Shown here: in pieces, positions 1-64,000 of the stretch
How the letters are laid out: the number at the start of each line of letters is the position of its first letter
Numbering within the stretch: the first letter of the stretch is position 1
Assembly (NCBI RefSeq): GCF_020694005.1
Contig: NZ_CP073013.1
Span: forward strand, 2,614,578-2,678,577
Length of the DNA: 64,000 nt
Source of the DNA: Marinomonas profundi
Lineage (GTDB): Bacteria; Pseudomonadota; Gammaproteobacteria; Pseudomonadales; Marinomonadaceae
Reading direction: 5' to 3'
Notes under the pieces: generated by a model
The model's input: the letters and a program-made list of their open reading frames with translations, nothing else
The model's database searches: none
Told to the model about the DNA's origin: nothing
Translations under genes and position numbers: made by a program

Positions 1-135
1 CGAATGATGAGCGGGCTAAAAATGATCAATTTACTCCCTGTTGCTCTCGATCACTGACAAAAATGCTAGTACTTGATCTTTAGTATTCATCCAAAAAAGT
101 AAATAAAAATAAAGTAAATAAAAAAGGAGACTTGT

Positions 136-1230
136 ATGAGTGTTCAATATGTTAGCGCAGCTGAACTAATCGATTCTGATACTGAATCAACATCCCCATT
201 TCCATTAAATATGTGGTATGTAGCGGCCTTGAGCTCTGAGCTTCAAGATAAACCTTTGCCCCGCACATTGCTTAATAACCACATTGTATTTTTCCGTACA
301 GCTGATGGAAAAGCTTCGGCGCTTGAAGATAAATGTTGTCATCGATCTTTGCCTTTATCTCTGGGGACAGTCGAAGAGAGTGGTATTCGTTGTGGTTATC
401 ACGGATTATTATTTAATGGTGATGGAAAGTGTATAGAAATCCCGGGGCAAGACAAAGTTCCGCGTAAAGCCTTAGTATCCGCTTATTTTATTTGCGAACA
501 AGACCATCTTATTTGGATCTGGTTTGGAGATAAGAATAATCAAGAACCAACTTGTCTTCCACCAAGTTACCCAGTTCATAATGCCCCCGAATATTTATTT
601 GGCGGTGATGTATACCATTACGATGCCCCATATCAGTTAATACACGATAATTTATTGGACCTTAGTCATTTAGGGTATGTCCACCTTCATACGATTGGTG
701 GAAATGCAAAATTGCATATGACCGCTGAGACTAAAGTTGAAAGCGACGAAAAAACAGTTCGTGTTATTCGTCATATGCCTGATTCTGTTCCACCTCCAAC
801 TTATTCTTTAGCTTATCCGTTTACAGGTAAAATTGATCGTTGGCAGGAGATTCTTTTTAAAATATCGCACCTAGAGATTTGGACTGGTGCTGTAGACGCA
901 GGCTCTGATTCTTTAGAAAATCCTAATCGTGATGGATTTCATATGAAAGGTTTTCATGGCATTACGCCTGAGACGGAAACGACTTGTCATTATATATGGA
1001 CTATGTCTACGAACCCTAAAAATGATCCAAAAGAAACGGCTAAAAAAGTCATTGAACAAACTAGATTGACTTTTGATGAAGATAAAGTGGTCATTGAGGC
1101 TCAGTATAAAAACATGCAAAGCTTTAAACATAATAAAATGCTGGATATACATGTGGATCTGGCACCAAACAGAGCGCGTCGTATTATCGAAACATGTCTA
1201 GTGCTAAATTCTGATGTATTAGAGAAATAG
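136..1230 (+). CDS. Rieske (2Fe-2S) oxygenase alpha subunit, VanA-like
   Basis: Likely the oxygenase component of a two-part Rieske non-haem iron oxygenase of the vanillate O-demethylase/toluenesulfonate monooxygenase group. The N-terminal Rieske centre is visible as Cys67-x-His69 and Cys86-x2-His89. The catalytic domain carries the bridging Asp175 and the mononuclear iron ligands His178 and His183 in an N-L-L-D-L-S-H-x4-H motif. Length (364 aa) fits the family. The ATG is preceded by AAGGAGA about 6 bases upstream. No ferredoxin or reductase partner lies downstream; one could lie left of the window. The next gene is a TRAP binding protein, so the pair may serve uptake and oxidation of one aromatic or carboxylated substrate (inference). 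The first 2.3 kb is visibly more AT-rich than what follows, which may point to transfer. The substrate cannot be read from the sequence. Confidence 0.85.
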   Translation: MSVQYVSAAELIDSDTESTSPFPLNMWYVAALSSELQDKPLPRTLLNNHIVFFRTADGKASALEDKCCHRSLPLSLGTVEESGIRCGYHGLLFNGDGKCIEIPGQDKVPRKALVSAYFICEQDHLIWIWFGDKNNQEPTCLPPSYPVHNAPEYLFGGDVYHYDAPYQLIHDNLLDLSHLGYVHLHTIGGNAKLHMTAETKVESDEKTVRVIRHMPDSVPPPTYSLAYPFTGKIDRWQEILFKISHLEIWTGAVDAGSDSLENPNRDGFHMKGFHGITPETETTCHYIWTMSTNPKNDPKETAKKVIEQTRLTFDEDKVVIEAQYKNMQSFKHNKMLDIHVDLAPNRARRIIETCLVLNSDVLEK

Positions 1231-1284
1231 ATGGTTGCAATGATTAAGTAATAAAAAATCAAAAATAATAAAAAGGTGATGAAT

Positions 1285-2310
1285 ATGAATATGAAAAATA
1301 AAAAAATAATTCTTTTTTTAGGTTGTATGTGGTCAACTTTTGCGTTTTCACAAACATACACATTACGTCTTGCTCATTTTTGGCCAGCCAACTCGAGCGT
1401 TGGCAACGTTATACAAGACTGGGCGAATTCAATTGAGAGTGATTCAAATAAACAACTAAATATTGAAATATATCCAAGTCAAACGCTTGCTAAAGCGGCA
1501 CAAAGTTATACAGCAACGGTGAGCGGGATTGCCGATATTACTGTCACAGCTCAAGGCTATATGGCTGGTCGGTTTCCACTTACTCAGGTGGTGGAACTTC
1601 CTGGTTTGATTACTAATGCTGAAAATTCAAGCTGTGTTATCCAAAAACTTTATGACAATAAATTAATATCGGCAGAATATAGTGATACACATCCGTTATT
1701 TTTATTTGTTCATGGGCCAGGGCATATCCATACTAGCGACAAACAAGTTTCTACGCCAAGTGATTTAGAAGGAATGCGTATTCGCCGTGCAACAACGGTT
1801 GTAGCGGATTTGCTTAGTTCAATGAATGCTAATCCTGTCGGTATGCCAGCCCCAGAAACCTATCAATCGGCACAACGTGGCGTTATTCAGGGTGTGGCTT
1901 TTCCTTGGCAAGCAATGAAAGATTTTCGTCTAAATGAATTATTATCACATCATACAGAAATAGGTCTATACACACTCTCCTTTATCACTACTATGAATAA
2001 AAGTGCCTATAATAAACTGCCTGACGATCTTAAAAAAATACTCGATCAACACAGTGGTGAATACTGGTCGCGTGTGATGGGGAAAGCGTTAGATGATTTG
2101 GATGCTGATGGCCGGAAAGAAGCCATTGAGGCAGGGCATACCATTGAAACAATTAACAATGTTAATAGTGATCCAGTATGGGGGCCTATTACCAAAAAAG
2201 TGATAGCGTCTTATATTGAAAATATGGATTCTCAGTCAGAAAAAGCAGAAAATATTTATAATAAAGCTTTAGAGTATTCAACATTATGTGAATCAAATAA
2301 AGTGCTTTAA
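1285..2310 (+). CDS. TRAP transporter substrate-binding protein (DctP family)
   Basis: Periplasmic solute receptor of a tripartite ATP-independent transporter. A short signal peptide (Lys-rich start, hydrophobic core, cleavage near A-F-S-Q) leads into the family opening L-R-L-A-H-F-W-P, and the ligand-domain signature G-M-R-I-R appears near residue 170. In-frame starts exist at 1276 (GTG), 1279, 1285 and 1291; I chose 1285 because AAGG ends 8 bases before it. It follows the Rieske oxygenase by about 55 bases and may be cotranscribed. No DctQ or DctM gene is adjacent: the next gene is on the opposite strand. The only TRAP permease piece in the window is at the far right end and is unlikely to be its partner. 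Ligands of this family are usually carboxylates; the specific one is unknown. Confidence 0.85.
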   Translation: MNMKNKKIILFLGCMWSTFAFSQTYTLRLAHFWPANSSVGNVIQDWANSIESDSNKQLNIEIYPSQTLAKAAQSYTATVSGIADITVTAQGYMAGRFPLTQVVELPGLITNAENSSCVIQKLYDNKLISAEYSDTHPLFLFVHGPGHIHTSDKQVSTPSDLEGMRIRRATTVVADLLSSMNANPVGMPAPETYQSAQRGVIQGVAFPWQAMKDFRLNELLSHHTEIGLYTLSFITTMNKSAYNKLPDDLKKILDQHSGEYWSRVMGKALDDLDADGRKEAIEAGHTIETINNVNSDPVWGPITKKVIASYIENMDSQSEKAENIYNKALEYSTLCESNKVL

Positions 2311-2380
2311 GTATTTATATAATACGGAAAAATACTAATATGAGCTTTTTATAATGGCGTCTAATCTCTACTAGATTTGT

Positions 2381-2401
2381 GTAAAAGGTAAAAGGTAAAA
2401 G
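2381..2401. repeat. short tandem repeat, three 7-bp units
   Basis: Three head-to-tail copies of GTAAAAG followed by a partial fourth, between the TRAP binding protein and the terminator. Slippage-type repeat with no visible role. Confidence 0.7.
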
Positions 2402-2414
2402 GTAAGAAGCAATA

Positions 2415-2447
2415 AAAAAGCCTCGCAGATTCACTGCGGGGCTTTTT
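2415..2447. terminator. bidirectional rho-independent terminator
   Basis: An 8-bp stem (GCCTCGCA at 2420-2427 with TGCGGGGC at 2435-2442, one G-U pair) is flanked by an A-run on the left and a T-run on the right, so it can stop transcription from both convergent genes. Confidence 0.8.
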
Positions 2448-2467
2448 GTGTTTTTACGATTCGATTA

Positions 2468-3757
2468 TTATTCAGCAGGTGGGTGTGTTTCTAAATAGCG
2501 GCTGTCTTCTTCTGGTAGCGGCTGATCATCGATGGCCGCTTCAAAGGCTTTTAGACGTTTGTAGATGGATAGCAATTCTACGATGGTGGTCCAAGAGTTA
2601 ACCAAAAATTGAAACGAACCTTCTACTTGACTAAAGGCGTTGCTGATACGTTGGAAGATACCTAAGGTAAGGGCGCCAGCGACAATAGAAGGGCCAAGAG
2701 CAATAAGAGGTACTAAAACCCCAGCCTGTAAATAACCATATCGAACGATGTTGAAATACAAATAGTTTGCATATAGGTTGAAGTAGTTTTTGCGTACGTT
2801 TGAGAATAACTCTGATAGTTTAATGGGTTCTGCTCGCTCGGCATTATCTTCACCATAAACGAGTTCTTTTCGATAAGCGGCTTCAACGCGTTGGTTTTTG
2901 AACTCCAGCCCGGGCAGGCGAATACCCGCTACAGCCAAGAGTGTGGTGCCTATTATGGACCAAATAATGGCAATAAATACTAGGGCTTGCGGCACTTCTC
3001 CTATAAATGGCAGTTCTTTTACATAAGCCGATAGCCCCCACAAAACAGGGAGAAACGCCAATAGTGTCATCATTGAGTCGAGGAAGCGCACTCCCAAGGT
3101 TTCAACAATGCTGGCAAAACGCATGGTGTCTTCTTGGATACGCTGCGATGCCCCTTCTATGTGGCGTACTTGTTGCCATTTGGATGCGTAATGGTTGTTC
3201 ATTGCGGTGCGCCAGCGAAAAACATAATGGCTAACAAAGAAGCTGTTTAATACCGCGACAGCAATAAAGACGAATGCAATGCCGGCAAACGTAAAAAGTT
3301 GAGCGAAGTATTCATCGAGCGTGATGCTATTGGGGGCGCTCAAGGCTTTCTGTATCAAGTCATAAAAGCTGCCATACCATTCATTAATCATCACACTGAC
3401 TTGTACTTGGAACCAGGTGATGAATACAATCAATCCCGACCCAACGACAGACCATTTTGCCCATTTTTGACCGCCATAAACCACCCATGCGCCGATGAAT
3501 AATCCATAACAAACCGCCATATATTGGTATAACCAAACATCTAATGCGGTACTTTGTGCGCTTTGAAAAGCGGCTTGTGCGGCGGCGTCAGCGCCTTCTG
3601 CTAATGCTGCTGGAAAATACACACCAAACAGAGACCCTAAACTGAGCAGGCCGCCTAAGTCTTGAACTTTTGCATACCAGCCAATAACGCAAACAAGAGC
3701 CCAAAGGGCAAAGCTAAGAAAGAAGAGCTTGGGTTTGGGAAAGAAAGAATGAAACAC
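2468..3757 (-). CDS. sbmA: SbmA/BacA-like peptide antibiotic transporter
   Basis: Inner-membrane, proton-driven importer of the SbmA/BacA family, which takes up proline-rich peptides, bleomycin and microcins and in rhizobia is needed for symbiosis. The protein (429 aa; E. coli SbmA is 406) begins with F-P-K-P and a hydrophobic segment, has about seven to eight hydrophobic spans, and carries the family-typical stretch R-W-R-T-A-M-N-N-H-Y near residue 180 followed by E-G-A-S-Q-R-I-Q-E-D-T-M-R-F. There is no ATP-binding domain, which separates it from the related ABC half-transporters. It is a single gene transcribed away from the PhzF-family gene and closed by a strong terminator. The natural substrate here is unknown. 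Confidence 0.88.
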   Translation of the reverse strand: MFHSFFPKPKLFFLSFALWALVCVIGWYAKVQDLGGLLSLGSLFGVYFPAALAEGADAAAQAAFQSAQSTALDVWLYQYMAVCYGLFIGAWVVYGGQKWAKWSVVGSGLIVFITWFQVQVSVMINEWYGSFYDLIQKALSAPNSITLDEYFAQLFTFAGIAFVFIAVAVLNSFFVSHYVFRWRTAMNNHYASKWQQVRHIEGASQRIQEDTMRFASIVETLGVRFLDSMMTLLAFLPVLWGLSAYVKELPFIGEVPQALVFIAIIWSIIGTTLLAVAGIRLPGLEFKNQRVEAAYRKELVYGEDNAERAEPIKLSELFSNVRKNYFNLYANYLYFNIVRYGYLQAGVLVPLIALGPSIVAGALTLGIFQRISNAFSQVEGSFQFLVNSWTTIVELLSIYKRLKAFEAAIDDQPLPEEDSRYLETHPPAE

Positions 3758-3971
3758 GGTTTAGTTTCTCTATATCAGTTGAATGATTCATAAGCCATTG
3801 ATCTACCTGAGTTGTGTCATGGCGCTTTATCGGAGCTTAAACCAGTCAAGTGATAATCACAATCAAACGACCTTTAAGGAATCAGCAAAAAACACGACAA
3901 TCGACGGTAAGACAGCATTTTTTCACTGAACTGTCTGTTACGCTGTGAAATTAGGACAACAGGAATGTTTT

Positions 3972-4832
3972 ATGGCACAAGTTGATGTGTACTTGGTTCG
4001 TGCTTTTTCTATATCAGGACAAGGCGGAAATCTGGCTGGAGTAGTGTTGCAAGCTGATGCACTAACGGATCAACAAAAGCAGGCCATCGCCAAAGCAGTA
4101 GGCGTATCTGAAACAGCTTTTGTTAGTCAGAGTGATAAAGCCGATTTTCAGTTATCTTTTTTTACCCCAACAGTGGAAGTCGACTTTTGTGGTCACGCCA
4201 CCCTGAGTGCGTTTTGGTTGTTGCATCATTTACAAAAAATCCCGCTAGGTAATTATCAACAGGAAACTAAAGTCGGAGTACTGGATGTTGAGGTTGCATC
4301 AAATTGTGGTGTCTTGATGAGTCAGAGTTTACCCGTTTGGTTGACTGAATTTAGCGCAGAGGAAATTGCACCTATGCTTGGGATTGACCCCCAGCTTATT
4401 GTTCAATTAGGTTTACCTATTCAGGCTGTGTCGACAGGTTTAGTGGACGTGATGATTCCAGTGCCTTACGGCGCGTTGGATTGCCTTGTTGTGGATCTGG
4501 AGGCGATAACACGTTTTTGTCAACAGCATCAATGTGTTGGCTTTCATGTTTTTGAGATGAATTCTCCTGATGAACCTTATACGGCAAATTGTCGAAACTT
4601 TGCACCAGCGGTTGGTATTCCTGAAGAGTCTGCTACAGGCAGTTCAAGCGGTGCGCTGGCGTGTTATTTAAATCGACACTTTGGCTCCCAACAAGCGGTT
4701 TTTGAGCAAGGCCGAGCAATGAATATGTCATCGCGTATTGTGACCCAGTTACGTGTGGAAAGCGGCGAGCTGGTATGTGTTCAAGTGGGAGGTGAGGGGG
4801 CAATGTATAAAGTCATGTCGTTTGAGTTCTAG
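3972..4832 (+). CDS. PhzF-family isomerase/epimerase
   Basis: Member of the PhzF/DapF-like fold family; PhzF itself isomerises a dihydro-hydroxyanthranilate in phenazine synthesis, but most members have unknown substrates. The catalytic glutamate of the V-S-E-T-A-F motif is present near residue 45, with the conserved F-T-P-x-x-E-V-D-F-C-G-H-A-T stretch after it and the C-terminal P-E-E-S-A-T-G-S-S-S-G phosphate-binding-like loop. An upstream GTG at 3945 is in frame, but AGGA lies 7 bases before the ATG at 3972, giving 286 aa, the usual length. No phenazine genes are nearby, so phenazine synthesis is not implied. Single-gene unit closed by a terminator. Confidence 0.85.
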   Translation: MAQVDVYLVRAFSISGQGGNLAGVVLQADALTDQQKQAIAKAVGVSETAFVSQSDKADFQLSFFTPTVEVDFCGHATLSAFWLLHHLQKIPLGNYQQETKVGVLDVEVASNCGVLMSQSLPVWLTEFSAEEIAPMLGIDPQLIVQLGLPIQAVSTGLVDVMIPVPYGALDCLVVDLEAITRFCQQHQCVGFHVFEMNSPDEPYTANCRNFAPAVGIPEESATGSSSGALACYLNRHFGSQQAVFEQGRAMNMSSRIVTQLRVESGELVCVQVGGEGAMYKVMSFEF

Positions 4833-4840
4833 TGGTAATA

Positions 4841-4868
4841 AAAAATCGGGCCGAGGCCCGATTTTTTT
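4841..4868. terminator. bidirectional rho-independent terminator
   Basis: Stem AATCGGGCC/GGCCCGATT (4844-4852 and 4855-4863) with A-run on the left and seven Ts on the right, between the convergent PhzF-family gene and the argD-type gene. Confidence 0.85.
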
Positions 4869-4891
4869 AACACTTTTTACCACACGTCTGC

Positions 4892-6127
4892 TTACGCGGC
4901 TTGGTTGTTTGCCACAACGGTTGCAATGGCTTTATCAAGACGAGCAAGGCCATCGGCAATGTCTTGTTCGGTGATGATCAAAGACGGCGCTAAGCGTAAT
5001 ACGTTTGGTCCGGCGACCAATGCAAGTAAACCTTCGGCGGCAGCGGCTTTGATAATTTCACCGGCTTTACCGGTGAGACTATCGACCATTTCGGCACCAA
5101 TGAGCAGACCCATACCACGAATGTCTTTAAAGACATGGTGCTTTTCGTTAATGGCTTTCAAGCCTTCCACAAAAAGGTCGTGACGTTTCGCCACGCCACC
5201 TAATACTTCTGGCGTGTCGACGATATCGATCACCGCTTCGGCGATAGAGCACGCCATTGGGTTGCCGCCATAAGTGCTACCATGGGTACCAAATGCTAGG
5301 CTTTTGGCGGCTTTTTCTGTCGCAAGCATCGCGCCAACGGGGAAACCATTGCCTAAGGCTTTGGCGGTTGTTAATACATCGGGTGCCACGCCTAGCTGCT
5401 CATAGGCGAAAAGCGTACCCGTTCGGCCAACGCCAGATTGCACTTCGTCATAAACCAATAGGGCGTTGTGTTGGTCACATAGCTCACGCACTTGTTTGGC
5501 AAATTCAAGGTCGGCTGGAATAATACCGCCTTCGCCTTGAATAGGCTCCATCACCACCGCACAGGTCTTATCGCTAATAATGGCTTTAAGTTGTTCAATG
5601 TTGTTGTAATCACAATGCTTGATACCGCCTGGCGTTGGCTCAAAACCTTCTTTGTATTTTGCTTGTCCACCGACAGAGACGGTAAACAAGGTACGGCCAT
5701 GAAACGATTTATTAAAGGCGATAATTTCGTGTTTCTCTGGACCAAAATGGTCGAAGGCGTAACGACGAGCCAATTTAAACGCGGCTTCGTTGGCTTCTGC
5801 GCCACTGTTGGCAAAAAACACTCGGTCGGCAAAAGTTTTTTCGGTCAGTTTTTTGGCCAAGCGTAGGGCTGGCTCATTCGTCATGACATTAGACAAATGC
5901 CATAGTTGACCTGCTTGCTCACGCATAACCTTAACCAAGGTTGGGTGGCAATGCCCCAATGCGGTCACCGCAATGCCGCCGGCAAAATCGACGTACTCTT
6001 TGCCTTCGGTGTCCCACACGCGAGAGCCTTCACCACGCACAGGAATAATGGCGGAAGGGGCATAGTTGGGAACCATTACTTCGTCAAACGTTGCTCTCGT
6101 TACTTGTTCTGTCACTTTGATATCCAT
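4892..6127 (-). CDS. argD: acetylornithine/succinylornithine aminotransferase (class III, PLP)
   Basis: PLP-dependent transaminase acting on N-acetylornithine in arginine synthesis and/or N-succinylornithine in the AST catabolic route; sequence alone does not separate ArgD from AstC/AruC, and many gammaproteobacterial enzymes do both. Length is 411 aa. Visible landmarks are the phosphate-binding N-S-G-A-E-A (107-112), D-E-V-Q-S-G (227-232) and the Schiff-base lysine in T-T-A-K-A-L-G-N-G (Lys256). It lies downstream of gdhB on the same strand but is separated by a hairpin terminator. With argR, the aot transporter and astE all within 15 kb, a catabolic role is plausible. Class III enzymes for GABA are a less likely alternative, since the protein is ArgD-sized throughout. 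Confidence 0.88.
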
Positions 6128-6152
6128 CTTAAAAAAAGACCTCTTAAAAATA

Positions 6153-6174
6153 GGTGGCCGTAAAGACGGCCACC
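6153..6174 (-). terminator. terminator downstream of gdhB
   Basis: Perfect 9-bp stem GGTGGCCGT/ACGGCCACC with a 4-base loop; on the minus strand it is followed by TATTTTT. It separates gdhB from the argD-type gene. Confidence 0.7.
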
Positions 6175-6181
6175 TTTTGGT

Positions 6182-9100
6182 TTATATCAGATTTCTTAAT
6201 TCACGAATAGCGACAGTGATCATCGCCAACGTTAATTCACTTTCTGTTTTTATTTCGCTGAACGTTGCTCGATAATGCTTGATACTGTCATTATTCGATT
6301 CGCGCCAATGCGCCAGGCGTTGCTCTAATTTTTTGATATCAGGGCTAGACTGTATAACTTCCTGAGTGAGGGTGCGCAGACTGTTGTCTACTTCGTCACC
6401 AAGCCCACCTTTTGCACGACGCTGCCACATATCGTCAGCGGGTAGTTCACTGACTCTATGGCGTAACCAATGCAGTTCTAGGTCCATTTCAAGCGCAAAG
6501 TAGGTTTGAGCCACATCCAACACTTCGGTTTCGGTATTAGTCGCAACACGAATAATGTCTAATCCGTAGAAGAGGTAGTGAAGAGACGACAATCTTTCCG
6601 CTATTTCGGCTGGAATGTTGTGCTCAACCAAGCGAGTGGTAATGTCGGCCAAGTGCGCTTGACTGGATTCCGTCAGAATGGCTTGCATGTTGGCGCTAAT
6701 AATATCGACACCAGGTTTGTAGGTGTCTTTTAGGCGCTGAATGGACAAGCTTTCACGGGTGTTACGCAACAACCAGAGCGTGGCGCGTTCTAATAATCCT
6801 TGGATTCGAATCAGTAGACCGTTTAACACCGAGTTTTCTACGGTGAAGTCTAGGCCGTTAATGGCGTCCCAAAGAGCGGGAATAGCAAAAATGTCTTCGG
6901 CGGCCATGTAGGCTCGTACGACATTCAACGACGACGCACTGGTTTCCTCTTGCATATAAGTGCTAAAGGTTGGTCCCATGCGGTTGCCAAGGTTGTTCGT
7001 CACGTGTCCGGCGATGATTTCTTGAATCAGCGGATGTGACGCCATTTGGCCGTCGAAGTGTTTGGTCAGCTGGGTGGGGAAGTATTCGTTGATTTGTGTG
7101 GTTAAATCCACATCGTCACCAATACCATCTTCGACCAACTGCTCAGACAGTTTGATTTTAGAATAAGCCAATAACACGGAAATTTCGGGGCGGGTTAAGC
7201 CTAGCCCTTTGTTTAAGCGTTTCTTGATTTGCGCATCGCTAGGCAAGTATTCAATTTCACGGTTTAAGCGACCTTCGCGTACCAGTGATTGAATTAAACG
7301 CCAGTGATCGGCCAAGCGTTCAGGTGCTTGTGCGTTGGCCAAAGACAAAACATGGCTTTGGCCAAGGTTGTGGCGCAACACAAGGCTGCCCACTTCATCG
7401 GTCATTTCAGCCAGCAAGCTGTTGCGTTGCTTCTCGGTTAGATCGCCGTTTTCAACCACGCGGTTAAGCAGGATCTTGATGTTAACCTCGTGATCCGAGC
7501 TGTCGACACCCGCCGAGTTGTCAATCGCGTCAGTGCTAATTAAACCGCCTTTTTGAGCAAATTCAATTCGGCCTAACTGTGTAAACCCTAGGTTGCCACC
7601 TTCGCCAACGATTTTGCAGCGTAGCTCTTTGCCATTTACACGCAGTCCGTTATTGGCACTGTCGCCGGCATCGGCATGAGATTCTGTATCCGATTTCACG
7701 TAAGTACCGATACCGCCGTTCCACAGTAGATCAACCGGGGCTTTTAGAATTGCGTTGATCAAATCGGTTGGTGCCATGGATTTGACATTGCCTTCAATAC
7801 CCAACGCTTTACGGATGTCAGCGTTGATCGGAATGGATTTCGCAGAACGATTGAAAATACCGCCGCCTTTGGAAATCAGCTCTTTGTTGTAATCTTCCCA
7901 AGAAGAACGAGGCAACTTGAACATACGTTCACGTTCCACGAAAGAGGTTGCCGCGTCGGGTGTTGGGTCGATGAAAATGTGCATGTGGTTAAACGCAGCC
8001 ACTAGCTGGATGTGTTTAGACAACAGCATGCCGTTACCAAATACGTCGCCTGCCATGTCGCCAACGCCAACGGTGGTGAAGTCAGTGGTTTGGCAATCAA
8101 TGCCAATTTCTTTGAATTGACGTTTAACCGATTCCCAAGCGCCACGAGCGGTGATGCCCATTTTTTTATGGTCGTAACCATTGGAGCCGCCAGACGCAAA
8201 CGCATCGCCTAACCAGAAGTTGTATTTTGCTGAAATGCTGTTGGCTAAATCGGAGAAAGTTGCCGTGCCTTTGTCTGCTGCTACCACCAAGTATGGGTCG
8301 TCTTCGTCGTAACGTAATACCGACAGAGGTGGAACCACTTCGTTTTGTACTAGGTTGTCGGTAATGTCGAGCAAGCCGCTAATGAAGGTGGTGTAGCAAT
8401 GGATTACTTCTGCTTGCACTTCTTCACGGGAGGCGTTCTTTTTCAATTGCTTGGCAACAAAGCCGCCTTTGGCGCCAGACGGTACGATAACTGCGTTTTT
8501 GACCATTTGAGCTTTAACAAGACCCAATACTTCGGTACGGAAATCTTCCATCCGATCGGACCAACGAAGACCGCCACGGGCGACTTTACCGCCACGCATG
8601 TGAATACCTTCAACCCAAGGCGCATAAACGAAAATTTCGAATTTCGGTCTTGGTAGTGGTACCGCTGGAATCAGTGAAGGATCCAGTTTGAAAGACACAT
8701 AGTCTTTGACTTCGCCTTCAGCGCCCGCTTGATAGAAGTTGGTTCTTAGCATGGCTTGAATCACTGACAAGTAGTGTTTCAAAATGCGGTCTTCATCTAG
8801 ATTGGCGACCTGATCCAATTCTAGCTCGATTTTTTCAAGCAGTTTGTGGACTTTATCGTCACGCTTAGCGTCTTGGCTTGGGTCGAAGCGTTGCTCGAAT
8901 AGTTGCACCAAAAGACGGGCGATGCCGGCGTTTTTTTCTAAGGTTTGCTGCATATATTGCAACGAGAAAGGCACTTGTAATTGCGTCAAGTACTTAGTCA
9001 AAGCGCGTAGCATGGTGACTTGGCGCCATGTTAAAGAAGCACTGAGGACTAGGGCGTTAAAGCGATCATTTTCGACGCGACGGCGGAAGACCTGATTAAA

Positions 9101-10999
9101 CGCGTCTTGGAAAGCTTCGCGCTGGGCGTTTTTCTCAAGGTTAACATCGGCGTCAACACTGATGGCAAACTCAACCACCCAAGTGTTGGTGATGCCGTCG
9201 CCATTGTGGTCAAGTTCATAGGGACGGGCTTCTAACACGCGTAAGCCCATGTATTCTAATATTGGCAATACATCGGATAAAACTAAGGTTGTGCCCGCGC
9301 CATAGACTTTGAAGAAGTAGTTGTTTTTAGCCTGACCGACTTGACGGTAAATGTGCGTTGAGGTGTCGCCTTCGCCGGCTAATTGGCTCAAACGCTCGAT
9401 GTCTAATACCGCCGCGTTAGGGGAGAAATCTTCGCGGTAAGCGGCGGGCAAATAAGGCACGTAATCATTGAACAGAAGATTGCCGCTTTCTTCGCCATGG
9501 CTTTTATGAAGAGCGTTAAGCAGCTTGTCTTCCCAAGAGCTCATGGCGTCTTGCATCTTACGTTGAATGTCTTCTACGTCGATGGTTGGGCTGTTTTTAG
9601 GGTCAGCAATTTGAATGGTGAAATTGACTCGAGCCAAGACCAGCTGAGAAAATTGCACATTGAATTCAGAGCTGGTGCCATTGCAGGCGCTCATTAGAAT
9701 GTCTTGCATTTTCATGCGCAGTTCTGTGTTGTAGCGATCGCGTGGCACGTAAACCAAGGCATTGAGGAAGCGACCGTAAATGTCTTTGCGTAGGAAAACG
9801 CGTAGCTGACGGCGCTCTTGAATGGCAAGAATGCTTTCGATGGTGCTAAACAGTTCGTCTACCGGCGCTTGTAGCATTTCGTCACGAGGGTAGCTGTTAA
9901 GAATGTGCTTTAAGTTTTTTCCCTTGTGGCTGCTTGGGTCCACATTGGCTTTTTCGACAATGACATTGAGCTTTTTACGCAGTAGTGGAATGTCTTGCAA
10001 ACGGGCGATGTAAGCGGCAGAAGAATACAGGCCGAAGAAGCGCCACTCACCAATCACATTGCCTTTTTTGTCAAAGCGTTTGATGCCAAGGTAATCAAGA
10101 TGAACAGGGCGATGAACTGTCGAAACCGCCGTCGACTTGGTTAGAATGAGGATGTTGTTGCTATCAACGGCGAGCTTGGCAAGATTGTCTTGTAAAACGA
10201 TGTCACGTTTGACTTTTTTGTCGTTAATGTCGCGGAATGTACCCAGACCTGAGCCTTCCACCAATTTAAGATGCGTCTCATTGCCCTCGACCGCAAGATC
10301 ATAGGCGCGAAAACCGATAAAGGTGAAATGGTCGTTAGCGACCCAGCGCAAGAAATCCAGAATCTCTTGGTGTTCTTCATTGCCTTTCAAGTGCGCTAAT
10401 TGCTCTGACTCTTCGATGATGTTGCTTAATCTGGTTTTCATCGTTGGCCAATCCGTCACGGTCTTTTTGACATCGACTAGACTATCAAGCAGCTCTTCTT
10501 TAATTTCGTCTAGCAAGTTGATGTCTGACAAACGGTCAATTTCAAAGCGCATCAAGGCTTCATGAGAGTTTGATTCAAGGTTAATGCCTTGTAGCTCGCC
10601 TTTCTTGTTGCGTTCCACTGGCACCATTGGGTGAGAGGTCATGTGAATAGTATGGCCAAGACGTACTAGCGCCATATTAAAAGACGAGACAAGGAAAGGC
10701 ATGTCGTCGGTTAAAATTTCAATAACGGTGTGGGTTGATTGCCAGCTGTGTTCTTCATAGTTGGGGTTGTAAACACGAACTTTTGGCTGGTGTGCTGGGC
10801 GTTGTTGTAAAAAGTCCCACAAGCAGACAATCGTGCCGTAAAGGTTTTCTATGGATTCATTAACCAAGTCTTCCGTTAGCGAGTCCTGGAAGTAAAGCTG
10901 GGCAAGTTGAATCAAGTGGTTTGCTTCGGGGGCGTTGAAGTGTTCGTTGATTTCTACTTCAACGCGTTCGATTAATTCGTTTTTTTTATGATCAGTCAT
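6182..10999 (-). CDS. gdhB: NAD-specific glutamate dehydrogenase, large (GDH-180 type)
   Basis: Oxidative deamination of glutamate to 2-oxoglutarate and ammonia with NAD, a catabolic enzyme that in Pseudomonas is induced by arginine. The 1605-residue length matches the GDH-180 class (about 1600 aa), far larger than the 450-aa hexameric enzymes. The conserved catalytic core lies in the middle: the R-G-G-L-R-W-S-D-R motif near residue 820, the glycine/lysine-rich V-P-S-G-A-K-G-G-F about 30 residues later, and the dinucleotide-binding region with G-V-G-D-M-A-G-D-V-F-G-N-G. The long N-terminal part contains ACT-like regulatory folds in this family (known, not directly visible). It is transcribed divergently from argR, which in Pseudomonas activates gdhB. 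Start ATG at 10999 is followed by a lysine-rich opening. Confidence 0.95.
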   Translation of the reverse strand: MTDHKKNELIERVEVEINEHFNAPEANHLIQLAQLYFQDSLTEDLVNESIENLYGTIVCLWDFLQQRPAHQPKVRVYNPNYEEHSWQSTHTVIEILTDDMPFLVSSFNMALVRLGHTIHMTSHPMVPVERNKKGELQGINLESNSHEALMRFEIDRLSDINLLDEIKEELLDSLVDVKKTVTDWPTMKTRLSNIIEESEQLAHLKGNEEHQEILDFLRWVANDHFTFIGFRAYDLAVEGNETHLKLVEGSGLGTFRDINDKKVKRDIVLQDNLAKLAVDSNNILILTKSTAVSTVHRPVHLDYLGIKRFDKKGNVIGEWRFFGLYSSAAYIARLQDIPLLRKKLNVIVEKANVDPSSHKGKNLKHILNSYPRDEMLQAPVDELFSTIESILAIQERRQLRVFLRKDIYGRFLNALVYVPRDRYNTELRMKMQDILMSACNGTSSEFNVQFSQLVLARVNFTIQIADPKNSPTIDVEDIQRKMQDAMSSWEDKLLNALHKSHGEESGNLLFNDYVPYLPAAYREDFSPNAAVLDIERLSQLAGEGDTSTHIYRQVGQAKNNYFFKVYGAGTTLVLSDVLPILEYMGLRVLEARPYELDHNGDGITNTWVVEFAISVDADVNLEKNAQREAFQDAFNQVFRRRVENDRFNALVLSASLTWRQVTMLRALTKYLTQLQVPFSLQYMQQTLEKNAGIARLLVQLFEQRFDPSQDAKRDDKVHKLLEKIELELDQVANLDEDRILKHYLSVIQAMLRTNFYQAGAEGEVKDYVSFKLDPSLIPAVPLPRPKFEIFVYAPWVEGIHMRGGKVARGGLRWSDRMEDFRTEVLGLVKAQMVKNAVIVPSGAKGGFVAKQLKKNASREEVQAEVIHCYTTFISGLLDITDNLVQNEVVPPLSVLRYDEDDPYLVVAADKGTATFSDLANSISAKYNFWLGDAFASGGSNGYDHKKMGITARGAWESVKRQFKEIGIDCQTTDFTTVGVGDMAGDVFGNGMLLSKHIQLVAAFNHMHIFIDPTPDAATSFVERERMFKLPRSSWEDYNKELISKGGGIFNRSAKSIPINADIRKALGIEGNVKSMAPTDLINAILKAPVDLLWNGGIGTYVKSDTESHADAGDSANNGLRVNGKELRCKIVGEGGNLGFTQLGRIEFAQKGGLISTDAIDNSAGVDSSDHEVNIKILLNRVVENGDLTEKQRNSLLAEMTDEVGSLVLRHNLGQSHVLSLANAQAPERLADHWRLIQSLVREGRLNREIEYLPSDAQIKKRLNKGLGLTRPEISVLLAYSKIKLSEQLVEDGIGDDVDLTTQINEYFPTQLTKHFDGQMASHPLIQEIIAGHVTNNLGNRMGPTFSTYMQEETSASSLNVVRAYMAAEDIFAIPALWDAINGLDFTVENSVLNGLLIRIQGLLERATLWLLRNTRESLSIQRLKDTYKPGVDIISANMQAILTESSQAHLADITTRLVEHNIPAEIAERLSSLHYLFYGLDIIRVATNTETEVLDVAQTYFALEMDLELHWLRHRVSELPADDMWQRRAKGGLGDEVDNSLRTLTQEVIQSSPDIKKLEQRLAHWRESNNDSIKHYRATFSEIKTESELTLAMITVAIRELRNLI

Positions 11000-11019
11000 T
11001 AGAACTTATCCCTCATCGT

Positions 11020-11063
11020 GGTGTTCTTAATAAAACTAGTGGTGTTCTTATTATAAAACTAGT
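11020..11063 (-). promoter_or_regulatory. tandem 21/23-bp repeat with a candidate -10 for gdhB
   Basis: Two adjacent copies of a GGTGTTCTTA...ATAAAACTAGT unit (11020-11040 and 11041-11063) lie just upstream of gdhB. On the minus strand the distal copy contains a perfect TATAAT (11055-11050), suitable as a -10; no good -35 is visible at 17-18 bases. The repeats may be regulator half-sites or a local duplication of promoter sequence. Confidence 0.45.
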
Positions 11064-11316
11064 CGTTAGCGCTGTATTACGAAAGTATTCGGTTTGGACT
11101 CTGGATATGATTATTATGAAAATTTCACTCCTTTGATAGTTGGTAACTTATCTAATTGCGACATATTGTTACTATGTCTGGTTAATAGGGGTAAAAAAGT
11201 CTTGCTCAATGTGAAAAAAACCTTTGTTATCCATTTTAAACGAAATAAACTCCTTTTTAGCCCACAGTTCGCAGGATAATATTTTGTACAAGAGTGAATT
11301 TGCATCAAGAGAAATC

Positions 11317-12336
11317 ATGCAGGCAAGCAAAAAGCCGTTAAAGTACGGTTTTTTGCTGTTGCCACATTATTCTATGCTGGGTTTTTCTTCCGCCATTGAG
11401 ACATTGCATATGGCGAACTGGGTGACAGGAAAAGAGCTTTATTCTTTTTGTACTATCAGCCATGAGGAACGACAAACCCCTTCAAACACGGGTGTTACAA
11501 GTGTTTCGGATTACCTAACCAGTGATGCTCCAGGGGATCTAGATGCGATTTTTGTCTGCGGGGCGTCTCCCGTGACAAAAAACGAAAATCAGACTTTAGA
11601 AAATTGGCTAAAGAAACAAGCCAAAAAAAGAGTCGGCCTAGGTGGTGTTTGCACGGGTAGCTATTTGCTGGCCAAAGCGGGCTTGTTAGATGGTTATCGC
11701 GCCACGATTCATTGGCGTAGTTTGGCGAATTTGCGCGACGAGTTTCCACAAACGATGGTCTCTAATCATTTGTTTGAAGTGGATCGTGACCGTTATACCT
11801 GTAGTGGCGGTACGGCCGCTATGGATATGATGTTATTTTTGATTGGCAAGCAACACGGCATGTCGCTGGCGAGCAGTATTTCTGAGCAATTTGTGTGTGA
11901 GAGAATTCGTACCCACGAAGACCCGCAGCGCATTCCTTTGCAGACCAGAATAGGGACGGGGCAGCCAAAATTAGTTGAAGCGGTGCAGTTGATGGAAGCC
12001 AATATCCAAGAGCCTCTTTCTTCTGACGATATTGCTTATCATGTCGGTGTTTCTAGGCGCCATTTGGAGCGTCTTTTTAAAAGTAATTTGGATACGGTGC
12101 CCTCTCGTTATTATTTGGAACTACGCTTACAGCATGCCAAGCAGTTGATTGTTCAAACCGATAAGACCATGACGGAGGTTGGCGTGGCGTGCGGATTTGG
12201 TTCTGCGCCTCATTTTAGTACAACTTACAAAGGTTTTTTTGGGCTAACGCCACGGGATGAGCGTAATAAAATTCACCCTAAACGCGATGAGCCTGTCCAC
12301 ACAGACAGGAAAAAGAGGCAACTCTGGAAAAAGTAA
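11317..12336 (+). CDS. argR: ArgR-type AraC/XylS regulator with GATase1-like domain
   Basis: Transcriptional regulator with an N-terminal DJ-1/PfpI (GATase1-like) sensor domain and a C-terminal AraC DNA-binding domain. The G-G-V-C-T-G-S-Y-L-L-A elbow with its cysteine is visible near residue 110, and the double helix-turn-helix runs from about residue 235 to 325 (S-S-D-D-I-A-Y-H-V-G-V-S-R-R-H-L and V-A-C-G-F-G-S-A-P-H-F-S). The open frame extends left to 11224, but the ATG at 11317, with AAGAGA upstream, gives 339 aa, close to the 329 aa of Pseudomonas ArgR. Its position between gdhB and the aot operon, both ArgR targets in Pseudomonas, supports the arginine assignment over related betaine/carnitine regulators (GbdR, CdhR). 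Not related to E. coli ArgR. Confidence 0.82.
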   Translation: MQASKKPLKYGFLLLPHYSMLGFSSAIETLHMANWVTGKELYSFCTISHEERQTPSNTGVTSVSDYLTSDAPGDLDAIFVCGASPVTKNENQTLENWLKKQAKKRVGLGGVCTGSYLLAKAGLLDGYRATIHWRSLANLRDEFPQTMVSNHLFEVDRDRYTCSGGTAAMDMMLFLIGKQHGMSLASSISEQFVCERIRTHEDPQRIPLQTRIGTGQPKLVEAVQLMEANIQEPLSSDDIAYHVGVSRRHLERLFKSNLDTVPSRYYLELRLQHAKQLIVQTDKTMTEVGVACGFGSAPHFSTTYKGFFGLTPRDERNKIHPKRDEPVHTDRKKRQLWKK

Positions 12337-12440
12337 TTTAAACTATGGGTTTGGTTGGTTTTGGCGTGTTTTTTGTATCATACCAACCTGTCTGGTGCTT
12401 GTTTAGTACGGGGCTAGGTGTTCGGGTAAACCTCATCCAT

Positions 12441-12696
12441 TTAAGAGGTTGTCGCTAAAGGCAGTCAGCGAAGGTTGGATACGTTCTGTAGGCCTGATGA
12501 GGGGGGTACGACCGTGATCAGGCGTATGACGTTATTTAGCCTGCAATTGGTTGACTTATATTGTTTTTGTAGGTCGTGGCTTTAGCCCGACAAGGCGTCA
12601 TTTGTCGTGGTGAGTTTTTTGTCGGCATGCTTTCTTTATAAGGGCAAATCGCGACCTACAAGATAGACGAAAGTCGTTTTGCGACAACCTCTTTAA
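12441..12696. repeat. nested inverted-repeat element, REP-like, between argR and aotP
   Basis: The 481-base gap between argR and aotP holds two nested inverted repeats. The outer arms are TTAAGAGGTTGTCGC at 12441-12455 and its complement at 12681-12696 (one extra base). The inner arms are TGTAGGTCGTG at 12569-12579 and CGCGACCTACA at 12650-12660. The inner left arm continues into GGCTTTAGCCCGAC, the same motif found in reverse at 51299-51322, so this is a dispersed repeat family. No open frame of note is inside. A few bases at 12450 resemble the TGTCGC half of a Pseudomonas ArgR site, but the rest of the site is missing. Confidence 0.65.
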
Positions 12697-12817
12697 GAGG
12701 GGTAGGTGTTTAAGTTTAATAAAGGTGTTTAAGTCATGGTGCGTTCAATAGCGTTATTGACTGAATGTTTTACAATAAGAAGCTCATAGAAGCTCATGAC
12801 AAAAGAAGGTAGAAAAC

Positions 12818-13585
12818 ATGTCGAAAGTCCCTGCGTTAGAGCTTGTTAATATTCACAAAACGTTTGGTGATGTTGAAGTATTAAAAGGTATTTCTTTAAA
12901 AGCATATGACGGGGATGTCATTTCCATTCTTGGCTCTAGTGGCTCTGGTAAAAGTACTTTTTTACGTTGCATCAACCTGCTTGAGAACCCCACCCAAGGC
13001 GATATCATTTTTAATGGTAATAAATTGGATTTAGTGCCAGAAGGCGCTGATTTGGTTGCCAGTAATATGAAGCAACTAACGCAAATGCGTCAGCAAATTG
13101 GTTTTGTCTTTCAAAGCTTTAATTTGTGGCCTCACATGACAATTTTACAAAATGTGATGGAAGGGCCGCTCAATGTGTTAAAGCGCCCGAAGCAAGAAGT
13201 GGCTGAGTACGCTGAGCATTTATTGCGTAAGGTGGGGATCGCTGAGAAAAAAGACATGTATCCCAATCAGTTATCTGGTGGTCAGCAGCAACGTGTGGCC
13301 ATCGCCAGAACGCTTGCCATGGACCCACAGGTCATTTTGTTTGATGAGCCTACGTCCGCGTTAGATCCAGAATTGGTCGGCGAGGTGCTTGGGGTAATGC
13401 GAAATCTAGCAGACGAGGGGCGGACTATGCTTATCGTCACGCATGAAATGAATTTTGCCCGTGAAGTGTCCAGTGAAGTGGTGTTTCTACATCAAGGTAT
13501 AGTGGAAGAAAAAGGCACGCCAAGCCAGGTGTTTGGTGCGCCAAAGTCGGAACGTTGTAAGGCATTTTTATCCAGTACTTTCTAG
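12818..13585 (+). CDS. aotP: arginine/ornithine ABC transporter ATP-binding protein
   Basis: Cytoplasmic ATPase of a polar-amino-acid importer (HisP/AotP type). Walker A is G-S-S-G-S-G-K-S-T at 39-47, the ABC signature L-S-G-G-Q at 152-156, and Walker B with D-E-P-T-S at 176-180. The length of 255 aa matches HisP/AotP (about 254-258). It is the first gene of a four-gene set with a binding protein and two permeases. Substrate assignment to arginine/ornithine rests on context: argR directly upstream, gdhB, argD and astE nearby, and the Pseudomonas aot-argR linkage. Histidine or lysine/ornithine transport is the main alternative. Confidence 0.85.
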
Positions 13586-13715
13586 GTAAAAGATAAACCA
13601 TGATGGTGAACATGGTGGTGTACACGGTAATAGAAGAGACAAAATAGATAAGTTTTGCTTCGGACGTTGCTAAACTCAATCATACAAGAAAATAAATAAA
13701 CAAAAGGTACTTTTT

Positions 13716-14474
13716 ATGAAACTGAAAAAAATGGTTCTAGGTTCGGCGTTGTTGTTAGGCGTGGCTATTTCATCTGTGTCTGTGCAAGCGGCTGAGAAAG
13801 TTCGTTTCGTGACAGAAGGTGCTTGGGCGCCGTTTAACTTTATTGATTCCGCGGGTCAGCCGCAGGGTTTTGATGTGGATATTGCCCGTGCATTGTGTGC
13901 CAAAATGTCGACTGATTGTGAAATCTTAACGCAAGATTGGGATGGTTTGATTCCGGGTCTTAAAGTGCGCAAGTTTGATGCGATTATCGCGTCTATGTCG
14001 ATTACGGAAGAGCGTCTGAAAGTCGTGGATTTCACCAATAAATATTACTCTGGTGGTTTGCGCTTCATGGGTCGTGTTGGTGAAAAATTTGATTTGACCG
14101 ACCTTGCTGGCAAAACAATCGGTGCGCAACGTGCCACTTTGGGTGCACAATTCCTAGAAGACAACTTTGCTGACAAAGCGGATTTGAAATTCTATGACAA
14201 TCAGGACAATGTTTATCTAGACCTTATTTCTGGGCGTTTGGACATTGTATTGTCTGACGAATTGCCAACCTATAACTGGTTGAAAACGTCTGAAAGCGGC
14301 TCTAAATTTGAGTTTAAAGGCGATGCATTCATGAAGACGGATAATATTGCCATTGCTATTCGCCAAGGTGATGACAAGTTGAAAGGCCAATTAAATAAGG
14401 CGCTTGATGCCATTCTAGCCGACGGCACTTATCAGAAAATCAATGCCAAATACTTCCCGTTCTCTATCTACTAA
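13716..14474 (+). CDS. aotJ: arginine/ornithine ABC transporter periplasmic binding protein
   Basis: Periplasmic receptor of the polar-amino-acid class (SBP family 3). A clear signal peptide (M-K-L-K-K start, hydrophobic core, cleavage after V-Q-A) precedes the mature start around residue 26. The first lobe carries the family motif G-F-D-V-D-I-A, followed by W-D-G-L-I-P-G-L and the F-T-x-x-Y-Y hinge region. The size, 252 aa, is typical of HisJ/AotJ. It is preceded by 130 bases after aotP and followed by a strong hairpin before the permeases, so its message level may be set apart from the rest of the operon. Confidence 0.87.
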   Translation: MKLKKMVLGSALLLGVAISSVSVQAAEKVRFVTEGAWAPFNFIDSAGQPQGFDVDIARALCAKMSTDCEILTQDWDGLIPGLKVRKFDAIIASMSITEERLKVVDFTNKYYSGGLRFMGRVGEKFDLTDLAGKTIGAQRATLGAQFLEDNFADKADLKFYDNQDNVYLDLISGRLDIVLSDELPTYNWLKTSESGSKFEFKGDAFMKTDNIAIAIRQGDDKLKGQLNKALDAILADGTYQKINAKYFPFSIY

Positions 14475-14491
14475 GGGTAGATGTTTGTTAG

Positions 14492-14520
14492 CGTTTCTCG
14501 GCGCGTTGCGCCGAGAAACG
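14492..14520 (+). promoter_or_regulatory. intercistronic 13-bp hairpin without T-tract (mRNA stabiliser or partial terminator)
   Basis: Perfect 13-bp stem CGTTTCTCGGCGC/GCGCCGAGAAACG around a 3-base loop, directly after aotJ and 28 bases before aotQ. There is no following T-run, so it more likely protects the upstream binding-protein message from 3' decay than ends transcription, as is known for other binding-protein operons. Confidence 0.7.
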
Positions 14521-14548
14521 AATATTAAGCTTACTCTGAGAAAAAACT

Positions 14549-15238
14549 ATGATTGATCTTCATGGATTCGGTGATCAGCTGCTGCAAGGTGCTGTTGTTA
14601 CCTTGGAGCTAGCGCTGTCGTCACTGTTTGTCGGTTTAATTCTGGGGTTATTGGGCGCTTCGGCGAAATTATCCTCTTTCAAGGTGCTGCGTTGGATTGC
14701 CCATGGCTATACCACGATTATTCGCGGTATTCCTGAGTTACTCACCGTTCTAATCATTTATTTTGGCGCAACCAGTGTTTTGATGGCCATTGCTGGCGTC
14801 TTTGGCTATGACGAATATATCGAAGTGGGCGCCTTTGCCGCTGGGGTTACGGCACTGGGTTTGACGTTTGGCGCTTACGCAACGGAAGTCTTTCGGGGCG
14901 CATTGCAATCTATTCCAAAAGGTCAGCATGAAGCCGCGATAGCTTTAGGAATGGGGCCGATTCGAAAGTTTTATCGAATTATTTTGCCGCAGGTATGGCG
15001 AATCGCCTTGCCAGGGTTAGGGAATTTGTTTTTGGTCTTGCTCAAAGACACCGCGTTGGTCTCGGTTGTGGGGTTAGACGATATTATGCGTAAAGCCAAT
15101 ATTGCCGTGAGTAGTACCAAAGAGGCGTTTTTGTTTTATTTGGTGGCGGCCTTTATGTATTTGGCGTTGACAATTATCTCTATGGTGTTTGTTTCCTACA
15201 TGGAAAAACGCGCTAGCCGTGGTTTGATAAGGGGATAA
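14549..15238 (+). CDS. aotQ: arginine/ornithine ABC transporter permease Q
   Basis: Inner-membrane subunit of the aot importer, 229 aa with about five hydrophobic spans. The cytoplasmic coupling loop E-A-A-x3-G-x9-I-x-L-P is seen as E-A-A-I-A-L-G-M-G-P near residue 130, and R-G-I-P-E-L-L appears earlier, both typical of HisQ/HisM-type permeases. It pairs with the next gene, only 3 bases downstream, to form a heterodimer that docks on the AotP dimer. Start ATG has GAGAAAAA upstream. Confidence 0.87.
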   Translation: MIDLHGFGDQLLQGAVVTLELALSSLFVGLILGLLGASAKLSSFKVLRWIAHGYTTIIRGIPELLTVLIIYFGATSVLMAIAGVFGYDEYIEVGAFAAGVTALGLTFGAYATEVFRGALQSIPKGQHEAAIALGMGPIRKFYRIILPQVWRIALPGLGNLFLVLLKDTALVSVVGLDDIMRKANIAVSSTKEAFLFYLVAAFMYLALTIISMVFVSYMEKRASRGLIRG

Positions 15239-15241
15239 TGT

Positions 15242-15952
15242 ATGGATTTTTCGGTTGTTGTTGAATATTTTCCTCGATTGTTAGAAGGGGCGTGGGTCAG
15301 CCTACAATTGGTTATTGTTTCTATTGTCTTGGGTGGTGTGTTTGCTCTGCCGATTGCATTGGCGAGAATTTCCCCAGTGGCGTGGATCCGAGCGGTGCCT
15401 TTTGCTTATATCTTTTTCTTTCGTGGCACCCCTCTGCTGGTGCAGATATTTTTGGTGTACTACGGTGCGTCACAGTTTGATGTGGTACGAGAAAGCTTTT
15501 TATGGCCAATATTGAGGGAGCCGTTTTGGTGTGCCATTATCGCTTTTACCTTAAATACGTCCGCGTATACGGCTGAAATTTTTCGTGGGGCGATCCAAGC
15601 GATTCCTCAAGGTGAGGTGGAAGCTTGTAAAGTATTGGGGATGACAAAAGCGCAGATGTATCGTCGTATTTTGTTACCACGTGCGTTTGGTATCGTGTTA
15701 CCAGCGTATGGTAATGAAATTATTTTGATGCTGAAAGGCAGTGCGTTGGCCAGTACCATTACTATTTTGGATCTGACGGGAATGGCAAGAACCATTATTG
15801 CTAGAACCTATACTCCAATGGAAATCTTTTTGGCGGCTGGGGCGATTTATTTGCTGATTAGCATTGTGATTATTGCCATATTTCGTCAAATTGAACTGCG
15901 TCAAAATCGTTATCTTGGGACCTTATCGATTAAGGTGCCAGACAAGGGTTGA
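15242..15952 (+). CDS. aotM: arginine/ornithine ABC transporter permease M
   Basis: Second membrane subunit of the aot importer, 236 aa, begun 3 bases after aotQ stops, so probably translationally coupled. It shows the R-G-T-P-L-L-V-Q-I-F motif of HisM-type permeases and the coupling loop E-V-E-A-C-K-V-L-G-M with the later I-L-L-P-R-A-F. About five membrane spans. Last gene of the operon, followed by a long hairpin. Confidence 0.87.
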   Translation: MDFSVVVEYFPRLLEGAWVSLQLVIVSIVLGGVFALPIALARISPVAWIRAVPFAYIFFFRGTPLLVQIFLVYYGASQFDVVRESFLWPILREPFWCAIIAFTLNTSAYTAEIFRGAIQAIPQGEVEACKVLGMTKAQMYRRILLPRAFGIVLPAYGNEIILMLKGSALASTITILDLTGMARTIIARTYTPMEIFLAAGAIYLLISIVIIAIFRQIELRQNRYLGTLSIKVPDKG

Positions 15953-15969
15953 GGTAGAGAGATACATTT

Positions 15970-16011
15970 CAGCAAAGCGAAAAAGTAAACGATGGTTTTT
16001 TCGCTTTGCTG
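15970..16011. terminator. hairpin between aotM and the PII gene
   Basis: Arms CAGCAAAGCGAAAA (15970-15983) and TTTTCGCTTTGCTG (15998-16011) pair over 14 bp. There is no clean T-run after it on the + strand, so it may be a weak terminator or a 3' stabiliser for the convergent genes. Confidence 0.5.
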
Positions 16012-16066
16012 GTGTATTTTTCAGGTACTGAATCAGATTTAGCTGATATTCATACTGATGCGCAGA

Positions 16067-16447
<381 letters not shown>

Positions 16448-16500
16448 CTATCGTAAAAGTCGCCACCGGCATGATGGCGGTTTGTGGTTAATTAAAATAG

Positions 16501-16522
16501 GGGGCTTCGTTATAGGTGCCCC
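16501..16522 (-). terminator. possible hemE terminator
   Basis: Short GC stem (GGGGC/GCCCC, spacer 12 bases) just past the hemE stop; on the minus strand it is followed by CTATTTTAATT. Modest strength. Confidence 0.4.
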
Positions 16523-16563
16523 TCATTGCGCTAATAAAGCTTTTTTAAGCAAGTAAATGTAAA

Positions 16564-17664
16564 TTACAGTCCATTCAAGGCGTCTAGGTCGTCATACTGT
16601 GGTTCATGGTATTTTCGTCCTAGGTCGTGAACGGCGTCAATCAAGTATTTTGGGTGATCAGGGTTCACGAATTGATGGATGCCGTGGCCAAGGTTAAAGA
16701 CATGGCCGCTGCCAGTGCCAAAACCAGACAGCACGTTTTCGACTTCGCGCTCTATGACGTCTTTGCCTGCGTACAGTACACAAGGGTCGATATTACCTTG
16801 CAACGCCACATTATGGCCCACGCGAGCTCGCGCTTCGGCAATGTCTGTCGTCCAGTCTAAACCTAGAGCGTCTGGCCCTGTTGCGGCCATGTTTTCTAAC
16901 CATTGACCGCCATTTTTGGTGAATAAAATAACCGGGATTCTTTTGCCTTCGTGAACCCGAATAAGGCCGTTTAGAATCTGCTTCATGTATAACAATGAAA
17001 ACTGCTGATACATTGGGCCACTGAGTACGCCGCCCCATGTGTCAAAAATTTGCAGCGCCTGCGCCCCAGCCAATATTTGGCCATTTAGGTAGGCTGTGAC
17101 GGATTTAGCCAGTTTATCTAGCAGAGCGTGCAGGGTATTCGGGGATTGATACATCATTGCTTTGATGTGACGGAAGTCTTTGCTGGAGCCGCCTTCCACC
17201 ATGTAAGTCGCTAGCGTCCATGGGCTGCCAGAAAAACCGATTAATGGTACTTCTCCGTTTAAAGCATGGCGAATGGTAGTGACGGCCTTCATAACGTAAT
17301 CGAGATCGCTGGCCGTCGTAACGGGAATGGCATCCACATCGGCTTTGCTACGAATAGTGTGTTTGAATTTAGGCCCTTCGCCGGTTTCAAAATACAGCCC
17401 TAAACCCATGGCGTCTGGAATGGTTAAGATGTCTGAAAATAAAATCGCCGCGTCTAATTCATAGCGTTTCAGCGGTTGTAAAGTCACTTCGCAAGCAAAC
17501 GCATCGTTTTTACAAAGACTCAAAAAGTCGCCTGCAGTGGCGCGACTGGCACGATATTCTGGCAAATAGCGTCCGGCCTGTCTCATCATCCATACAGGGG
17601 TAGTATCGACCGGTTGTTTGAGTAATGCGCGCAAGAAGCGGTCATTTTTGAGCTCAGGAAACAT
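16564..17664 (-). CDS. hemE: uroporphyrinogen decarboxylase
   Basis: Cytosolic enzyme that removes four acetate carboxyls from uroporphyrinogen III to give coproporphyrinogen III in haem synthesis. The signature [12 protein letters not shown] is at residues 27-38, and the catalytic aspartate in I-L-F-S-D-I-L is Asp78. The second conserved stretch [13 protein letters not shown] is near residue 143. The 366-aa length matches the family (about 355). Single gene, with its own upstream region of about 190 bases shared with nothing obvious. Confidence 0.96.
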
Positions 17665-17852
17665 TAAGACTCTCCAGGGTAAATTTCAGTGGACGCATTT
17701 TACCTAAGTTGCGTAGGAAAAGCAGAACGAATAAGCACAATTTATGAGAAGGCGAGATAAAAGGCCAATATTATTGATCTATGGCAGGCTTTGTTAATGG
17801 CTATTTGTCGTGCTTATTTGCTGTCGAGCCAATCGCTGAATCTGTCGGAGAG

Positions 17853-18632
17853 TCAGTCGCCTAAATGCGTTTTTAAGCTGTATTTTTGCACGCGTTGAGC
17901 GGCATTTTCTATGTCTTGATTGGCGTGCAGGTCTGTTAAAACCCCTGGGAATGCGGCTCTGGTTTGTTGTACGTTCATGCCAGGCGTAAGGCGAGGGGAA
18001 TATAATGCTTTAAGCAGTAAGTAATCCAATGGGCTAAGATAGGTGTCGATGCTGACATCGTTAAAAATCGAAGGAAACACCTCGTTAGAGTCGTTTGGAA
18101 GCCCAAGCAATTGGGTGATCTCTTCGATAATGCAGTCTAAAAAACGCGCTTTTCTACGAGCGTGGTCGACGGGAATAATAATACTTCCTCGGGTTATTTC
18201 GTATTGTTTATTATGACGAAAGTTCCCTAGACAAATGGCTTCGTCGAGCGCCGCTCGAATTTTTTCTGGATCGCCTATGTATTGTCTGACTTTGTTTTCC
18301 AGATTGTCGTAAGTGGTGAAGATGACAAAAATATTGGCGTCTTTAGGCTCCTTAGTAAAATCAATCGACAAGCCAGTAATGTGAGCAAGATGTTGGGCAT
18401 GAACACTAAGCAGTTCTTTTTGTAGGCTGGCATCGCCACCGTCACTTTCAAAAAACAGTTTGATGGGCGTGTTCCAGCGTATGAGTTTGGGGTGTTTGGT
18501 TTCTTTGTATTCTCGCTCTAAGGCAATTTTTATAAAGCTTTCTTGGAGATAAGCATCGTCCTGCCAGCGCGCTTGTCCGAAAGAACAAGAGGCAATGAAA
18601 AAGGCGAATAAAAAAAGGCTATAGCGGATCAT
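17853..18632 (-). CDS. DUF2927 family protein, probable lipoprotein
   Basis: Function unknown. The first 20 residues form a lipoprotein-type signal ending in I-A-S-C (lipobox, Cys16). The body resembles DUF2927 proteins: a W-x-x-P-I-K-L-F segment near residue 54, and a motif I-I-E-E-I-T-Q-L-L-G-L-P-N-D-S near residue 170 that looks like a degenerate metalloprotease helix (E-x-x-Q in place of H-E-x-x-H). It overlaps the 3' end of the upstream Nudix gene by 14 bases, so the two are cotranscribed and probably coupled. The fold resemblance to peptidases is inference; no zinc-binding HExxH is present. Confidence 0.7.
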   Translation of the reverse strand: MIRYSLFLFAFFIASCSFGQARWQDDAYLQESFIKIALEREYKETKHPKLIRWNTPIKLFFESDGGDASLQKELLSVHAQHLAHITGLSIDFTKEPKDANIFVIFTTYDNLENKVRQYIGDPEKIRAALDEAICLGNFRHNKQYEITRGSIIIPVDHARRKARFLDCIIEEITQLLGLPNDSNEVFPSIFNDVSIDTYLSPLDYLLLKALYSPRLTPGMNVQQTRAAFPGVLTDLHANQDIENAAQRVQKYSLKTHLGD

Positions 18633-19155
18633 CGGCTTTAGGGTGGGTAAGTAGGTCGGTATAATGTTGAAGCGCTGCGAAGGAGTCGGGCGTAAAAAGC
18701 AGCTTGTCTTTGTTGTCAGAAATGCTGTTTATGCTCATTTCATGGATTGAGGCAACTTCTTTGGGTTGTAAGTTTAGTTCGCCATGTTGCGCGCTATCAT
18801 AGTGACAGGTATAGATCTTGCCCCAGATTTTGAACCCTTCGCCTTCGGTAAGAAACACTCCTTGGCTTTCAAGCGGGGCGTCAAAACCAAGCTCTTCTTG
18901 CAATTCTCTGTGCGCGGAGTCGATATAGGACTCATCTTTTTCCACGACACCGCCTGTTGTAATGCCGTAATAACCGGGGCAAAAGGCTTTATTATCGGTT
19001 CTTTTTTGAACGAGCAGGTTGCCTTTCTGGTTAAATACCAAGATATAGGTCACGCGGTGGTAGTCTTTACCAAAGTTCATTAACCGTCGTGGCACATCGC
19101 CAATAACCCGGTTGTTTTTGTCGACTAAGATAATGACCTCGTCATTTTCAGACAT
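18619..19155 (-). CDS. Nudix hydrolase (YfcD-like)
   Basis: Cytosolic pyrophosphohydrolase of the Nudix family. The full Nudix box G-x5-E-x7-R-E-x-x-E-E-x-G is at residues 69-91. Overall length (178 aa) and the opening D-x-N-N-x-V-I-G resemble YfcD and isopentenyl-diphosphate-isomerase-like Nudix proteins; substrate unknown. It is the first gene of a two-gene unit with the DUF2927 protein (14-base overlap). Confidence 0.85.
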   Translation of the reverse strand: MSENDEVIILVDKNNRVIGDVPRRLMNFGKDYHRVTYILVFNQKGNLLVQKRTDNKAFCPGYYGITTGGVVEKDESYIDSAHRELQEELGFDAPLESQGVFLTEGEGFKIWGKIYTCHYDSAQHGELNLQPKEVASIHEMSINSISDNKDKLLFTPDSFAALQHYTDLLTHPKADDPL

Positions 19156-19377
19156 AAAATACTCTGTTTAAAAAGTGAATCCAGTGGAAGGCAAAAGGGT
19201 ATCGGCATTTTTGCTGAAAGAAAAGGTTTCTTGGCCTTACTTTTTGGCCTTGTTGGGTTATTTTAAAAAAAGCGACCTGTTTTTTGGTTTTGTGCACAGG
19301 TGCGTAGATTGCGAATCATCTTTTGCAAAAAAGCAGTATGATGAAAGTTTATTTTTCAGCTTCATTAGGTAGAGAAA

Positions 19378-20394
19378 ATGACCATTTTAAACCATGATTT
19401 TTTGGCTTTAACGCTGGCAAACCCAGAGAGTATTACGCCATTTCAAGTGTCTTTTTCTAGCGGAGTGGGGTTTGTTGAAGAGACTGGTATTTTACGACTT
19501 GAGCCCAAGCAAGCGAGTGCGGTTAGCTTGGTATTATCAGTGGGTATCCATGGTAATGAAACGGGTCCAATTGAGTTAGTTAATCAGTTGGTCAGTGATA
19601 TTTTGACCAATAAGGTGACTTTAGGAGTTCGTCTATTGGTGATTATTGGTAATCCCGTGGCGGCAAATGCGGCGCAACGTTTTTGTGATGTCAATTTGAA
19701 TCGATTATTTAACGGTGCTTGGCAGCATTATGAGGGCTTTGAGGCAAAAAGAGCCCAGCGTCTTGAAAAAGCCGTCAGTGATTTTTACGCTTTGTCGCCA
19801 GCCGATAGCGAACAAATACGCTTACATTATGACCTGCATACTGCTATTCGGGGTTCAGTGCATGAAAAGTTTGTGATTTATCCTTTTGTCGAAAAGGCTG
19901 TTTATAACAAACAGCAGTTGGGTTTTCTGGCGGCTAGCGGGATAGAGGCGGTGTTGCTGTCTCATCAGTCGACCACCACGTTTTCTTATTACAGTCATGC
20001 AGTGCATGCGGCACATGCTTTTACCGTCGAGCTGGGCAAGGTTCATCCATTTGGAAAAAACGATGTGTCGCGCTTTAGTGAATTGGAAAAGGCTTTACTT
20101 TTGTTGATCGAAAAAGCGCAATTCGCTCAGACCCCATTGTCTGCATTGCGTGTGTTTTCTGTGCAGGACGCCTTGGTTAAAGATGACGACAGCTATCAAC
20201 TGAACATTGCCCCTAACGCCAGTAACTTCACCCAATTTGAAGCGGGTTATCAATTGGCTCACTCTTTAAAAAGCGAGTATCGGATAAAGCAAAATGGCGA
20301 TGCGATTGTATTTCCTAACACCAATCTTCCTATTGGGCAGCGAGCGGGTTTAGTGGTACGTGCTATTGCCGCCGAGGACTTGTCGCTGGTTTAG
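19378..20394 (+). CDS. astE: succinylglutamate desuccinylase
   Basis: Last step of the arginine succinyltransferase (AST) pathway: N-succinylglutamate to succinate and glutamate. It is a zinc-dependent M14-like deacylase; the metal ligands are visible as H-G-N-E (His58, Glu61) and the later histidine in D-L-H-T-A-I (His154). The length, 338 aa, fits AstE (about 322-335). The other ast genes (astA, B, D) are not adjacent, so the gene is split from its usual operon, but argR, aot and gdhB lie 3-9 kb away and gdhB would consume the glutamate formed. ATG at 19378 has TAGAGAAA upstream. A related aspartoacylase is the only alternative. Confidence 0.88.
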   Translation: MTILNHDFLALTLANPESITPFQVSFSSGVGFVEETGILRLEPKQASAVSLVLSVGIHGNETGPIELVNQLVSDILTNKVTLGVRLLVIIGNPVAANAAQRFCDVNLNRLFNGAWQHYEGFEAKRAQRLEKAVSDFYALSPADSEQIRLHYDLHTAIRGSVHEKFVIYPFVEKAVYNKQQLGFLAASGIEAVLLSHQSTTTFSYYSHAVHAAHAFTVELGKVHPFGKNDVSRFSELEKALLLLIEKAQFAQTPLSALRVFSVQDALVKDDDSYQLNIAPNASNFTQFEAGYQLAHSLKSEYRIKQNGDAIVFPNTNLPIGQRAGLVVRAIAAEDLSLV

Positions 20395-20484
20395 CGGCTA
20401 TTGGTTTTGGTTATTGGTTTAGCTGCTACGAGACGTTGAGATGTTAAAATGAGTGTTAGGGTGTTTTTTTAATAATACCGATAG

Positions 20485-20519
20485 GAGATTCAGGCTGCCC
20501 CCTTGAATCTCTTTTTTTT
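20485..20519 (+). terminator. rho-independent terminator after astE
   Basis: Stem GAGATTCA (20485-20492) with TGAATCTC (20504-20511), C-rich loop, then eight Ts. It isolates astE from znuA. Confidence 0.85.
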
Positions 20520-20531
20520 ATATCGTATTGT

Positions 20532-20545
20532 TACGTTATAACGTA
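20532..20545. promoter_or_regulatory. candidate Zur operator upstream of znuA
   Basis: Perfect 14-bp palindrome TACGTTATAACGTA, 18 bases before the znuA start and next to the RBS region. Its GTTATAAC core resembles the gammaproteobacterial Zur box (GTTATAnTATAAC). The position would block znuA expression when zinc is sufficient. Confidence 0.55.
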
Positions 20546-20563
20546 TTTAAAAGGTGTTAAATA

Positions 20564-21547
20564 ATGAATAAGGTGTTTTTTGCGTTGGGTGTTTCTGTGT
20601 TGTCACCCTTGGCTTTGGCCAAACCCGTTATAGCGACCAGTGTTAAGCCTGTTTCTATGATTGTCGCTGCGATTGCGGGCGATAAGGCAGAGATCCAACA
20701 AATTGTCTCGAGCACCGCATCGCCTCATGATTTTGCGATGCGTCCTTCAGATTTAAAGAAAATCATTAATGCCGATACCGTGGTTTGGGTAGGCGAGTCG
20801 TTAGAAGGTTTTTTGGAAAAGCCGCTTGAGAATGCTGGCAAAGAAAAATCTTCCATTGAGTGGTTGGCGCTAGAAGGTATGAAGCTGCATAACTTTGCTC
20901 AAGAGCACGACGACCATGAACCTCATGCTGGCGAACATCATGACGAGCACGCAGCCCATGCTGGCGAACATCATGACGAGCACGCAGCCCATGCTGGCGA
21001 ACATCATGACGACCATGAAGGTCACGATCATACCGGTATTGACCCGCATGTATGGCTTTCGCCAGATAATGCTTTAGTGTTAGCAAAAGCGGTGACAGTG
21101 CGTTTGGCTTCTTTAGATTCGGCAAATGCGGCGTATTATCAAGGTAATTTAGCGGCCTTTGAAAAAGGGCTTAGTGCTAAAGATGCCGAAATACGTCAAG
21201 CGTTGAATAAGGTAAATACCGTACCTTATATTGTGTTTCATGACGGCTATAGCTATTTTGAACAGCATTATGGCTTGCAAAATGCGGGTGAAATTACCGT
21301 TAGCCCAGAACGTAAGCCGGGTGCGAAAAAAGTCGCTGAAATTCGTCGTGAAATTGAAGAGCACAAAGTGCAGTGTGTGTTCAGTGAGCCGCAATTTAGT
21401 CCCGCTATCGTGACTACCTTGCTGGAAGGCTCTAACGTAAAAACAGCGTCTTTGGACCCATTGGGTGGCGAAGTGAAGATGGGCAGCAATGCTTACTTTG
21501 CATTTTTAGACAATTTGAGCGGCCAATTCCTTAGCTGCTTAAGATAA
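20564..21547 (+). CDS. znuA: zinc ABC transporter substrate-binding protein ZnuA
   Basis: Periplasmic zinc receptor of the cluster A-I binding-protein family. The signal peptide ends near L-A-L-A (residue 19). Zinc-site features are the first ligand His55 in S-P-H-D-F-A-M-R-P, the D-P-H-V-W-L-S-P motif after the acidic loop, and the third ligand region H-D-G-Y-S-Y-F. Residues about 114-153 form a histidine/aspartate/glutamate-rich loop built of near-identical 11-residue repeats; such loops are thought to gather zinc. The usual znuC and znuB partners are not next to it: kdsD follows. A Zur-like palindrome sits just upstream. Confidence 0.93.
   Translation: MNKVFFALGVSVLSPLALAKPVIATSVKPVSMIVAAIAGDKAEIQQIVSSTASPHDFAMRPSDLKKIINADTVVWVGESLEGFLEKPLENAGKEKSSIEWLALEGMKLHNFAQEHDDHEPHAGEHHDEHAAHAGEHHDEHAAHAGEHHDDHEGHDHTGIDPHVWLSPDNALVLAKAVTVRLASLDSANAAYYQGNLAAFEKGLSAKDAEIRQALNKVNTVPYIVFHDGYSYFEQHYGLQNAGEITVSPERKPGAKKVAEIRREIEEHKVQCVFSEPQFSPAIVTTLLEGSNVKTASLDPLGGEVKMGSNAYFAFLDNLSGQFLSCLR
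20924..21012 (+). repeat. 33-bp tandem repeat encoding the ZnuA His-rich loop
   Basis: Two full and one partial (23-base) copies of a 33-bp unit starting CATGCTGGCGAACATCATGA, identical at DNA level (20924-20956, 20957-20989, 20990-21012). Each adds 11 residues with four histidines. In-frame, so copy-number change would alter loop length without frameshift. Confidence 0.9.
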
Positions 21548-21559
21548 TGCTTTCTCGCG

Positions 21560-21594
21560 ACCAAAGAGCAAATGACGAAAATTTGCTCTTTGGT
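21560..21594 (+). terminator. 14-bp hairpin after znuA
   Basis: Perfect arms ACCAAAGAGCAAAT (21560-21573) and ATTTGCTCTTTGGT (21581-21594), 7-base loop, no T-run. Probable 3' end or weak terminator between znuA and the kds operon. Confidence 0.55.
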
Positions 21595-21662
21595 AGGCGA
21601 CCTGCTTCCTCCTCTGTATAATAATGCCACTTTATGATTATTGCATTGAGCAGCGAGGCTTT

Positions 21663-22649
21663 ATGAGCGATCCAATTAATTTGAGTGCCGATTCGAGTAC
21701 CGACTCTTATCTCCTTCTTGAGAGCGCTCGACGCACTTTATCGACCCAAGCTCAAGCTCTAGCGAATTTAGCCAGTCAAGTAACCGAAGAATTCCCCAAA
21801 GCCGTTCGAATGATTCTGGCCAGCAAGGGCCGTACGATTATTTGTGGTATGGGAAAATCCGGCTTGATAGGCAAAAAAATCGCCGCGACATTGGCTTCGA
21901 CGGGAACGCCGAGTTTCTTCCTTCACCCTGGTGAGGCTTTTCATGGTGATTTAGGCATGATTCAGCCGGAAGACGTTTTGGTGTTGATTAGCTTCTCTGG
22001 TGAAACCGAAGAGCTGATGCGCTTATTGCCTTCGCTAAAAAGTTTCGGTAATCCGAGTATTGCCATGGTAGGAAACATTGATTCTACCTTGGCGAAGCAC
22101 TGTGATTGCGTGCTGGATCTGTCTATCGACAAAGAAACCTGCCCCAATAACCTTGCCCCAACTACATCGACAACTATGACCACCGCCATGGGCGATGCGT
22201 TGGCCGTGGCGTTGATGGAGTGTCGTAATTTCCAGCCACAAGACTTTGCGCGTTTTCACCCGGGTGGAAGCTTAGGTCGTAAGTTATTAACTCGCGTTAA
22301 AGACCTGATGCACAAAGACAATCTGCCTATCTGTACGCCAGACACCACCTTAAAAGACGCTATTTCTGTGATGACTCATGGCAGAATGGGGGTGGTATTG
22401 ATTCAAGACGCAGGTAAGTTACTGGGAATCTTTACCGATGGTGACTTACGTCGAGCCATGTTAAAAGAAAGCGAAGGCATGATACATAAAACCATGGCAA
22501 GCTTGATGACGCCGAACCCTAAGACTATCAATGAAAATGTGATGATAGTGCAAGCTGAAGAACAAATGCTACGGGATAAAATCACCTTGCTGGTGGTGGT
22601 GGACAACACGCAAACGCTAACTGGCATATTGGAAATTTACGATCGATAA
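21663..22649 (+). CDS. kdsD: arabinose-5-phosphate isomerase
   Basis: Converts D-ribulose-5-phosphate to D-arabinose-5-phosphate, the first step of KDO synthesis. An SIS domain (G-M-G-K-S-G-L-I-G-K-K near residue 60, later S-F-S-G-E-T-E-E) is followed by two CBS domains from about residue 210. The frame opens at 21624, but the ATG at 21663, with GAGG upstream, gives 328 aa, the exact length of E. coli KdsD. It heads kdsD-kdsA-kdsC-kdsB. Unlike E. coli, no lptC-lptA-lptB follow. Confidence 0.94.
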   Translation: MSDPINLSADSSTDSYLLLESARRTLSTQAQALANLASQVTEEFPKAVRMILASKGRTIICGMGKSGLIGKKIAATLASTGTPSFFLHPGEAFHGDLGMIQPEDVLVLISFSGETEELMRLLPSLKSFGNPSIAMVGNIDSTLAKHCDCVLDLSIDKETCPNNLAPTTSTTMTTAMGDALAVALMECRNFQPQDFARFHPGGSLGRKLLTRVKDLMHKDNLPICTPDTTLKDAISVMTHGRMGVVLIQDAGKLLGIFTDGDLRRAMLKESEGMIHKTMASLMTPNPKTINENVMIVQAEEQMLRDKITLLVVVDNTQTLTGILEIYDR

Positions 22650-22702
22650 ACGCTTCTACTCATTTTACGCCGCTTTAGACTTGTTTAGAGTGAGCAAACT
22701 AG

Positions 22703-23587
<885 letters not shown>

Positions 23588-23590
23588 TAA

Positions 23591-24172
23591 ATGGATACAG
23601 CTTTTCTTTCTTCTTATCCTGCGCTGGATAGCGATCAAGGCTTGTTGGCTAAATTGCAAGTCTTGAAATTGGTGGTTTTTGACGTAGATGGTGTTTTGAC
23701 CGATGGTCGCTTGCTCTATACCGAACAAGGCGAAACCATAAAACGCTTTAACGTTAAAGACGGTGTGGCGATGAAGCTGTTACCCAAATGGGGGGTTCAG
23801 GTCGCGGTGATTACCGCGAAAGACTCTGCTCCATTAAGGCAGCGGATGAAAGAACTAAAAGTCGAGCACTTTTATCCCGGCTGTCATAACAAGGCTGCCG
23901 CCTTTGACGAATTAATTGAACGCTTGGGTATTACTCCAGACGAAGCGGCGTATGTGGGCGATGATGTGATAGATCTTCAAGTCATGCCCAAGGTTGGCGT
24001 TGCCTTGTGCCCAGCGGATGCGCATGTTTTATTGCAGCGCCATTGTCCTATTATACTCAGTAAAACGGCAGGTGAAGGGGTGGCAAGAGAAGTGGCGGAC
24101 ATGGTGTTGGCGTCTCGCATGTCGTTGGAGCAAGCCTATGAATTGGCGCAAAAACCGGAGTTCGAAAAATAA
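23591..24172 (+). CDS. kdsC: KDO-8-phosphate phosphatase
   Basis: HAD-superfamily C0-type phosphatase that dephosphorylates KDO-8-P to KDO. The nucleophile motif D-V-D-G-V-L-T-D-G-R is near residue 34, the conserved V-K-D-G-x-x-M-K-L-L follows, and the metal-binding G-D-D-x-x-D is near residue 122. The length, 193 aa, is typical. It begins 3 bases after kdsA and its stop overlaps the kdsB start by one base. Confidence 0.94.
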   Translation: MDTAFLSSYPALDSDQGLLAKLQVLKLVVFDVDGVLTDGRLLYTEQGETIKRFNVKDGVAMKLLPKWGVQVAVITAKDSAPLRQRMKELKVEHFYPGCHNKAAAFDELIERLGITPDEAAYVGDDVIDLQVMPKVGVALCPADAHVLLQRHCPIILSKTAGEGVAREVADMVLASRMSLEQAYELAQKPEFEK

Positions 24173-24972
24173 TGACTGATTCTGCCAAGATGAGCGAATT
24201 ACCTGACTTCCACATTGTTATCCCCGCTCGATACGCCTCTCAGCGTTTTCCGCAAAAATTAATGGCCGATTTAGGCGGTAAGCCCGTTTTGCAATGGGTT
24301 TACGAGTTAGCGCTAAAAGCGGGTGCGCAATCGGTCACGGTGGCCACTGACCATGAGATTATCGAAAAAGCCGCATTGGCCTTTGGTGCGCCCGTGGTGA
24401 TGACGCGGGATGACCATGAAAATGGCACCGAGCGTCTGGCGGAAGTTGCCGCGAAAATGGGCTGGAAAGGCGATGAAATTGTGGTTAACGTGCAAGGTGA
24501 TGAGCCCTTTTTACCTGTTAAGCTGATTCACTCCAGTGTGATTGCATTAAGCCAAGATGAAGAAGCAGAAATGGCGACGGTTGCTTGTGTGATTGATCAG
24601 GTCGAAGACTTTTTTAACCCTAATGTGGTGAAGGTGGTGTGCGATGAGAAGCAGCGCGCGCTGTATTTTAGCCGTGCGCCTATGCCATGGGACAGAGACG
24701 GCTTTGCTAATAATGTCAATCGTACGGGCTTGCTTCCAGCCGATTTTCCGGCACTGCGTCACATTGGCTTGTATGTCTACCGCGCTAGTTTATTGGCGCG
24801 ATACGCTGATTTACCTATGTCGCCGTTAGAGCGCTGGGAAAAGCTTGAACAACTACGTTTCTTGCATCAAGGTATTAAAGTGCAAGTGGCCTTGGCTGAT
24901 GGTTTACCGACTCATGGAGTGGACACATTAGACGATTTGGAAAAGCTTCGTTATCAGCTGTCTTTGGCGTAA
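24172..24972 (+). CDS. kdsB: CMP-KDO synthetase (3-deoxy-manno-octulosonate cytidylyltransferase)
   Basis: Activates KDO with CTP to CMP-KDO for lipid A-core assembly. The nucleotidyltransferase opening I-P-A-R-Y-A-S-Q-R-F-P-x-K near residue 16, V-A-T-D-x-x-I near 59, and N-V-Q-G-D-E-P-F near 105 are all present. The 266-aa length matches the family (about 250) with a short extra N-terminus. Last gene of the KDO operon, coupled to kdsC by a TAATGA overlap and followed by a terminator. Confidence 0.95.
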   Translation: MTDSAKMSELPDFHIVIPARYASQRFPQKLMADLGGKPVLQWVYELALKAGAQSVTVATDHEIIEKAALAFGAPVVMTRDDHENGTERLAEVAAKMGWKGDEIVVNVQGDEPFLPVKLIHSSVIALSQDEEAEMATVACVIDQVEDFFNPNVVKVVCDEKQRALYFSRAPMPWDRDGFANNVNRTGLLPADFPALRHIGLYVYRASLLARYADLPMSPLERWEKLEQLRFLHQGIKVQVALADGLPTHGVDTLDDLEKLRYQLSLA

Positions 24973-25015
24973 TTTTTCTCTCTATATCAGACGAGTAATG
25001 GACTGTTTACTTGAT

Positions 25016-25053
25016 TAAAAAGCCGCAATCATAAAAATGGTGCGGTTTTTTTT
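25016..25053 (+). terminator. rho-independent terminator of the kds operon
   Basis: Stem AAGCCGCA...TGCGGTTT with a bulged ATCAT/ATGGT extension and a run of eight Ts. Confidence 0.8.
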
Positions 25054-25308
25054 GTTTGTATTGCTTGCATAAAATACATTCTAATTTCATTTTAGATATA
25101 TCTTTTATGCGTTTATCATGGGTTTTTTGTCTTAATCCAGCATTTTTTCATATGTTTTTAACCTTTCATATTATTGATAACGATTTTCATGTATGAAAAG
25201 TGTCCTGTTTTTGCATGAAATGTGTAAAAAATGGGTTTACACTTATTCTTACTGCAACAAATACGTTTTATCATTTTGTCTTCACTTTGATTTATGAAGG
25301 ATTGAATC
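25054..25308 (+). promoter_or_regulatory. AT-rich upstream region with Fur-like site for the TraF-like gene
   Basis: The 336-base gap between kdsB and the next gene holds the kds terminator and then an AT-rich leader. TGATAACGATTTTCA at 25175-25189 matches 12 of 14 positions of the 7-1-7 Fur model (TGATAAT-n-ATTATCA). It overlaps a second palindrome, TTTTCAT-GT-ATGAAAA, at 25184-25199. No clean -35/-10 pair is obvious. Confidence 0.35.
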
Positions 25309-26601
25309 ATGAAAAAGCTTGTCATTGTCTCCACTAGTTTGTTAAGTAGCGCTGTAATGGCTGCGATGCCGGTCAATCATCCTGTTGGTTCTAGTTTTAC
25401 CCTGAGTAATGCGCCAAATATTAGAGCGTTATCAACGGTGCATGGTAACCCCGCGTCGCCTTTTTTGATGGTGAATCAAGAAGATGACGACAACTTCCGT
25501 TTTGGTATTCTAGGCCCGCTTGGTGTGGGGGTCGAAATGGGTGATGTGAGTGACTTGGGGGATCGCGCGGAGGAAATAGAAGACATTTTAGACGCGGATT
25601 ATTCGTCTTCGACTCCCACAGAACTGCAAGCTGAGGCAGATAAGGCCAATGAGATTTTAAAGGGTATTGGTGATACCGCGTATATTAAAACCTCATTAAG
25701 CATGCAAGTGCCCTTTATGCCATTGATTTACAAAACGAAAAACAAGGGCGCCTTCATGATAGATGCCAGCCTTTCAGGGGTGGTGCGTGCCAATGTTATT
25801 GCAGATGATATTACCGCTAATACCGCCACAGATGAGCTGGAAACAGATACGTCTTTTTATGCTCAAACCGCAACAGATTTAAAAATTGGTTTTGGTTACA
25901 GTCAGGCCATGTGGGAAAATTCTCATGGTATGTTGATTGGTGGGGTAAAGGCCAACCTGCATGACATTTCTTTGGGTCGCGCTTTGGTCTCCTTAAATGA
26001 TGACAGTGATAACGCCGATGACGCAGCTTCCGATGCTATCTCTGATGATGCGGTCAGCAGTACGGGGATTGGTCTTGATTTGGGTGCGGTGTGGGTATCG
26101 AACTATTATCAAGTAGGCGTGACCTTTGCCAATATCAACGAGCCGGAATTTGATGGCGCACCGATTAATAGCACGTGTGGCACCGAAAGCTGTGATGCGG
26201 CAGCAAATTTGATCTCTGCTGGTAAGCTTGATGCGTCTGGCAGTAAATACGTGATGGAAATGCAAACCACAATCGATGCAGCCGTTTCTACTAAAGGTAA
26301 GCAAGTGACTTTGGGTCTGTCTTACGACACTAATGCCGTAAAAGACGCGGTAGGTGATGAATACCAATGGGCAGCAGCGTCTGTGTCTTACTATGGCGAC
26401 TCACACTTCCTTCCGGGTCTTCGAGTTGGTTACCGTCAAAATATGGCGGGTACTGAGTTAAGTTATGGCACTTTTGGTTTGACGATTTTAAAGCGCCTGA
26501 ATATCGATTTGGCAGTGGCTTTAGAAACAGTTGAAGACGAAGAGGGAGATGAGTTACCTCGCAGTGCTTATTTCTCAATCAGTTATGATACTGCTTTCTA
26601 A
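25309..26601 (+). CDS. TraF-like (TraF_2 family) outer-membrane protein, paralogue 1
   Basis: Probable outer-membrane beta-barrel of the family annotated as conjugal transfer protein TraF, though no conjugation genes are nearby. A signal peptide ends at V-M-A-A (about residue 19). The mature start has P-V-N-H-P-V-G-S-S and later H-G-N-P-A-S, then F-R-F-G-I-L-G-P-L-G-V-G-V-E, a pattern repeated in the next gene. The C-terminus ends in alternating residues and a final Phe (A-Y-F-S-I-S-Y-D-T-A-F), typical of barrel proteins recognised by the BAM complex. Asp/Glu-rich insert at about 80-100. It forms a tandem pair with the following gene but has its own terminator. Function unknown; porin-like transport is a guess. 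Confidence 0.65.
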   Translation: MKKLVIVSTSLLSSAVMAAMPVNHPVGSSFTLSNAPNIRALSTVHGNPASPFLMVNQEDDDNFRFGILGPLGVGVEMGDVSDLGDRAEEIEDILDADYSSSTPTELQAEADKANEILKGIGDTAYIKTSLSMQVPFMPLIYKTKNKGAFMIDASLSGVVRANVIADDITANTATDELETDTSFYAQTATDLKIGFGYSQAMWENSHGMLIGGVKANLHDISLGRALVSLNDDSDNADDAASDAISDDAVSSTGIGLDLGAVWVSNYYQVGVTFANINEPEFDGAPINSTCGTESCDAAANLISAGKLDASGSKYVMEMQTTIDAAVSTKGKQVTLGLSYDTNAVKDAVGDEYQWAAASVSYYGDSHFLPGLRVGYRQNMAGTELSYGTFGLTILKRLNIDLAVALETVEDEEGDELPRSAYFSISYDTAF

Positions 26602-26623
26602 AGTGTAAAGAATTTCTAAAGAA

Positions 26624-26660
26624 GGCCGATAACCTTATAAGGTTTTCGGCTTTTTTTATG
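26624..26660 (+). terminator. rho-independent terminator between the TraF-like paralogues
   Basis: Stem GCCGA-TAACCTTA/TAAGGTT-TTCGGC followed by seven Ts. Confidence 0.85.
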
Positions 26661-26717
26661 GGCGGGTTTTACGCTTTTTGGCCAGATTAAAGTGGCAGTG
26701 ATTGATATGAGCAACAT

Positions 26718-28169
26718 ATGAAAAAATATTTGGCGGTTTTTGCTCTTGGGCTATCTTCTAGTGCAATGGCATCAATGAATATTTACCAGCCGATTGGCTC
26801 TAGTACGGTATTGGGAAATTATGGTAATCGCCATGCGCTGTCGACGGCGTCAGGTAACCCTGCGTCTTCTTATTTGATGGCAAATCTGCAAGGCTTTCGG
26901 GTGAACTTTTTGGGCCCGTTAGGCATCGCCGTTGAAGGTGGTGGTATTAATGGTTTGAACGATAGAGTGGATGACCTTGAAGCTATCTTTGATGAAGACT
27001 TTACTTCAGGTGTTGATTTGGATGCCATTGAGACTGGTGCCCAAGATGCTTATCAAGCAGAGTTTGATTCGAGCGGAGACACAGTGGCGGCAGAAGCCGC
27101 AGCGAACCAATATGTTGTCGATGCTGTTGCGGACGTACTGGCTGATATTGACAGCACTCTTGTTTCGGCGGACGAGGTGATTACAGACATTAGCAATACT
27201 ACCTATTTGAAATTTGCCACCACGGTGCAAGCACCTTTTTTGCCTATTATTTATAAAACTCGACGTCGTGGGGTTTTTACACTTGATGCCAGCGCTTCTC
27301 TTGTTGGGCGTGCGAGTATATTGGCCGATAATTTAACATTGACGGGGTTGGAGGATTTAGAAGGTTTAGACGATGCAAATGATATCGACAGTGTTGACAT
27401 TAGTGACGTTAACCTTGAAACCGATACCGCCGTTTATTTAAAAAGAGCATCAGACTTGCGCTTTAGTGTCGGCTACAGCGAAATGGTGTCACGATCTGAG
27501 TATAGTGCGCTTATTCTGGGCGGAAGGTTGAATTTTCATAAGCTGGCGTTAGATCAAAAGCTCACCGTTCTGACAGAAGATGAAGATTCTAGTGTGTCTT
27601 ATGGCGACTTTTTTTTAAGCCGAGACGAAATTTCATCGGGAGTATCATTAGATCTAGGGCTTATTTTGGCGGCGCGGAATTACCAGTTAGGCGCTTCTAT
27701 CGCCAACGTGAACGAACCAACCTTTGATTATAAAGTACTCGGCAATTGTGCTGGATTATCTGGTGCGGACTTAACCAGCTGTCATGCGGCGATTCGCTTT
27801 GCCAACAAAGGCGCGTTGTCGTTAAGGGAAACCTATAGAATGGAAGCCCAAATGACAGTGGACGCAGCGATTAAAAGTAAAGACCAGCATTTCTCTTTGG
27901 CCGGGTCTTATGATGTGAATGCCATAGCGGATCCGTTAGGGGATGAATATCAGTGGGCTGTCGTGTCTCTGTCGTATTTTAGTGATAACTGGATATTGCC
28001 TGGTATGCGAGTAGGCTATCGAAGAAACCTAGTGGGTAATGAGTTAAATTACTTAACAGCAGGGCTAACGTTTTATCGACGTTTAGATTTCGATGTGGCC
28101 TACGCAGCAGAGAATGACAATGGCAATAGTGGTGCATTTTTCTCAGTTGGCTATAGCTTTGCTTTTTAA
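26718..28169 (+). CDS. TraF-like (TraF_2 family) outer-membrane protein, paralogue 2
   Basis: Paralogue of the preceding gene, 483 aa. It shares the signal peptide plus Q-P-I-G-S-S opening, the S-G-N-P-A-S motif, G-P-L-G-I-A-V-E, the L-P-I-I-Y-K-T-R stretch, D-P-L-G-D-E-Y-Q-W-A-V and the C-terminal F-F-S-V-G-Y-S-F-A-F with terminal Phe. It differs by a longer acidic, Ala/Asp-rich insert (about residues 90-160) that may be a coiled or extracellular segment. The two copies flank a terminator, so they are separately expressed duplicates with room to diverge. No homologous transfer genes are in the window. Confidence 0.62.
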   Translation: MKKYLAVFALGLSSSAMASMNIYQPIGSSTVLGNYGNRHALSTASGNPASSYLMANLQGFRVNFLGPLGIAVEGGGINGLNDRVDDLEAIFDEDFTSGVDLDAIETGAQDAYQAEFDSSGDTVAAEAAANQYVVDAVADVLADIDSTLVSADEVITDISNTTYLKFATTVQAPFLPIIYKTRRRGVFTLDASASLVGRASILADNLTLTGLEDLEGLDDANDIDSVDISDVNLETDTAVYLKRASDLRFSVGYSEMVSRSEYSALILGGRLNFHKLALDQKLTVLTEDEDSSVSYGDFFLSRDEISSGVSLDLGLILAARNYQLGASIANVNEPTFDYKVLGNCAGLSGADLTSCHAAIRFANKGALSLRETYRMEAQMTVDAAIKSKDQHFSLAGSYDVNAIADPLGDEYQWAVVSLSYFSDNWILPGMRVGYRRNLVGNELNYLTAGLTFYRRLDFDVAYAAENDNGNSGAFFSVGYSFAF

Positions 28170-28184
28170 ATCAACCAGCCTTGG

Positions 28185-28766
28185 TTAAACCAGAATAAGC
28201 TGAGTTGGCGTGATCACCGCTTGTAACGGCACGTCCCAGCCTTCTACTGGAAGGCTTTTTACTTCTTGGCAATCGTGCGCCATACCAATCAAGCGCGGTG
28301 ATTTATCCGCTCTTTTGTCGGCAAAGGTTCTGTCGTAAAAGCCACCACCCATGCCAAGGCGTCCACCTTTAGAATCAAATCCAACCAAAGGCAACAAGAC
28401 GATATCCAGCTCATCGCCAGATAAATAATCTGCTGTTAATGGTTCTTTAATGCCAAAAATGTTTTCTTGCCAGACGGTCTCTGCGGTGTAGCGGGCAAAG
28501 GTGAGTTGTTTGTCTTGTACAACGGGGAGATACGTTTCAATGTCGTTTTGCCAAAAATACTCACATAAGAGATGAGGCGATATTTCACCGTCATTGCTTA
28601 GGTACAAAGCAATACGTTGGGTGTTCTCGATGGCATGACTGAGTTGTTGTTTGAAGCAAGATAACAGCTCGGTCGCCGCAATAAGCTGTTCGTCGGCGGA
28701 TAAGTTTCTTCTGCTTTGACGTAATTGGCGACGCAGGGTTTGTCTAGGGTCGAGATGAGAGGTCAT
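28185..28766 (-). CDS. 5-formyltetrahydrofolate cyclo-ligase
   Basis: ATP-dependent conversion of 5-formyl-THF to 5,10-methenyl-THF (YgfA/FAU/MTHFS family). The family motif G-x-R-L-G-x-G-x-G-x-Y-D-R is seen as G-G-R-L-G-M-G-G-G-F-Y-D-R near residue 134, and the N-terminal R-x-x-L-R-x-x-R-R basic segment is present. The frame reads up to a TTG at 28781, but the ATG at 28766 (193 aa) is the better start and leaves the 6S RNA 3' end just upstream. The ssrS-ygfA order is the same as in enterobacteria, where they are cotranscribed. Confidence 0.92.
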   Translation of the reverse strand: MTSHLDPRQTLRRQLRQSRRNLSADEQLIAATELLSCFKQQLSHAIENTQRIALYLSNDGEISPHLLCEYFWQNDIETYLPVVQDKQLTFARYTAETVWQENIFGIKEPLTADYLSGDELDIVLLPLVGFDSKGGRLGMGGGFYDRTFADKRADKSPRLIGMAHDCQEVKSLPVEGWDVPLQAVITPTQLILV

Positions 28767-28770
28767 AAAA

Positions 28771-28980
28771 GAGTTTCCCAAGTTGCCGTTTCGGCTATTG
28801 GCCTTGAACCCAGTGGTTCAAGGTGGAAAGAACTGTGATTCTTTAGGCTTTCCGACGCACGGACATGCACACCAAACCAGCAGGCTCTTTCCGGGGTATT
28901 ACTCATAGGCTCAAGGGCGTTAAGCCGCTTCGAACAACCCAGGAAACGAATGCCAGTATAAAGTAACTCAACAGAGAAAT
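28771..28980 (-). ncRNA. ssrS: 6S RNA
   Basis: Regulator of sigma-70 RNA polymerase. Recognised by synteny (between zapA and the 5-formyl-THF cyclo-ligase) and sequence: read on the minus strand it starts ATTTCTCTG, like E. coli 6S RNA, and near its 3' end has CACCTTGAACC then GGTTCAAGG, the conserved 3' stem-loop. The ends are approximate (5' near 28980, 3' near 28771-28785). An open frame on the same strand here is a shadow of the RNA. Confidence 0.88.
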
Positions 28981-29077
28981 CACTCAATAGCCCCATTCGT
29001 TTTCTGCCGTGAATGAAGAAAATTCGTGTTCTACGCTTGCAATCAAAAAAGTAGATCAAAGAATCAACCATGGCTGA

Positions 29078-29377
29078 TTAGTCATTAACCAATTTTGTTT
29101 CATGGGTTAATGCCGCATCAAGCTGTGAGGTCAGTTCTCGCAACTGTTGCTCGTTAGCACGGGCGTATTTTCGATTATTCAGCATATCGTGAGTAATATT
29201 CAACGCCGCAAGCACGGCTATTTTTTCTACGCCGACAATTTTTCCGCTGGCTTTGATTTCGTGCATTTGATTGTTTAAATACTCAGCGGCTTCTTTTAAA
29301 TCGGCTTCATGCCCTTTAGGGCAATTTATCTTATAATTTTGTCCCAGTATGGCGACTGAGACGGTTGGCTTATCCAT
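29078..29377 (-). CDS. zapA: cell division protein ZapA
   Basis: Small cytosolic FtsZ-ring stabiliser that cross-links FtsZ filaments. The N-terminal beta-rich head (V-S-V-A-I-L-G-Q-N-Y) is followed by a long helix with heptad-like leucines for dimerisation. ATG at 29377 with GGAG upstream gives 99 aa, the usual size; an upstream extension to 29407 is unlikely. It sits directly before 6S RNA and divergent from prfB. Confidence 0.9.
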   Translation of the reverse strand: MDKPTVSVAILGQNYKINCPKGHEADLKEAAEYLNNQMHEIKASGKIVGVEKIAVLAALNITHDMLNNRKYARANEQQLRELTSQLDAALTHETKLVND

Positions 29378-29521
29378 ATTGACTCCATTTGATAGCAAGG
29401 CCCACAAAAAATGGTCTGTTTTTCCATCATTGGGTAGCGAATGGCATTTTATGCTGCGAGTAAATTCGTTACAATTCCGGATTACTTTAATTCACACTGT
29501 TTATAGCAAATTGACGCCAAT

Positions 29522-30617
29522 ATGGAAATAAACCCGATACTTTCTAAGATAAAAGACCTTTCTGCTCGTGCTTTAACCCTTCGGGGGTATCTTTGACTAT
29601 GAGTCAAAGAAAGAACGCTTAGAGGAAGTTAACCGTGAACTGGAAGACCCCGCTATTTGGAACGATCCAGAATACGCCCAAAAACTCGGCAAAGAGCGTG
29701 CTGCGCTTGAAGCTGTTGTTGAAACCCTAGACAGCATGGAATCGGGTTTAAGCGATTCTAAAGAGCTGTTGGACATTGCCGTAGAAGAAAACGACGCAGA
29801 ATCCGTAGAAGCGGTTGAACTTGAGCTAGAAGCCCTAGAAGCCTTATTAGCCAAGTTAGAGTTTCGTCGCATGTTTTCCAAAGAAATGGATGAAAACAGC
29901 GCTTTCTTGGACATTCAGTCTGGTTCCGGCGGCACCGAAGCTCAGGATTGGGCCAACATTCTATTGCGCATGTATTTACGCTGGGGTGAAGACAAAGGCT
30001 TTAATGTCGAGCTGATGGAAGTCTCTGCGGGCGATGTGGCGGGGATCAAATCCGCGACCATTCGTTTTGAAGGCGAATACGCTTTTGGTTGGTTGCGTAC
30101 TGAAACGGGTGTCCATCGTCTGGTGCGTAAGTCGCCATTTGATTCTGGCAATCGTCGTCATACTTCGTTTGCTTCCGTGTTTGTGTCGCCAGAAGTGGAT
30201 GATAACGTGGACATTGAGATCAATCCTGCGGACATTCGTACTGACACTTACCGCTCCTCTGGTGCCGGTGGTCAGCACGTTAACACCACCGACTCGGCGG
30301 TGCGTATTACCCACGTTCCTACGGGCATCGTGGTGCAGTGTCAGAATCAGCGCTCACAACACGCTAACCGTGATTTTGCGATGAAACAACTGCGTGCCAA
30401 ATTGTACGAATTTGAAATGATGAAACGTAACGAAGCGGCGCAAGCCCTAGAAGACAGCAAATCTGATATCGGTTGGGGCAGTCAGATTCGCTCTTACGTA
30501 TTGGATGCATCGCGTATCAAGGATTTACGTACGGGTGTAGAAACGTCCAATACGGGTGCTGTGCTGGATGGCAATTTAGATCAGTTTATCGTGGCGAGTT
30601 TGAAGCAAGGCTTGTAA
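29522..30617 (+). CDS. prfB: peptide chain release factor 2, with programmed +1 frameshift
   Basis: Reads UGA and UAA stop codons and releases the peptide. A 24-codon first frame starts at ATG 29522 and runs to an in-frame TGA at 29594-29596; the second frame continues from GAC at 29595 to 30617, for a 364-aa product (E. coli RF2 is 365). Residues on both sides of the shift match RF2 (L-R-G-Y-L then [13 protein letters not shown]). The GGQ catalytic loop (S-G-A-G-G-Q-H-V-N) and the SPF codon-recognition motif (R-K-S-P-F-D-S-G) are present. The apparent interruption is the family's autoregulatory signal, not damage. lysS follows 88 bases later, a conserved pair. Confidence 0.96.
29581..29597 (+). 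promoter_or_regulatory. prfB programmed frameshift signal
   Basis: CGGGGGTATCTTTGAC: a Shine-Dalgarno-like GGGGG, the slippery CTT-T and the TGA stop followed by C, a weak termination context. Low RF2 favours the +1 slip, so RF2 controls its own synthesis. The spacing matches E. coli. Confidence 0.95.
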
Positions 30618-30705
30618 CACCGCAGCCTGTCACGAAGCAGAATGCACGTTTTTAACTATTTTTGAACAATGACCACTTTTTAACATTTAAGAGCAATAGC
30701 AAATC

Positions 30706-32208
30706 ATGGCTAACGAAAACAGCACAGAATCCACAGTACAATCCGACGACAACCGCTTAGTCGCAGAACGCCGCGGTAAATTAGCCGCGATTCGCGCTGA
30801 ACGTAATGCTTACCCAAATACGTTTCGTCCAAACGCTTATGCCGCAGACCTTCAAGCAGAATTCGGCGAACTAGAAAAAGCCGAGTTAGAAGAGAAAGAC
30901 CATAAAGTCAGCATTGCGGGTCGTATTATTCGTAACCGTGGTGCCTTCATGTTGCTACAAGACATGACGGGGCAAATCCAAGCGTACGTTAACCGTAAAG
31001 CCTTGAGCCCAGAATTATTGGCCGATCAAAAAACGTGGGATTTGGGCGACATCATCGGCATTTCAGGCCCTGTGCATAAATCGGGCAAAGGCGACTTGTA
31101 CATCGACATGCAAGAAGCACAATTGCTAACCAAATCACTACGTCCGCTGCCAGACAAGCATCACGGTTTGTCTGACATGGAAATGCGTTATCGCCAGCGT
31201 TATGTGGATTTGATCGTCAACGAAGAGTCTCGTGAGACCTTCCAAATGCGTTCAAAAATCATCTCTACGATTCGTCGCTTCCTAGAAGATCGCCGTTTCA
31301 TGGAAGTGGAAACACCGATGTTACAGACTATTCCTGGTGGTGCCTCTGCACGCCCGTTCGTGACGCATCATAATGCCATGGACATGAGCATGTACTTGCG
31401 TATCGCGCCAGAGCTTTACTTGAAGCGTTTGGTGGTCGGTGGCTTTGAACGCGTGTTCGAGATCAATCGTAACTTCCGTAACGAAGGTACTTCGACGCGT
31501 CACAATCCAGAATTCACCATGATCGAATTCTACCAAGCGTACGCCGATTACAAGGATCTAATGGACCTGACGGAAGAGATGTTGCGTACCGTGGCAGAAA
31601 AAGTGCTGGGTACAACTAAGGTCACTTACCAAGGTTCTGACTACGATTTTGGCGCGCCGTTTGTTCGCATGAGCATGCTGGATTCGATTTTGCACTACAA
31701 TCCAGAATTGACCACAGCCGATCTAGAAACCCTAGAAAGCGCAACCGCGGTAGCGAAAAAACTAAAAATCGATGTGAAGCCTATTTGGGGCTTGGGCAAA
31801 CTTTGGACGGAAATCTTCGAAGAAACGGCTGAGCACAAATTAGATCAACCGACTTTTATTACCGAATACCCAGCGGAAGTATCGCCACTGGCGCGTCGCA
31901 GCGACAACAACGACTTCATTACCGACCGTTTTGAATTCTTCGTGGGTGGTCGTGAAATCGCTAATGGTTTCTCGGAGCTTAACGATCCAGAAGACCAAGC
32001 TGAGCGTTTCATGCGCCAAGTTGCCGAAAAAGACGCGGGTGACGATGAAGCCATGCATTACGATGCCGACTACATCAACGCCTTAGAATACGGCCTACCA
32101 CCCACCGCGGGTGAAGGTATCGGTATCGACCGTTTGGTGATGTTGTTCACTGATGCGCCGTCGATCCGCGACGTACTCTTGTTTCCACATATGCGCCCAC
32201 AAGATTAA
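30706..32208 (+). CDS. lysS: lysyl-tRNA synthetase, class II
   Basis: Charges tRNA-Lys. The N-terminal OB-fold anticodon-binding domain (to about residue 150) is followed by the class II core: motif 2 ([14 protein letters not shown] near residue 259) and motif 3 ([10 protein letters not shown] near 475). The length, 500 aa, fits LysRS (505). Position after prfB is the standard arrangement. Closed by a terminator. Confidence 0.97.
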
Positions 32209-32238
32209 TCTTAGGCCGCATAGAAAAACGTAATACAA

Positions 32239-32266
32239 AAATAAGGCCTCAATCGAGGCCTTATTT
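32239..32266 (+). terminator. terminator after lysS
   Basis: 12-bp perfect stem AAATAAGGCCTC/GAGGCCTTATTT with a 4-base loop; A-run before and ATTTG after. Confidence 0.8.
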
Positions 32267-32319
32267 GATTTGAAGTCTTTTGCACCTTCTACTTTTGCTA
32301 AAAAATAATGGAGCACTCC

Positions 32320-33378
32320 ATGAGTCGTTTTTGGACAGATAAAATTGCTTCTCTTGACCCTTATGTGCCAGGCGAACAACCGCAAGACAAAAAATACATC
32401 AAGCTAAACACCAACGAAAGTCCTTATTCGCCATCGCCTAAAGCGCTAGAAGCGATGGCAGCAGAAGTCAGTGAACGTTTGCGTCTTTATCCAGATCCAA
32501 ATGGCGTCACATTGAAAAACGCCTTGGCAAAAAGCTACCAGTTAAACGCAAACCAAGTGTTTGTCGGTAATGGCTCGGACGAAGTCTTGGCGTTGGCTTT
32601 CATGGGGTACTTTGCAGGCGGTAAGCCTTTGGCTTTCGCTGACATCACCTATAGCTTTTATAAAGTCTACGCAGGCTTATACAGCATCGAACCCAAACTG
32701 ATTCCGCTCAATGAGCATTTTGATATTGTCCCTGCGGATTATGAAAACCTAGACGTGTCGGGTGTGGTGATCACCAACCCTAACGCGCCAACAGGTAAGG
32801 CTTTGCCGTTGGCCGATATTGAGACGATTCTAAACGCAAATCCTGATGTCGTGGTGCTGGTGGATGAAGCGTATGTGGACTTCGGCGCACAAAGTGCGGC
32901 GTCTCTGATTAATCAATACCCAAACTTATTGGTTGTACAAACCTTGTCTAAATCCCGTGCGTTGGCAGGGATTCGTGTGGGCTACGCATTGGGGCATCCA
33001 GATCTAATCGAAGGGCTAGAGCGCTTGAAGAACTCCTTCAACTCTTATCCAATCGACCGCATCGCCTTAGCCGGTGCCACTGCCGCCGTAGAAGACGAAG
33101 TCTATTTAAAAGCGATTTGCGACAAAACCATCGCCACCCGTGAACAGTCTGTCAAAGATCTTGAAGCACTTGGCTTTAACATCGTCCCATCAGCGACTAA
33201 CTTTGTCTTCGCCACCCACCCAGATAAAGACGCCGAGCAAATTTACCTTGCCCTAAAAGAACAAGGTATCCTCGTTCGTTACTTTGGTAAAAAGCCGCGC
33301 ATCGGCAACTACCTACGCATCACCATAGGCACAGACGAAGAAATGGCCGCGCTTACCGCGGCATTGAAAACCTTGTAA
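32320..33378 (+). CDS. hisC: histidinol-phosphate aminotransferase
   Basis: PLP aminotransferase that converts imidazole-acetol phosphate to histidinol phosphate. It shows the N-T-N-E-S-P-Y motif near residue 31, V-G-N-G-S-D-E-V near 85, T-N-P-N-A-P-T-G near 150 and the Schiff-base lysine in T-L-S-K-S-R-A-L-A-G. An in-frame ATG lies 12 bases upstream, but GGAG sits just before the ATG at 32320 (352 aa). It is separate from the his operon; orphan hisC copies are common and may also act on aromatic amino acids. Confidence 0.9.
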   Translation: MSRFWTDKIASLDPYVPGEQPQDKKYIKLNTNESPYSPSPKALEAMAAEVSERLRLYPDPNGVTLKNALAKSYQLNANQVFVGNGSDEVLALAFMGYFAGGKPLAFADITYSFYKVYAGLYSIEPKLIPLNEHFDIVPADYENLDVSGVVITNPNAPTGKALPLADIETILNANPDVVVLVDEAYVDFGAQSAASLINQYPNLLVVQTLSKSRALAGIRVGYALGHPDLIEGLERLKNSFNSYPIDRIALAGATAAVEDEVYLKAICDKTIATREQSVKDLEALGFNIVPSATNFVFATHPDKDAEQIYLALKEQGILVRYFGKKPRIGNYLRITIGTDEEMAALTAALKTL

Positions 33379-33393
33379 GCGTCGTGCCAGCAG

Positions 33394-33422
33394 AACCTTC
33401 CTCTTTGCCAAAGGGGAAGGTT
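33394..33422 (+). terminator. 13-bp hairpin after hisC
   Basis: AACCTTCCTCTTT/AAAGGGGAAGGTT with a 3-base loop and one G-U pair, followed by TTTCG. Probable 3' end of hisC. Confidence 0.55.
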
Positions 33423-33543
33423 TCGCCTTCTCGCATCAAGATTTTAGGGCAAATGCCCCTCATCGACAGAGCCAAATGACGTATTTCATCTATACTGGCA
33501 GGAAATCTGTTGATAAGAATAGTGACTTAAGAAGGTAAACAAT

Positions 33544-34455
33544 ATGAGCATAGAAACAGCAAATTTCGAGTTAGAGAGTGAGTCTAGGAGTGGCTGCGAG
33601 GCGATTGAGGCTATTATTGAGCCACAACAGAAAGATCTCGGTGAGTTCATGGTGCGACGGACTCTACCAACGAGCGCACGCAAAATGGTCGGCCCATGGA
33701 TTTTCTTTGATCATATGGGGCCCGCTAGCTTCCCCGCCGGTTCTGGCGTCAATGTTCGTCCGCATCCTCACATCAATTTGGCCACGGTGACCTATTTGTT
33801 TGAAGGGGAAATTTTACACCGAGATTCTCTGGGTAGCCTTGCCACTATTACGCCTGGCGATATCAATTTGATGGTGGCAGGTAAAGGCATTACTCACTCA
33901 GAGCGAGAACGTCCAGAAGTAAAAAATGTTCCGCACAAGCTACACGGCTTACAATTGTGGTTGGCCTTGCCTGAAAAAGACGAAGAAATTGAACCGGCCT
34001 TTTATCATTACCCTGCGGCGAGCATTCCCACCGCGACGGTTGAGGGCGTGACGCTTAGCGTCCTAATGGGCACCGCTTATGGGGTGACCTCACCAGTCAA
34101 AACCTATGCTGAAACCTTGTATGTCGAAGCGCACATGCAAGCCGGGCAGCGCGTAACCTTACCTAACGCTGAAGAGCGTGCCATCTATGTGGCGAAAGGC
34201 GGCCTGAAAATAAAAGACACCGTGATACCCGAATTTGCCATGGTGATTCTATCAACGGCAGATGGCGTGGTTATTGAAGCCACCGCTGATTCGAGAATTG
34301 CCCTCATCGGTGGTGAAAAAATGACCAAACGCTTTATCGAATGGAACTTCATCTCCAGTCGTAAAGACCGCATCGAACAAGCCAAACGAGACTGGCTGGC
34401 AGGAAACTTTCCAAAAGTCGTGGATGATGAAGACGAATTTATCCCCTTGCCTTAA
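33544..34455 (+). CDS. pirin family protein
   Basis: Bicupin of the pirin family. The metal site in the N-terminal cupin is visible: F-F-D-H-M-G-P, H-P-H-I-N-L-A-T-V-T-Y, then E-x-x-H-R-D-S and G-I-T-H-S-E-R (three His and one Glu ligand). Pirins include quercetin dioxygenases and redox-responsive regulators; the role here is unknown. The length of 303 aa is slightly longer than YhhW-type pirins. Single gene with a terminator. Confidence 0.88.
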   Translation: MSIETANFELESESRSGCEAIEAIIEPQQKDLGEFMVRRTLPTSARKMVGPWIFFDHMGPASFPAGSGVNVRPHPHINLATVTYLFEGEILHRDSLGSLATITPGDINLMVAGKGITHSERERPEVKNVPHKLHGLQLWLALPEKDEEIEPAFYHYPAASIPTATVEGVTLSVLMGTAYGVTSPVKTYAETLYVEAHMQAGQRVTLPNAEERAIYVAKGGLKIKDTVIPEFAMVILSTADGVVIEATADSRIALIGGEKMTKRFIEWNFISSRKDRIEQAKRDWLAGNFPKVVDDEDEFIPLP

Positions 34456-34517
34456 GTGAAACGGCCTAGCATTTTTAATATGTGAGGGGTTTTAAATGTA
34501 TATTGAAGTACTAAGAG

Positions 34518-34546
34518 AAGGGCTACGAATGTAGCCCTTACGTTTT
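34518..34546 (+). terminator. terminator after the pirin gene
   Basis: 9-bp stem AAGGGCTAC/GTAGCCCTT, GAAT loop, then ACGTTTTTT. Confidence 0.85.
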
Positions 34547-34553
34547 TTGCTAC

Positions 34554-35504
34554 TTAGTGTTCAGACAGCGTGAAAGCAGAAGTGTAATACTTGATGTTTT
34601 CAGATGTGATCAAATAACAATCAAATAATTGTTTTTCTGAATCAACGCCTGTGCTGCCAGTTTTAATGAAGCTATCAGCCTGGCGAATGGCTTCGGCCGC
34701 AAAAACGGCGACAGGTTGTAGTACAGTGTATTCCATTTCGCCGTTTAAGATAGCTTCGGCCGCATCTGGAGAGCCGTCAAACCCACCGACTTTTATTTGA
34801 TCAAGCTTACCTGCTTCTTTAAGCGCAGCTATGGCGCCTAGAGCCATATCATCATTACCGCTAATAACGCCTTTGATGTTTGGGTTTGCTTGTAGAATCG
34901 ATTGCATTTTAGTGTAGCCTTGCGTGCGGTCCCAGTTAGCGACTTCGCTTGCGACTTTTATAAGGTCTGGGTATTGAGACAAAACCGTTTCGAAGCCATT
35001 AGAGCGCGTCTGAGCGTTGTTATCACTTGGTGCACCGAACAGCTCAACATAGTCGCCTGAATCTCCGACGCTTTCTATCCATTGCATGGCCCCTAATGCT
35101 GCGCCTTGTGCGTTATTTGAGACCAATTGTGCTTTTGCGAGGCCACTTTGGTTGATTTCAGCATTAATAATGATGACGGGGATACCCGCCGCAACCGCTT
35201 TGCGTACAGCACCAATAGAGCCATCAGCGTTAGCAGGGTCTAATATAATGGCTTTTGCTCTGTTAGTGATGGCTGTATCAATTAGCTTACTTTCTGTATT
35301 TGTGTCGCCTTTGTGAGCAGAAACATTAGCCTCGTAGCCCATGTCTTCAGCCGTTTTTTTAGCAACCTGACCTTCGGTAAACCAGTAGGGGTTAGAAGGG
35401 TTGTTAACTATAATAGACATTAAACCATCTGCCCAGGCACTGCTTGCCATTAGGGTTAAGCTAGCGGTAGAGGCAATCAATAAACGCTTTGTCATGTTAA
35501 ACAT
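34554..35504 (-). CDS. eryG: erythritol-type sugar ABC transporter binding protein
   Basis: Periplasmic binding protein of the ribose-binding (Peripla_BP_4) type for a carbohydrate or polyol. Signal peptide ends at S-S-A-W-A (about residue 25). The mature protein opens I-V-N-N-P-S-N-P-Y-W and has the D-P-A-N-A-D-G-S and G-N-D-D-M-A-L-G-A hinge motifs of this class. Last gene of a minus-strand operon (DUF2291, ATPase, permease, this gene), divergent from eryABCD, so the likely ligand is erythritol or another tetritol. GGAG lies 8 bases before the ATG. Xylitol or ribitol uptake is possible from sequence alone. Confidence 0.8.
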   Translation of the reverse strand: MFNMTKRLLIASTASLTLMASSAWADGLMSIIVNNPSNPYWFTEGQVAKKTAEDMGYEANVSAHKGDTNTESKLIDTAITNRAKAIILDPANADGSIGAVRKAVAAGIPVIIINAEINQSGLAKAQLVSNNAQGAALGAMQWIESVGDSGDYVELFGAPSDNNAQTRSNGFETVLSQYPDLIKVASEVANWDRTQGYTKMQSILQANPNIKGVISGNDDMALGAIAALKEAGKLDQIKVGGFDGSPDAAEAILNGEMEYTVLQPVAVFAAEAIRQADSFIKTGSTGVDSEKQLFDCYLITSENIKYYTSAFTLSEH

Positions 35505-35605
35505 GTGAAATACTCCAATTTATTATTTTAAGAGTGTGCCGAAGCTCGGCGAGTTGTTTGTGCCCGTTGACTGTTATTTTCTAAAGTAAACAGGCACAAC
35601 ATTTT

Positions 35606-36640
35606 TTAGCGGTTTTTTGCTTTTGAGCTGTATTGCAAGCTGTTAAGTAATACCGCTAAGACGATAACAGTGCCGGTGAACACGGTTTGCCAATATTCAG
35701 AGACGCCAATAATAACCAGCCCATCAGATAGATAACCAATAACCAGTGCGCCAAGGATTGTACCTCGCACAGTACCTCTACCCCCTGTCAGCGCAGCACC
35801 GCCAATAACGACTGCCGCAATAGCGGTTAGCTCGTAGGTATTGCCAGCGGTTGGGCCTGCAGAAGTTAATTGAGAAGAAAGAACAAGGCCTGCCAATGCT
35901 GCGCAGATGCCTGATACCATGTACACCACTATTTTTACGCGTATGACTGGAACACCAGATAGATTTGCAGCGCTTTCGTTACCACCTGAGGCATACAGCC
36001 AGCGACCAAAAGCAGTGCGGCTGAGTATTAGCCCACATATCAAGGCTACAATGACTAATATAATGACGCTAACAGGGATGCCTGCTACACGGTTAAACCC
36101 CAGCCATTCAAAGCCGGTATTACCAAGCTCTGTTTTTCCATCCAGTTTGTTGTATGTCAGACCATTAGTGATAAGAAGGGCAATGCCTCGAGCGACATAC
36201 ATGGTGCCAAGTGTTGCTACGAATGCAGGTACTTTGAAATGGGCTACTAATATGCCGTTAACACAGCCTACCACTGCGCCTAACGCACAAGTGAGCACGA
36301 TTACAACCCAAAGTGATGGGTAGAAGGTAACGCCGAGTAGCTCTATATTAACGCCTTGAATTAAGTAACCTGCAAATACGCCACATAACCCAAGTGTTGA
36401 TCCTACTGATAAATCAATTCCGCCATTCAAAATAACCAGAAGCATCCCAAGTGCTAACAAGCCAAAAATAGCGACGTGAGAAGACATGATGAGAAAATTA
36501 TTGAGCGTAAAGTAATAAGGCGACATGAAAGAGAAAAAAATGATGATCGCTATCAAGGCAAAAAAAGCTCTACCCTCTAATAATAAGCGGCCAATATCTA
36601 ACTTCTTTGGTTGAGCAGACGTTTGAGTGGTCGTAGACAT
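35606..36640 (-). CDS. eryF: erythritol-type sugar ABC transporter permease
   Basis: Inner-membrane permease of the RbsC/AraH family with about eight to ten hydrophobic spans. The family loop G-N-E-S-A-A-N-L-S-G (normally G-G-N-x-x-A-A-x-x-S-G) and G-G-A-A-L-T-G-G-R-G-T are visible. The frame extends to a TTG at 36652 within the RBS; the ATG at 36640, 6 bases after GGAG, is preferred (344 aa). Lies 30 bases after the ATPase gene. Confidence 0.85.
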   Translation of the reverse strand: MSTTTQTSAQPKKLDIGRLLLEGRAFFALIAIIIFFSFMSPYYFTLNNFLIMSSHVAIFGLLALGMLLVILNGGIDLSVGSTLGLCGVFAGYLIQGVNIELLGVTFYPSLWVVIVLTCALGAVVGCVNGILVAHFKVPAFVATLGTMYVARGIALLITNGLTYNKLDGKTELGNTGFEWLGFNRVAGIPVSVIILVIVALICGLILSRTAFGRWLYASGGNESAANLSGVPVIRVKIVVYMVSGICAALAGLVLSSQLTSAGPTAGNTYELTAIAAVVIGGAALTGGRGTVRGTILGALVIGYLSDGLVIIGVSEYWQTVFTGTVIVLAVLLNSLQYSSKAKNR

Positions 36641-36669
36641 GTGAAACTCCAAATTATTCTTATAGTCTT

Positions 36670-38217
36670 TTAATGGGCTACCGATTCACCGGATGCCGCC
36701 ATGATTTTTTCTTTGCTTACTGTTGAGTCAAATTCAGCTGAAATATGACCTTTGTGCATGACAATAATGCGATGAGCAATACTGAGGCACTCAGCAACTT
36801 CAGAGGTAGAATAAATGACGGCAAGACCTTCTTTTGCCCGCTCTGAAAGCAACTTAAATACTTCGGCTTTAGCGCCAATATCAATGCCTCGGCTGGGTTC
36901 GTCGAGAAGAAGTACTTTAGGGTTAGTGGCTAGCATTTTACCAATGACTACTTTTTGTTGGTTGCCCCCTGACAAAGAGCCAATGGCGGCGTCGGCCCCT
37001 GACGTTTTTACCGTCACAGCCTTAATGGATTGGCCTATCAGCGTGTTTTCGGTACTTGATGAGGTGAATAGCTTTTTAGTGAAATCAGAAATACTGGCTA
37101 AGGATAGATTTTGGCCAACAGACATGGTTTGGACCAGTCCATCTTTTTGGCGGTCTTCTGGAACTAAAGCCAAACCCATATTAATTCGTTCAGCGATAGA
37201 AAGCTTACCGATGTCTTCTGTGCCAAGAAAGATTGTGCCACTTTGTGCGCTAAAGCGCCCTGCGAGGCATTCCATAAATTCGGAGCGCCCAGCGCCCATT
37301 AATCCATAGACACAGATTATTTCACCTGCTTTGACTTGCAAAGACAGTTTGTCGACAACATTGAAGTTGGCTCCATTAGGATCTGCGATCACTAGGTCGT
37401 TGACTCTTAGTGCTGTATCGCCAAACTCATAGCCTTCGGGTGGCGATCCTAGGTCGAAATTTTCACCGACCATATTACGTACAATCCATTCAAGGTCGAT
37501 GTCTTTGCGAGGTGCGTACGCTGTCATTGTGCCATCTCTAAGGACAACAGCATGATCTGTGACTAGCAGTGCCTCTTCTAGATGATGTGATATGTAAACA
37601 ATGGAAACGCCCTTACTGGTTAAATCATGGATCACTTTAAAAAGCACCTCTACTTCTGCAGCACTGAGTGCAGAGGTCGGTTCATCCATGATGAGGACTC
37701 TAGATTTTTGTGATATTGCTCGTGCAATTTCGATGATTTGTTGTTGACCGAGGCGTAATTCTTCAACGGGCGTTAATGGATCAATATCTTCTTCAAGATC
37801 GGCCATTAGTTCTCGGGTTTGCAGCTCTTCTTCAGCAAAATCAACACGGCCATTGGTAATGATTTCACGACCCATAAAAATGTTGTCGCGTACATTCATA
37901 TTAGGCGCTAGGCTAAGCTCTTGGTGAATAATAGAGATACCATTTGCTCTAGCTTCATTGGCATTATTAAAGAGAATAGGTGATCCATCTAAAATAATGT
38001 CACCTGATGTCGGGGCGATAACGCCAGACAGTATTTTCATTAAAGTGGATTTACCTGCACCATTTTCACCAAACAAAGTCGTTACTTGTCCATGGTAAAT
38101 ATCAAAATTAACACCTTTCAAAGCATGAGTGTTGCCAAAAGATTTGGTTATATGGCGTGCTGCCAAAACAACCTTGCTTGCTGGTTCAGTCGCTGAATGA
38201 TCGAAAGCTGGATTCAT
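36670..38217 (-). CDS. eryE: erythritol-type sugar ABC transporter ATP-binding protein (two ABC domains)
   Basis: Duplicated ATPase of the RbsA type, 515 aa. The first domain has a full Walker A (G-E-N-G-A-G-K-S-T near residue 56), L-R-L-G-Q-Q-Q signature region and D-E-P-T-S-A-L. The second has a degenerate Walker A (Y-G-L-M-G-A-G-R-S-E), L-S-G-G-N-Q-Q-K and D-E-P-S-R-G-I-D, as is usual for RbsA-type proteins. Its start overlaps the DUF2291 stop by 4 bases, so translation is coupled. Confidence 0.9.
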   Translation of the reverse strand: MNPAFDHSATEPASKVVLAARHITKSFGNTHALKGVNFDIYHGQVTTLFGENGAGKSTLMKILSGVIAPTSGDIILDGSPILFNNANEARANGISIIHQELSLAPNMNVRDNIFMGREIITNGRVDFAEEELQTRELMADLEEDIDPLTPVEELRLGQQQIIEIARAISQKSRVLIMDEPTSALSAAEVEVLFKVIHDLTSKGVSIVYISHHLEEALLVTDHAVVLRDGTMTAYAPRKDIDLEWIVRNMVGENFDLGSPPEGYEFGDTALRVNDLVIADPNGANFNVVDKLSLQVKAGEIICVYGLMGAGRSEFMECLAGRFSAQSGTIFLGTEDIGKLSIAERINMGLALVPEDRQKDGLVQTMSVGQNLSLASISDFTKKLFTSSSTENTLIGQSIKAVTVKTSGADAAIGSLSGGNQQKVVIGKMLATNPKVLLLDEPSRGIDIGAKAEVFKLLSERAKEGLAVIYSTSEVAECLSIAHRIIVMHKGHISAEFDSTVSKEKIMAASGESVAH

Positions 38218-38879
38218 TTCAGATTCATCCTTACGGGCGTGATTAGCCAGTTTTTATCATTGATGAGACGAAATACACCGGATATTTCGACGCTTGTACC
38301 GGTTAGCTTGCTTCGGTCAAGATCTTCTAGGATGTCTGCTTTCATCGTTCTGTTTAGAGCGGCGCCCACATCTTGGTATTCGATTTGATTGGTGAATTCG
38401 CCGAAGGTTATTTCGCCTGTTGCATCACGTAGGTCTGTGCCATTTATGGCTGGGCCTGTTTGAATTCGAACCGTTTGATTATCTGGGAAGCCGGGGATGT
38501 TGACGTTAAAAATGCCGGATTTTCCTGTTGCAATGGTGCCTTCAAAGGAGACTGGGATAACCGGTCCTATTCCACCACTTATCCCATACTTTTGCCCAGC
38601 GGCTTTTTTATCGGCTCGCAATGCTTTAAGCAGAGTATTTGCATCAACGGCATTGTCTAAAATATAAGACTTTACTTCTGCGTAGTGGATATTTGCATAG
38701 TTGTCTGGAGAGAAAGCTTGTTGTCTTAGATCGTCAGTAGAACCGTTAACAACGACTTTTGTGTCTAATGCCATCGCACCTACGACTACGACAGTCGTAA
38801 GAGCGCTTACGATGGCTATCTTTCGTTTTTTCGCAACAATCTGATTAGATTGTTGCGGTTGCAAAGTTTTTTTTATCAT
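38214..38879 (-). CDS. DUF2291 family periplasmic protein, first gene of the polyol ABC operon
   Basis: Membrane-anchored protein of unknown function in the DUF2291 family, which is regularly found with RbsA/RbsC/RbsB-type polyol transporters. A basic N-terminus and one hydrophobic span (around residues 20-36) precede a periplasmic domain with G-K-S-G-I-F-N-V-N-I-P-G-F-P, V-R-I-Q-T-G-P-A-I-N-G-T-D-L-R-D-A-T-G and F-T-N-Q-I-E-Y-Q-D-V-G-A-A-L-N, the family core. The ATG at 38879 is chosen because a GGAG is upstream; an in-frame ATG at 38918 has none. Four-base overlap with the ATPase gene. It may help ligand delivery or transporter assembly (inference). Confidence 0.8.
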   Translation of the reverse strand: MIKKTLQPQQSNQIVAKKRKIAIVSALTTVVVVGAMALDTKVVVNGSTDDLRQQAFSPDNYANIHYAEVKSYILDNAVDANTLLKALRADKKAAGQKYGISGGIGPVIPVSFEGTIATGKSGIFNVNIPGFPDNQTVRIQTGPAINGTDLRDATGEITFGEFTNQIEYQDVGAALNRTMKADILEDLDRSKLTGTSVEISGVFRLINDKNWLITPVRMNLK

Positions 38880-38918
38880 TTTTATTTTACTCCGGCTATT
38901 TTCCTCTAAAGCACACAT

Positions 38919-39242
38919 GCTTTGCTTTGTGCTATGAGCTGTTTGATCGAGCCAAGATCAAGGTTTGTTTTTAGAGGATTGCATGATCTTTGACCATAAC
39001 AATGGTATAAAAAAAAACACCTGTCAATGAAATTTATTGCATAAATAACAAAAAAAATCACTCATGTTGTTTGTGTGTTTTTCAAGAATGTATTCGGTGT
39101 AGGGTATCTATATGTGTTTTGAGCCTGTGTAAATAAAAAATGTATTTAATAACTTATTGAAAAATAAATATTTTATTTAATTTTTCGGATTGGTTTTTAT
39201 TTTTTAATACATTCTTTTTTGTCTTTAATGGAGGGGGTGTAG
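38919..39242. promoter_or_regulatory. divergent ery control region
   Basis: AT-rich region between the divergent transporter and eryABCD operons, about 520 bases in all. TTGATC (38943-38948) and GATCAA (38956-38961) form a 6-bp inverted repeat just upstream of the transporter operon, a candidate operator for the SorC or DeoR regulator. Homopolymer-rich sequence fills the rest. I see no clean promoter pair. Confidence 0.4.
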
Positions 39243-39434
39243 GTGAAAAAAGAAACAAATTCATGGTTGACAGAATGTCGTAGTGAGGAAATAATACACA
39301 AAATAAGTAATAAATTTCATTTTGGCTTTGCGTTTCTTAGCCAGAACAAAACGGGGTTCAATCATGCTTCTAATAATAAAGATGTCCCGCTTTGCTTCCC
39401 TTTATTGCGCAGGTTTTTGCGTCTGGAGGGCTGA
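39243..39434 (+). CDS. possible 63-codon leader ORF upstream of eryA
   Basis: A GTG start is preceded by an exceptionally strong GGAGGGGG at the right distance, and the stop (39432-39434) ends 3 bases before the eryA start, so translation could be coupled to eryA. The peptide is basic, without signal peptide or membrane span, and matches nothing I recognise. It could equally be untranslated leader with chance reading frame. Confidence 0.3.
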   Translation: MKKETNSWLTECRSEEIIHKISNKFHFGFAFLSQNKTGFNHASNNKDVPLCFPLLRRFLRLEG

Positions 39435-39437
39435 CAA

Positions 39438-40994
39438 GTGATTACCGATCTAATCGTAGGTATTGATGCTGGCACATCGGTGATTAAGGCCGTTGCCTTT
39501 TCACTGGATGGCAAGCAAGTTGCCGTATCATCAGTACGAAATACCTATAACACAACGTTCGATGGTGCTGCGACTCAGTCTTTGGGCCAAACATGGGATG
39601 ATTGTGTTTGTGCGATAAAAGGTTTGAGTCAAAAAATCGAGGGCTTTCAACAGCGAGTGGTTGCTCTGGCTGTAACCGGACAGGGTGATGGAACATGGTT
39701 AATAGATGAGGCTGGTGCACCTGTTTGTGACGCCTGGTTATGGCTAGATGGCCGCTCCGCACCAACGGTAGACATCCTTAATGCGAAACCCAATGAACGT
39801 CAGCGTTTTGAAAAGACAGGCACGGGTCTCAATACTTGCCAGCAGGGTGTTCAGCTTGCGCATATGGCATCCCACTTCCCACAATTATTAAAAACCGCCA
39901 CAACGGCTTTTCATTGTAAAGACTGGTTGTACTTTAATTTAACTCAAGTGAGGGCAACTGACCCCTCTGAGGCGAGCTTTACTTTCGGCGATTTTCGTAC
40001 TCGTCAATACGATGACCAAGTTATCGACAGTCTGGGGCTTGGTGGTTATCGCGCACTTTTACCAGAGATTATTGATGGCAGCGAAACAACACATCCTCTT
40101 TCGCAAGAAGCCGCTGACCTAACAGGGTTAAAAGTAGGCATTCCTGTTTCTTTGGCGTATGTGGACATGGTAATGACTGCCTTAGGGGCGGGTGTTCACA
40201 CTGGACAAGATAACGTTGCTTGCTCGGTCATTGGCTCCACAGGTGTGCACATGAGGTCGGTTTTGTCAGATGATGTTTTTCTGAATGATCAAGGCACTGG
40301 TTACGTGATTGCTTTGCCTATTCAGGGAAGGGTTACGCAAGTACAAACTAACATGGCGTCCGCATTAAACCTAGATTGGCTGTTAAATGTTGCCGCGGAA
40401 TTATTAAAAGACTTTGGTTGTGAATGTACACCTCAAATGTTGGTCAATAAGGTCGAGCATTGGCTACAGGAAGCGGACGAAGGCCAGCTGCTTTATCACC
40501 CTTATATTTCTGATGCGGGAGAGCGTGGACCATTTGTTAATGGTCGTGCTAGAGCCAGCTTTACGGGGTTGACTTATCATCACCGATTCCCGGACTTGGT
40601 GCGTGCGGTTGTTGAAGGTCTTGCTATGGCAATGCGTGATTGCTATGAGGCGATGGGAGGGCGCACAGAGGAGCTTCGCCTAAGCGGTGGGGCGGTTAGG
40701 TCGCCAACTCTGCGGAAAATATTGGCAGCCTCAGTTGGCGCAGGTGTAAGAGTGTCGGGGCGTGAAGAGGCTGGAGCGGCCGGTGCGGCAATGATGGCTG
40801 CGGTGGCGATAGGTCAATACAAAACGATGGACGACTGTATTGCTGAGTGGGTAACGCCACTACTTGGTCAGGTTGAAAAGGCAGATGTTGCGCTCGGTGA
40901 TCGCTATGACAGACTTTTTAAGGTGTTTTATAGGCAACGTTTGGCGCTCCCTGAGACCTGGCTTGCCATGGAGCAGTTAAGATTTTCCAAGTGA
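39438..40994 (+). CDS. eryA: erythritol kinase (FGGY family)
   Basis: Phosphorylates erythritol to L-erythritol-4-phosphate. The FGGY N-terminal ATPase fold opens with I-V-G-I-D-A-G-T-S-V-I-K (Asp near residue 9), the substrate segment D-A-W-L-W-L-D-G-R is near residue 96, and the C-terminal adenosine motif L-R-L-S-G-G-A-V-R-S is near 415. The length, 518 aa, matches Brucella EryA (519). The GTG start follows GGAGG by 9 bases. The gene order eryA-B-C-D-R-H-I fixes the assignment better than any motif; xylulose/ribulokinase would be the alternative. Confidence 0.87.
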   Translation: MITDLIVGIDAGTSVIKAVAFSLDGKQVAVSSVRNTYNTTFDGAATQSLGQTWDDCVCAIKGLSQKIEGFQQRVVALAVTGQGDGTWLIDEAGAPVCDAWLWLDGRSAPTVDILNAKPNERQRFEKTGTGLNTCQQGVQLAHMASHFPQLLKTATTAFHCKDWLYFNLTQVRATDPSEASFTFGDFRTRQYDDQVIDSLGLGGYRALLPEIIDGSETTHPLSQEAADLTGLKVGIPVSLAYVDMVMTALGAGVHTGQDNVACSVIGSTGVHMRSVLSDDVFLNDQGTGYVIALPIQGRVTQVQTNMASALNLDWLLNVAAELLKDFGCECTPQMLVNKVEHWLQEADEGQLLYHPYISDAGERGPFVNGRARASFTGLTYHHRFPDLVRAVVEGLAMAMRDCYEAMGGRTEELRLSGGAVRSPTLRKILAASVGAGVRVSGREEAGAAGAAMMAAVAIGQYKTMDDCIAEWVTPLLGQVEKADVALGDRYDRLFKVFYRQRLALPETWLAMEQLRFSK

Positions 40995-41047
40995 ATTCTT
41001 CAGATAAGTCATAGCCTGATCTTTGGTGGTGAAATAAGAGGTTCTTT

Positions 41048-42577
41048 ATGAATAACGAACAGGTGTTAGATCTTTTTGTGATTGGTGGTGGTATTAACGG
41101 TGCTGGTATTGCCCGTGATGCCGCAGGGCGAGGTTTGAGTGTTGCTCTTTGTGAGAAAAACGATTTAGCGCAAGGCACATCGTCTCGCTCTGGAAAGTTG
41201 GTGCATGGTGGCTTACGTTATCTTGAATACTATGAATTTCGTTTGGTGCGAGAAGCTTTGATTGAGCGAGAAGTGCTGCTGAATTCTGCCAGTCACATTA
41301 TTTGGCCTATGCGCTTTGTGTTGCCGCACAGCAAAGAAGATCGTCCGGCATGGTTAGTTCGATTAGGGCTGTTTCTTTATGATCATCTTGGCGGGCGTAA
41401 ACGTCTTCCGGGAACTCGAACGCTAGATCTCTTACGAGACCCTGAAGGGGCACCAATAAAGGATCAATACACCAAAGGCTTTGAATATTCAGATTGCTGG
41501 GTTGATGACTCACGATTGGTGATTTTAAATGCTTTGGATGCCGCAAAAAAAGGTGCCGAAGTACTCACTAGAACGCGTTGTTTATCGGCGAAACGCCAAG
41601 ATGATCATTGGTTGATCACAACAGAAAATGAATTTACTAAAGAAACGCGTAGCTTTAAGGCAAAGGTCTTAGTGAACGCGGCAGGCCCTTGGGTGCGTAA
41701 TATTGTTGATGATGTTGCGCATTCACAAAGTTCGCGAAACATTCAGTTGGTCAAAGGTTCTCATATCATCGTGCCTAAATTCTGGCAAGGGCAGCAAGCT
41801 TATCTTGTTCAAAATCATGATAAACGCGTGATCTTTATTAACCCTTATGAAGACAATAAAGCATTAATCGGTACCACAGACATTCCCTATAAAGGGCGTG
41901 TAGAAGATGTGGCACCAGATGAGTCAGAGATCGAGTATTTGTTAGCGGCTGTCAACCGCTATTTTAAAGAGTCGCTACGTCGCAATGATGTGATTGCCAG
42001 TTTTTCTGGTGTTCGCCCTTTGTTTGATGATGGTAAGGGTAATCCTTCTGCGGTAACGCGCGATTATGTGTTTGATCTTGACGAAAGCGGGGGTGTGCCG
42101 CTATTAAATGTATTTGGCGGTAAGCTCACTACGTTTCGTAAGCTGTCAGAGCACGCGATTGAAAAGATTGAAAAGTTCTTTCCGAACATGGGGCGTAATT
42201 GGACGCGCGGTGCGGTTTTGCCGGGTGGCGATATTCGTAATGCAGACTTCCAAAGCTTTATACAAGACTCTAAAGCCGCTTATAGTTGGATGCCTCGCGC
42301 CTTGCTTATTCATTATGGCCGACATTATGGTTCTTTGATTAAAAAAATTGTTGCTGATGCCAAGAGTGTTGACGACCTAGGTATTCATTTTGGTTCGAAT
42401 CTTTATGAGTCTGAAGTGCGTTATTTGGTTGAAAACGAATGGGCGATGACGCCTGAAGATGTACTGACTCGTCGGACGAAGGAAGGGCTTCATTTGAGTG
42501 ATGAGCAAAAAGTGTTTTTCTCTGACTGGTTTCAAGGACAGTTTATCACCTCACAAGCTCATTCAAACGCATCATAA
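41048..42577 (+). CDS. eryB: erythritol phosphate dehydrogenase (FAD, GlpD-like)
   Basis: Oxidises L-erythritol-4-phosphate to L-3-tetrulose-4-phosphate; membrane-associated flavoprotein related to glycerol-3-phosphate dehydrogenase. The N-terminal FAD fold I-G-G-G-I-N-G-A-G-I-A-R-D-A-A-G-R-G is at about residues 13-30, followed by the S-G-K-L-V-H-G-G-L-R-Y-L-E motif typical of GlpD. The C-terminal cap domain (about 390-500) is also GlpD-like. 509 aa, against 502 in Brucella EryB. GlpD is the sequence-only alternative, but eryA and eryC on either side argue against it. Confidence 0.87.
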   Translation: MNNEQVLDLFVIGGGINGAGIARDAAGRGLSVALCEKNDLAQGTSSRSGKLVHGGLRYLEYYEFRLVREALIEREVLLNSASHIIWPMRFVLPHSKEDRPAWLVRLGLFLYDHLGGRKRLPGTRTLDLLRDPEGAPIKDQYTKGFEYSDCWVDDSRLVILNALDAAKKGAEVLTRTRCLSAKRQDDHWLITTENEFTKETRSFKAKVLVNAAGPWVRNIVDDVAHSQSSRNIQLVKGSHIIVPKFWQGQQAYLVQNHDKRVIFINPYEDNKALIGTTDIPYKGRVEDVAPDESEIEYLLAAVNRYFKESLRRNDVIASFSGVRPLFDDGKGNPSAVTRDYVFDLDESGGVPLLNVFGGKLTTFRKLSEHAIEKIEKFFPNMGRNWTRGAVLPGGDIRNADFQSFIQDSKAAYSWMPRALLIHYGRHYGSLIKKIVADAKSVDDLGIHFGSNLYESEVRYLVENEWAMTPEDVLTRRTKEGLHLSDEQKVFFSDWFQGQFITSQAHSNAS

Positions 42578-42589
42578 GAGAGGCTAAGC

Positions 42590-43522
42590 ATGCCGTTAAC
42601 ATTAGGACTGAATACAAACCCTCTGGTGAACCGATTTGCCGAGCCAGCGGATTTAATCGATACCATTGCGCATGATATTAAAATTCGCGATGTGCAACTG
42701 ACGCATGAATTCATCAACCCCAGTTGGCCCGCTTCTGTCATTCGTCGGTTAACAAGAGAGATGAAAATGGCCTTGGGGCGTACCGGAGTTCGTATTACAT
42801 CTGGTATGACAGGTCCCTATGGGCGTTTAAACCATTTTGGTCATCCAGACGCCGACGTTCGCCGTTATTATATTGAATGGTTTAAAATTTTTGCCGATAT
42901 AACGGCCGATCTAGGTGGCCACGCGGTAGGAACACAGTTTGCCATTATGACTTATAAAGATTTTGACGATGCAGTGCGCCGTGAGGAGTTGACTAAAATC
43001 GCGATTGATTGTTGGGCAGAAGTTGCCGAACACGCAAAGCAAGCGGGTTTAGATTATGTGTATTGGGAGCCGATGAGCGTCGGGCGAGAGTTTGGTGACA
43101 CGATTGCATCTGCGATGACGTTACAGCAGCGCCTAACCGCTGCCAATATGGCGATACCTATGTGGATGATGGCAGACATTGATCATGGGGACGTCACATC
43201 CAGTAACCCTGCTGACTACGATCCCTATGCTTGGGCTGAAGTAGTGCCAACGGTGTCGCCCATTATTCATATTAAGCAAAGTTTAATGGATAAGGGAGGG
43301 CATCGACCTTTTATCGCTGAATACAACCAAAATGGCCGTATTCAGCCTGCGCCTTTACTCGATACCTTGTATAAAGGTGGAGCGAAGGATAATCAGATTT
43401 GTCTTGAATTGAGTTTTAAAGAGCGCGATCCAACAGACTATCAAGTGGTTGATCAAATTGCTGAAAGTGTGGCGTTTTGGGCTCCGCATATTGATAGTGG
43501 TGTTCAGGACTTGCATATTTAA
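42590..43522 (+). CDS. eryC: L-3-tetrulose-4-phosphate isomerase/epimerase
   Basis: TIM-barrel protein of the sugar-phosphate isomerase/epimerase (xylose isomerase-like) superfamily, 310 aa against 309 in Brucella EryC. In the Brucella pathway EryC turns L-3-tetrulose-4-P into L-erythrulose-1-P. Metal-site residues are suggested by Y-W-E-P-M-S near residue 155, D-I-D-H-G-D near 193 and I-H-I-K-Q near 226, with a late C-L-E-L-S-F. It begins 12 bases after eryB. Confidence 0.85.
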   Translation: MPLTLGLNTNPLVNRFAEPADLIDTIAHDIKIRDVQLTHEFINPSWPASVIRRLTREMKMALGRTGVRITSGMTGPYGRLNHFGHPDADVRRYYIEWFKIFADITADLGGHAVGTQFAIMTYKDFDDAVRREELTKIAIDCWAEVAEHAKQAGLDYVYWEPMSVGREFGDTIASAMTLQQRLTAANMAIPMWMMADIDHGDVTSSNPADYDPYAWAEVVPTVSPIIHIKQSLMDKGGHRPFIAEYNQNGRIQPAPLLDTLYKGGAKDNQICLELSFKERDPTDYQVVDQIAESVAFWAPHIDSGVQDLHI

Positions 43523-43699
43523 TGATGGCTTAATGAGAGTGGTCTCTACTTATCTTTCAAACTGTAGTGTTATTATCAATAGTATAAGGTTTCGCTCAGT
43601 TTTAATGAGAGGAAATATGAATGACTGATATAAATTAAGACGTGCTGATTTTTACATTGGCCTTGTCCGTCATAATTCAACACCATGGAGTGATAGAGT

Positions 43700-44656
43700 G
43701 TGGATGAAAGAAAATCTAATATTGAGCCAGACAGCTCTTTAGCTATTCGAGCCGCTTGGCTGCATTATGTTGGTGGTTTGACTCAAGCCGCTGTTGCAAA
43801 GCGACTTGGATTAACATCGGTTAAGGTTCATCGTTTAATATCAAAAGCGGTTGCTGAAGGGGCTGTAAAAGTCACCATAGATGGCAATGTTACCGAGTGC
43901 GTAAAACTGGAAGATCAGCTCATAGCTCGATTTGGTTTGAGTCAGTGCACTGTCGCGCCAGATTTGGGAGAAGAGGGAATACCGCTTAAAACCTTAGGTC
44001 AGGCGGGCGCTTTTTATTTACAGAATGTATTGACGACACAGTCTAATATCACGATTGGTTTGGCGCTTGGTCGAGCTTTGGCTGCGGTCGTTCATCAGCT
44101 TCCTAAACTTGATATTTCTAATATTCGTTTTGTGTCTTTATTGGGCGGATTAACACGAGACTACTCTATCAATCGAGACGATATTTTACATTGGATTGCT
44201 GCCAAAACAGGGGCGCCTGCCTACACCATGCCAGTGCCTTTATTGGCTAATACCGTTGAAGATAGAATGGTTCTCCTTGCTCAAAAAGGCGTGCAAGATG
44301 TTTTTACAATGGCCAATAATGCCGATATAAAATTTATTGGGATTGGGACGGTAGCGCAAACCGCGCAGCTAGTATCTTCTGGACCTATTAAACCTGAAGA
44401 AATCATTGAAATTGCCCGGTCAGGTGCTGTTGGCGAGGTTATGGGGCATTTTTACGATGAAAATGGGCATTTCGTTGAAACGTCTTTAAGTGCTCGTATG
44501 TTATCCGTTTCCTTAGAGGGTAATAAAGGCGAGGTTATTGCTGTTTCTGGTGGGGAAGAAAAGGTTGAAGCTATCCGAGCGGCGCTTAAAGGCGGCTTGC
44601 TTACCGGATTGATTACCGATGAGTTAACCGCTCGTGCTGTCCTAGCAAACAATTAG
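43700..44656 (+). CDS. eryD: SorC/DeoR-superfamily erythritol repressor
   Basis: SorC-type transcriptional regulator with an N-terminal helix-turn-helix (G-G-L-T-Q-A-A-V-A-K-R-L-G-L-T-S-V-K-V-H-R near residues 23-43) and a C-terminal sugar-phosphate-binding domain (S-L-L-G-G-L-T-R near residue 153, I-G-I-G-T near 213). 318 aa, against 316 in Brucella EryD, the erythritol-released repressor of ery genes. A 177-base gap from eryC may hold its own promoter. GTG start. Confidence 0.87.
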   Translation: MDERKSNIEPDSSLAIRAAWLHYVGGLTQAAVAKRLGLTSVKVHRLISKAVAEGAVKVTIDGNVTECVKLEDQLIARFGLSQCTVAPDLGEEGIPLKTLGQAGAFYLQNVLTTQSNITIGLALGRALAAVVHQLPKLDISNIRFVSLLGGLTRDYSINRDDILHWIAAKTGAPAYTMPVPLLANTVEDRMVLLAQKGVQDVFTMANNADIKFIGIGTVAQTAQLVSSGPIKPEEIIEIARSGAVGEVMGHFYDENGHFVETSLSARMLSVSLEGNKGEVIAVSGGEEKVEAIRAALKGGLLTGLITDELTARAVLANN

Positions 44657-44996
44657 TCGTTACGGCTTATACCCCGTCGTATGGTAAGTTTTGCCTTGTA
44701 ATGTCAACGCTCACTAAAAAATGCCCATTAACCACCTTTTGATCAAGATGATTACTGGGCTAAGGGTCGAGGTCGTGTAACAACGGCTTTCGCTGTGTCT
44801 CATATAAATGTGATATTTTTTGTGATTTTTCACATTACCTAAGCGTCTCCACCGTGTTTTTTCTGTATATCTCCTACTTTACTGTCAAAAATCCATGTTG
44901 TAAGTGTTATTCTAGTCTCGACGTTGTGTGAAAACGGGTATGTTTTCGCGCTTTTTTTGTGATTTTAACTCAAAATTTCTTAGGTTTATTGTGTTT

Positions 44997-45075
44997 ATAA
45001 CATTATATTTAACAAATTAAAGTAAATTTTGTTAAATATAACTTTTAAAATGTTATTTTTAACGTTATAACATGC
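44997..45075. promoter_or_regulatory. repeat-rich operator region before the DeoR regulator
   Basis: In the 449-base gap after eryD, a 14-bp perfect inverted repeat TTATATTTAACAAA (45003-45016) / TTTGTTAAATATAA (45028-45041) lies 65 bases before the DeoR gene. TATAACAT also recurs (44996-45003 and 45066-45073). Such repeats are typical of DeoR-family operators and suggest autoregulation. Further left, TGTGATTTTTCACA at 44821-44834 is another palindrome; its 4-base spacer is wrong for CRP. The rest of the gap shows nothing I can name. Confidence 0.5.
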
Positions 45076-45105
45076 ATAAGAGATTTGCTATCGAAGTGAG
45101 TGTTT

Positions 45106-45882
45106 ATGAAGCGTGATGAACGTAGACAGCAAATTATCGATCTCCTTGTTGAAAATGGTGTTGTTGATCTAGAAGAACTGGCGAAACGTTTTGCCGTTTC
45201 AAAGATGACAATTCACCGTGATTTAGACGAACTTGAAGCGGGTGGTTTGCTGCGTAAAGTGCGAGGTGGCGCCACTATTGAAGCGGGTATGCAATTTGAA
45301 AGTGATTTTAGATTGCGAGAGCGTCAAGGTAGTGCGGCTAAAGAACGTATGGCGTTAGAAGCATTGCAACTGGTCGAGCCGGGGATGACTGTGATGGTCA
45401 ACGATGGTTCTATGGCTGCTGTGCTTGGGAGCATACTTCCTCGTAAAAAACCGCTGACGGTTATTACCAACAATGCCTCCATTTTGGAAGCATTAAAGCT
45501 CGAAAAGGGGATTGATCTTATTGCGCTTGGGGGAATGTATTCTTCTAAGTTTAATGGTTACTTTGGTGTGTTGGCTGAGCAAAATTTAACCAGCTTGCGA
45601 GCGGATATTGCTTTTTTATCGAGCCCTGCTGTATCAGGAAACCAAGTGTTTCATATGGATGCAGATGTGATTCGAGTGAAAAAAGCCATGCTTAACGCAG
45701 CCGTTAAGACATGTTTGCTGGTTAACCATACACGGTTTGATCATGTAGCACTTCATGTGCTGGCAAATCTCGATGATTTTGACTGGGTCATCACCGACCA
45801 AGTTCCGGAGCTAAGCGTTCAACAGCAGTTGGTGAGCGCTGGCATTCAGTTAACTATTGCGAGACCACTGGAAGATACATGA
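45106..45882 (+). CDS. eryR: DeoR-family regulator of the ery isomerase operon
   Basis: DeoR-type repressor: an N-terminal winged helix (R-R-Q-Q-I-I-D-L-L, then V-S-K-M-T-I-H-R-D-L-D-E-L around residues 30-45) and a C-terminal sugar-phosphate sensor domain. In rhizobia a DeoR gene at the same place, before tpiB-rpiB, controls the ery locus. An upstream in-frame GTG at 45100 is possible; ATG at 45106 is preferred. The stop overlaps the next ATG by 4 bases. Confidence 0.83.
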   Translation: MKRDERRQQIIDLLVENGVVDLEELAKRFAVSKMTIHRDLDELEAGGLLRKVRGGATIEAGMQFESDFRLRERQGSAAKERMALEALQLVEPGMTVMVNDGSMAAVLGSILPRKKPLTVITNNASILEALKLEKGIDLIALGGMYSSKFNGYFGVLAEQNLTSLRADIAFLSSPAVSGNQVFHMDADVIRVKKAMLNAAVKTCLLVNHTRFDHVALHVLANLDDFDWVITDQVPELSVQQQLVSAGIQLTIARPLEDT

Positions 45883-46661
45883 CGAATAAAAAGCAGTTTT
45901 GGGTTGGTACAAGTTGGAAGATGAATAAGACATTGGCAGAAGCCCAGGCGTTTGCGGCCGCGTTACAGGCTGATGATGTGAATGCGGATGCCAATATTCA
46001 ACGATTTGTTATTCCTTCATTTACGAATATTCGAGAAGTGAAAAAAGTGCTTCGTGATACGTCGGTAAAGGTTGGAGCTCAAAATATGCATTGGGCAGAA
46101 GAAGGCGCATGGACGGGAGAGATTTCTCCACTCATGCTGAAGGACTGCCAGCTCGATATCGTTGAATTGGGTCACTCTGAACGACGCGAGTATTTTGGTG
46201 AAACGAATGAGACTGTCGGCCGTAAAGTCGAGTCTGCTGTTCGTCATGGTTTAATTCCTCTTATCTGTGTTGGTGAAACATTGGCAGATAAAGAAAGTGG
46301 TCAGGCAGCTTATGTTTTGGCAGAGGAAGTTCGCGGTGCGTTGCAGTTTTTGAGCGACGACCAAAAAAGAGCCCCTATTTTGTTCGCATATGAGCCCGTT
46401 TGGGCGATAGGTGAGCGAGGGGTTCCGGCCTCTGCAGAGTATGCCGACGCAAGACAAGCTGAAATTCTGGATGTTGCCAAAAAAGTATTGGGACGCAAAG
46501 TTCCTTGTTTATATGGCGGCTCGGTGAACCCTATTAACTGTGAAGAACTTATAGCCTGCGAACACATTGATGGTTTATTTATTGGTCGATCCGCTTGGAA
46601 CGTTGATGGATATATCGATATTTTGAACAAATGTGCCGCAGTCGTTCGAACGCAACTATAA
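45879..46661 (+). CDS. eryH: L-erythrulose-1-phosphate isomerase (TpiA2/EryH, triosephosphate isomerase-like)
   Basis: Triosephosphate-isomerase homologue that in Brucella converts L-erythrulose-1-P to D-erythrulose-4-P. TIM residues are retained: the Asn/Lys of S-W-K-M-N-K, the catalytic His in G-H-S-E-R-R and the catalytic Glu in A-Y-E-P-V-W-A-I-G. The usual loop 6 (G-T-G-K-T-A) is replaced by G-E-R-G-V-P-A-S, a visible sign that this is not the glycolytic enzyme. Overlaps eryR by 4 bases and is followed by rpiB 16 bases later. Confidence 0.88.
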
Positions 46662-46677
46662 AACCGAGGATAGCATC

Positions 46678-47139
46678 ATGAGAATTGCAATTGCTGGAGA
46701 CAGTGCTGGCGAAGGGCTAGCAAAAATTTTAGCTGACCATCTAAAAGATCGTTACGATGTAGAGGAAATTTCTCGTACTGACTCTGGAGAGGTTGAGCCG
46801 TTTTATGCCAATTTATCTGATCGTGTCGCCAATGCGGTTTTAGACGGCAAATATGATCGTGCCATTTTATGTTGTGGTACAGGAATTGGTGTGTGCATTG
46901 CGGCAAGTAAAGTGCCGGGTATTCGCGCAGCACTCACTCACGACACTTATTCAGCAGAGCGTGCCGCACTTTCTAACAACGCACAAATTATTACCATGGG
47001 CGCACGTGTTATTGGACAAGAGTTAGCGAAGTCCATTGCCGATGCTTTTTTGATGCAGGCATTCGATGAAAATGGACGCTCTGCGGATAATGTTAAAGCC
47101 ATCAACTCTATTGATGAAAAGTATCATTCTCGCCCGTAA
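46678..47139 (+). CDS. eryI: D-erythrulose-4-phosphate isomerase (RpiB-like, EryI)
   Basis: RpiB/LacAB-family isomerase that in Brucella makes D-erythrose-4-P, which enters the pentose phosphate pathway. The active-site segment [11 protein letters not shown] is at about residue 66-76 and G-A-R-V-I-G near 113. The N-terminus reads G-D-S-A-G-E-G rather than the D-H-A-G of canonical RpiB, so a residue that contacts sugar phosphate in ribose-5-P isomerases differs. ATG 46678 with GAGGA upstream gives 153 aa. Last of the clear pathway enzymes. Confidence 0.87.
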
Positions 47140-47171
47140 TTTATCGATTTAGACTGTAAAGTGGAGGTGCT

Positions 47172-48002
47172 GTGTTAACTCGTAAGCAGAAATCAGAGAT
47201 GGTAGAAATTGTTCGAGACGTTGCAAAGGTAGAAGTTTTACCAAGGTTTAGAAGGCTTTCGGAGGGTGCTATATCGTCCAAAACAAGCTTTGACGACCTT
47301 GTAACTGAAGCAGATGTTGCCTCTGAAAAAGCATTAACACAGCGCTTTCAAGCCTTGTTGCCTCACGCTATCATCATAGGTGAAGAAGCGGTATCAGAAG
47401 ATGAGTCTGTATTGGATCAAATTGATACGGATGGGCTGGTTATTATCATCGACCCTATTGATGGGACATGGAACTTTGCTCATGGCTTAGCAACCTTTGG
47501 TGTATTAATCGCTGCTATTTATCAGGGCAAAACCGTTTATGGTTTGTTATACGATCCTTTAAATGATGACTGGATCGAGGCCAGTTTAGGTGAGGGTGCT
47601 TGGTATGTTCGCCCTGATCAATCGCCAAGACGTTTAATACTGAGTGATCAGCCTGTTGACTCTAACCTAGTAGGATTCTTTTCACCCTTTTTGTTTGAGG
47701 ATTCAGCTGCTCGTGAGCGGGCTGCTCTGCAGCAAGTTAGCTATGCACGTTCTTCTAGTCTGCGCTGCTGTTGTCATGAATATCGAACCATGGTGCAGAA
47801 CGGTGTTGATTTCTTCATTAGTCCAAAACCAAAGGTATGGGATCATGCCGCTGGTATTCTTGCTTATCAGGAAGCGGGCGGTCATGTGTGTATGCTTGAT
47901 GGTACGCCTTACAAACCCATGGTCCGAACCGGTGTCATTATCGCTGCACGCACTGAGGTGATTAGAGACCGGATTAGAAAAGACTTCAGTTTTATCGTTT
48001 AA
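47172..48002 (+). CDS. inositol-monophosphatase-family phosphatase in the ery operon
   Basis: Mg-dependent sugar-phosphatase fold, 276 aa. The two-metal site motifs are present: G-E-E-A-V (near residue 74), D-P-I-D-G-T-W-N-F (near 97) and W-D-H-A-A-G (near 223). GTG start with GGAGG upstream, 32 bases after eryI on the same strand, so probably in the same transcript. It is not a known part of the Brucella erythritol pathway. It may remove phosphate from a stuck tetrulose or tetritol phosphate, or act on another substrate (inference). A paralogue lies at 61097-61948; the two share long stretches around the metal site. Confidence 0.82.
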   Translation: MLTRKQKSEMVEIVRDVAKVEVLPRFRRLSEGAISSKTSFDDLVTEADVASEKALTQRFQALLPHAIIIGEEAVSEDESVLDQIDTDGLVIIIDPIDGTWNFAHGLATFGVLIAAIYQGKTVYGLLYDPLNDDWIEASLGEGAWYVRPDQSPRRLILSDQPVDSNLVGFFSPFLFEDSAARERAALQQVSYARSSSLRCCCHEYRTMVQNGVDFFISPKPKVWDHAAGILAYQEAGGHVCMLDGTPYKPMVRTGVIIAARTEVIRDRIRKDFSFIV

Positions 48003-48109
48003 CAGCGGCTAATTAGTTTGCCAGTTTAGTCATGTCTAGTTGCTTAAATTCAGGTTAAAACGTACGCTTCGAATCTCAGCAGATAGGCTTTTGAAGCTTT
48101 ATTTGTTGT

Positions 48110-48315
48110 TCTTGTGAAGGTGCCAGTTTGACTGGTGAAACGGGAAACAGGTGCGTTTTATTAACAATCCCTGTACTGCCCCCGCAACGGTAAATAAGTG
48201 GTGTATTTTTCTCGCTTCCACTGTTCATTAATAGCCATATTTTGAATGGGAAGGGACGAGGATTTTTCATAAATACAGATCGGCCAAACACTTATCAGTC
48301 CGGAGACCGGCCTTC
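48110..48315 (+). promoter_or_regulatory. cobalamin (B12) riboswitch
   Basis: All core motifs are readable in order: GGGAAACAGGTGCG (48142-48155), CTGCCCCCGCAACGGTAA (48176-48193) and AGTCCGGAGACCGGCC (48297-48312), the B12-box, with GGTGCCAG upstream pairing region near 48119. It ends about 100 bases before the cbiM-like gene and should shut it off when adenosylcobalamin is plentiful. The remaining leader to 48412 contains the RBS. Confidence 0.95.
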
Positions 48316-48412
48316 ATTGATTAGGACTTTTGTTCGCTAGCAAACGCAGCGCTGCAAAGTCCGCTAATTTGAATCATACGGGTGAGTATGAAGCCTATTT
48401 TGGAGGCACATT

Positions 48413-49084
48413 GTGCATATTGAACCTGGCGTCGTTGATGGCGCAAAAATAGTGTTAAGTTACGCGACAGCGTTAGCGGCCTTTGGCTTTTCTGCCAAAG
48501 CATCTGTTGAAATGATAAAAAAGCATGGGCTAATGTCGTTAGTCAGTCGTAGTGCATTAACAACGCTTTTTGTCTTTGCTTTTTTTGAATTGTTGCCTCA
48601 TCACGCAGTTGGCGTGTCGGAAGTGCATCTCATATTAGGCTCGACGTTATTTCTTATCTTTGGCCCTGCGGCGGCGTCTATCGGTTTGTTCTTAGGTTTG
48701 TTGGTTCAAGGCGTGTTCTTTGCGCAATTCGACCTTCCTCAGTACGGGATGAACGTCACCACCTTGTTGTTGCCCTTGTTTGCGATGTCAGTGGTTGCGC
48801 GTCGTATCATTACCGACAATACCGCCTATGTTGATATTTCCTATAAGCAGGCATTGCAGTTGTCTTTAACTTATCAAGGTGGCATTGTCGCTTGGGTGGC
48901 TTTTTGGGCATTTTATGGACAAGGTTTTGGCGCGGAAAACTTAGCGTCTGTGGCAACCTTTGGCGTGGCTTATATGAGTGTTGTGCTTATCGAACCTGTT
49001 TTGGATCTTGCTGTTTTAGCAGGGGCGAAGAGCCTACATCGTTTTAAACATTCTGCTTTGTTTGAAGCGCGTTTGTTTAATTAA
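48413..49084 (+). CDS. cbiM: CbiM-like cobalt transporter permease, stand-alone
   Basis: Integral membrane S-component of an ECF-type cobalt importer, 223 aa with about six to seven hydrophobic spans. The protein opens Met-His-Ile-Glu, and in CbiM the N-terminal Met-His is needed for metal binding. GTG start with GGAGG 7 bases upstream. The B12 riboswitch upstream supports cobalt rather than nickel. The usual CbiN, CbiQ and CbiO genes are absent next to it; it ends in a terminator. It may work alone, as some S-components do, or share an energising module encoded elsewhere. Confidence 0.78.
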   Translation: MHIEPGVVDGAKIVLSYATALAAFGFSAKASVEMIKKHGLMSLVSRSALTTLFVFAFFELLPHHAVGVSEVHLILGSTLFLIFGPAAASIGLFLGLLVQGVFFAQFDLPQYGMNVTTLLLPLFAMSVVARRIITDNTAYVDISYKQALQLSLTYQGGIVAWVAFWAFYGQGFGAENLASVATFGVAYMSVVLIEPVLDLAVLAGAKSLHRFKHSALFEARLFN

Positions 49085-49106
49085 TCTATTTTAAGCACTG
49101 TTCAAA

Positions 49107-49135
49107 TGCCCACTTTGCTTGCCGCGAAGTGGGCA
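49107..49135. terminator. terminator between cbiM and the LysR gene
   Basis: 9-bp stem TGCCCACTT/AAGTGGGCA, followed by CTTCTT; probably serves the convergent pair. Confidence 0.6.
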
Positions 49136-49145
49136 CTTCTTATGA

Positions 49146-50027
49146 CTAAAACTCTCTGCGTCCATGCTCACTAACAAATTCTAAAAAGGCTCGATTGGCT
49201 TTTGACAGATAACTGTCTTTGCGCCAAGCAATACCAAGGTCTAACCAGATTGCTGGCTCAAAGGGGCGAGTAATGAGTTCATCATCGTCTTCAATCACCA
49301 TGGCGAGTAGGGTGGAGATGCCAAAGCCTTGCTGTGTAATGGATTTGATCAGGGGGATTAAGTTGGTCTCGAAGCCAATTTTTGGCGTTCTGTGATAGTC
49401 TTTGGCGAGCTTGTCGACGATGCGACGATGAAAATAGCCTTCTTTGAACATCACCAATTCTTCATCAAAGAACCGCTCTGGCGAGATGCTTTTTAGTTGA
49501 CTAAAAGGATGGTCTGTCGCCACGGTCACCAGCATTTCTTCTCGAATCAGCGCTTGTGTTTCTAAGCCGTCGGGAAGGGTTTCAGCGACAATCACACTGA
49601 GATCCAATTCGCCATTCTCTAGCATCTTTTGCAATTGCCAAGTCCCGCCTTCGATGACTTTGAGGGTAATGGTGGGGTATTTATGATGAAACGCCATCAG
49701 AATCGGCGGAAAATAATAAGAGCCTAACATACTCGGAATGCCCACTCGCACTTCGCCTTGGCTCAAGCCCTTCAGCTCGCTCATTTCCAACAAAGCATCA
49801 TCAGTTGCCTGAATGATTTTTTCGGCATGAATCAGCAATTTTTTGCCTTCGTCAGTCAGACCCACATTACGGTCAGCTCGATGAATTAAGGTCAAGCCTA
49901 AATCCATCTCCAGTTTTTTAATCGCCATACTCACCGCTGGTTGGGCAACGCTAAGTTGTTGCGCAGCTTTGGTAAAACTCTCGGTTTTTGCAATGGCAAT
50001 AAAATAACGCAAGGGTTTGATGTCCAT
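49146..50027 (-). CDS. LysR-family transcriptional regulator (intact copy)
   Basis: LysR-type regulator, 293 aa: winged helix at residues 1-60 (F-T-K-A-A-Q-Q-L-S-V-A-Q-P-A-V-S) and an effector domain from about 90. The ATG at 50027 has AAGG upstream. Its first 40 codons and promoter are repeated at 51481-51669, next to the MFS gene, so it was probably once divergent from that gene. An 8-bp inverted repeat ATCAATAA/TTATTGAT (50026-50033, 50064-50071) spans its own start and may be its operator. Confidence 0.88.
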   Translation of the reverse strand: MDIKPLRYFIAIAKTESFTKAAQQLSVAQPAVSMAIKKLEMDLGLTLIHRADRNVGLTDEGKKLLIHAEKIIQATDDALLEMSELKGLSQGEVRVGIPSMLGSYYFPPILMAFHHKYPTITLKVIEGGTWQLQKMLENGELDLSVIVAETLPDGLETQALIREEMLVTVATDHPFSQLKSISPERFFDEELVMFKEGYFHRRIVDKLAKDYHRTPKIGFETNLIPLIKSITQQGFGISTLLAMVIEDDDELITRPFEPAIWLDLGIAWRKDSYLSKANRAFLEFVSEHGRREF

Positions 50028-50096
50028 CAATAAGCCTTATGGATTGGATAAGATGGATATATTTTATTGATTATTTTGCTGGGCGTATAGTGTCGG
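49908..50096. repeat. 189-bp direct repeat, copy A
   Basis: Aligns without gaps to 51481-51669 (offset 1573 bases), with about 24 mismatches counted by eye. It covers the first 40 codons of the LysR gene and its promoter. Confidence 0.85.
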
Positions 50097-50184
50097 CTTA
50101 GTGTGTTGTTTTATTCATGTAAGTATTGGTGTCAGATGAAAATAAAGCTTAATTTTCCGCTACCTTGGCTTGTTAAACGCCGAC

Positions 50185-50517
50185 CTAAGCCTTGGAGTTA
50201 CTAGCATACTCAATGGCCAGAAGTATAAGGATCTTTAATGTGAAATCGCCAACCTGCCGCTGGTAAACCTGTAGCGAACTAGACAAACTGATTTTAAGCT
50301 CCGAAACATCTTTTTCACTCATACCACCAGGAATCGGCGCGTCAATACTTTGCGCCACTACTTCTTTAGACTCCTTGATGAGGGGCATTATAGCTGAGAC
50401 TGTCTGCGTTACTGTTTCTTCTGAAAATCCTCGATCAATAAGGGATTCACGAAGCGCTTTCTCGATTTCAAGGTTATTTCGTATATCCCGACTCGGGAAC
50501 TCCACAATTTTGCTCAT
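50185..50517 (-). CDS. small protein of unknown function (110 aa)
   Basis: Not recognised. The protein opens M-S-K-I-V-E-F-P-S-R, is acidic and mostly helical by appearance, and ends in a hydrophobic segment (F-T-L-K-I-L-I-L-L-A-I-E-Y-A) near residues 90-104. The frame extends to 50550 but the ATG at 50517 fits better; no strong RBS is seen. It lies, with the next gene on the same strand, in the 1.4-kb segment between the two LysR repeats, probably imported together. Confidence 0.5.
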   Translation of the reverse strand: MSKIVEFPSRDIRNNLEIEKALRESLIDRGFSEETVTQTVSAIMPLIKESKEVVAQSIDAPIPGGMSEKDVSELKISLSSSLQVYQRQVGDFTLKILILLAIEYASNSKA

Positions 50518-50592
50518 ATCGATACCGTTTAACGCCTGTAGCTGCGGCAAATTGCGAGCGCAGCGAGTAATTTGTCCGACAGACTACACTTG

Positions 50593-50925
50593 TTACGAGT
50601 CATTTGGCTCACCAGGCAGTGGATTTCGAGACCGTAGCCCCCAAATAGGTTTTCCGTCTTCAGATGCTCTTGCGCCAATCTTCAACAAAAGACGTTTCGT
50701 GGTTTCCTCATCAGCTCCGATTACGTGCTGAAGACGATCAAGCGAGCGCCATTTATGCTTGGGATGATTCAGCATTTCCGTGAGCATTTCTATCTGCGGG
50801 CTCTCTTGCCGATCAACTTCCTTTTTGCGCAGATATTCCGCGACGATTTGAACCGATATCGTAGCAACGGAACCAATTACAGCACCGCCCAACCCGATCA
50901 ACGCTATGAGTATCTTCTCAGTCAT
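50593..50925 (-). CDS. small membrane-anchored protein with winged-helix-like tail (110 aa)
   Basis: Not recognised as a named family. An N-terminal hydrophobic span (about residues 4-28, Gly/Ala-rich) is followed by a basic linker and a soluble tail with K-W-R-S-L-D-R-L-Q-H-V-I-G-A-D-E-E-T-T-K and I-W-G-L-R-S-R-N-P-L-P-G, which looks like a small helix-turn-helix fold. Start at the ATG 50925 rather than 50964. Cotranscribed candidate with the downstream 110-aa gene (75-base gap). Confidence 0.5.
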   Translation of the reverse strand: MTEKILIALIGLGGAVIGSVATISVQIVAEYLRKKEVDRQESPQIEMLTEMLNHPKHKWRSLDRLQHVIGADEETTKRLLLKIGARASEDGKPIWGLRSRNPLPGEPNDS

Positions 50926-51480
50926 GACTATGGCCCGTAACATTTTAATAGTGCGCATGCGCATCTACACTGTTTTTAATTTCCATATAAATCCCTATAA
51001 AAAACTGATTTTATGGCACTTTTTAATTTTTCCCACAGGCTGGTTAACTGGAAAAACGAGCATGCATGTTATTTCATTTATCCACAGCACGTTATTTCGG
51101 CTCTGTAAATTCTTATCCATTGATACTAAAAGACTTTCTAACTTGCTGCCAGTACAAATGCGCTAAATCATGACTGTTTTTTAGACAAACCGTGCCAATA
51201 ATGAGCGACCACAAAAATAAACGGCATACTTGTACCGTTTTTTATCAATTATCCACAAGGGGCGTGATGGGTTCTGTGGGAATACAAAGTGAATTCCGCG
51301 TCGGGCTGAAGCCGCGACCTACAGGTGAAGGCTGCATTATTTCAATAGTGGATAGTGCCGAAGAAGAGATTAACCCTATCCTCGGTCTTCCCTTGAGACA
51401 AAAAGGGAAGGGGCTTGGTGATTAGTCAACATTACCTTGTGCGCTTGAAATCAGCCCGATGCGTTTTTTTCACAAAATGA
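50926..51480. other. AT-rich non-coding part of the insert with two DnaA boxes
   Basis: No convincing gene here. TTATCCACA, a perfect DnaA box, occurs at 51078-51086 and 51249-51257 in the same orientation. A REP-like half element follows at 51299-51322 and a small hairpin (CTTCCCTT/AAGGGAAG) at 51387-51410. A few short open frames look like chance. Confidence 0.5.
51299..51322 (-). repeat. REP-like half element
   Basis: On the minus strand TGTAGGTCGCGGCTTCAGCC then CGAC; matches the inner arm of the 12569-12660 element except two bases. Shows a dispersed repeat family in this genome. Confidence 0.65.
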
Positions 51481-51600
51481 CTCCAGTTTTTTAATCGCCA
51501 TACTCACCGCTGGTTGGGCAACGCCAAGTGGTTGCGCGGCTTTGGTAAAACTCTCGGTTTTTGCAGTGGCAATGAAATAACGCAGCGGTTCGATGTATAT
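51481..51600 (-). pseudogene. LysR remnant (first 40 codons)
   Basis: Reads P-L-R-Y-F-I-A-T-A-K-T-E-S-F-T-K-A-A-Q and on to M-A-I-K-K-L-E, matching the intact LysR at 49146-50027. The start codon is lost (ATG to ATA) and the frame stops at the left end of the copy, where it meets unrelated insert sequence. Confidence 0.85.
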
Positions 51601-51669
51601 CAATAATTTTTATGGATTTGATAAGGTAGATATATTTTATTGATAAAACGTCAAGGCGTATAGTGTCGC
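51481..51669. repeat. 189-bp direct repeat, copy B
   Basis: Ungapped match to 49908-50096. The 8-bp inverted repeat ATCAATAA (51599-51606) / TTATTGAT (51637-51644) is kept intact, so a LysR binding site may still sit in front of the MFS gene. Confidence 0.85.
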
Positions 51670-51726
51670 CATACTGTGTTTTGTATTTGAGTCTTATCTG
51701 GGTCTTATTGGGAAGTGATTCCCGCG

Positions 51727-51760
51727 GAGTGTTGTTGTGATTGGAGTGTTGTTGTGATTG
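51727..51760 (+). repeat. 17-bp tandem duplication over the MFS start
   Basis: Two copies of GAGTGTTGTTGTGATTG. Each carries GGAG-like sequence and a GTG; the first GTG is closed by a stop after six codons, so the second (51754) is the working start. Confidence 0.85.
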
Positions 51761-52953
51761 AAGTGGGCAGTTCTGTATTTTGGCGGGGCACGGTGGCGCT
51801 TATTATTGGCTCTTTTATGATTTTTGCCAATGTCTATGTGACGCAACCCTTGTTGCCGATGATCGCCAACGAGTTTTCCATTAGTCCGTTGCAAGCCAGC
51901 GCTAGTTTTACCATTACCACGCTGACACTGGGGATTTCTTTGCTCTTCTATGGCCCGATTTCAGATGCCTTGGGCCGCAAAGGCATTATGGTGATGACCA
52001 TGGTCGGTATCACTGTCACCACTTTTTGTTTGTCCTTGGTGCAAAGCTACGAATCGTTATTGGCATTGCGGGCTTTACAAGGTTTCTTTTTGGCTGGGTT
52101 GCCGGCGATTGCGGTGGCGTATTTGGGTGATGAATACACGCCAGAAGCCTTGCTGGTCGCGGTTGGTTTGTATATTAGCGGTAACACACTAGGCGGCATT
52201 GGCGGTCGTTTGATTGGCGGCTTTGTTGGTGAATGGTTAGGGCGTTCGGCGACCTTTGGTGTGATGAGCGCGATTAGCCTGATTTGTTTATTGGCCTTTT
52301 TCTTGCTGTTACCAAAATCTCAACATTTTGAACCGAAACCTTTACGTGTTGGCCATATTCTAATGAACATGAAAGGCCATTTGCAGAATCGCCGTTTGCT
52401 CACGTGTTATCTGATCGGCGGTTTTAGCTTTTTCATTTTTATTAATCAATACAGCTACGTGACCTTCGTTTTAGAAGCGGCGCCTTATAATCTAACCGCT
52501 AAATACGTTGGCTTACTCTTTTTAACCTACTTGTCTGGCACATTGGGTTCCGCTATTTCCGGAAAACTGGCCAAACGCTGGAGCCAGCCCAATATCATGG
52601 TATTAGGCACTTGTATCTTTATGTTGGGTTCTTTGGTTACTTTGGGGGATTCTTTACTGGCGATTATCTCGGGCTTATTGATTAACAGCTTTGGTTTCTT
52701 TTTATGTCATTCTACGGCCAGCGGGTTTGTCAGCCGTAACGCGAAGCACGCCAAAGCCAGTGCGTCTTCTTTGTATTTGGTGTTTTACTACTTAGGCGCC
52801 AGCTTGGGTGGCTTTTATCTTGATCCATTTTGGCAAGCCAATGGCTGGACTGGCGTTATTCTTGGCTCTTGGTTGGTGCTTGGTGCGGTTGTTTTAGCGG
52901 GCATGAGCTTGATTCGAGACAGCAAACGTACAAGGCTGTCGGTTCTTGATTAG
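51754..52953 (+). CDS. MFS transporter (drug/arabinose efflux type, 12 TM)
   Basis: Major facilitator superfamily protein, 399 aa with about twelve hydrophobic spans. The family loop 2-3 motif is seen as Y-G-P-I-S-D-A-L-G-R-K near residue 67, and R-A-L-Q-G-F-F-L-A-G near 103. Start GTG at 51754 with GGAG 7 bases before it, rather than the longer frame from 51715. Resembles YnfM-type exporters; substrate unknown. Its promoter side is the duplicated LysR segment, so control by the LysR at 49146-50027 is likely. Confidence 0.85.
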   Translation: MIEVGSSVFWRGTVALIIGSFMIFANVYVTQPLLPMIANEFSISPLQASASFTITTLTLGISLLFYGPISDALGRKGIMVMTMVGITVTTFCLSLVQSYESLLALRALQGFFLAGLPAIAVAYLGDEYTPEALLVAVGLYISGNTLGGIGGRLIGGFVGEWLGRSATFGVMSAISLICLLAFFLLLPKSQHFEPKPLRVGHILMNMKGHLQNRRLLTCYLIGGFSFFIFINQYSYVTFVLEAAPYNLTAKYVGLLFLTYLSGTLGSAISGKLAKRWSQPNIMVLGTCIFMLGSLVTLGDSLLAIISGLLINSFGFFLCHSTASGFVSRNAKHAKASASSLYLVFYYLGASLGGFYLDPFWQANGWTGVILGSWLVLGAVVLAGMSLIRDSKRTRLSVLD

Positions 52954-53035
52954 GCGCGATCATGAGTGGTGTCCTATTCAATCGCGCAACAGTCGCAAGG
53001 TGCTCAATCAGGCTTGTTTGGATTGAAGGCAGGGT

Positions 53036-53917
53036 TCACGCATAGGTTGTGATCAGCACATCGAGCATGGCGGCGGCGGCAATCGAAAGGTTGGATCTGG
53101 GCTGACAGATCACGCCAACGCGGCGACGAATTTCGGGTTCTATCACTGGGCGGCAGATGGCGCCTTGTTCCAGGGCTTGTTGGCGACACAGGGCAGGTAC
53201 GACGGCGACGCCCATGCCTTCGCTGACCATACGTCCTACGGTTGCCAGTTGGTGAGCATCAAAGGCGACGTTGAGTTCGATGCCCGCGTTGCTCAATGTA
53301 CTTTCTATCATGGTGCGCACGCTGGAAGGGCGCTGTAAGGTAATGAAGTCGTATTCCAAAAGAGCATGCCAAGCAATGGTGTCTTGTGTTTCCAGTGGGT
53401 GATTTTTTGGCAAGATGGCGATGAACCTGTCTTCATAGAGTGGGTAGAAAGACAAATCCACAAGGTTGCTCGGCTCGAAGGAAATGCCCAATTCCACTTG
53501 GTTGTTGCGCACCATTTCGACCACCATATCGGATAACACATCATCAATAGCGACCTGAATATTTGGGTACGAGGCGTGATAATTACGAATCGCTTTTGGC
53601 AATAATGACGCGGCAAAAGACGGCATGGCTGCGATGGTGATTTTACCAAGCTGCAGCGCGAAACGTTGCTTCATCTCGTCTTCGGCGTTTTCCCACTGGG
53701 CGAGTAATCGTCTGGCGATGGACACCAAGGCTTCACCTTCTGGAGTGAGCGCAATATGACGTGTGGTGCGCGTAAACAGTTTCCCACCTAAATTATCTTC
53801 TAGGCTTTTAATCGACAGGCTCAGCGCGGGCTGTGACAAATGCAGCTGTGTGGCCGCGCTGGCAAAGCTCATGGATTGGGCGACAGCTAAGAAAGCTCGA
53901 ACTTGTTTGACATTCAT
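53036..53917 (-). CDS. LysR-family regulator, divergent from sco/ato genes
   Basis: LysR-type regulator, 293 aa. Helix-turn-helix F-A-S-A-A-T-Q-L-H-L-S-Q-P-A-L-S near residues 18-33, then L-G-G-K-L-F-T-R-T-T-R-H-I-A-L-T. Divergent from the CoA-transferase operon with 136 bases between, so it probably controls it in response to a pathway intermediate (inference). Confidence 0.88.
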   Translation of the reverse strand: MNVKQVRAFLAVAQSMSFASAATQLHLSQPALSLSIKSLEDNLGGKLFTRTTRHIALTPEGEALVSIARRLLAQWENAEDEMKQRFALQLGKITIAAMPSFAASLLPKAIRNYHASYPNIQVAIDDVLSDMVVEMVRNNQVELGISFEPSNLVDLSFYPLYEDRFIAILPKNHPLETQDTIAWHALLEYDFITLQRPSSVRTMIESTLSNAGIELNVAFDAHQLATVGRMVSEGMGVAVVPALCRQQALEQGAICRPVIEPEIRRRVGVICQPRSNLSIAAAAMLDVLITTYA

Positions 53918-53956
53918 TTAGGCAGGCTTCTTTTGTTATTGTTTTGAAAAACTTAT

Positions 53957-53992
53957 TAATAAATAGAAAAAACAAATTTAATTAATTTATTA
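53957..53992. promoter_or_regulatory. inverted repeat in the LysR-scoA divergent region
   Basis: TAATAAAT (53957-53964) and ATTTATTA (53985-53992) form an 8-bp inverted repeat, 62 bases before scoA. Candidate LysR site; the AT content makes chance possible. Confidence 0.3.
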
Positions 53993-54053
53993 CCTTAGGT
54001 CAAACTGGTTGTTATTGACAGGTAATCTAAAAATAACAAATTAGGAGAATAAA

Positions 54054-54758
54054 ATGGCCGGTTTTGACAAAGTCGTTGCTTCTTTTGAAGAAGCCATGAT
54101 CGGGCTAGAAGATGATATGACGGTGCTGGCAGGTGGTTTTGGTCTGTGCGGTATCCCAGAGAATCTGATTGCTGAAATCAAACGCAAAGGCACAAAAGGG
54201 TTAACCGTTGTGTCGAATAATTGCGGAGTGGATGGGTTTGGTTTGGGCATTTTGCTGGAAGATAAGCAAGTCCGCAAAATGGTGTCGTCTTATGTGGGTG
54301 AAAATGCCTTGTTCGAAAAGCAATTATTGAACGGCGAGCTGGAAGTCGAACTAACACCACAAGGCACATTGGCGGAAAAAATGCGCGCTGGTGGCGCTGG
54401 AATTCCTGCTTTTTATACGGCTACTGGCGTCGGTACACCGGTTGCGGAAGGCAAAGAAACCAAAGTATTTAATGGCCGTGAATACCTGTTGGAAGAAGCC
54501 ATTGTTGGGGACTTTGCCATTGTGAAGGGCTGGAAAGCCGACCGTTACGGTAATGTCATTTATCGCCATACCGCGCAAAACTTCAATCCCTTAGCCGCAA
54601 CCGCTGGCAAAATCACCGTTGTAGAAGTGGAAGAAATCGTCGACATAGGTGAGTTAGATCCTGCTCATATCCATACGCCGGGTATTTATGTGGATCGAGT
54701 CGTGCTGGGTACGTTTGAAAAACGCATCGAAAAAAGAACCGTTAAAGCCGCCGAATAA
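54054..54758 (+). CDS. scoA: 3-oxoacid CoA-transferase subunit A
   Basis: Alpha subunit of a class I CoA-transferase that moves CoA from succinyl-CoA or acetyl-CoA to acetoacetate or other short acids. The opening [15 protein letters not shown] and [11 protein letters not shown] near residue 60 are typical of ScoA. 234 aa. Forms a heteromer with the next gene. AtoD would be the other common label. Confidence 0.9.
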
Positions 54759-54812
54759 GACAACAGAACAAAGCAATATAATAAGACAACAGAATAAAAA
54801 AAGAGGTTTCTT

Positions 54813-55472
54813 ATGTCACTGACAAGAGAGCAAATGGCGCAACGTGTTGCCCAAGAATTACAAGATGGTTTTTACGTTAACCTTGGTATTGGTATTCCTA
54901 CCTTAGTCGCCAATTACGTGCCAAAAAATATGGATGTCATGCTGCAATCTGAAAACGGTTTGCTTGGCATGGGCGAGTTCCCCACCGAAGACACCATTGA
55001 TGCTGATATGATCAACGCCGGTAAACAAACCGTGACCACGGTGAAAGGCGCGTCGATATTTTCCTCTGCGGAATCTTTTGCCATGATACGTGGCGGCCAT
55101 GTCGATCTAACGGTGTTGGGCGCCTTCGAAGTGGATGTGAACGGTAATATCGCGTCGTGGATGATTCCTAACAAGTTGATCAAAGGCATGGGCGGCGCGA
55201 TGGATTTGGTGGCTGGCGCTGAAAACATTATTGTCACCATGACCCATGCGTCTAAAGATGGCGAATCCAAACTGTTGTCGAATTGCTCTTTGCCATTGAC
55301 GGGCAAAGGTTGTATTAAAAAAGTCCTGACCGATTTGGCTTGGCTAGAAATCGAAGAGGGCGCTTTCGTGTTGAAAGAAAGAGCGCCGGGTGTGTCAGTG
55401 GAAGAGATTATCGAAAAAACCCAAGGCAAACTTATCGTACCGGACCATGTGCCAGAAATGGTATTTGCCTAA
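54813..55472 (+). CDS. scoB: 3-oxoacid CoA-transferase subunit B
   Basis: Beta subunit, 219 aa, carrying the catalytic glutamate in Q-S-E-N-G-L-L-G-M-G (near residue 50) and the G-I-P-T-L-V-A-N-Y opening near residue 30, followed by G-G-H-V-D-L-T-V-L-G-A-F-E-V. RBS AGAGG before the ATG. Label atoA is equivalent. Confidence 0.9.
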   Translation: MSLTREQMAQRVAQELQDGFYVNLGIGIPTLVANYVPKNMDVMLQSENGLLGMGEFPTEDTIDADMINAGKQTVTTVKGASIFSSAESFAMIRGGHVDLTVLGAFEVDVNGNIASWMIPNKLIKGMGGAMDLVAGAENIIVTMTHASKDGESKLLSNCSLPLTGKGCIKKVLTDLAWLEIEEGAFVLKERAPGVSVEEIIEKTQGKLIVPDHVPEMVFA

Positions 55473-55493
55473 TAACAATTAAAGGAGTTTTTT

Positions 55494-56669
55494 ATGAAAG
55501 CCGTCATCGTTGCTGCTGCAAGAACCCCCATTGGTGCTTTTAATGGCGCTTTATCTTCGTTGAGTGCGGTGCAATTAGGCACGCAACTCTTGTCTGGCAT
55601 GTTAGCCAAACAGCCTATGTTAAAAGATCAGATTGACGAAGTGATTTTAGGCCAAGTGCTGGCGGCGGGCTGTGGTCAAAATCCGGCTCGCCAAACGGCG
55701 ATTCATGCCGGATTAGCAAAACAGGTTTCTGCCATGACGATTAACAAGGTCTGTGGTTCGGGTTTGAAAGCCGTGCAACTGGCCGCGCAAGCGGTATTGA
55801 ACGGCGATGCCAAAATGGTGGTTGCCGGTGGACAAGAAAGCATGAGCCAAGCGGCGCATGTGTTACCCAATAGCCGCTCTGGTAAGAAAATGGGCAACTG
55901 GGCGCTATTAGATTCCATGGTGACAGACGGTTTATGGGATGCCTTTAACGATTATCACATGGGTCAAACCGCGGAAAACATTGCTTCGCGTTGGGATATC
56001 AGCCGTGCAGAGCAAGACGTCTTTGCCGCCAACTCGCAACAAAAAGCCGCACAAGCCCAAGCCGCAGGGCGTTTTGTTGAAGAGATTTTGCCTATTTCCA
56101 TTCCTCAGCGCAAAGGCGAGCCGGTGATGGTCGACGCCGATGAGCAAATTCGTCCTGATACCACCGCTGAATCCCTTGGCAAACTGCGTCCTGCGTTTGC
56201 TAAAGAGGGCACGGTTACTGCTGGCAATGCGTCTACCTTGAACGATGGCGCGGCCATGGTGATTGTCACTTCGGATGTGGAAGCCAAGCGTTTGGGCTTG
56301 CCCATTCTTGCGGTGATTGAAGCGTCGAGCAGTATGGGCGTTGATCCAGACATCATGGGAACCGGCCCGATTGCCGCGACGCAAAAAGCATTAGCAAAAG
56401 CCAATTGGCAGGTAGCGGACTTGGACTTAATTGAAGCCAACGAAGCCTTTGCCGTGCAAGCCCTTTGTGTCAATAAAGAGCTTGGCTTGGATCCTAACAA
56501 GGTAAATGTCAACGGCGGTGCCGTGGCGCTGGGTCATCCTATCGGTGCGTCTGGTTGTCGAATTTTAGTAACGTTACTTCACGAAATGCAGCGTCAAAAA
56601 CTTAACAAAGGACTGGCAACCTTATGTATTGGCGGCGGCATGGGCGTGGCTATGCTGGTGTCTCGTTAG
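55494..56669 (+). CDS. atoB: acetyl-CoA C-acetyltransferase (thiolase)
   Basis: Splits acetoacetyl-CoA into two acetyl-CoA. The acyl-carrying Cys is in N-K-V-C-G-S-G-L-K near residue 88, the H-P-I-G-A-S-G motif near 348, and the second active-site cysteine in C-I-G-G-G-M-G near 378. 391 aa, the AtoB/PhaA length. It sits between the CoA-transferase and the transporter, completing acetoacetate use. Confidence 0.94.
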   Translation: MKAVIVAAARTPIGAFNGALSSLSAVQLGTQLLSGMLAKQPMLKDQIDEVILGQVLAAGCGQNPARQTAIHAGLAKQVSAMTINKVCGSGLKAVQLAAQAVLNGDAKMVVAGGQESMSQAAHVLPNSRSGKKMGNWALLDSMVTDGLWDAFNDYHMGQTAENIASRWDISRAEQDVFAANSQQKAAQAQAAGRFVEEILPISIPQRKGEPVMVDADEQIRPDTTAESLGKLRPAFAKEGTVTAGNASTLNDGAAMVIVTSDVEAKRLGLPILAVIEASSSMGVDPDIMGTGPIAATQKALAKANWQVADLDLIEANEAFAVQALCVNKELGLDPNKVNVNGGAVALGHPIGASGCRILVTLLHEMQRQKLNKGLATLCIGGGMGVAMLVSR

Positions 56670-56721
56670 CTCGAATGACTTGAACTATCCAATAAAAAAA
56701 TATAATAAATAGGAAATACTG

Positions 56722-58095
56722 ATGAATACTCTCGAACAAAAACAAACCGGTTTACAAAAAGTCAGTCAATTTTTTGTGGCGCTGTTACAGCGCTACCTGC
56801 CTGATCCTTTCATCTTCGCGATTGGATTAACCTTTGTGGTTTTCCTTTTTGTCATGCCAAGTACTGGGCAGGGGCCGATGCAAGTGGTGAACGCATGGGC
56901 CGGTGGCTTTTGGAATTTGCTTAGCTTCTCCATGCAAATGGCGATGGTGGTGGTAACGGGCCATGCGATGGCGAGTGCGCCAGCGTTTAAGCGTAAATTG
57001 GCGATGCTGGCCGGTGCGGCGAAAACACCGGGCCAAGCGATTATCCTAGTGACCGCTATCAGCGCGATGGCGTGCTGGGTGAACTGGGGATTCGGTTTGG
57101 TGGTGGGCGCGATTTTTGCCAAAGAAATCGCCGCTCGTGTTAAAGGGGTGGATTACCGCTTGTTGATCGCCTCAGCATACAGTGGCTTTTTGTTCTGGCA
57201 CGGTGGTTTGTCGGGCTCTATTCCCTTGTCTATTGCGGGTGGTGCGAATATAGAAAAGGTAACAAATGGCGCGGTGACTGCTGCGATTCCAACCTCTGAA
57301 ACGATCTTTTCTACAATGAACTTAACCATCTTGGCGGTGATGTTTGTCACTATTCCGTTGTTGAATCGTTTGATGCACCCTGCACCACAAGACACCATCA
57401 CGATTGATGCGGAACTACTCAAAGAGCCAGAGGTTGTTGCTATTGAAAAAGCGGACATGACGCCAGCGGAACGTTTAGAGAATAGTCGTGTTTTGTCATT
57501 GCTGTTAGGCGTAATGGGCTTTGCGTATATTATTTATTATTTCATCAATAATGGTTTTGCGCTGAACTTGAATCTGGTCAATTTTATCTTTTTGTTTTCC
57601 GCTATTTTGTTACATGGCACGCCAAAGAGTTTGTTGATTTCGATTTCCCAAGGGGCGCGTAACTGTTCGGGTATCTTGCTGCAATTCCCATTTTACGCAG
57701 GGATTATGGGTATGATGACGGCAACGGGGGATTCTGGCGCGTCACTGGCGGGGTTGATTTCTCAAGCATTTGTGTCCATTTCTAATGAAACGACTTTCCC
57801 GCTTTTCACCTTTTTGAGTGCGGGTATTGTTAACTTCTTTGTTCCTTCTGGTGGTGGTCAGTGGGCGGTACAAGCGCCGATCATGATGCCAGCTGGTGCC
57901 GCGTTGGGGGTTGACGCTGCGAAAACCGCGATGGCGATTGCTTGGGGCGATGCCTGGACTAACATGATTCAGCCGTTTTGGGCATTGCCAGCGCTTGCGA
58001 TTGCAGGGCTGGGTGCAAAAGATGTAATGGGTTACTGCCTCATGGCGTTGATCGGTTCTGGTGTGATCATCTCTCTTGGCTTTTTGATTTTCTAA
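56722..58095 (+). CDS. atoE: short-chain fatty acid transporter AtoE family
   Basis: Inner-membrane importer for acetoacetate/short-chain fatty acids, 457 aa with about eleven to twelve hydrophobic spans. The W-V-N-W-G-F-G-L-V segment near residue 112 and F-F-V-P-S-G-G-G-Q-W near 373 are typical of AtoE. Last gene of the operon, closed by a strong terminator. Confidence 0.92.
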   Translation: MNTLEQKQTGLQKVSQFFVALLQRYLPDPFIFAIGLTFVVFLFVMPSTGQGPMQVVNAWAGGFWNLLSFSMQMAMVVVTGHAMASAPAFKRKLAMLAGAAKTPGQAIILVTAISAMACWVNWGFGLVVGAIFAKEIAARVKGVDYRLLIASAYSGFLFWHGGLSGSIPLSIAGGANIEKVTNGAVTAAIPTSETIFSTMNLTILAVMFVTIPLLNRLMHPAPQDTITIDAELLKEPEVVAIEKADMTPAERLENSRVLSLLLGVMGFAYIIYYFINNGFALNLNLVNFIFLFSAILLHGTPKSLLISISQGARNCSGILLQFPFYAGIMGMMTATGDSGASLAGLISQAFVSISNETTFPLFTFLSAGIVNFFVPSGGGQWAVQAPIMMPAGAALGVDAAKTAMAIAWGDAWTNMIQPFWALPALAIAGLGAKDVMGYCLMALIGSGVIISLGFLIF

Positions 58096-58112
58096 CAAGG
58101 TTTTAAAGTGTC

Positions 58113-58147
58113 AAAGGGGCAGACGCTTTTAAGGGTTCTGCCCCTTT
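58113..58147 (+). terminator. terminator of the sco-ato operon
   Basis: Stem AAAGGGGCAGA (58113-58123) with TCTGCCCCTTT (58137-58147), followed by TT. Confidence 0.8.
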
Positions 58148-58306
58148 TTAATGCCCAAATAATGGCATGAAATAAGCAAGCAATATGCTGATTTTCTTAG
58201 AAAATAGCCTTTTATGGTTAAATTGTTATAGATGCTATCGGCACCGTTTTTTTGTATAAATACGCTTTATAATGCAGCGTATTTTTTGCATTGAAACGGA
58301 TAGGAA

Positions 58307-59362
58307 ATGGTCATTGAGCAAGGTGGTAGCGGAAAAAGCATAAGCCGTAAAAATATCCGTAGTAGAGGCATGGTGTCGCTATTCAGAAAATATTGCATTG
58401 GCTTTATTTTGCTGTCTGCGTTACCCGCATATGCAGATATAAATTGGATGTCGGCTACTCTGGATAATGATTTTTTTGTCAATGAAGACAATGGTTATAC
58501 CAATGGTATTTATATTTCATTTTACGATGTAAATGATAAGCCGCTATCGATTCAAGCGCCTGATATTTGGGTAAAACCGTTAATGTGGAGTATGCCCAAC
58601 AGCCCCAATGTCGACAGTACTATCAAGCTATACAGTCTTGGTCAAACGTTAGCCACGCCTTATGATATTGGCATGCCAGTCCCGCCAGAAGGGTCTTTCC
58701 CTTACTCTGGATTATTGAGCTTTACCAATGCTTATATTTTGGTTACTGCTGATTATGCCGACAGAGTCAGCACCACGCTGGGGGTGGTTGGCCCTCTTGC
58801 CATGGGGGAGCAAACGCAAAAAGCAGTGCATAAAGTGATTAGTGCTAAAACCCCAAAAGGCTGGGACACACAATTAGAAAATGAAGTCGTGTTTGAATTG
58901 TCTCGTGGTCGAACATGGCGTTCTTGGGTATCTGATACCGGTAAAATGGATTTACTGTCAAGCGTTAACGCCAGCGTTGGCACGCTAAAAAGTGCAGCCA
59001 GCACGGGGGCTATGCTGCGCTATGGGCAAAACCTGAAAGACTCTTACGCGACCGCGTTATTAGCCGAATCCAGAACCTCGAATCCTATCGCTGTGAATCA
59101 AGGCTGGTTTGTGTACCTTGGCTTGAGTCTAAATTATACTTTTAATCAGATCTTCACCGATGGCAACACCTTCCGTGACAGTCGTTCCATAGACTACGAT
59201 CATAACAACAATATGTTTTCATCAGGCGTTACTTACTCTTGGGGTGATGCCGCGTTATCTTTTGCGATTAATTCCCCTTTTAGCTTTAGCGGTGATGAAC
59301 ATGACCGAGAAATGGACAAGTACACTCGCTATGGCACCTTCACTTTTGCTTGGCAGCTTTGA
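58307..59362 (+). CDS. lpxR: lipid A deacylase LpxR family outer-membrane protein
   Basis: Probable outer-membrane 12-stranded barrel that removes the 3'-linked acyloxyacyl chain of lipid A. LpxR signatures are present: D-N-D-F-F followed by Y-T-N-G-I-Y-I-S-F, and V-H-K-V-I-S-A-K-T-P-K-G-W-D-T-Q-L-E-N-E with the active-site His, matching the Asn-Asp and His of Salmonella LpxR. It ends in W-Q-L. The first ATG (58307) gives 351 aa; the ATG at 58370 would give a more usual signal peptide (F-I-L-L-S-A-L-P-A-Y-A) but has a poor RBS. Single gene. Confidence 0.83.
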   Translation: MVIEQGGSGKSISRKNIRSRGMVSLFRKYCIGFILLSALPAYADINWMSATLDNDFFVNEDNGYTNGIYISFYDVNDKPLSIQAPDIWVKPLMWSMPNSPNVDSTIKLYSLGQTLATPYDIGMPVPPEGSFPYSGLLSFTNAYILVTADYADRVSTTLGVVGPLAMGEQTQKAVHKVISAKTPKGWDTQLENEVVFELSRGRTWRSWVSDTGKMDLLSSVNASVGTLKSAASTGAMLRYGQNLKDSYATALLAESRTSNPIAVNQGWFVYLGLSLNYTFNQIFTDGNTFRDSRSIDYDHNNNMFSSGVTYSWGDAALSFAINSPFSFSGDEHDREMDKYTRYGTFTFAWQL

Positions 59363-59404
59363 TCGCTAGCGAGCCTAAAGAAGGCCTTTTGGGTATTGGG
59401 GCAA

Positions 59405-60025
59405 TCAGATGAAAGCGGTTAAATAGTGTTTCCACTCCAGTGTTTTGCCGTAATAGTGACCGTGAGAGAGGTGCTGTAGCTTGCCGTCTTTCTCAACCAC
59501 TAGGGTTGGGTAACCCCTGACTTGCATTTTTTCCATTAATTGGTGGCTTTGTTGTACTTGCTTTAGCATGTTAGGTTCTGAATTGGCCATTTTTTCATTC
59601 CAAATCGTTTCATCCAATCCCATCGAAACCGCTAGCTTGGCCAACACATCCAGCTTTTCCAAATGTTCACCTTGTTGATAATGGGCGATTTGAATAGCCG
59701 CTAGCATTTTGTGGGCTTCGATGCCCATTTCTTGGCCGACAAAGATGGCGCGTGTTGTCGCGTAAGAATCAACAACAAACTCATCAGCCGCCATCACTCT
59801 TGCCTTATAAGACTCACCAAACAGCACGTTTGTCATGGCGGCAATTTTCTTGTCTGCTTGCAAAATATGCTGTCTAAAAGAGGTATCAATGGCACGCTTC
59901 GGAATCATCCCACCAGGGTGATAGATAAGCTCGAACTCAGGTGTATTTGCTAACACCTCAATCAAAGGGGAGGCACCGTAGCACCAGCCACACATAGGGT
60001 CGAAGAAGTAATGGATCTTGGTCAT
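59405..60025 (-). CDS. DsbA-family (thioredoxin-fold) oxidoreductase
   Basis: 206-aa DsbA-like protein without a signal peptide, so probably cytosolic. C-G-W-C at residues 12-15 and a cis-Pro loop (R-G-Y-P-T-L) near the C-terminus; helical insert between. Resembles the FrnE/2-hydroxychromene-type branch. Substrate unknown. Single gene, convergent with the lipid A deacylase gene and divergent from the next LysR. Confidence 0.85.
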   Translation of the reverse strand: MTKIHYFFDPMCGWCYGASPLIEVLANTPEFELIYHPGGMIPKRAIDTSFRQHILQADKKIAAMTNVLFGESYKARVMAADEFVVDSYATTRAIFVGQEMGIEAHKMLAAIQIAHYQQGEHLEKLDVLAKLAVSMGLDETIWNEKMANSEPNMLKQVQQSHQLMEKMQVRGYPTLVVEKDGKLQHLSHGHYYGKTLEWKHYLTAFI

Positions 60026-60162
60026 GGGCGGTTACCTTATCTTAAAAGCGTGTTTAAAAGAGTTTCCTTAATGTTACTAAGCATAAAGAATTGTCTTGCT
60101 CTGAAAAATACATGAAAATGAACATGATTGTTTCTTATATCGTTCAAATGGAAGGGTGGAAA

Positions 60163-61062
60163 ATGGACAGAGTGACCGCCGCTAAGGTCTTTATTGATGT
60201 TGCCCAATCGCGGAGCTTTTCTCGCACAGCAGATCGTTTGAATATGTCGCGCCCTATGGTGACGCGTTATATAGAAGCCATGGAAGATTGGTTGAAAATC
60301 CGTTTGTTGCATCGCACAACCCGAAAAATCTCCCTCACCAGTGCTGGCGAAGCCTGCTTAAAAGACGTGGAACAGTGGTTGGAGCAAGCGGATAAAATCA
60401 CCGCCTTGGTCAACACCAGCGAAGCGCTATCGGGCGTGGTGCGAATCACCTCCAGCATGTCGTTTGGTTTCTCCCAACTGATGCCTGCCATTCAAGACTT
60501 TATGGAGAAACACCCCAAAGTCCATATTGATATTGATCTAGAAGACAGCACGGCAGATTTAACGGAAAAAAGTATCGACCTTGCCATACGCCTCGCCTCG
60601 AACCCAGATCCGTCGTTAATCGGTAAACCCATTGCCGTGTGTGAATCCGTGTTGGTGGCGTCTCCGGCGTATCTTGAAAAAGTACAACAAACGATAGGCG
60701 ACATTACCCATCCGCAAGACTTAATACACCACGATTGCTTAGGTTACAAAAACTTAGCACGCCACATCTGGCACCTATCTCAGAACGAGCAATTTGAATC
60801 GGTTTCTTTGGATTGTCGTTTAAGCATCAACGAAGCCACGGCACTGTTACACGCCACACTAAATGGCATGGGCGTTTGTCTACAGCCGACTTATTTAGCC
60901 AACCGCTACATTCAAAACGGCAGCTTGCAACATCTTTTGCCCGACTGGAAACCCAAAGACCTGATTATCTACGCGCTGTATTCGTCTCGAAAACATTTAT
61001 CGCCCAATGTACGCGCCTTGATCGACCATTTAGAAAGCTACTTTGCCGAGCACCCTTGGTGA
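60163..61062 (+). CDS. LysR-family transcriptional regulator
   Basis: LysR regulator, 299 aa, of the CrgA/DsdC-like clade with the opening M-D-R-V-T-A-A-K-V-F-I-D. Helix-turn-helix F-S-R-T-A-D-R-L-N-M-S-R-P-M-V-T. The frame starts at 60091, but the ATG at 60163 follows GGGTGG, a good RBS. Divergent from the DsbA-family gene, a plausible target. Confidence 0.87.
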   Translation: MDRVTAAKVFIDVAQSRSFSRTADRLNMSRPMVTRYIEAMEDWLKIRLLHRTTRKISLTSAGEACLKDVEQWLEQADKITALVNTSEALSGVVRITSSMSFGFSQLMPAIQDFMEKHPKVHIDIDLEDSTADLTEKSIDLAIRLASNPDPSLIGKPIAVCESVLVASPAYLEKVQQTIGDITHPQDLIHHDCLGYKNLARHIWHLSQNEQFESVSLDCRLSINEATALLHATLNGMGVCLQPTYLANRYIQNGSLQHLLPDWKPKDLIIYALYSSRKHLSPNVRALIDHLESYFAEHPW

Positions 61063-61096
61063 GAATGTTTGATTGGACATAAGGTTTTAATTCAAT

Positions 61097-61948
61097 CTAT
61101 TTCCTAAACCACTCCGCTAATGCTTGCCATTGTTGTTCTGACTGAGCGGCGAGCATTTCGCCGTCTAGCATGGTTGGGCGGTACTCTTGGCCGTCGAGTG
61201 TTCGGCAGACGCCGCCCGCTTCGGTGTGAATCAGTACGCCGGCAGCGTGATCCCAAGGCAGCATTTTATAGGTCAGGCTGAAGTGAAAGTGACCTTGGGC
61301 GATTTGTCGATACGCTGGGCAAGAGGGTAGGTTGTTGATGCGTACAAAGCGTGCGGCTTTTTGTGCGAAGTCGTGTTTTTTCTGACCTTTATAGGCGTTG
61401 ACCGACATGATGCCGGTGAGTTTATCTAGGTCTGGTTCGGCTTTTATGTGTAAAGGCAAGGGCGCTTGTGCTGGTTGAGTTTTGCCTTTTTCACTCATGG
61501 CGGTACGCTGAAAAAACGCGCCTTCGCCTAGATTGGCGTAAATCCAGTCGTCGTTTACGGGGTCATACAATAAGCCAAAGCGCGTTACGCCTTTTACCAC
61601 TACGGCGAGTATGATGCCGAAATCTGATAAGCCATGGGCGTAGTTCCAAGTACCATCGATTGGGTCGATAATCACGCAGGTGTCGGCGGTGGTAATTTTG
61701 TCTGTGGTCGATGGGTCTTCGGCGACGGCTTCTTCACCAACGATTTCCCAATCCGCAAAGGCGTGCTGAATTTCATTTGTTATAAAGGCTTCACTGGCTT
61801 TGTCGGCAATGGTGACAAGGTCGGTTAGGCTGCTTTTGGTTTCCACATCGGCGGCGCTTAACTGACGAAAGTTTGGCATGACGATCTCTTGTCCGGCTCG
61901 ACGGACGATGCTGATCAGTCTTGCTTGCGTCGCTTTATCGAGGTTCAT
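61097..61948 (-). CDS. inositol-monophosphatase-family phosphatase, paralogue of the ery-operon gene
   Basis: 283-aa Mg-dependent phosphatase with G-E-E-A-V-A-E-D, D-P-I-D-G-T-W-N-Y-A-H-G-L near residue 96 and W-D-H-A-A-G-V near 232. It shares D-L-V-T-x-A-D, L-L-Y-D-P-x-N-D-D-W-I and L-G-E-G-A-x with the gene at 47172-48002, more than generic family resemblance. This is probably the parental or housekeeping copy. Single gene here. Confidence 0.85.
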   Translation of the reverse strand: MNLDKATQARLISIVRRAGQEIVMPNFRQLSAADVETKSSLTDLVTIADKASEAFITNEIQHAFADWEIVGEEAVAEDPSTTDKITTADTCVIIDPIDGTWNYAHGLSDFGIILAVVVKGVTRFGLLYDPVNDDWIYANLGEGAFFQRTAMSEKGKTQPAQAPLPLHIKAEPDLDKLTGIMSVNAYKGQKKHDFAQKAARFVRINNLPSCPAYRQIAQGHFHFSLTYKMLPWDHAAGVLIHTEAGGVCRTLDGQEYRPTMLDGEMLAAQSEQQWQALAEWFRK

Positions 61949-62035
61949 GCATTGCTCCTATTCTTTATGTTAAAGATGGGATAATTATACGCGATGCACA
62001 TGAGGGTTTGTTAATAAATCCATTCTCTGGGAAGG

Positions 62036-63025
62036 CTACGCCAATTGCCTTGTGCCGCTGCTGTCACTTTGGTGGTGCAGTAAGTTGTCGACGGTGGTTT
62101 GGGCAATGTGGTTCAGTGCTTCTATGGTGAAGTAGCCTTGGTGACCGGTGACGACGACGTTAGGGAAGGTGAGCATGAGCTGAAAAACGCTGTCTTGAAT
62201 GATGTGAGACGACATGTCTTCAAAGAAGATTTTGTTTTCTTGTTCGTAGACATCTAAGCCTAAATAGCCAATTTTTCCGCTGTACAGCGCGTCGATGGCT
62301 TCTTGTGCATGAACCAATGCACCACGACTGGTGTTGATGATCATTACGCCGTCTTTCATTTTTGCTAGGCTGTTTTTGCTGATGAGGTGATGAGTCGATG
62401 TGTTCAATGGGCAATGTAGGCTAATGATGTCGCTTTGTTGGTAGAGTTCATCAAGAGGGATGTATTGGCAGCCTTGGTCAATAAGCTCTTGTGATGGGGA
62501 TAAGTCATAGCACAATACTTCGCAGCCGAAGCCTTTCATGATGCGGCAAAATGCGGTGCCAATGCGACCCGTGCCAATGCAGCCAACGGTTTTGCCCGCT
62601 AAGTTAAATCCCATTAGCCCTTCTAAGGCAAAGTTGCCTTCTTTGACTCTATGATAGGCGCGGTGTGTTTTGCGATTTAGCGTCATGATAAGCGCAACGG
62701 CGTGTTCGGCAACCGAGGTGGGACTGTAATCGGGCACATGGAAGACTTTAATGCCTTCGGCTTTTGCGGCTTCTAGGTCGACGTTATTAAAGCCTGCGCA
62801 ACGTAAGGCGATGGTTTTGACGCCTTGTTGTTTTAACAGACGAATGACGTCGGCATTGACATCGTCGTTGACGAAGCACGAAACCGCATCAAAACCTTTT
62901 ACTAAGCTGATTGTCTCCATGCTTAGGCGACTTTCAAAGTAAGTCATGGACAAGTCAGCATCGTTTGTGGCGCTGGCGAGGGTTCTTTTGTCGTAAGGTT
63001 TGCAGGAAAAAACAGCAACTTTCAT
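62036..63025 (-). CDS. ldhA: fermentative D-lactate dehydrogenase
   Basis: NAD-dependent reduction of pyruvate to D-lactate. It aligns along its length with E. coli LdhA: F-V-N-D-D, I-A-L-R-C-A-G-F-N-N-V-D-L near residue 71, the G-T-G-R-I-G NAD loop near 151, N-T-S-R-G-A-L with the substrate Arg near 232, and the catalytic His in G-H-Q-G-Y. 329 aa, the same length as E. coli LdhA. Confidence 0.93.
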   Translation of the reverse strand: MKVAVFSCKPYDKRTLASATNDADLSMTYFESRLSMETISLVKGFDAVSCFVNDDVNADVIRLLKQQGVKTIALRCAGFNNVDLEAAKAEGIKVFHVPDYSPTSVAEHAVALIMTLNRKTHRAYHRVKEGNFALEGLMGFNLAGKTVGCIGTGRIGTAFCRIMKGFGCEVLCYDLSPSQELIDQGCQYIPLDELYQQSDIISLHCPLNTSTHHLISKNSLAKMKDGVMIINTSRGALVHAQEAIDALYSGKIGYLGLDVYEQENKIFFEDMSSHIIQDSVFQLMLTFPNVVVTGHQGYFTIEALNHIAQTTVDNLLHHQSDSSGTRQLA

Positions 63026-63156
63026 AAAACGTGATCCTGTCGTTTTGTCAAAAAGGGTCTGTTATTTATAACCTATAAACATTGCTCATGCTTGGGTTGC
63101 CGCTACATACCTTGACCTAAAGCAATAGTAAATGCTTTAGCCGTTAACAGTCCGTG

Positions 63157-63612
63157 TTACTGAGACAAGGTGTCTAGGGTTTTGAGTAACCAATCCAGTT
63201 CTTGGTCGCTGTCTAGGCGCGCCGCCATGACTTTTTCGTGTTCCATGACGCGTTCCGTGAGGTTTTGGAAAAAAGTTTTACCCTGTTTGGTCATAAAGAG
63301 GGCGTAAGAGCGGCGATCATTAATCGCTGGGCGGCGCTCAAGAATGTCCATCTTTTCAAGCTTATCGACGGCGGCGACCATGGCGGATCTGTCGTTACCA
63401 AGGGCTTGGGCGACAGCGGTTTGAGTCAAACCAGGGTTACGTTCAACAATGGCAATAATAGCGAATAGACCAGGACTGATGCCCAAGTCGGAACAGACTT
63501 CAGAAAACTTAGTAAAAAAGTTCATTTGAGCACGACGCAGGCGATAACCAACGAGGCTGTTTAAGATGCCAAAGTCTATTGATGGGTCGGTTTTTTTTGT
63601 ATCGTCAGCCAT
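63157..63612 (-). CDS. MarR-family transcriptional regulator
   Basis: Winged-helix regulator, 151 aa, with the MarR recognition region T-Q-T-A-V-A-Q-A-L-G-N-D-R-S-A-M-V near residues 64-80 and the wing D-R-R-S-Y-A-L. The ATG at 63612 gives the usual length; the frame runs to 63729 through AT repeats that are unlikely to code. A TRAP permease gene ends upstream on the same strand, so it may respond to an organic acid (inference). Confidence 0.85.
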   Translation of the reverse strand: MADDTKKTDPSIDFGILNSLVGYRLRRAQMNFFTKFSEVCSDLGISPGLFAIIAIVERNPGLTQTAVAQALGNDRSAMVAAVDKLEKMDILERRPAINDRRSYALFMTKQGKTFFQNLTERVMEHEKVMAARLDSDQELDWLLKTLDTLSQ

Positions 63613-63683
63613 GTCTGTCTCATTTCTTGTCGAATAATTGAGTATTGTAATATAGAACGCCGCTTTGATGTACCTCAAAACGA

Positions 63684-63713
63684 TTGAATTTAAGATAATT
63701 GAATTTAAGATAA
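63684..63713. repeat. 15-bp tandem repeat upstream of the MarR gene
   Basis: Two copies of TTGAATTTAAGATAA, followed by TTGG. Lies in the likely promoter of the MarR gene and could be a doubled operator or a slippage product. Confidence 0.7.
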
Positions 63714-63730
63714 TTGGACGTTGTATCAAT

Positions 63731-63757
63731 AAAGCGTGAGCATGATGCCCACGCTTT
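63731..63757 (-). terminator. terminator of the TRAP operon
   Basis: Stem AAAGCGTG/CACGCTTT with an inner GCAT/ATGC; on the minus strand it follows the TRAP gene and is trailed by ATTGAT, with T-run on the + side. Confidence 0.6.
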
Positions 63758-63765
63758 TTGAGTGA

Positions 63766-64000
63766 CTAACCGATCAGGTGAACCAAGCCTAGGGTAATGC
63801 CTGGGAAGAGGATCAACAAGGCGACCCTGACAAAGTCAGAGATCAAGAATGGAATCACGCCTTTAAAGCACTCTTTGAGTTTTAAAGAGTCATCAAAGGA
63901 CTTGATAATAAAGACGTTCATGCCCACCGGAGGCGTGATCAACCCGACTTCCACCACAATAAGCGCGAGTATACCAAACCAAATACCCAAATCGGCTTGC
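63766..64000 (-). CDS. TRAP transporter large permease (DctM), 3' end only
   Basis: The last 78 codons of a DctM-family large permease; it continues past the window edge. G-L-I-T-P-P-V-G-M-N-V-F is the conserved DctM motif, and two hydrophobic spans follow. The binding protein and small permease, if present, lie beyond 64000. It is not the partner of the DctP at 1285-2310, which is 61 kb away, as far as can be seen. Confidence 0.88.
   Translation of the reverse strand, partial: QADLGIWFGILALIVVEVGLITPPVGMNVFIIKSFDDSLKLKECFKGVIPFLISDFVRVALLILFPGITLGLVHLIG

Follow-up and report, generated by a model that had tools for sequence, protein, structure and literature searches.

Two unrelated gene cassettes in a probable degenerate mini-integron of Marinomonas profundi, and the many copies of attI leaders in its genus

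The two small open reading frames which we have studied in Marinomonas profundi, ORF1 and ORF2, are very probably independent integron gene cassettes. They lie in a degenerate mini-integron which has kept its intI-attI leader and lost intI. As a pair they are ordinary, two unrelated cassettes; the part worth following is the multiplication of attI-headed islands in one genus. The window, the whole stretch of DNA which was analysed, has 64,000 nucleotides (contig NZ_CP073013.1, positions 2,614,578 to 2,678,577); the features of the island are given in Table 1. An earlier note on this DNA had described two frames of 110 amino acids side by side on the minus strand, and both are indeed intact. 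They look like real genes from their sequence; the ORF1 protein is identical to its relative in locus L046, and their 333 nt differ at four sites, all silent.

Table 1. Features of the island and of its borders, in window positions
Feature	Positions	Strand	Remarks
Left copy of the 200-nt direct repeat (87%) which brackets the insert	49908–50107	-	5′ end of the intact LysR gene together with the DNA upstream of it
Insert	50108–51480	none	1,373 nt, between two copies of the LysR 5′ end; unmatched in 29 of 29 relatives examined
attC stub of cassette 2 (putative)	50151–50178	-	GTTTAAC box (50178–50172) and left arm, as read from the sequence
ORF2, gene of cassette 2	50185–50517	-	ATG at 50517, TAG at 50185; 110 aa, acidic, predicted helical
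attC of cassette 1	50527–50598	-	Score 21.6 in a purpose-built scorer; lies between ORF1 and ORF2
Cassette 1	50533–50940	-	Similarity with L046 spans the unit; BLAST span 50530–50952, the extra bases being in the recombination cores
ORF1, gene of cassette 1	50593–50925	-	ATG at 50925, TAA at 50593; 110 aa; a GxxxG membrane helix followed by a winged helix (low-confidence model)
intI-attI leader without intI	50938–51266	-	329 nt; ends in the attI core GCGCATGCGCACTATTAAAATG^TTA
Dispersed repeat CCTGTAGGTCGCGGCTTCAGCCCGACG...	51286–51320	-	Borders the island where intI is broken; 18 further partial matches genome-wide
Second copy of the LysR 5′ end with its upstream DNA, truncated	51481–51680	-	Adjoins the MFS gene

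The earlier note had also placed the pair in an insert and found that its genes look like accessory ones, and the other genomes of the genus bear this out. The MFS protein was compared with 48 of them; 45 matched and 30 loci were taken, that of M. profundi included. In all 29 other loci (of the 45 matching genomes) a nearly full-length LysR match is found directly beside the MFS gene and nothing matches the insert: among the genomes examined, the island between LysR and MFS is present in M. profundi only. In the window the MFS transporter gene comes beyond the second LysR copy. The nearest relatives of the two LysR copies are not the same: compared with L109, the 64-nt piece which lies upstream of the intact gene has 98% identity and the piece on the MFS side 77%. 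This suggests the arrival of foreign DNA by recombination rather than a target duplication; the island probably came in through the LysR 5′ end. The partial matches of the dispersed repeat cover from query positions 1–21 to 1–35. A search of the window for tRNA genes gave none, and an Rfam scan of positions 49000–52000 had no match at E up to 1. Elsewhere in the window, at 20901–21020, there is a 33-nt direct repeat with three copies in register.

The end of the leader, GCGCATGCGCACTATTAAAATGTTA, was taken as the attI core. The core in the window, ATTAAAATGTT, is identical in 10 of 11 positions to the attI2 core AATAAAATGTT, as the latter is given in PMC12901181. The leader recurs in the genome of M. 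profundi at 2013766–2014095, with 84% identity. Beside this copy, and running the opposite way, is an integron integrase fragment (TIGR02249 positions 13–53; residues 5–92), and downstream of it there are genes with attC-like sites. Of the 20 places in the genus where an integrase passes the TIGR02249 cut-off, 16 have a leader copy listed immediately next to them and divergent, a pairing which was read from the tables. We consider for this reason that the leader is the intI-attI region; its putative attI site is recognised by homology. The integrase places without a paired leader are those in G015 and G021 (both with zero leader matches), G040 (none listed there) and G024:C59, where the integrase is found at the contig start.

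In L002 the leader copy contains a CTGT-N8-ACAG box, which we take to be a LexA site; it is decayed in the leader of the window. A promoter scan of the latter found no consensus promoter match, so that expression from the leader can only be supposed: ORF1 and ORF2 would be read, if at all, as a short operon starting there. On the plus strand of the window an open frame at 50906–51166 resembles, by eye, the integrase frames of L063 (in G008) and L066 (in G026), which continue without a stop through the leader and far upstream, over 442 and 438 codons. It may be that an overlapping frame is conserved in the leader.

Cassette 1 consists of one gene and one attC, bounded by GTT recombination points. 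The same unit is found with other neighbours in L046, a Natronospirillum MAG, 98% identical over 423 nt. The agreement runs from GTTACG to GGCGTTA; beyond these points the two sequences are unrelated, save for a similar attI-like core on the left, and the gene which comes after the cassette is a different one. This copy, cut at two recombination points, is a more independent proof of the boundaries of cassette 1 than the attC score. Over 60.5 kb of the window, with both strands scanned, no background hit scores as high as 19. The score of the site between the genes (50598–50527) is not independent, since this site was among the known ones used to tune the scorer. The hairpin energy of this site is unexceptional (z −1.48; 16 of 200 shuffles were equally good). 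Single attC hits can also be false, as is seen in L005, where an unrelated gene contains a site with a score of 20.6.

ORF2 appears to be the gene of a second cassette: it starts 15 nt past the recombination point which follows cassette 1, and it is followed by what we read as an attC stub. The right half of this attC is missing and no full site was scored. To judge from the anatomy and the boundaries, the IntI then present would have inserted each cassette by attC x attI recombination. The genome of M. profundi (G000, one contig, completeness 100) has no TIGR02249 match over the cut-off: no intact integron integrase, as a complete integron would have, was found in it; two partial matches (48 and 28 bits) fall below it. 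With one attC-like site scored, the island is also outside the CALIN class of IntegronFinder 2.0, which has at least two attC and no intI.

The earlier note saw in the two genes a possible two-gene module, and this part of it has to be given up. Both proteins were compared with 60 loci, of which 17 have a relative of ORF1 (L041, L042 and L046–L060; 3.2–8.3 kb long). ORF1 matched the loci which came from its own searches and ORF2 matched only its own locus; no co-occurrence of the two genes in other genomes was found, which within the reach of these searches is the outcome that the note itself had named as refuting its module. The remote-homology search which the note proposed left both proteins below the Pfam and NCBIfam cut-offs, and a PADLOC scan for known defence families gave none at E up to 1. 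A true module of defence or toxin-antitoxin type, with its parts in neighbouring cassettes, would agree with two adjacent genes of similar size on the same strand, one product being acidic (ORF2, pI 4.99) and the other slightly basic (ORF1, pI 8.07). We find it very unlikely, given the attC-like site between the genes, the absence of ORF2 from all 17 loci with relatives of ORF1, a relative of ORF2 (L105) without ORF1 and the lack of any PADLOC match. Two separate cassettes, each with its own gene, is the reading which we follow below.

Relatives of ORF1 were found in 15 loci of named records, with 35–100% identity. They come from Gammaproteobacteria, Betaproteobacteria, Bacteroidetes, Acidobacteria (Thermoanaerobaculia, Bryobacteraceae), Planctomycetes (Phycisphaeraceae) and Actinomycetota, a list which may be inflated by binning errors, since most of these records are MAGs. 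A spread over several phyla is as expected of mobile cassettes. An attC-like site with a score of at least 17 lies directly 3′ of the gene in 5 of the 17 other ORF1 loci (L046, L052, L053, L058 and L059, the last two being one strain) and is absent there in 12; scores below this threshold were found in L060 (15) and L047 (11). In L042, for which we have the site list only, two attC-like sites lie upstream. With its own genome included, ORF1 was counted in 1 of 143 relatives and in 6 of 369 members of the class, 3 of which are believed. Besides the own genome the class search gave five hits: L041 and L042 are believed and were recovered by the family HMM; L043 and L044 lie inside long frames of unrelated genes and are missed by the HMM at E 0.1; L045, which gives no match with the HMM at E 0.1, was also rejected. 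ORF1 was found neither in plasmids nor in phages, its alignment had no relative among viral contigs, and the protein gave one weak hit in PHROGs (E 0.081).

A longer reading of ORF1, with 123 amino acids from position 50964, begins inside the attI core; the usual start of the family, MSES or MTEK, favours the start at 50925. The alignment of 15 rows has 25 invariant columns, among them G14 and G18 (the GxxxG motif), W59, R60, K77-R78, G84-A85-R86, S88-E89 and W95. When scanned against Pfam it gave weak matches, HTH_36 in 3 of the 15 rows (best E 0.075) and DUF1844 in one (0.0054). Those in PHROGs are also weak: three of the 15 rows match the holin family phrog_1350 (best 0.0093), and two match phrog_36022, which has no assigned function (best 0.0019). 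The only sequence match in the PDB, the anti-CRISPR protein 9wa8, has E 0.2 and is not believed.

A membrane anchor with a winged-helix-like tail, as the earlier note described ORF1, fits our results on a low-confidence model (pLDDT 63.5, pTM 0.43). The N-terminal segment reaches a Kyte-Doolittle mean of 2.35 in its best 19 residues. In structural alignments of residues 39–100 the listed matches are mostly winged-helix proteins (best Z 6.8, tied), and a Foldseek search of the PDB with the model found nothing at E 0.001 (best 0.13). A winged helix held at the membrane, with conserved basic residues, is our best reading of this model. Such a fold would be shared with the winged-helix regulators of MarR, IclR and BirA type, from which ORF1 differs by its N-terminal membrane-helix tether and by having no Pfam model above the cut-off. 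Judging by the flanking charges, the single membrane helix would run N-out/C-in and could pair through GxxxG. This would place the winged helix on the inner side of the membrane, for binding to nucleic acid or to another protein; most likely ORF1 works alone.

Among the tied fold matches a Zalpha domain comes first (4kmf, Z 6.8) and several more are in the list, so one may think of a membrane-bound protein which binds Z-DNA or Z-RNA. We find this reading of ORF1 highly improbable, as the winged helices of FapR, PurR, MepR and IclR type come within 1 Z unit of that match. In what we take to be the Zalpha contacts, ORF1 would keep only the wing tryptophan; by eye, Lys and Leu stand in the places of Asn and Tyr. 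For the membrane-held winged helix our first guess, a tentative one, is a protection against phage or other incoming DNA. A regulator of the stress response comes second and is rather doubtful. In any case ORF1 represents a family of small membrane proteins, with a probable winged helix, which is found in records of several phyla and has no family model in the four libraries searched.

ORF2 is best explained as a separate small protein, predicted as three helices by a single-sequence model. The last helix (residues 68–109, pLDDT 68.7) had been considered hydrophobic in the earlier note. It is only moderately so, with a best 19-residue Kyte-Doolittle mean of 1.14; the acidic character also claimed there is confirmed. 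ORF2 has one clear relative, in L105, 40% identical over 98 residues. It occupies an ordinary chromosomal site between two unrelated genes, where a single attC-like site was scored, at 15.2 and on the opposite strand. Counting the own genome, ORF2 was found in 1 of 143 relatives, 1 of 369 class members and 3 of 398 members of the phylum, 2 of them believed; a weak hit in G728 (E 0.009) failed on recheck (E 0.80). No relative of ORF2 was found in viral contigs or plasmids, and none of the L105 protein in phages or plasmids.

Leader matches are present in 44 of the 48 genomes of the genus. They amount to 212 places (table sum), up to 12 per genome, a count in which copies are missed, since at most 15 candidates per genome were scored, and a few may appear twice. 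The 20 integrase places over the TIGR02249 cut-off are found in 18 of the 48 genomes; that of G006 has an internal stop and that of G015 covers positions 57–315 only. With about ten attI leaders for each such integrase gene (212 to 20), this is a genus for testing whether one integrase serves many capture sites. In the order, 9 of 194 genomes match, 8 of the genus and 1 other, with three candidates scored per genome: the leader is rare outside the genus in this sample.

We studied 29 leaders, from the own genome and from 20 stretches of four single-contig genomes; 34 leader places were counted in these five genomes (4+7+10+6+7), of which a subset was retrieved. From 34 core-like matches, 3 were excluded from the consensus and 5 from the tree and later counts, being partial, on the opposite strand or due to chance; one excluded match (L097, 423) is probably a decayed leader. 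The loci L005, L091, L094 and L101 hold several leaders each, so the downstream stretches overlap and the 29 are not independent. All of them end at the attI core or a close variant (GTCA or GTTG in two cases) and are followed by differing DNA. An attC-like site with a score of at least 17 is found within 4 kb downstream in 24 of the 29; the best-scoring site is on the strand of the leader in 19, and in 5 there are sites on the other strand only. The other five leaders have no such site, so some may be empty or decayed. The density of attC-like sites per kb is 0.40 downstream of the leaders and 0.16 upstream, and 0.05 in the window away from the insert. Within 1.6 kb a complete intI was found for 2 leaders, a fragment for 1 and none for 26.

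Two candidates were rejected in this survey. A core element of 113 nt inside the leader, suggested by hits which cover query positions 109–221, was dropped as a separate element, since in the copies which were aligned a fast-changing stretch of about 75 nt separates this part from the attI end and interrupts the alignment. Integrase remnants upstream of most leaders were an artefact: the query proteins read through the leader or were another gene.

Cassettes have been reported to enter genomic sites other than attI (PMC12901181 and PMC12444791), and those of the window might have been dropped at a secondary, attG-like site, with an upstream stretch that merely resembles a leader. We give this almost no credit: the 329 nt upstream are shared with the leader of the same genome which keeps an intI fragment, they match leaders adjacent to intI in other species, and most of the leaders studied have an attC-like site downstream.

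The dispersed leader copies may be the scars of whole integrons which arrived separately and each lost intI, an ordinary decay to which we would give an even chance. The genus has many partial intI matches, and a fragment persists beside one of the leaders studied; G008 and G046 hold two integrase places over the cut-off each; L085 and L100, from two species, have a neighbouring gene in common. In the maximum-likelihood tree several leaders of different genomes group together: the copies of G018 and G039 are mixed, likewise those of G009 and G013. No genome has its copies in one clade, and 8 of the 26 inner branches are well supported. The leaders cluster nevertheless by genome (8 label changes, the mean of the shuffles being 17.3 and 0 of 200 as low), a result which separate arrivals would produce only if the copies had converted one another. 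Also against decay is a stretch of G013 (L094, G013:C1:3603700-3616000), where four leaders with the same direction lie within 12 kb, ending at 1823, 4015, 7603 and 9853, each followed by differing DNA.

A distributed integron is the other explanation, which we put forward tentatively: the attI platform would have multiplied, and one integrase under SOS control would serve in trans up to about a dozen attI-headed islands dispersed over the chromosome, between which cassettes move. In G009 the islands at 1.18, 1.41 and 1.44 Mb have three cassette stretches in common, with 99% identity. Of their six ends, five coincide with a GCGTTA point and one falls within an attC; the DNA beyond differs. An integrase at work on several islands would leave such a pattern. 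Against this, no integrase match was found in G009 at E 1e-15, and the exchange is therefore a past one or due to a gene since lost. A leader can also occupy the position of a cassette: a shortened one is found just behind an attC-like site, inside a cassette array of the own genome, in L003 and in L005 (12586–12892, G000:C1 about 2020.6–2020.9 kb). In such a place, as in L003, the leader with its attI may even move in the manner of a cassette and give rise to new islands. Between the shortened leader of L005 and the other leader of the array, positions 8393–10778 presumably hold IS66-type transposase genes. The frames which the other islands of this genome carry at L005 6118–7052 and 12095–13399 and at L006 9561–10099 look like those of toxin-antitoxin pairs, of a GNAT acetyltransferase and of a DUF1801-like protein.

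Clusters of attC sites without integrase (CALIN) are well known; the three origins put forward for them are off-target insertion, loss of intI and rearrangement (PMC8618304). About half of the Xanthomonas genomes carry CALINs away from the integron, according to PMC12444791. IntegronFinder 2.0, as described in PMC9024848, does not by default look for attI, for which there is no search outside class 1, and calls a CALIN from two attC up. Islands of this kind would thus escape standard annotation, and that of M. profundi, with one attC, would by default go unreported (PMC9024848). No description of multi-copy attI-headed islands was found in the literature on multiple attI, CALIN with attI, dispersed integrons, Marinomonas integrons and integron cassettes in connection with defence or attG, subscription journals being mostly uncovered; this is weak evidence of their novelty.

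An integron is normally described with one attI beside its integrase, and arrays without integrase are seen as debris or secondary insertions. The island of M. profundi resembles a sedentary chromosomal integron by its attI leader, its attC cassettes and its genes of unassigned function on one strand. It differs by having no integrase gene in cis, none found in its own genome, and two cassettes only. It also resembles the cassette arrays without a nearby intI, which can be mobilised in trans according to PMC12444791; unlike them it has kept its own attI leader, with one intact attC. A third likeness is found in the attI-type (delta-attI) gene cassettes of mobile integrons, where attI stands inside the array beside attC sites (compare L003 and L094). 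In these cassettes, following PMC12901181, a piece of attI replaces the attC behind the gene, whereas in the island a leader of at least about 330 nt stands before the genes.
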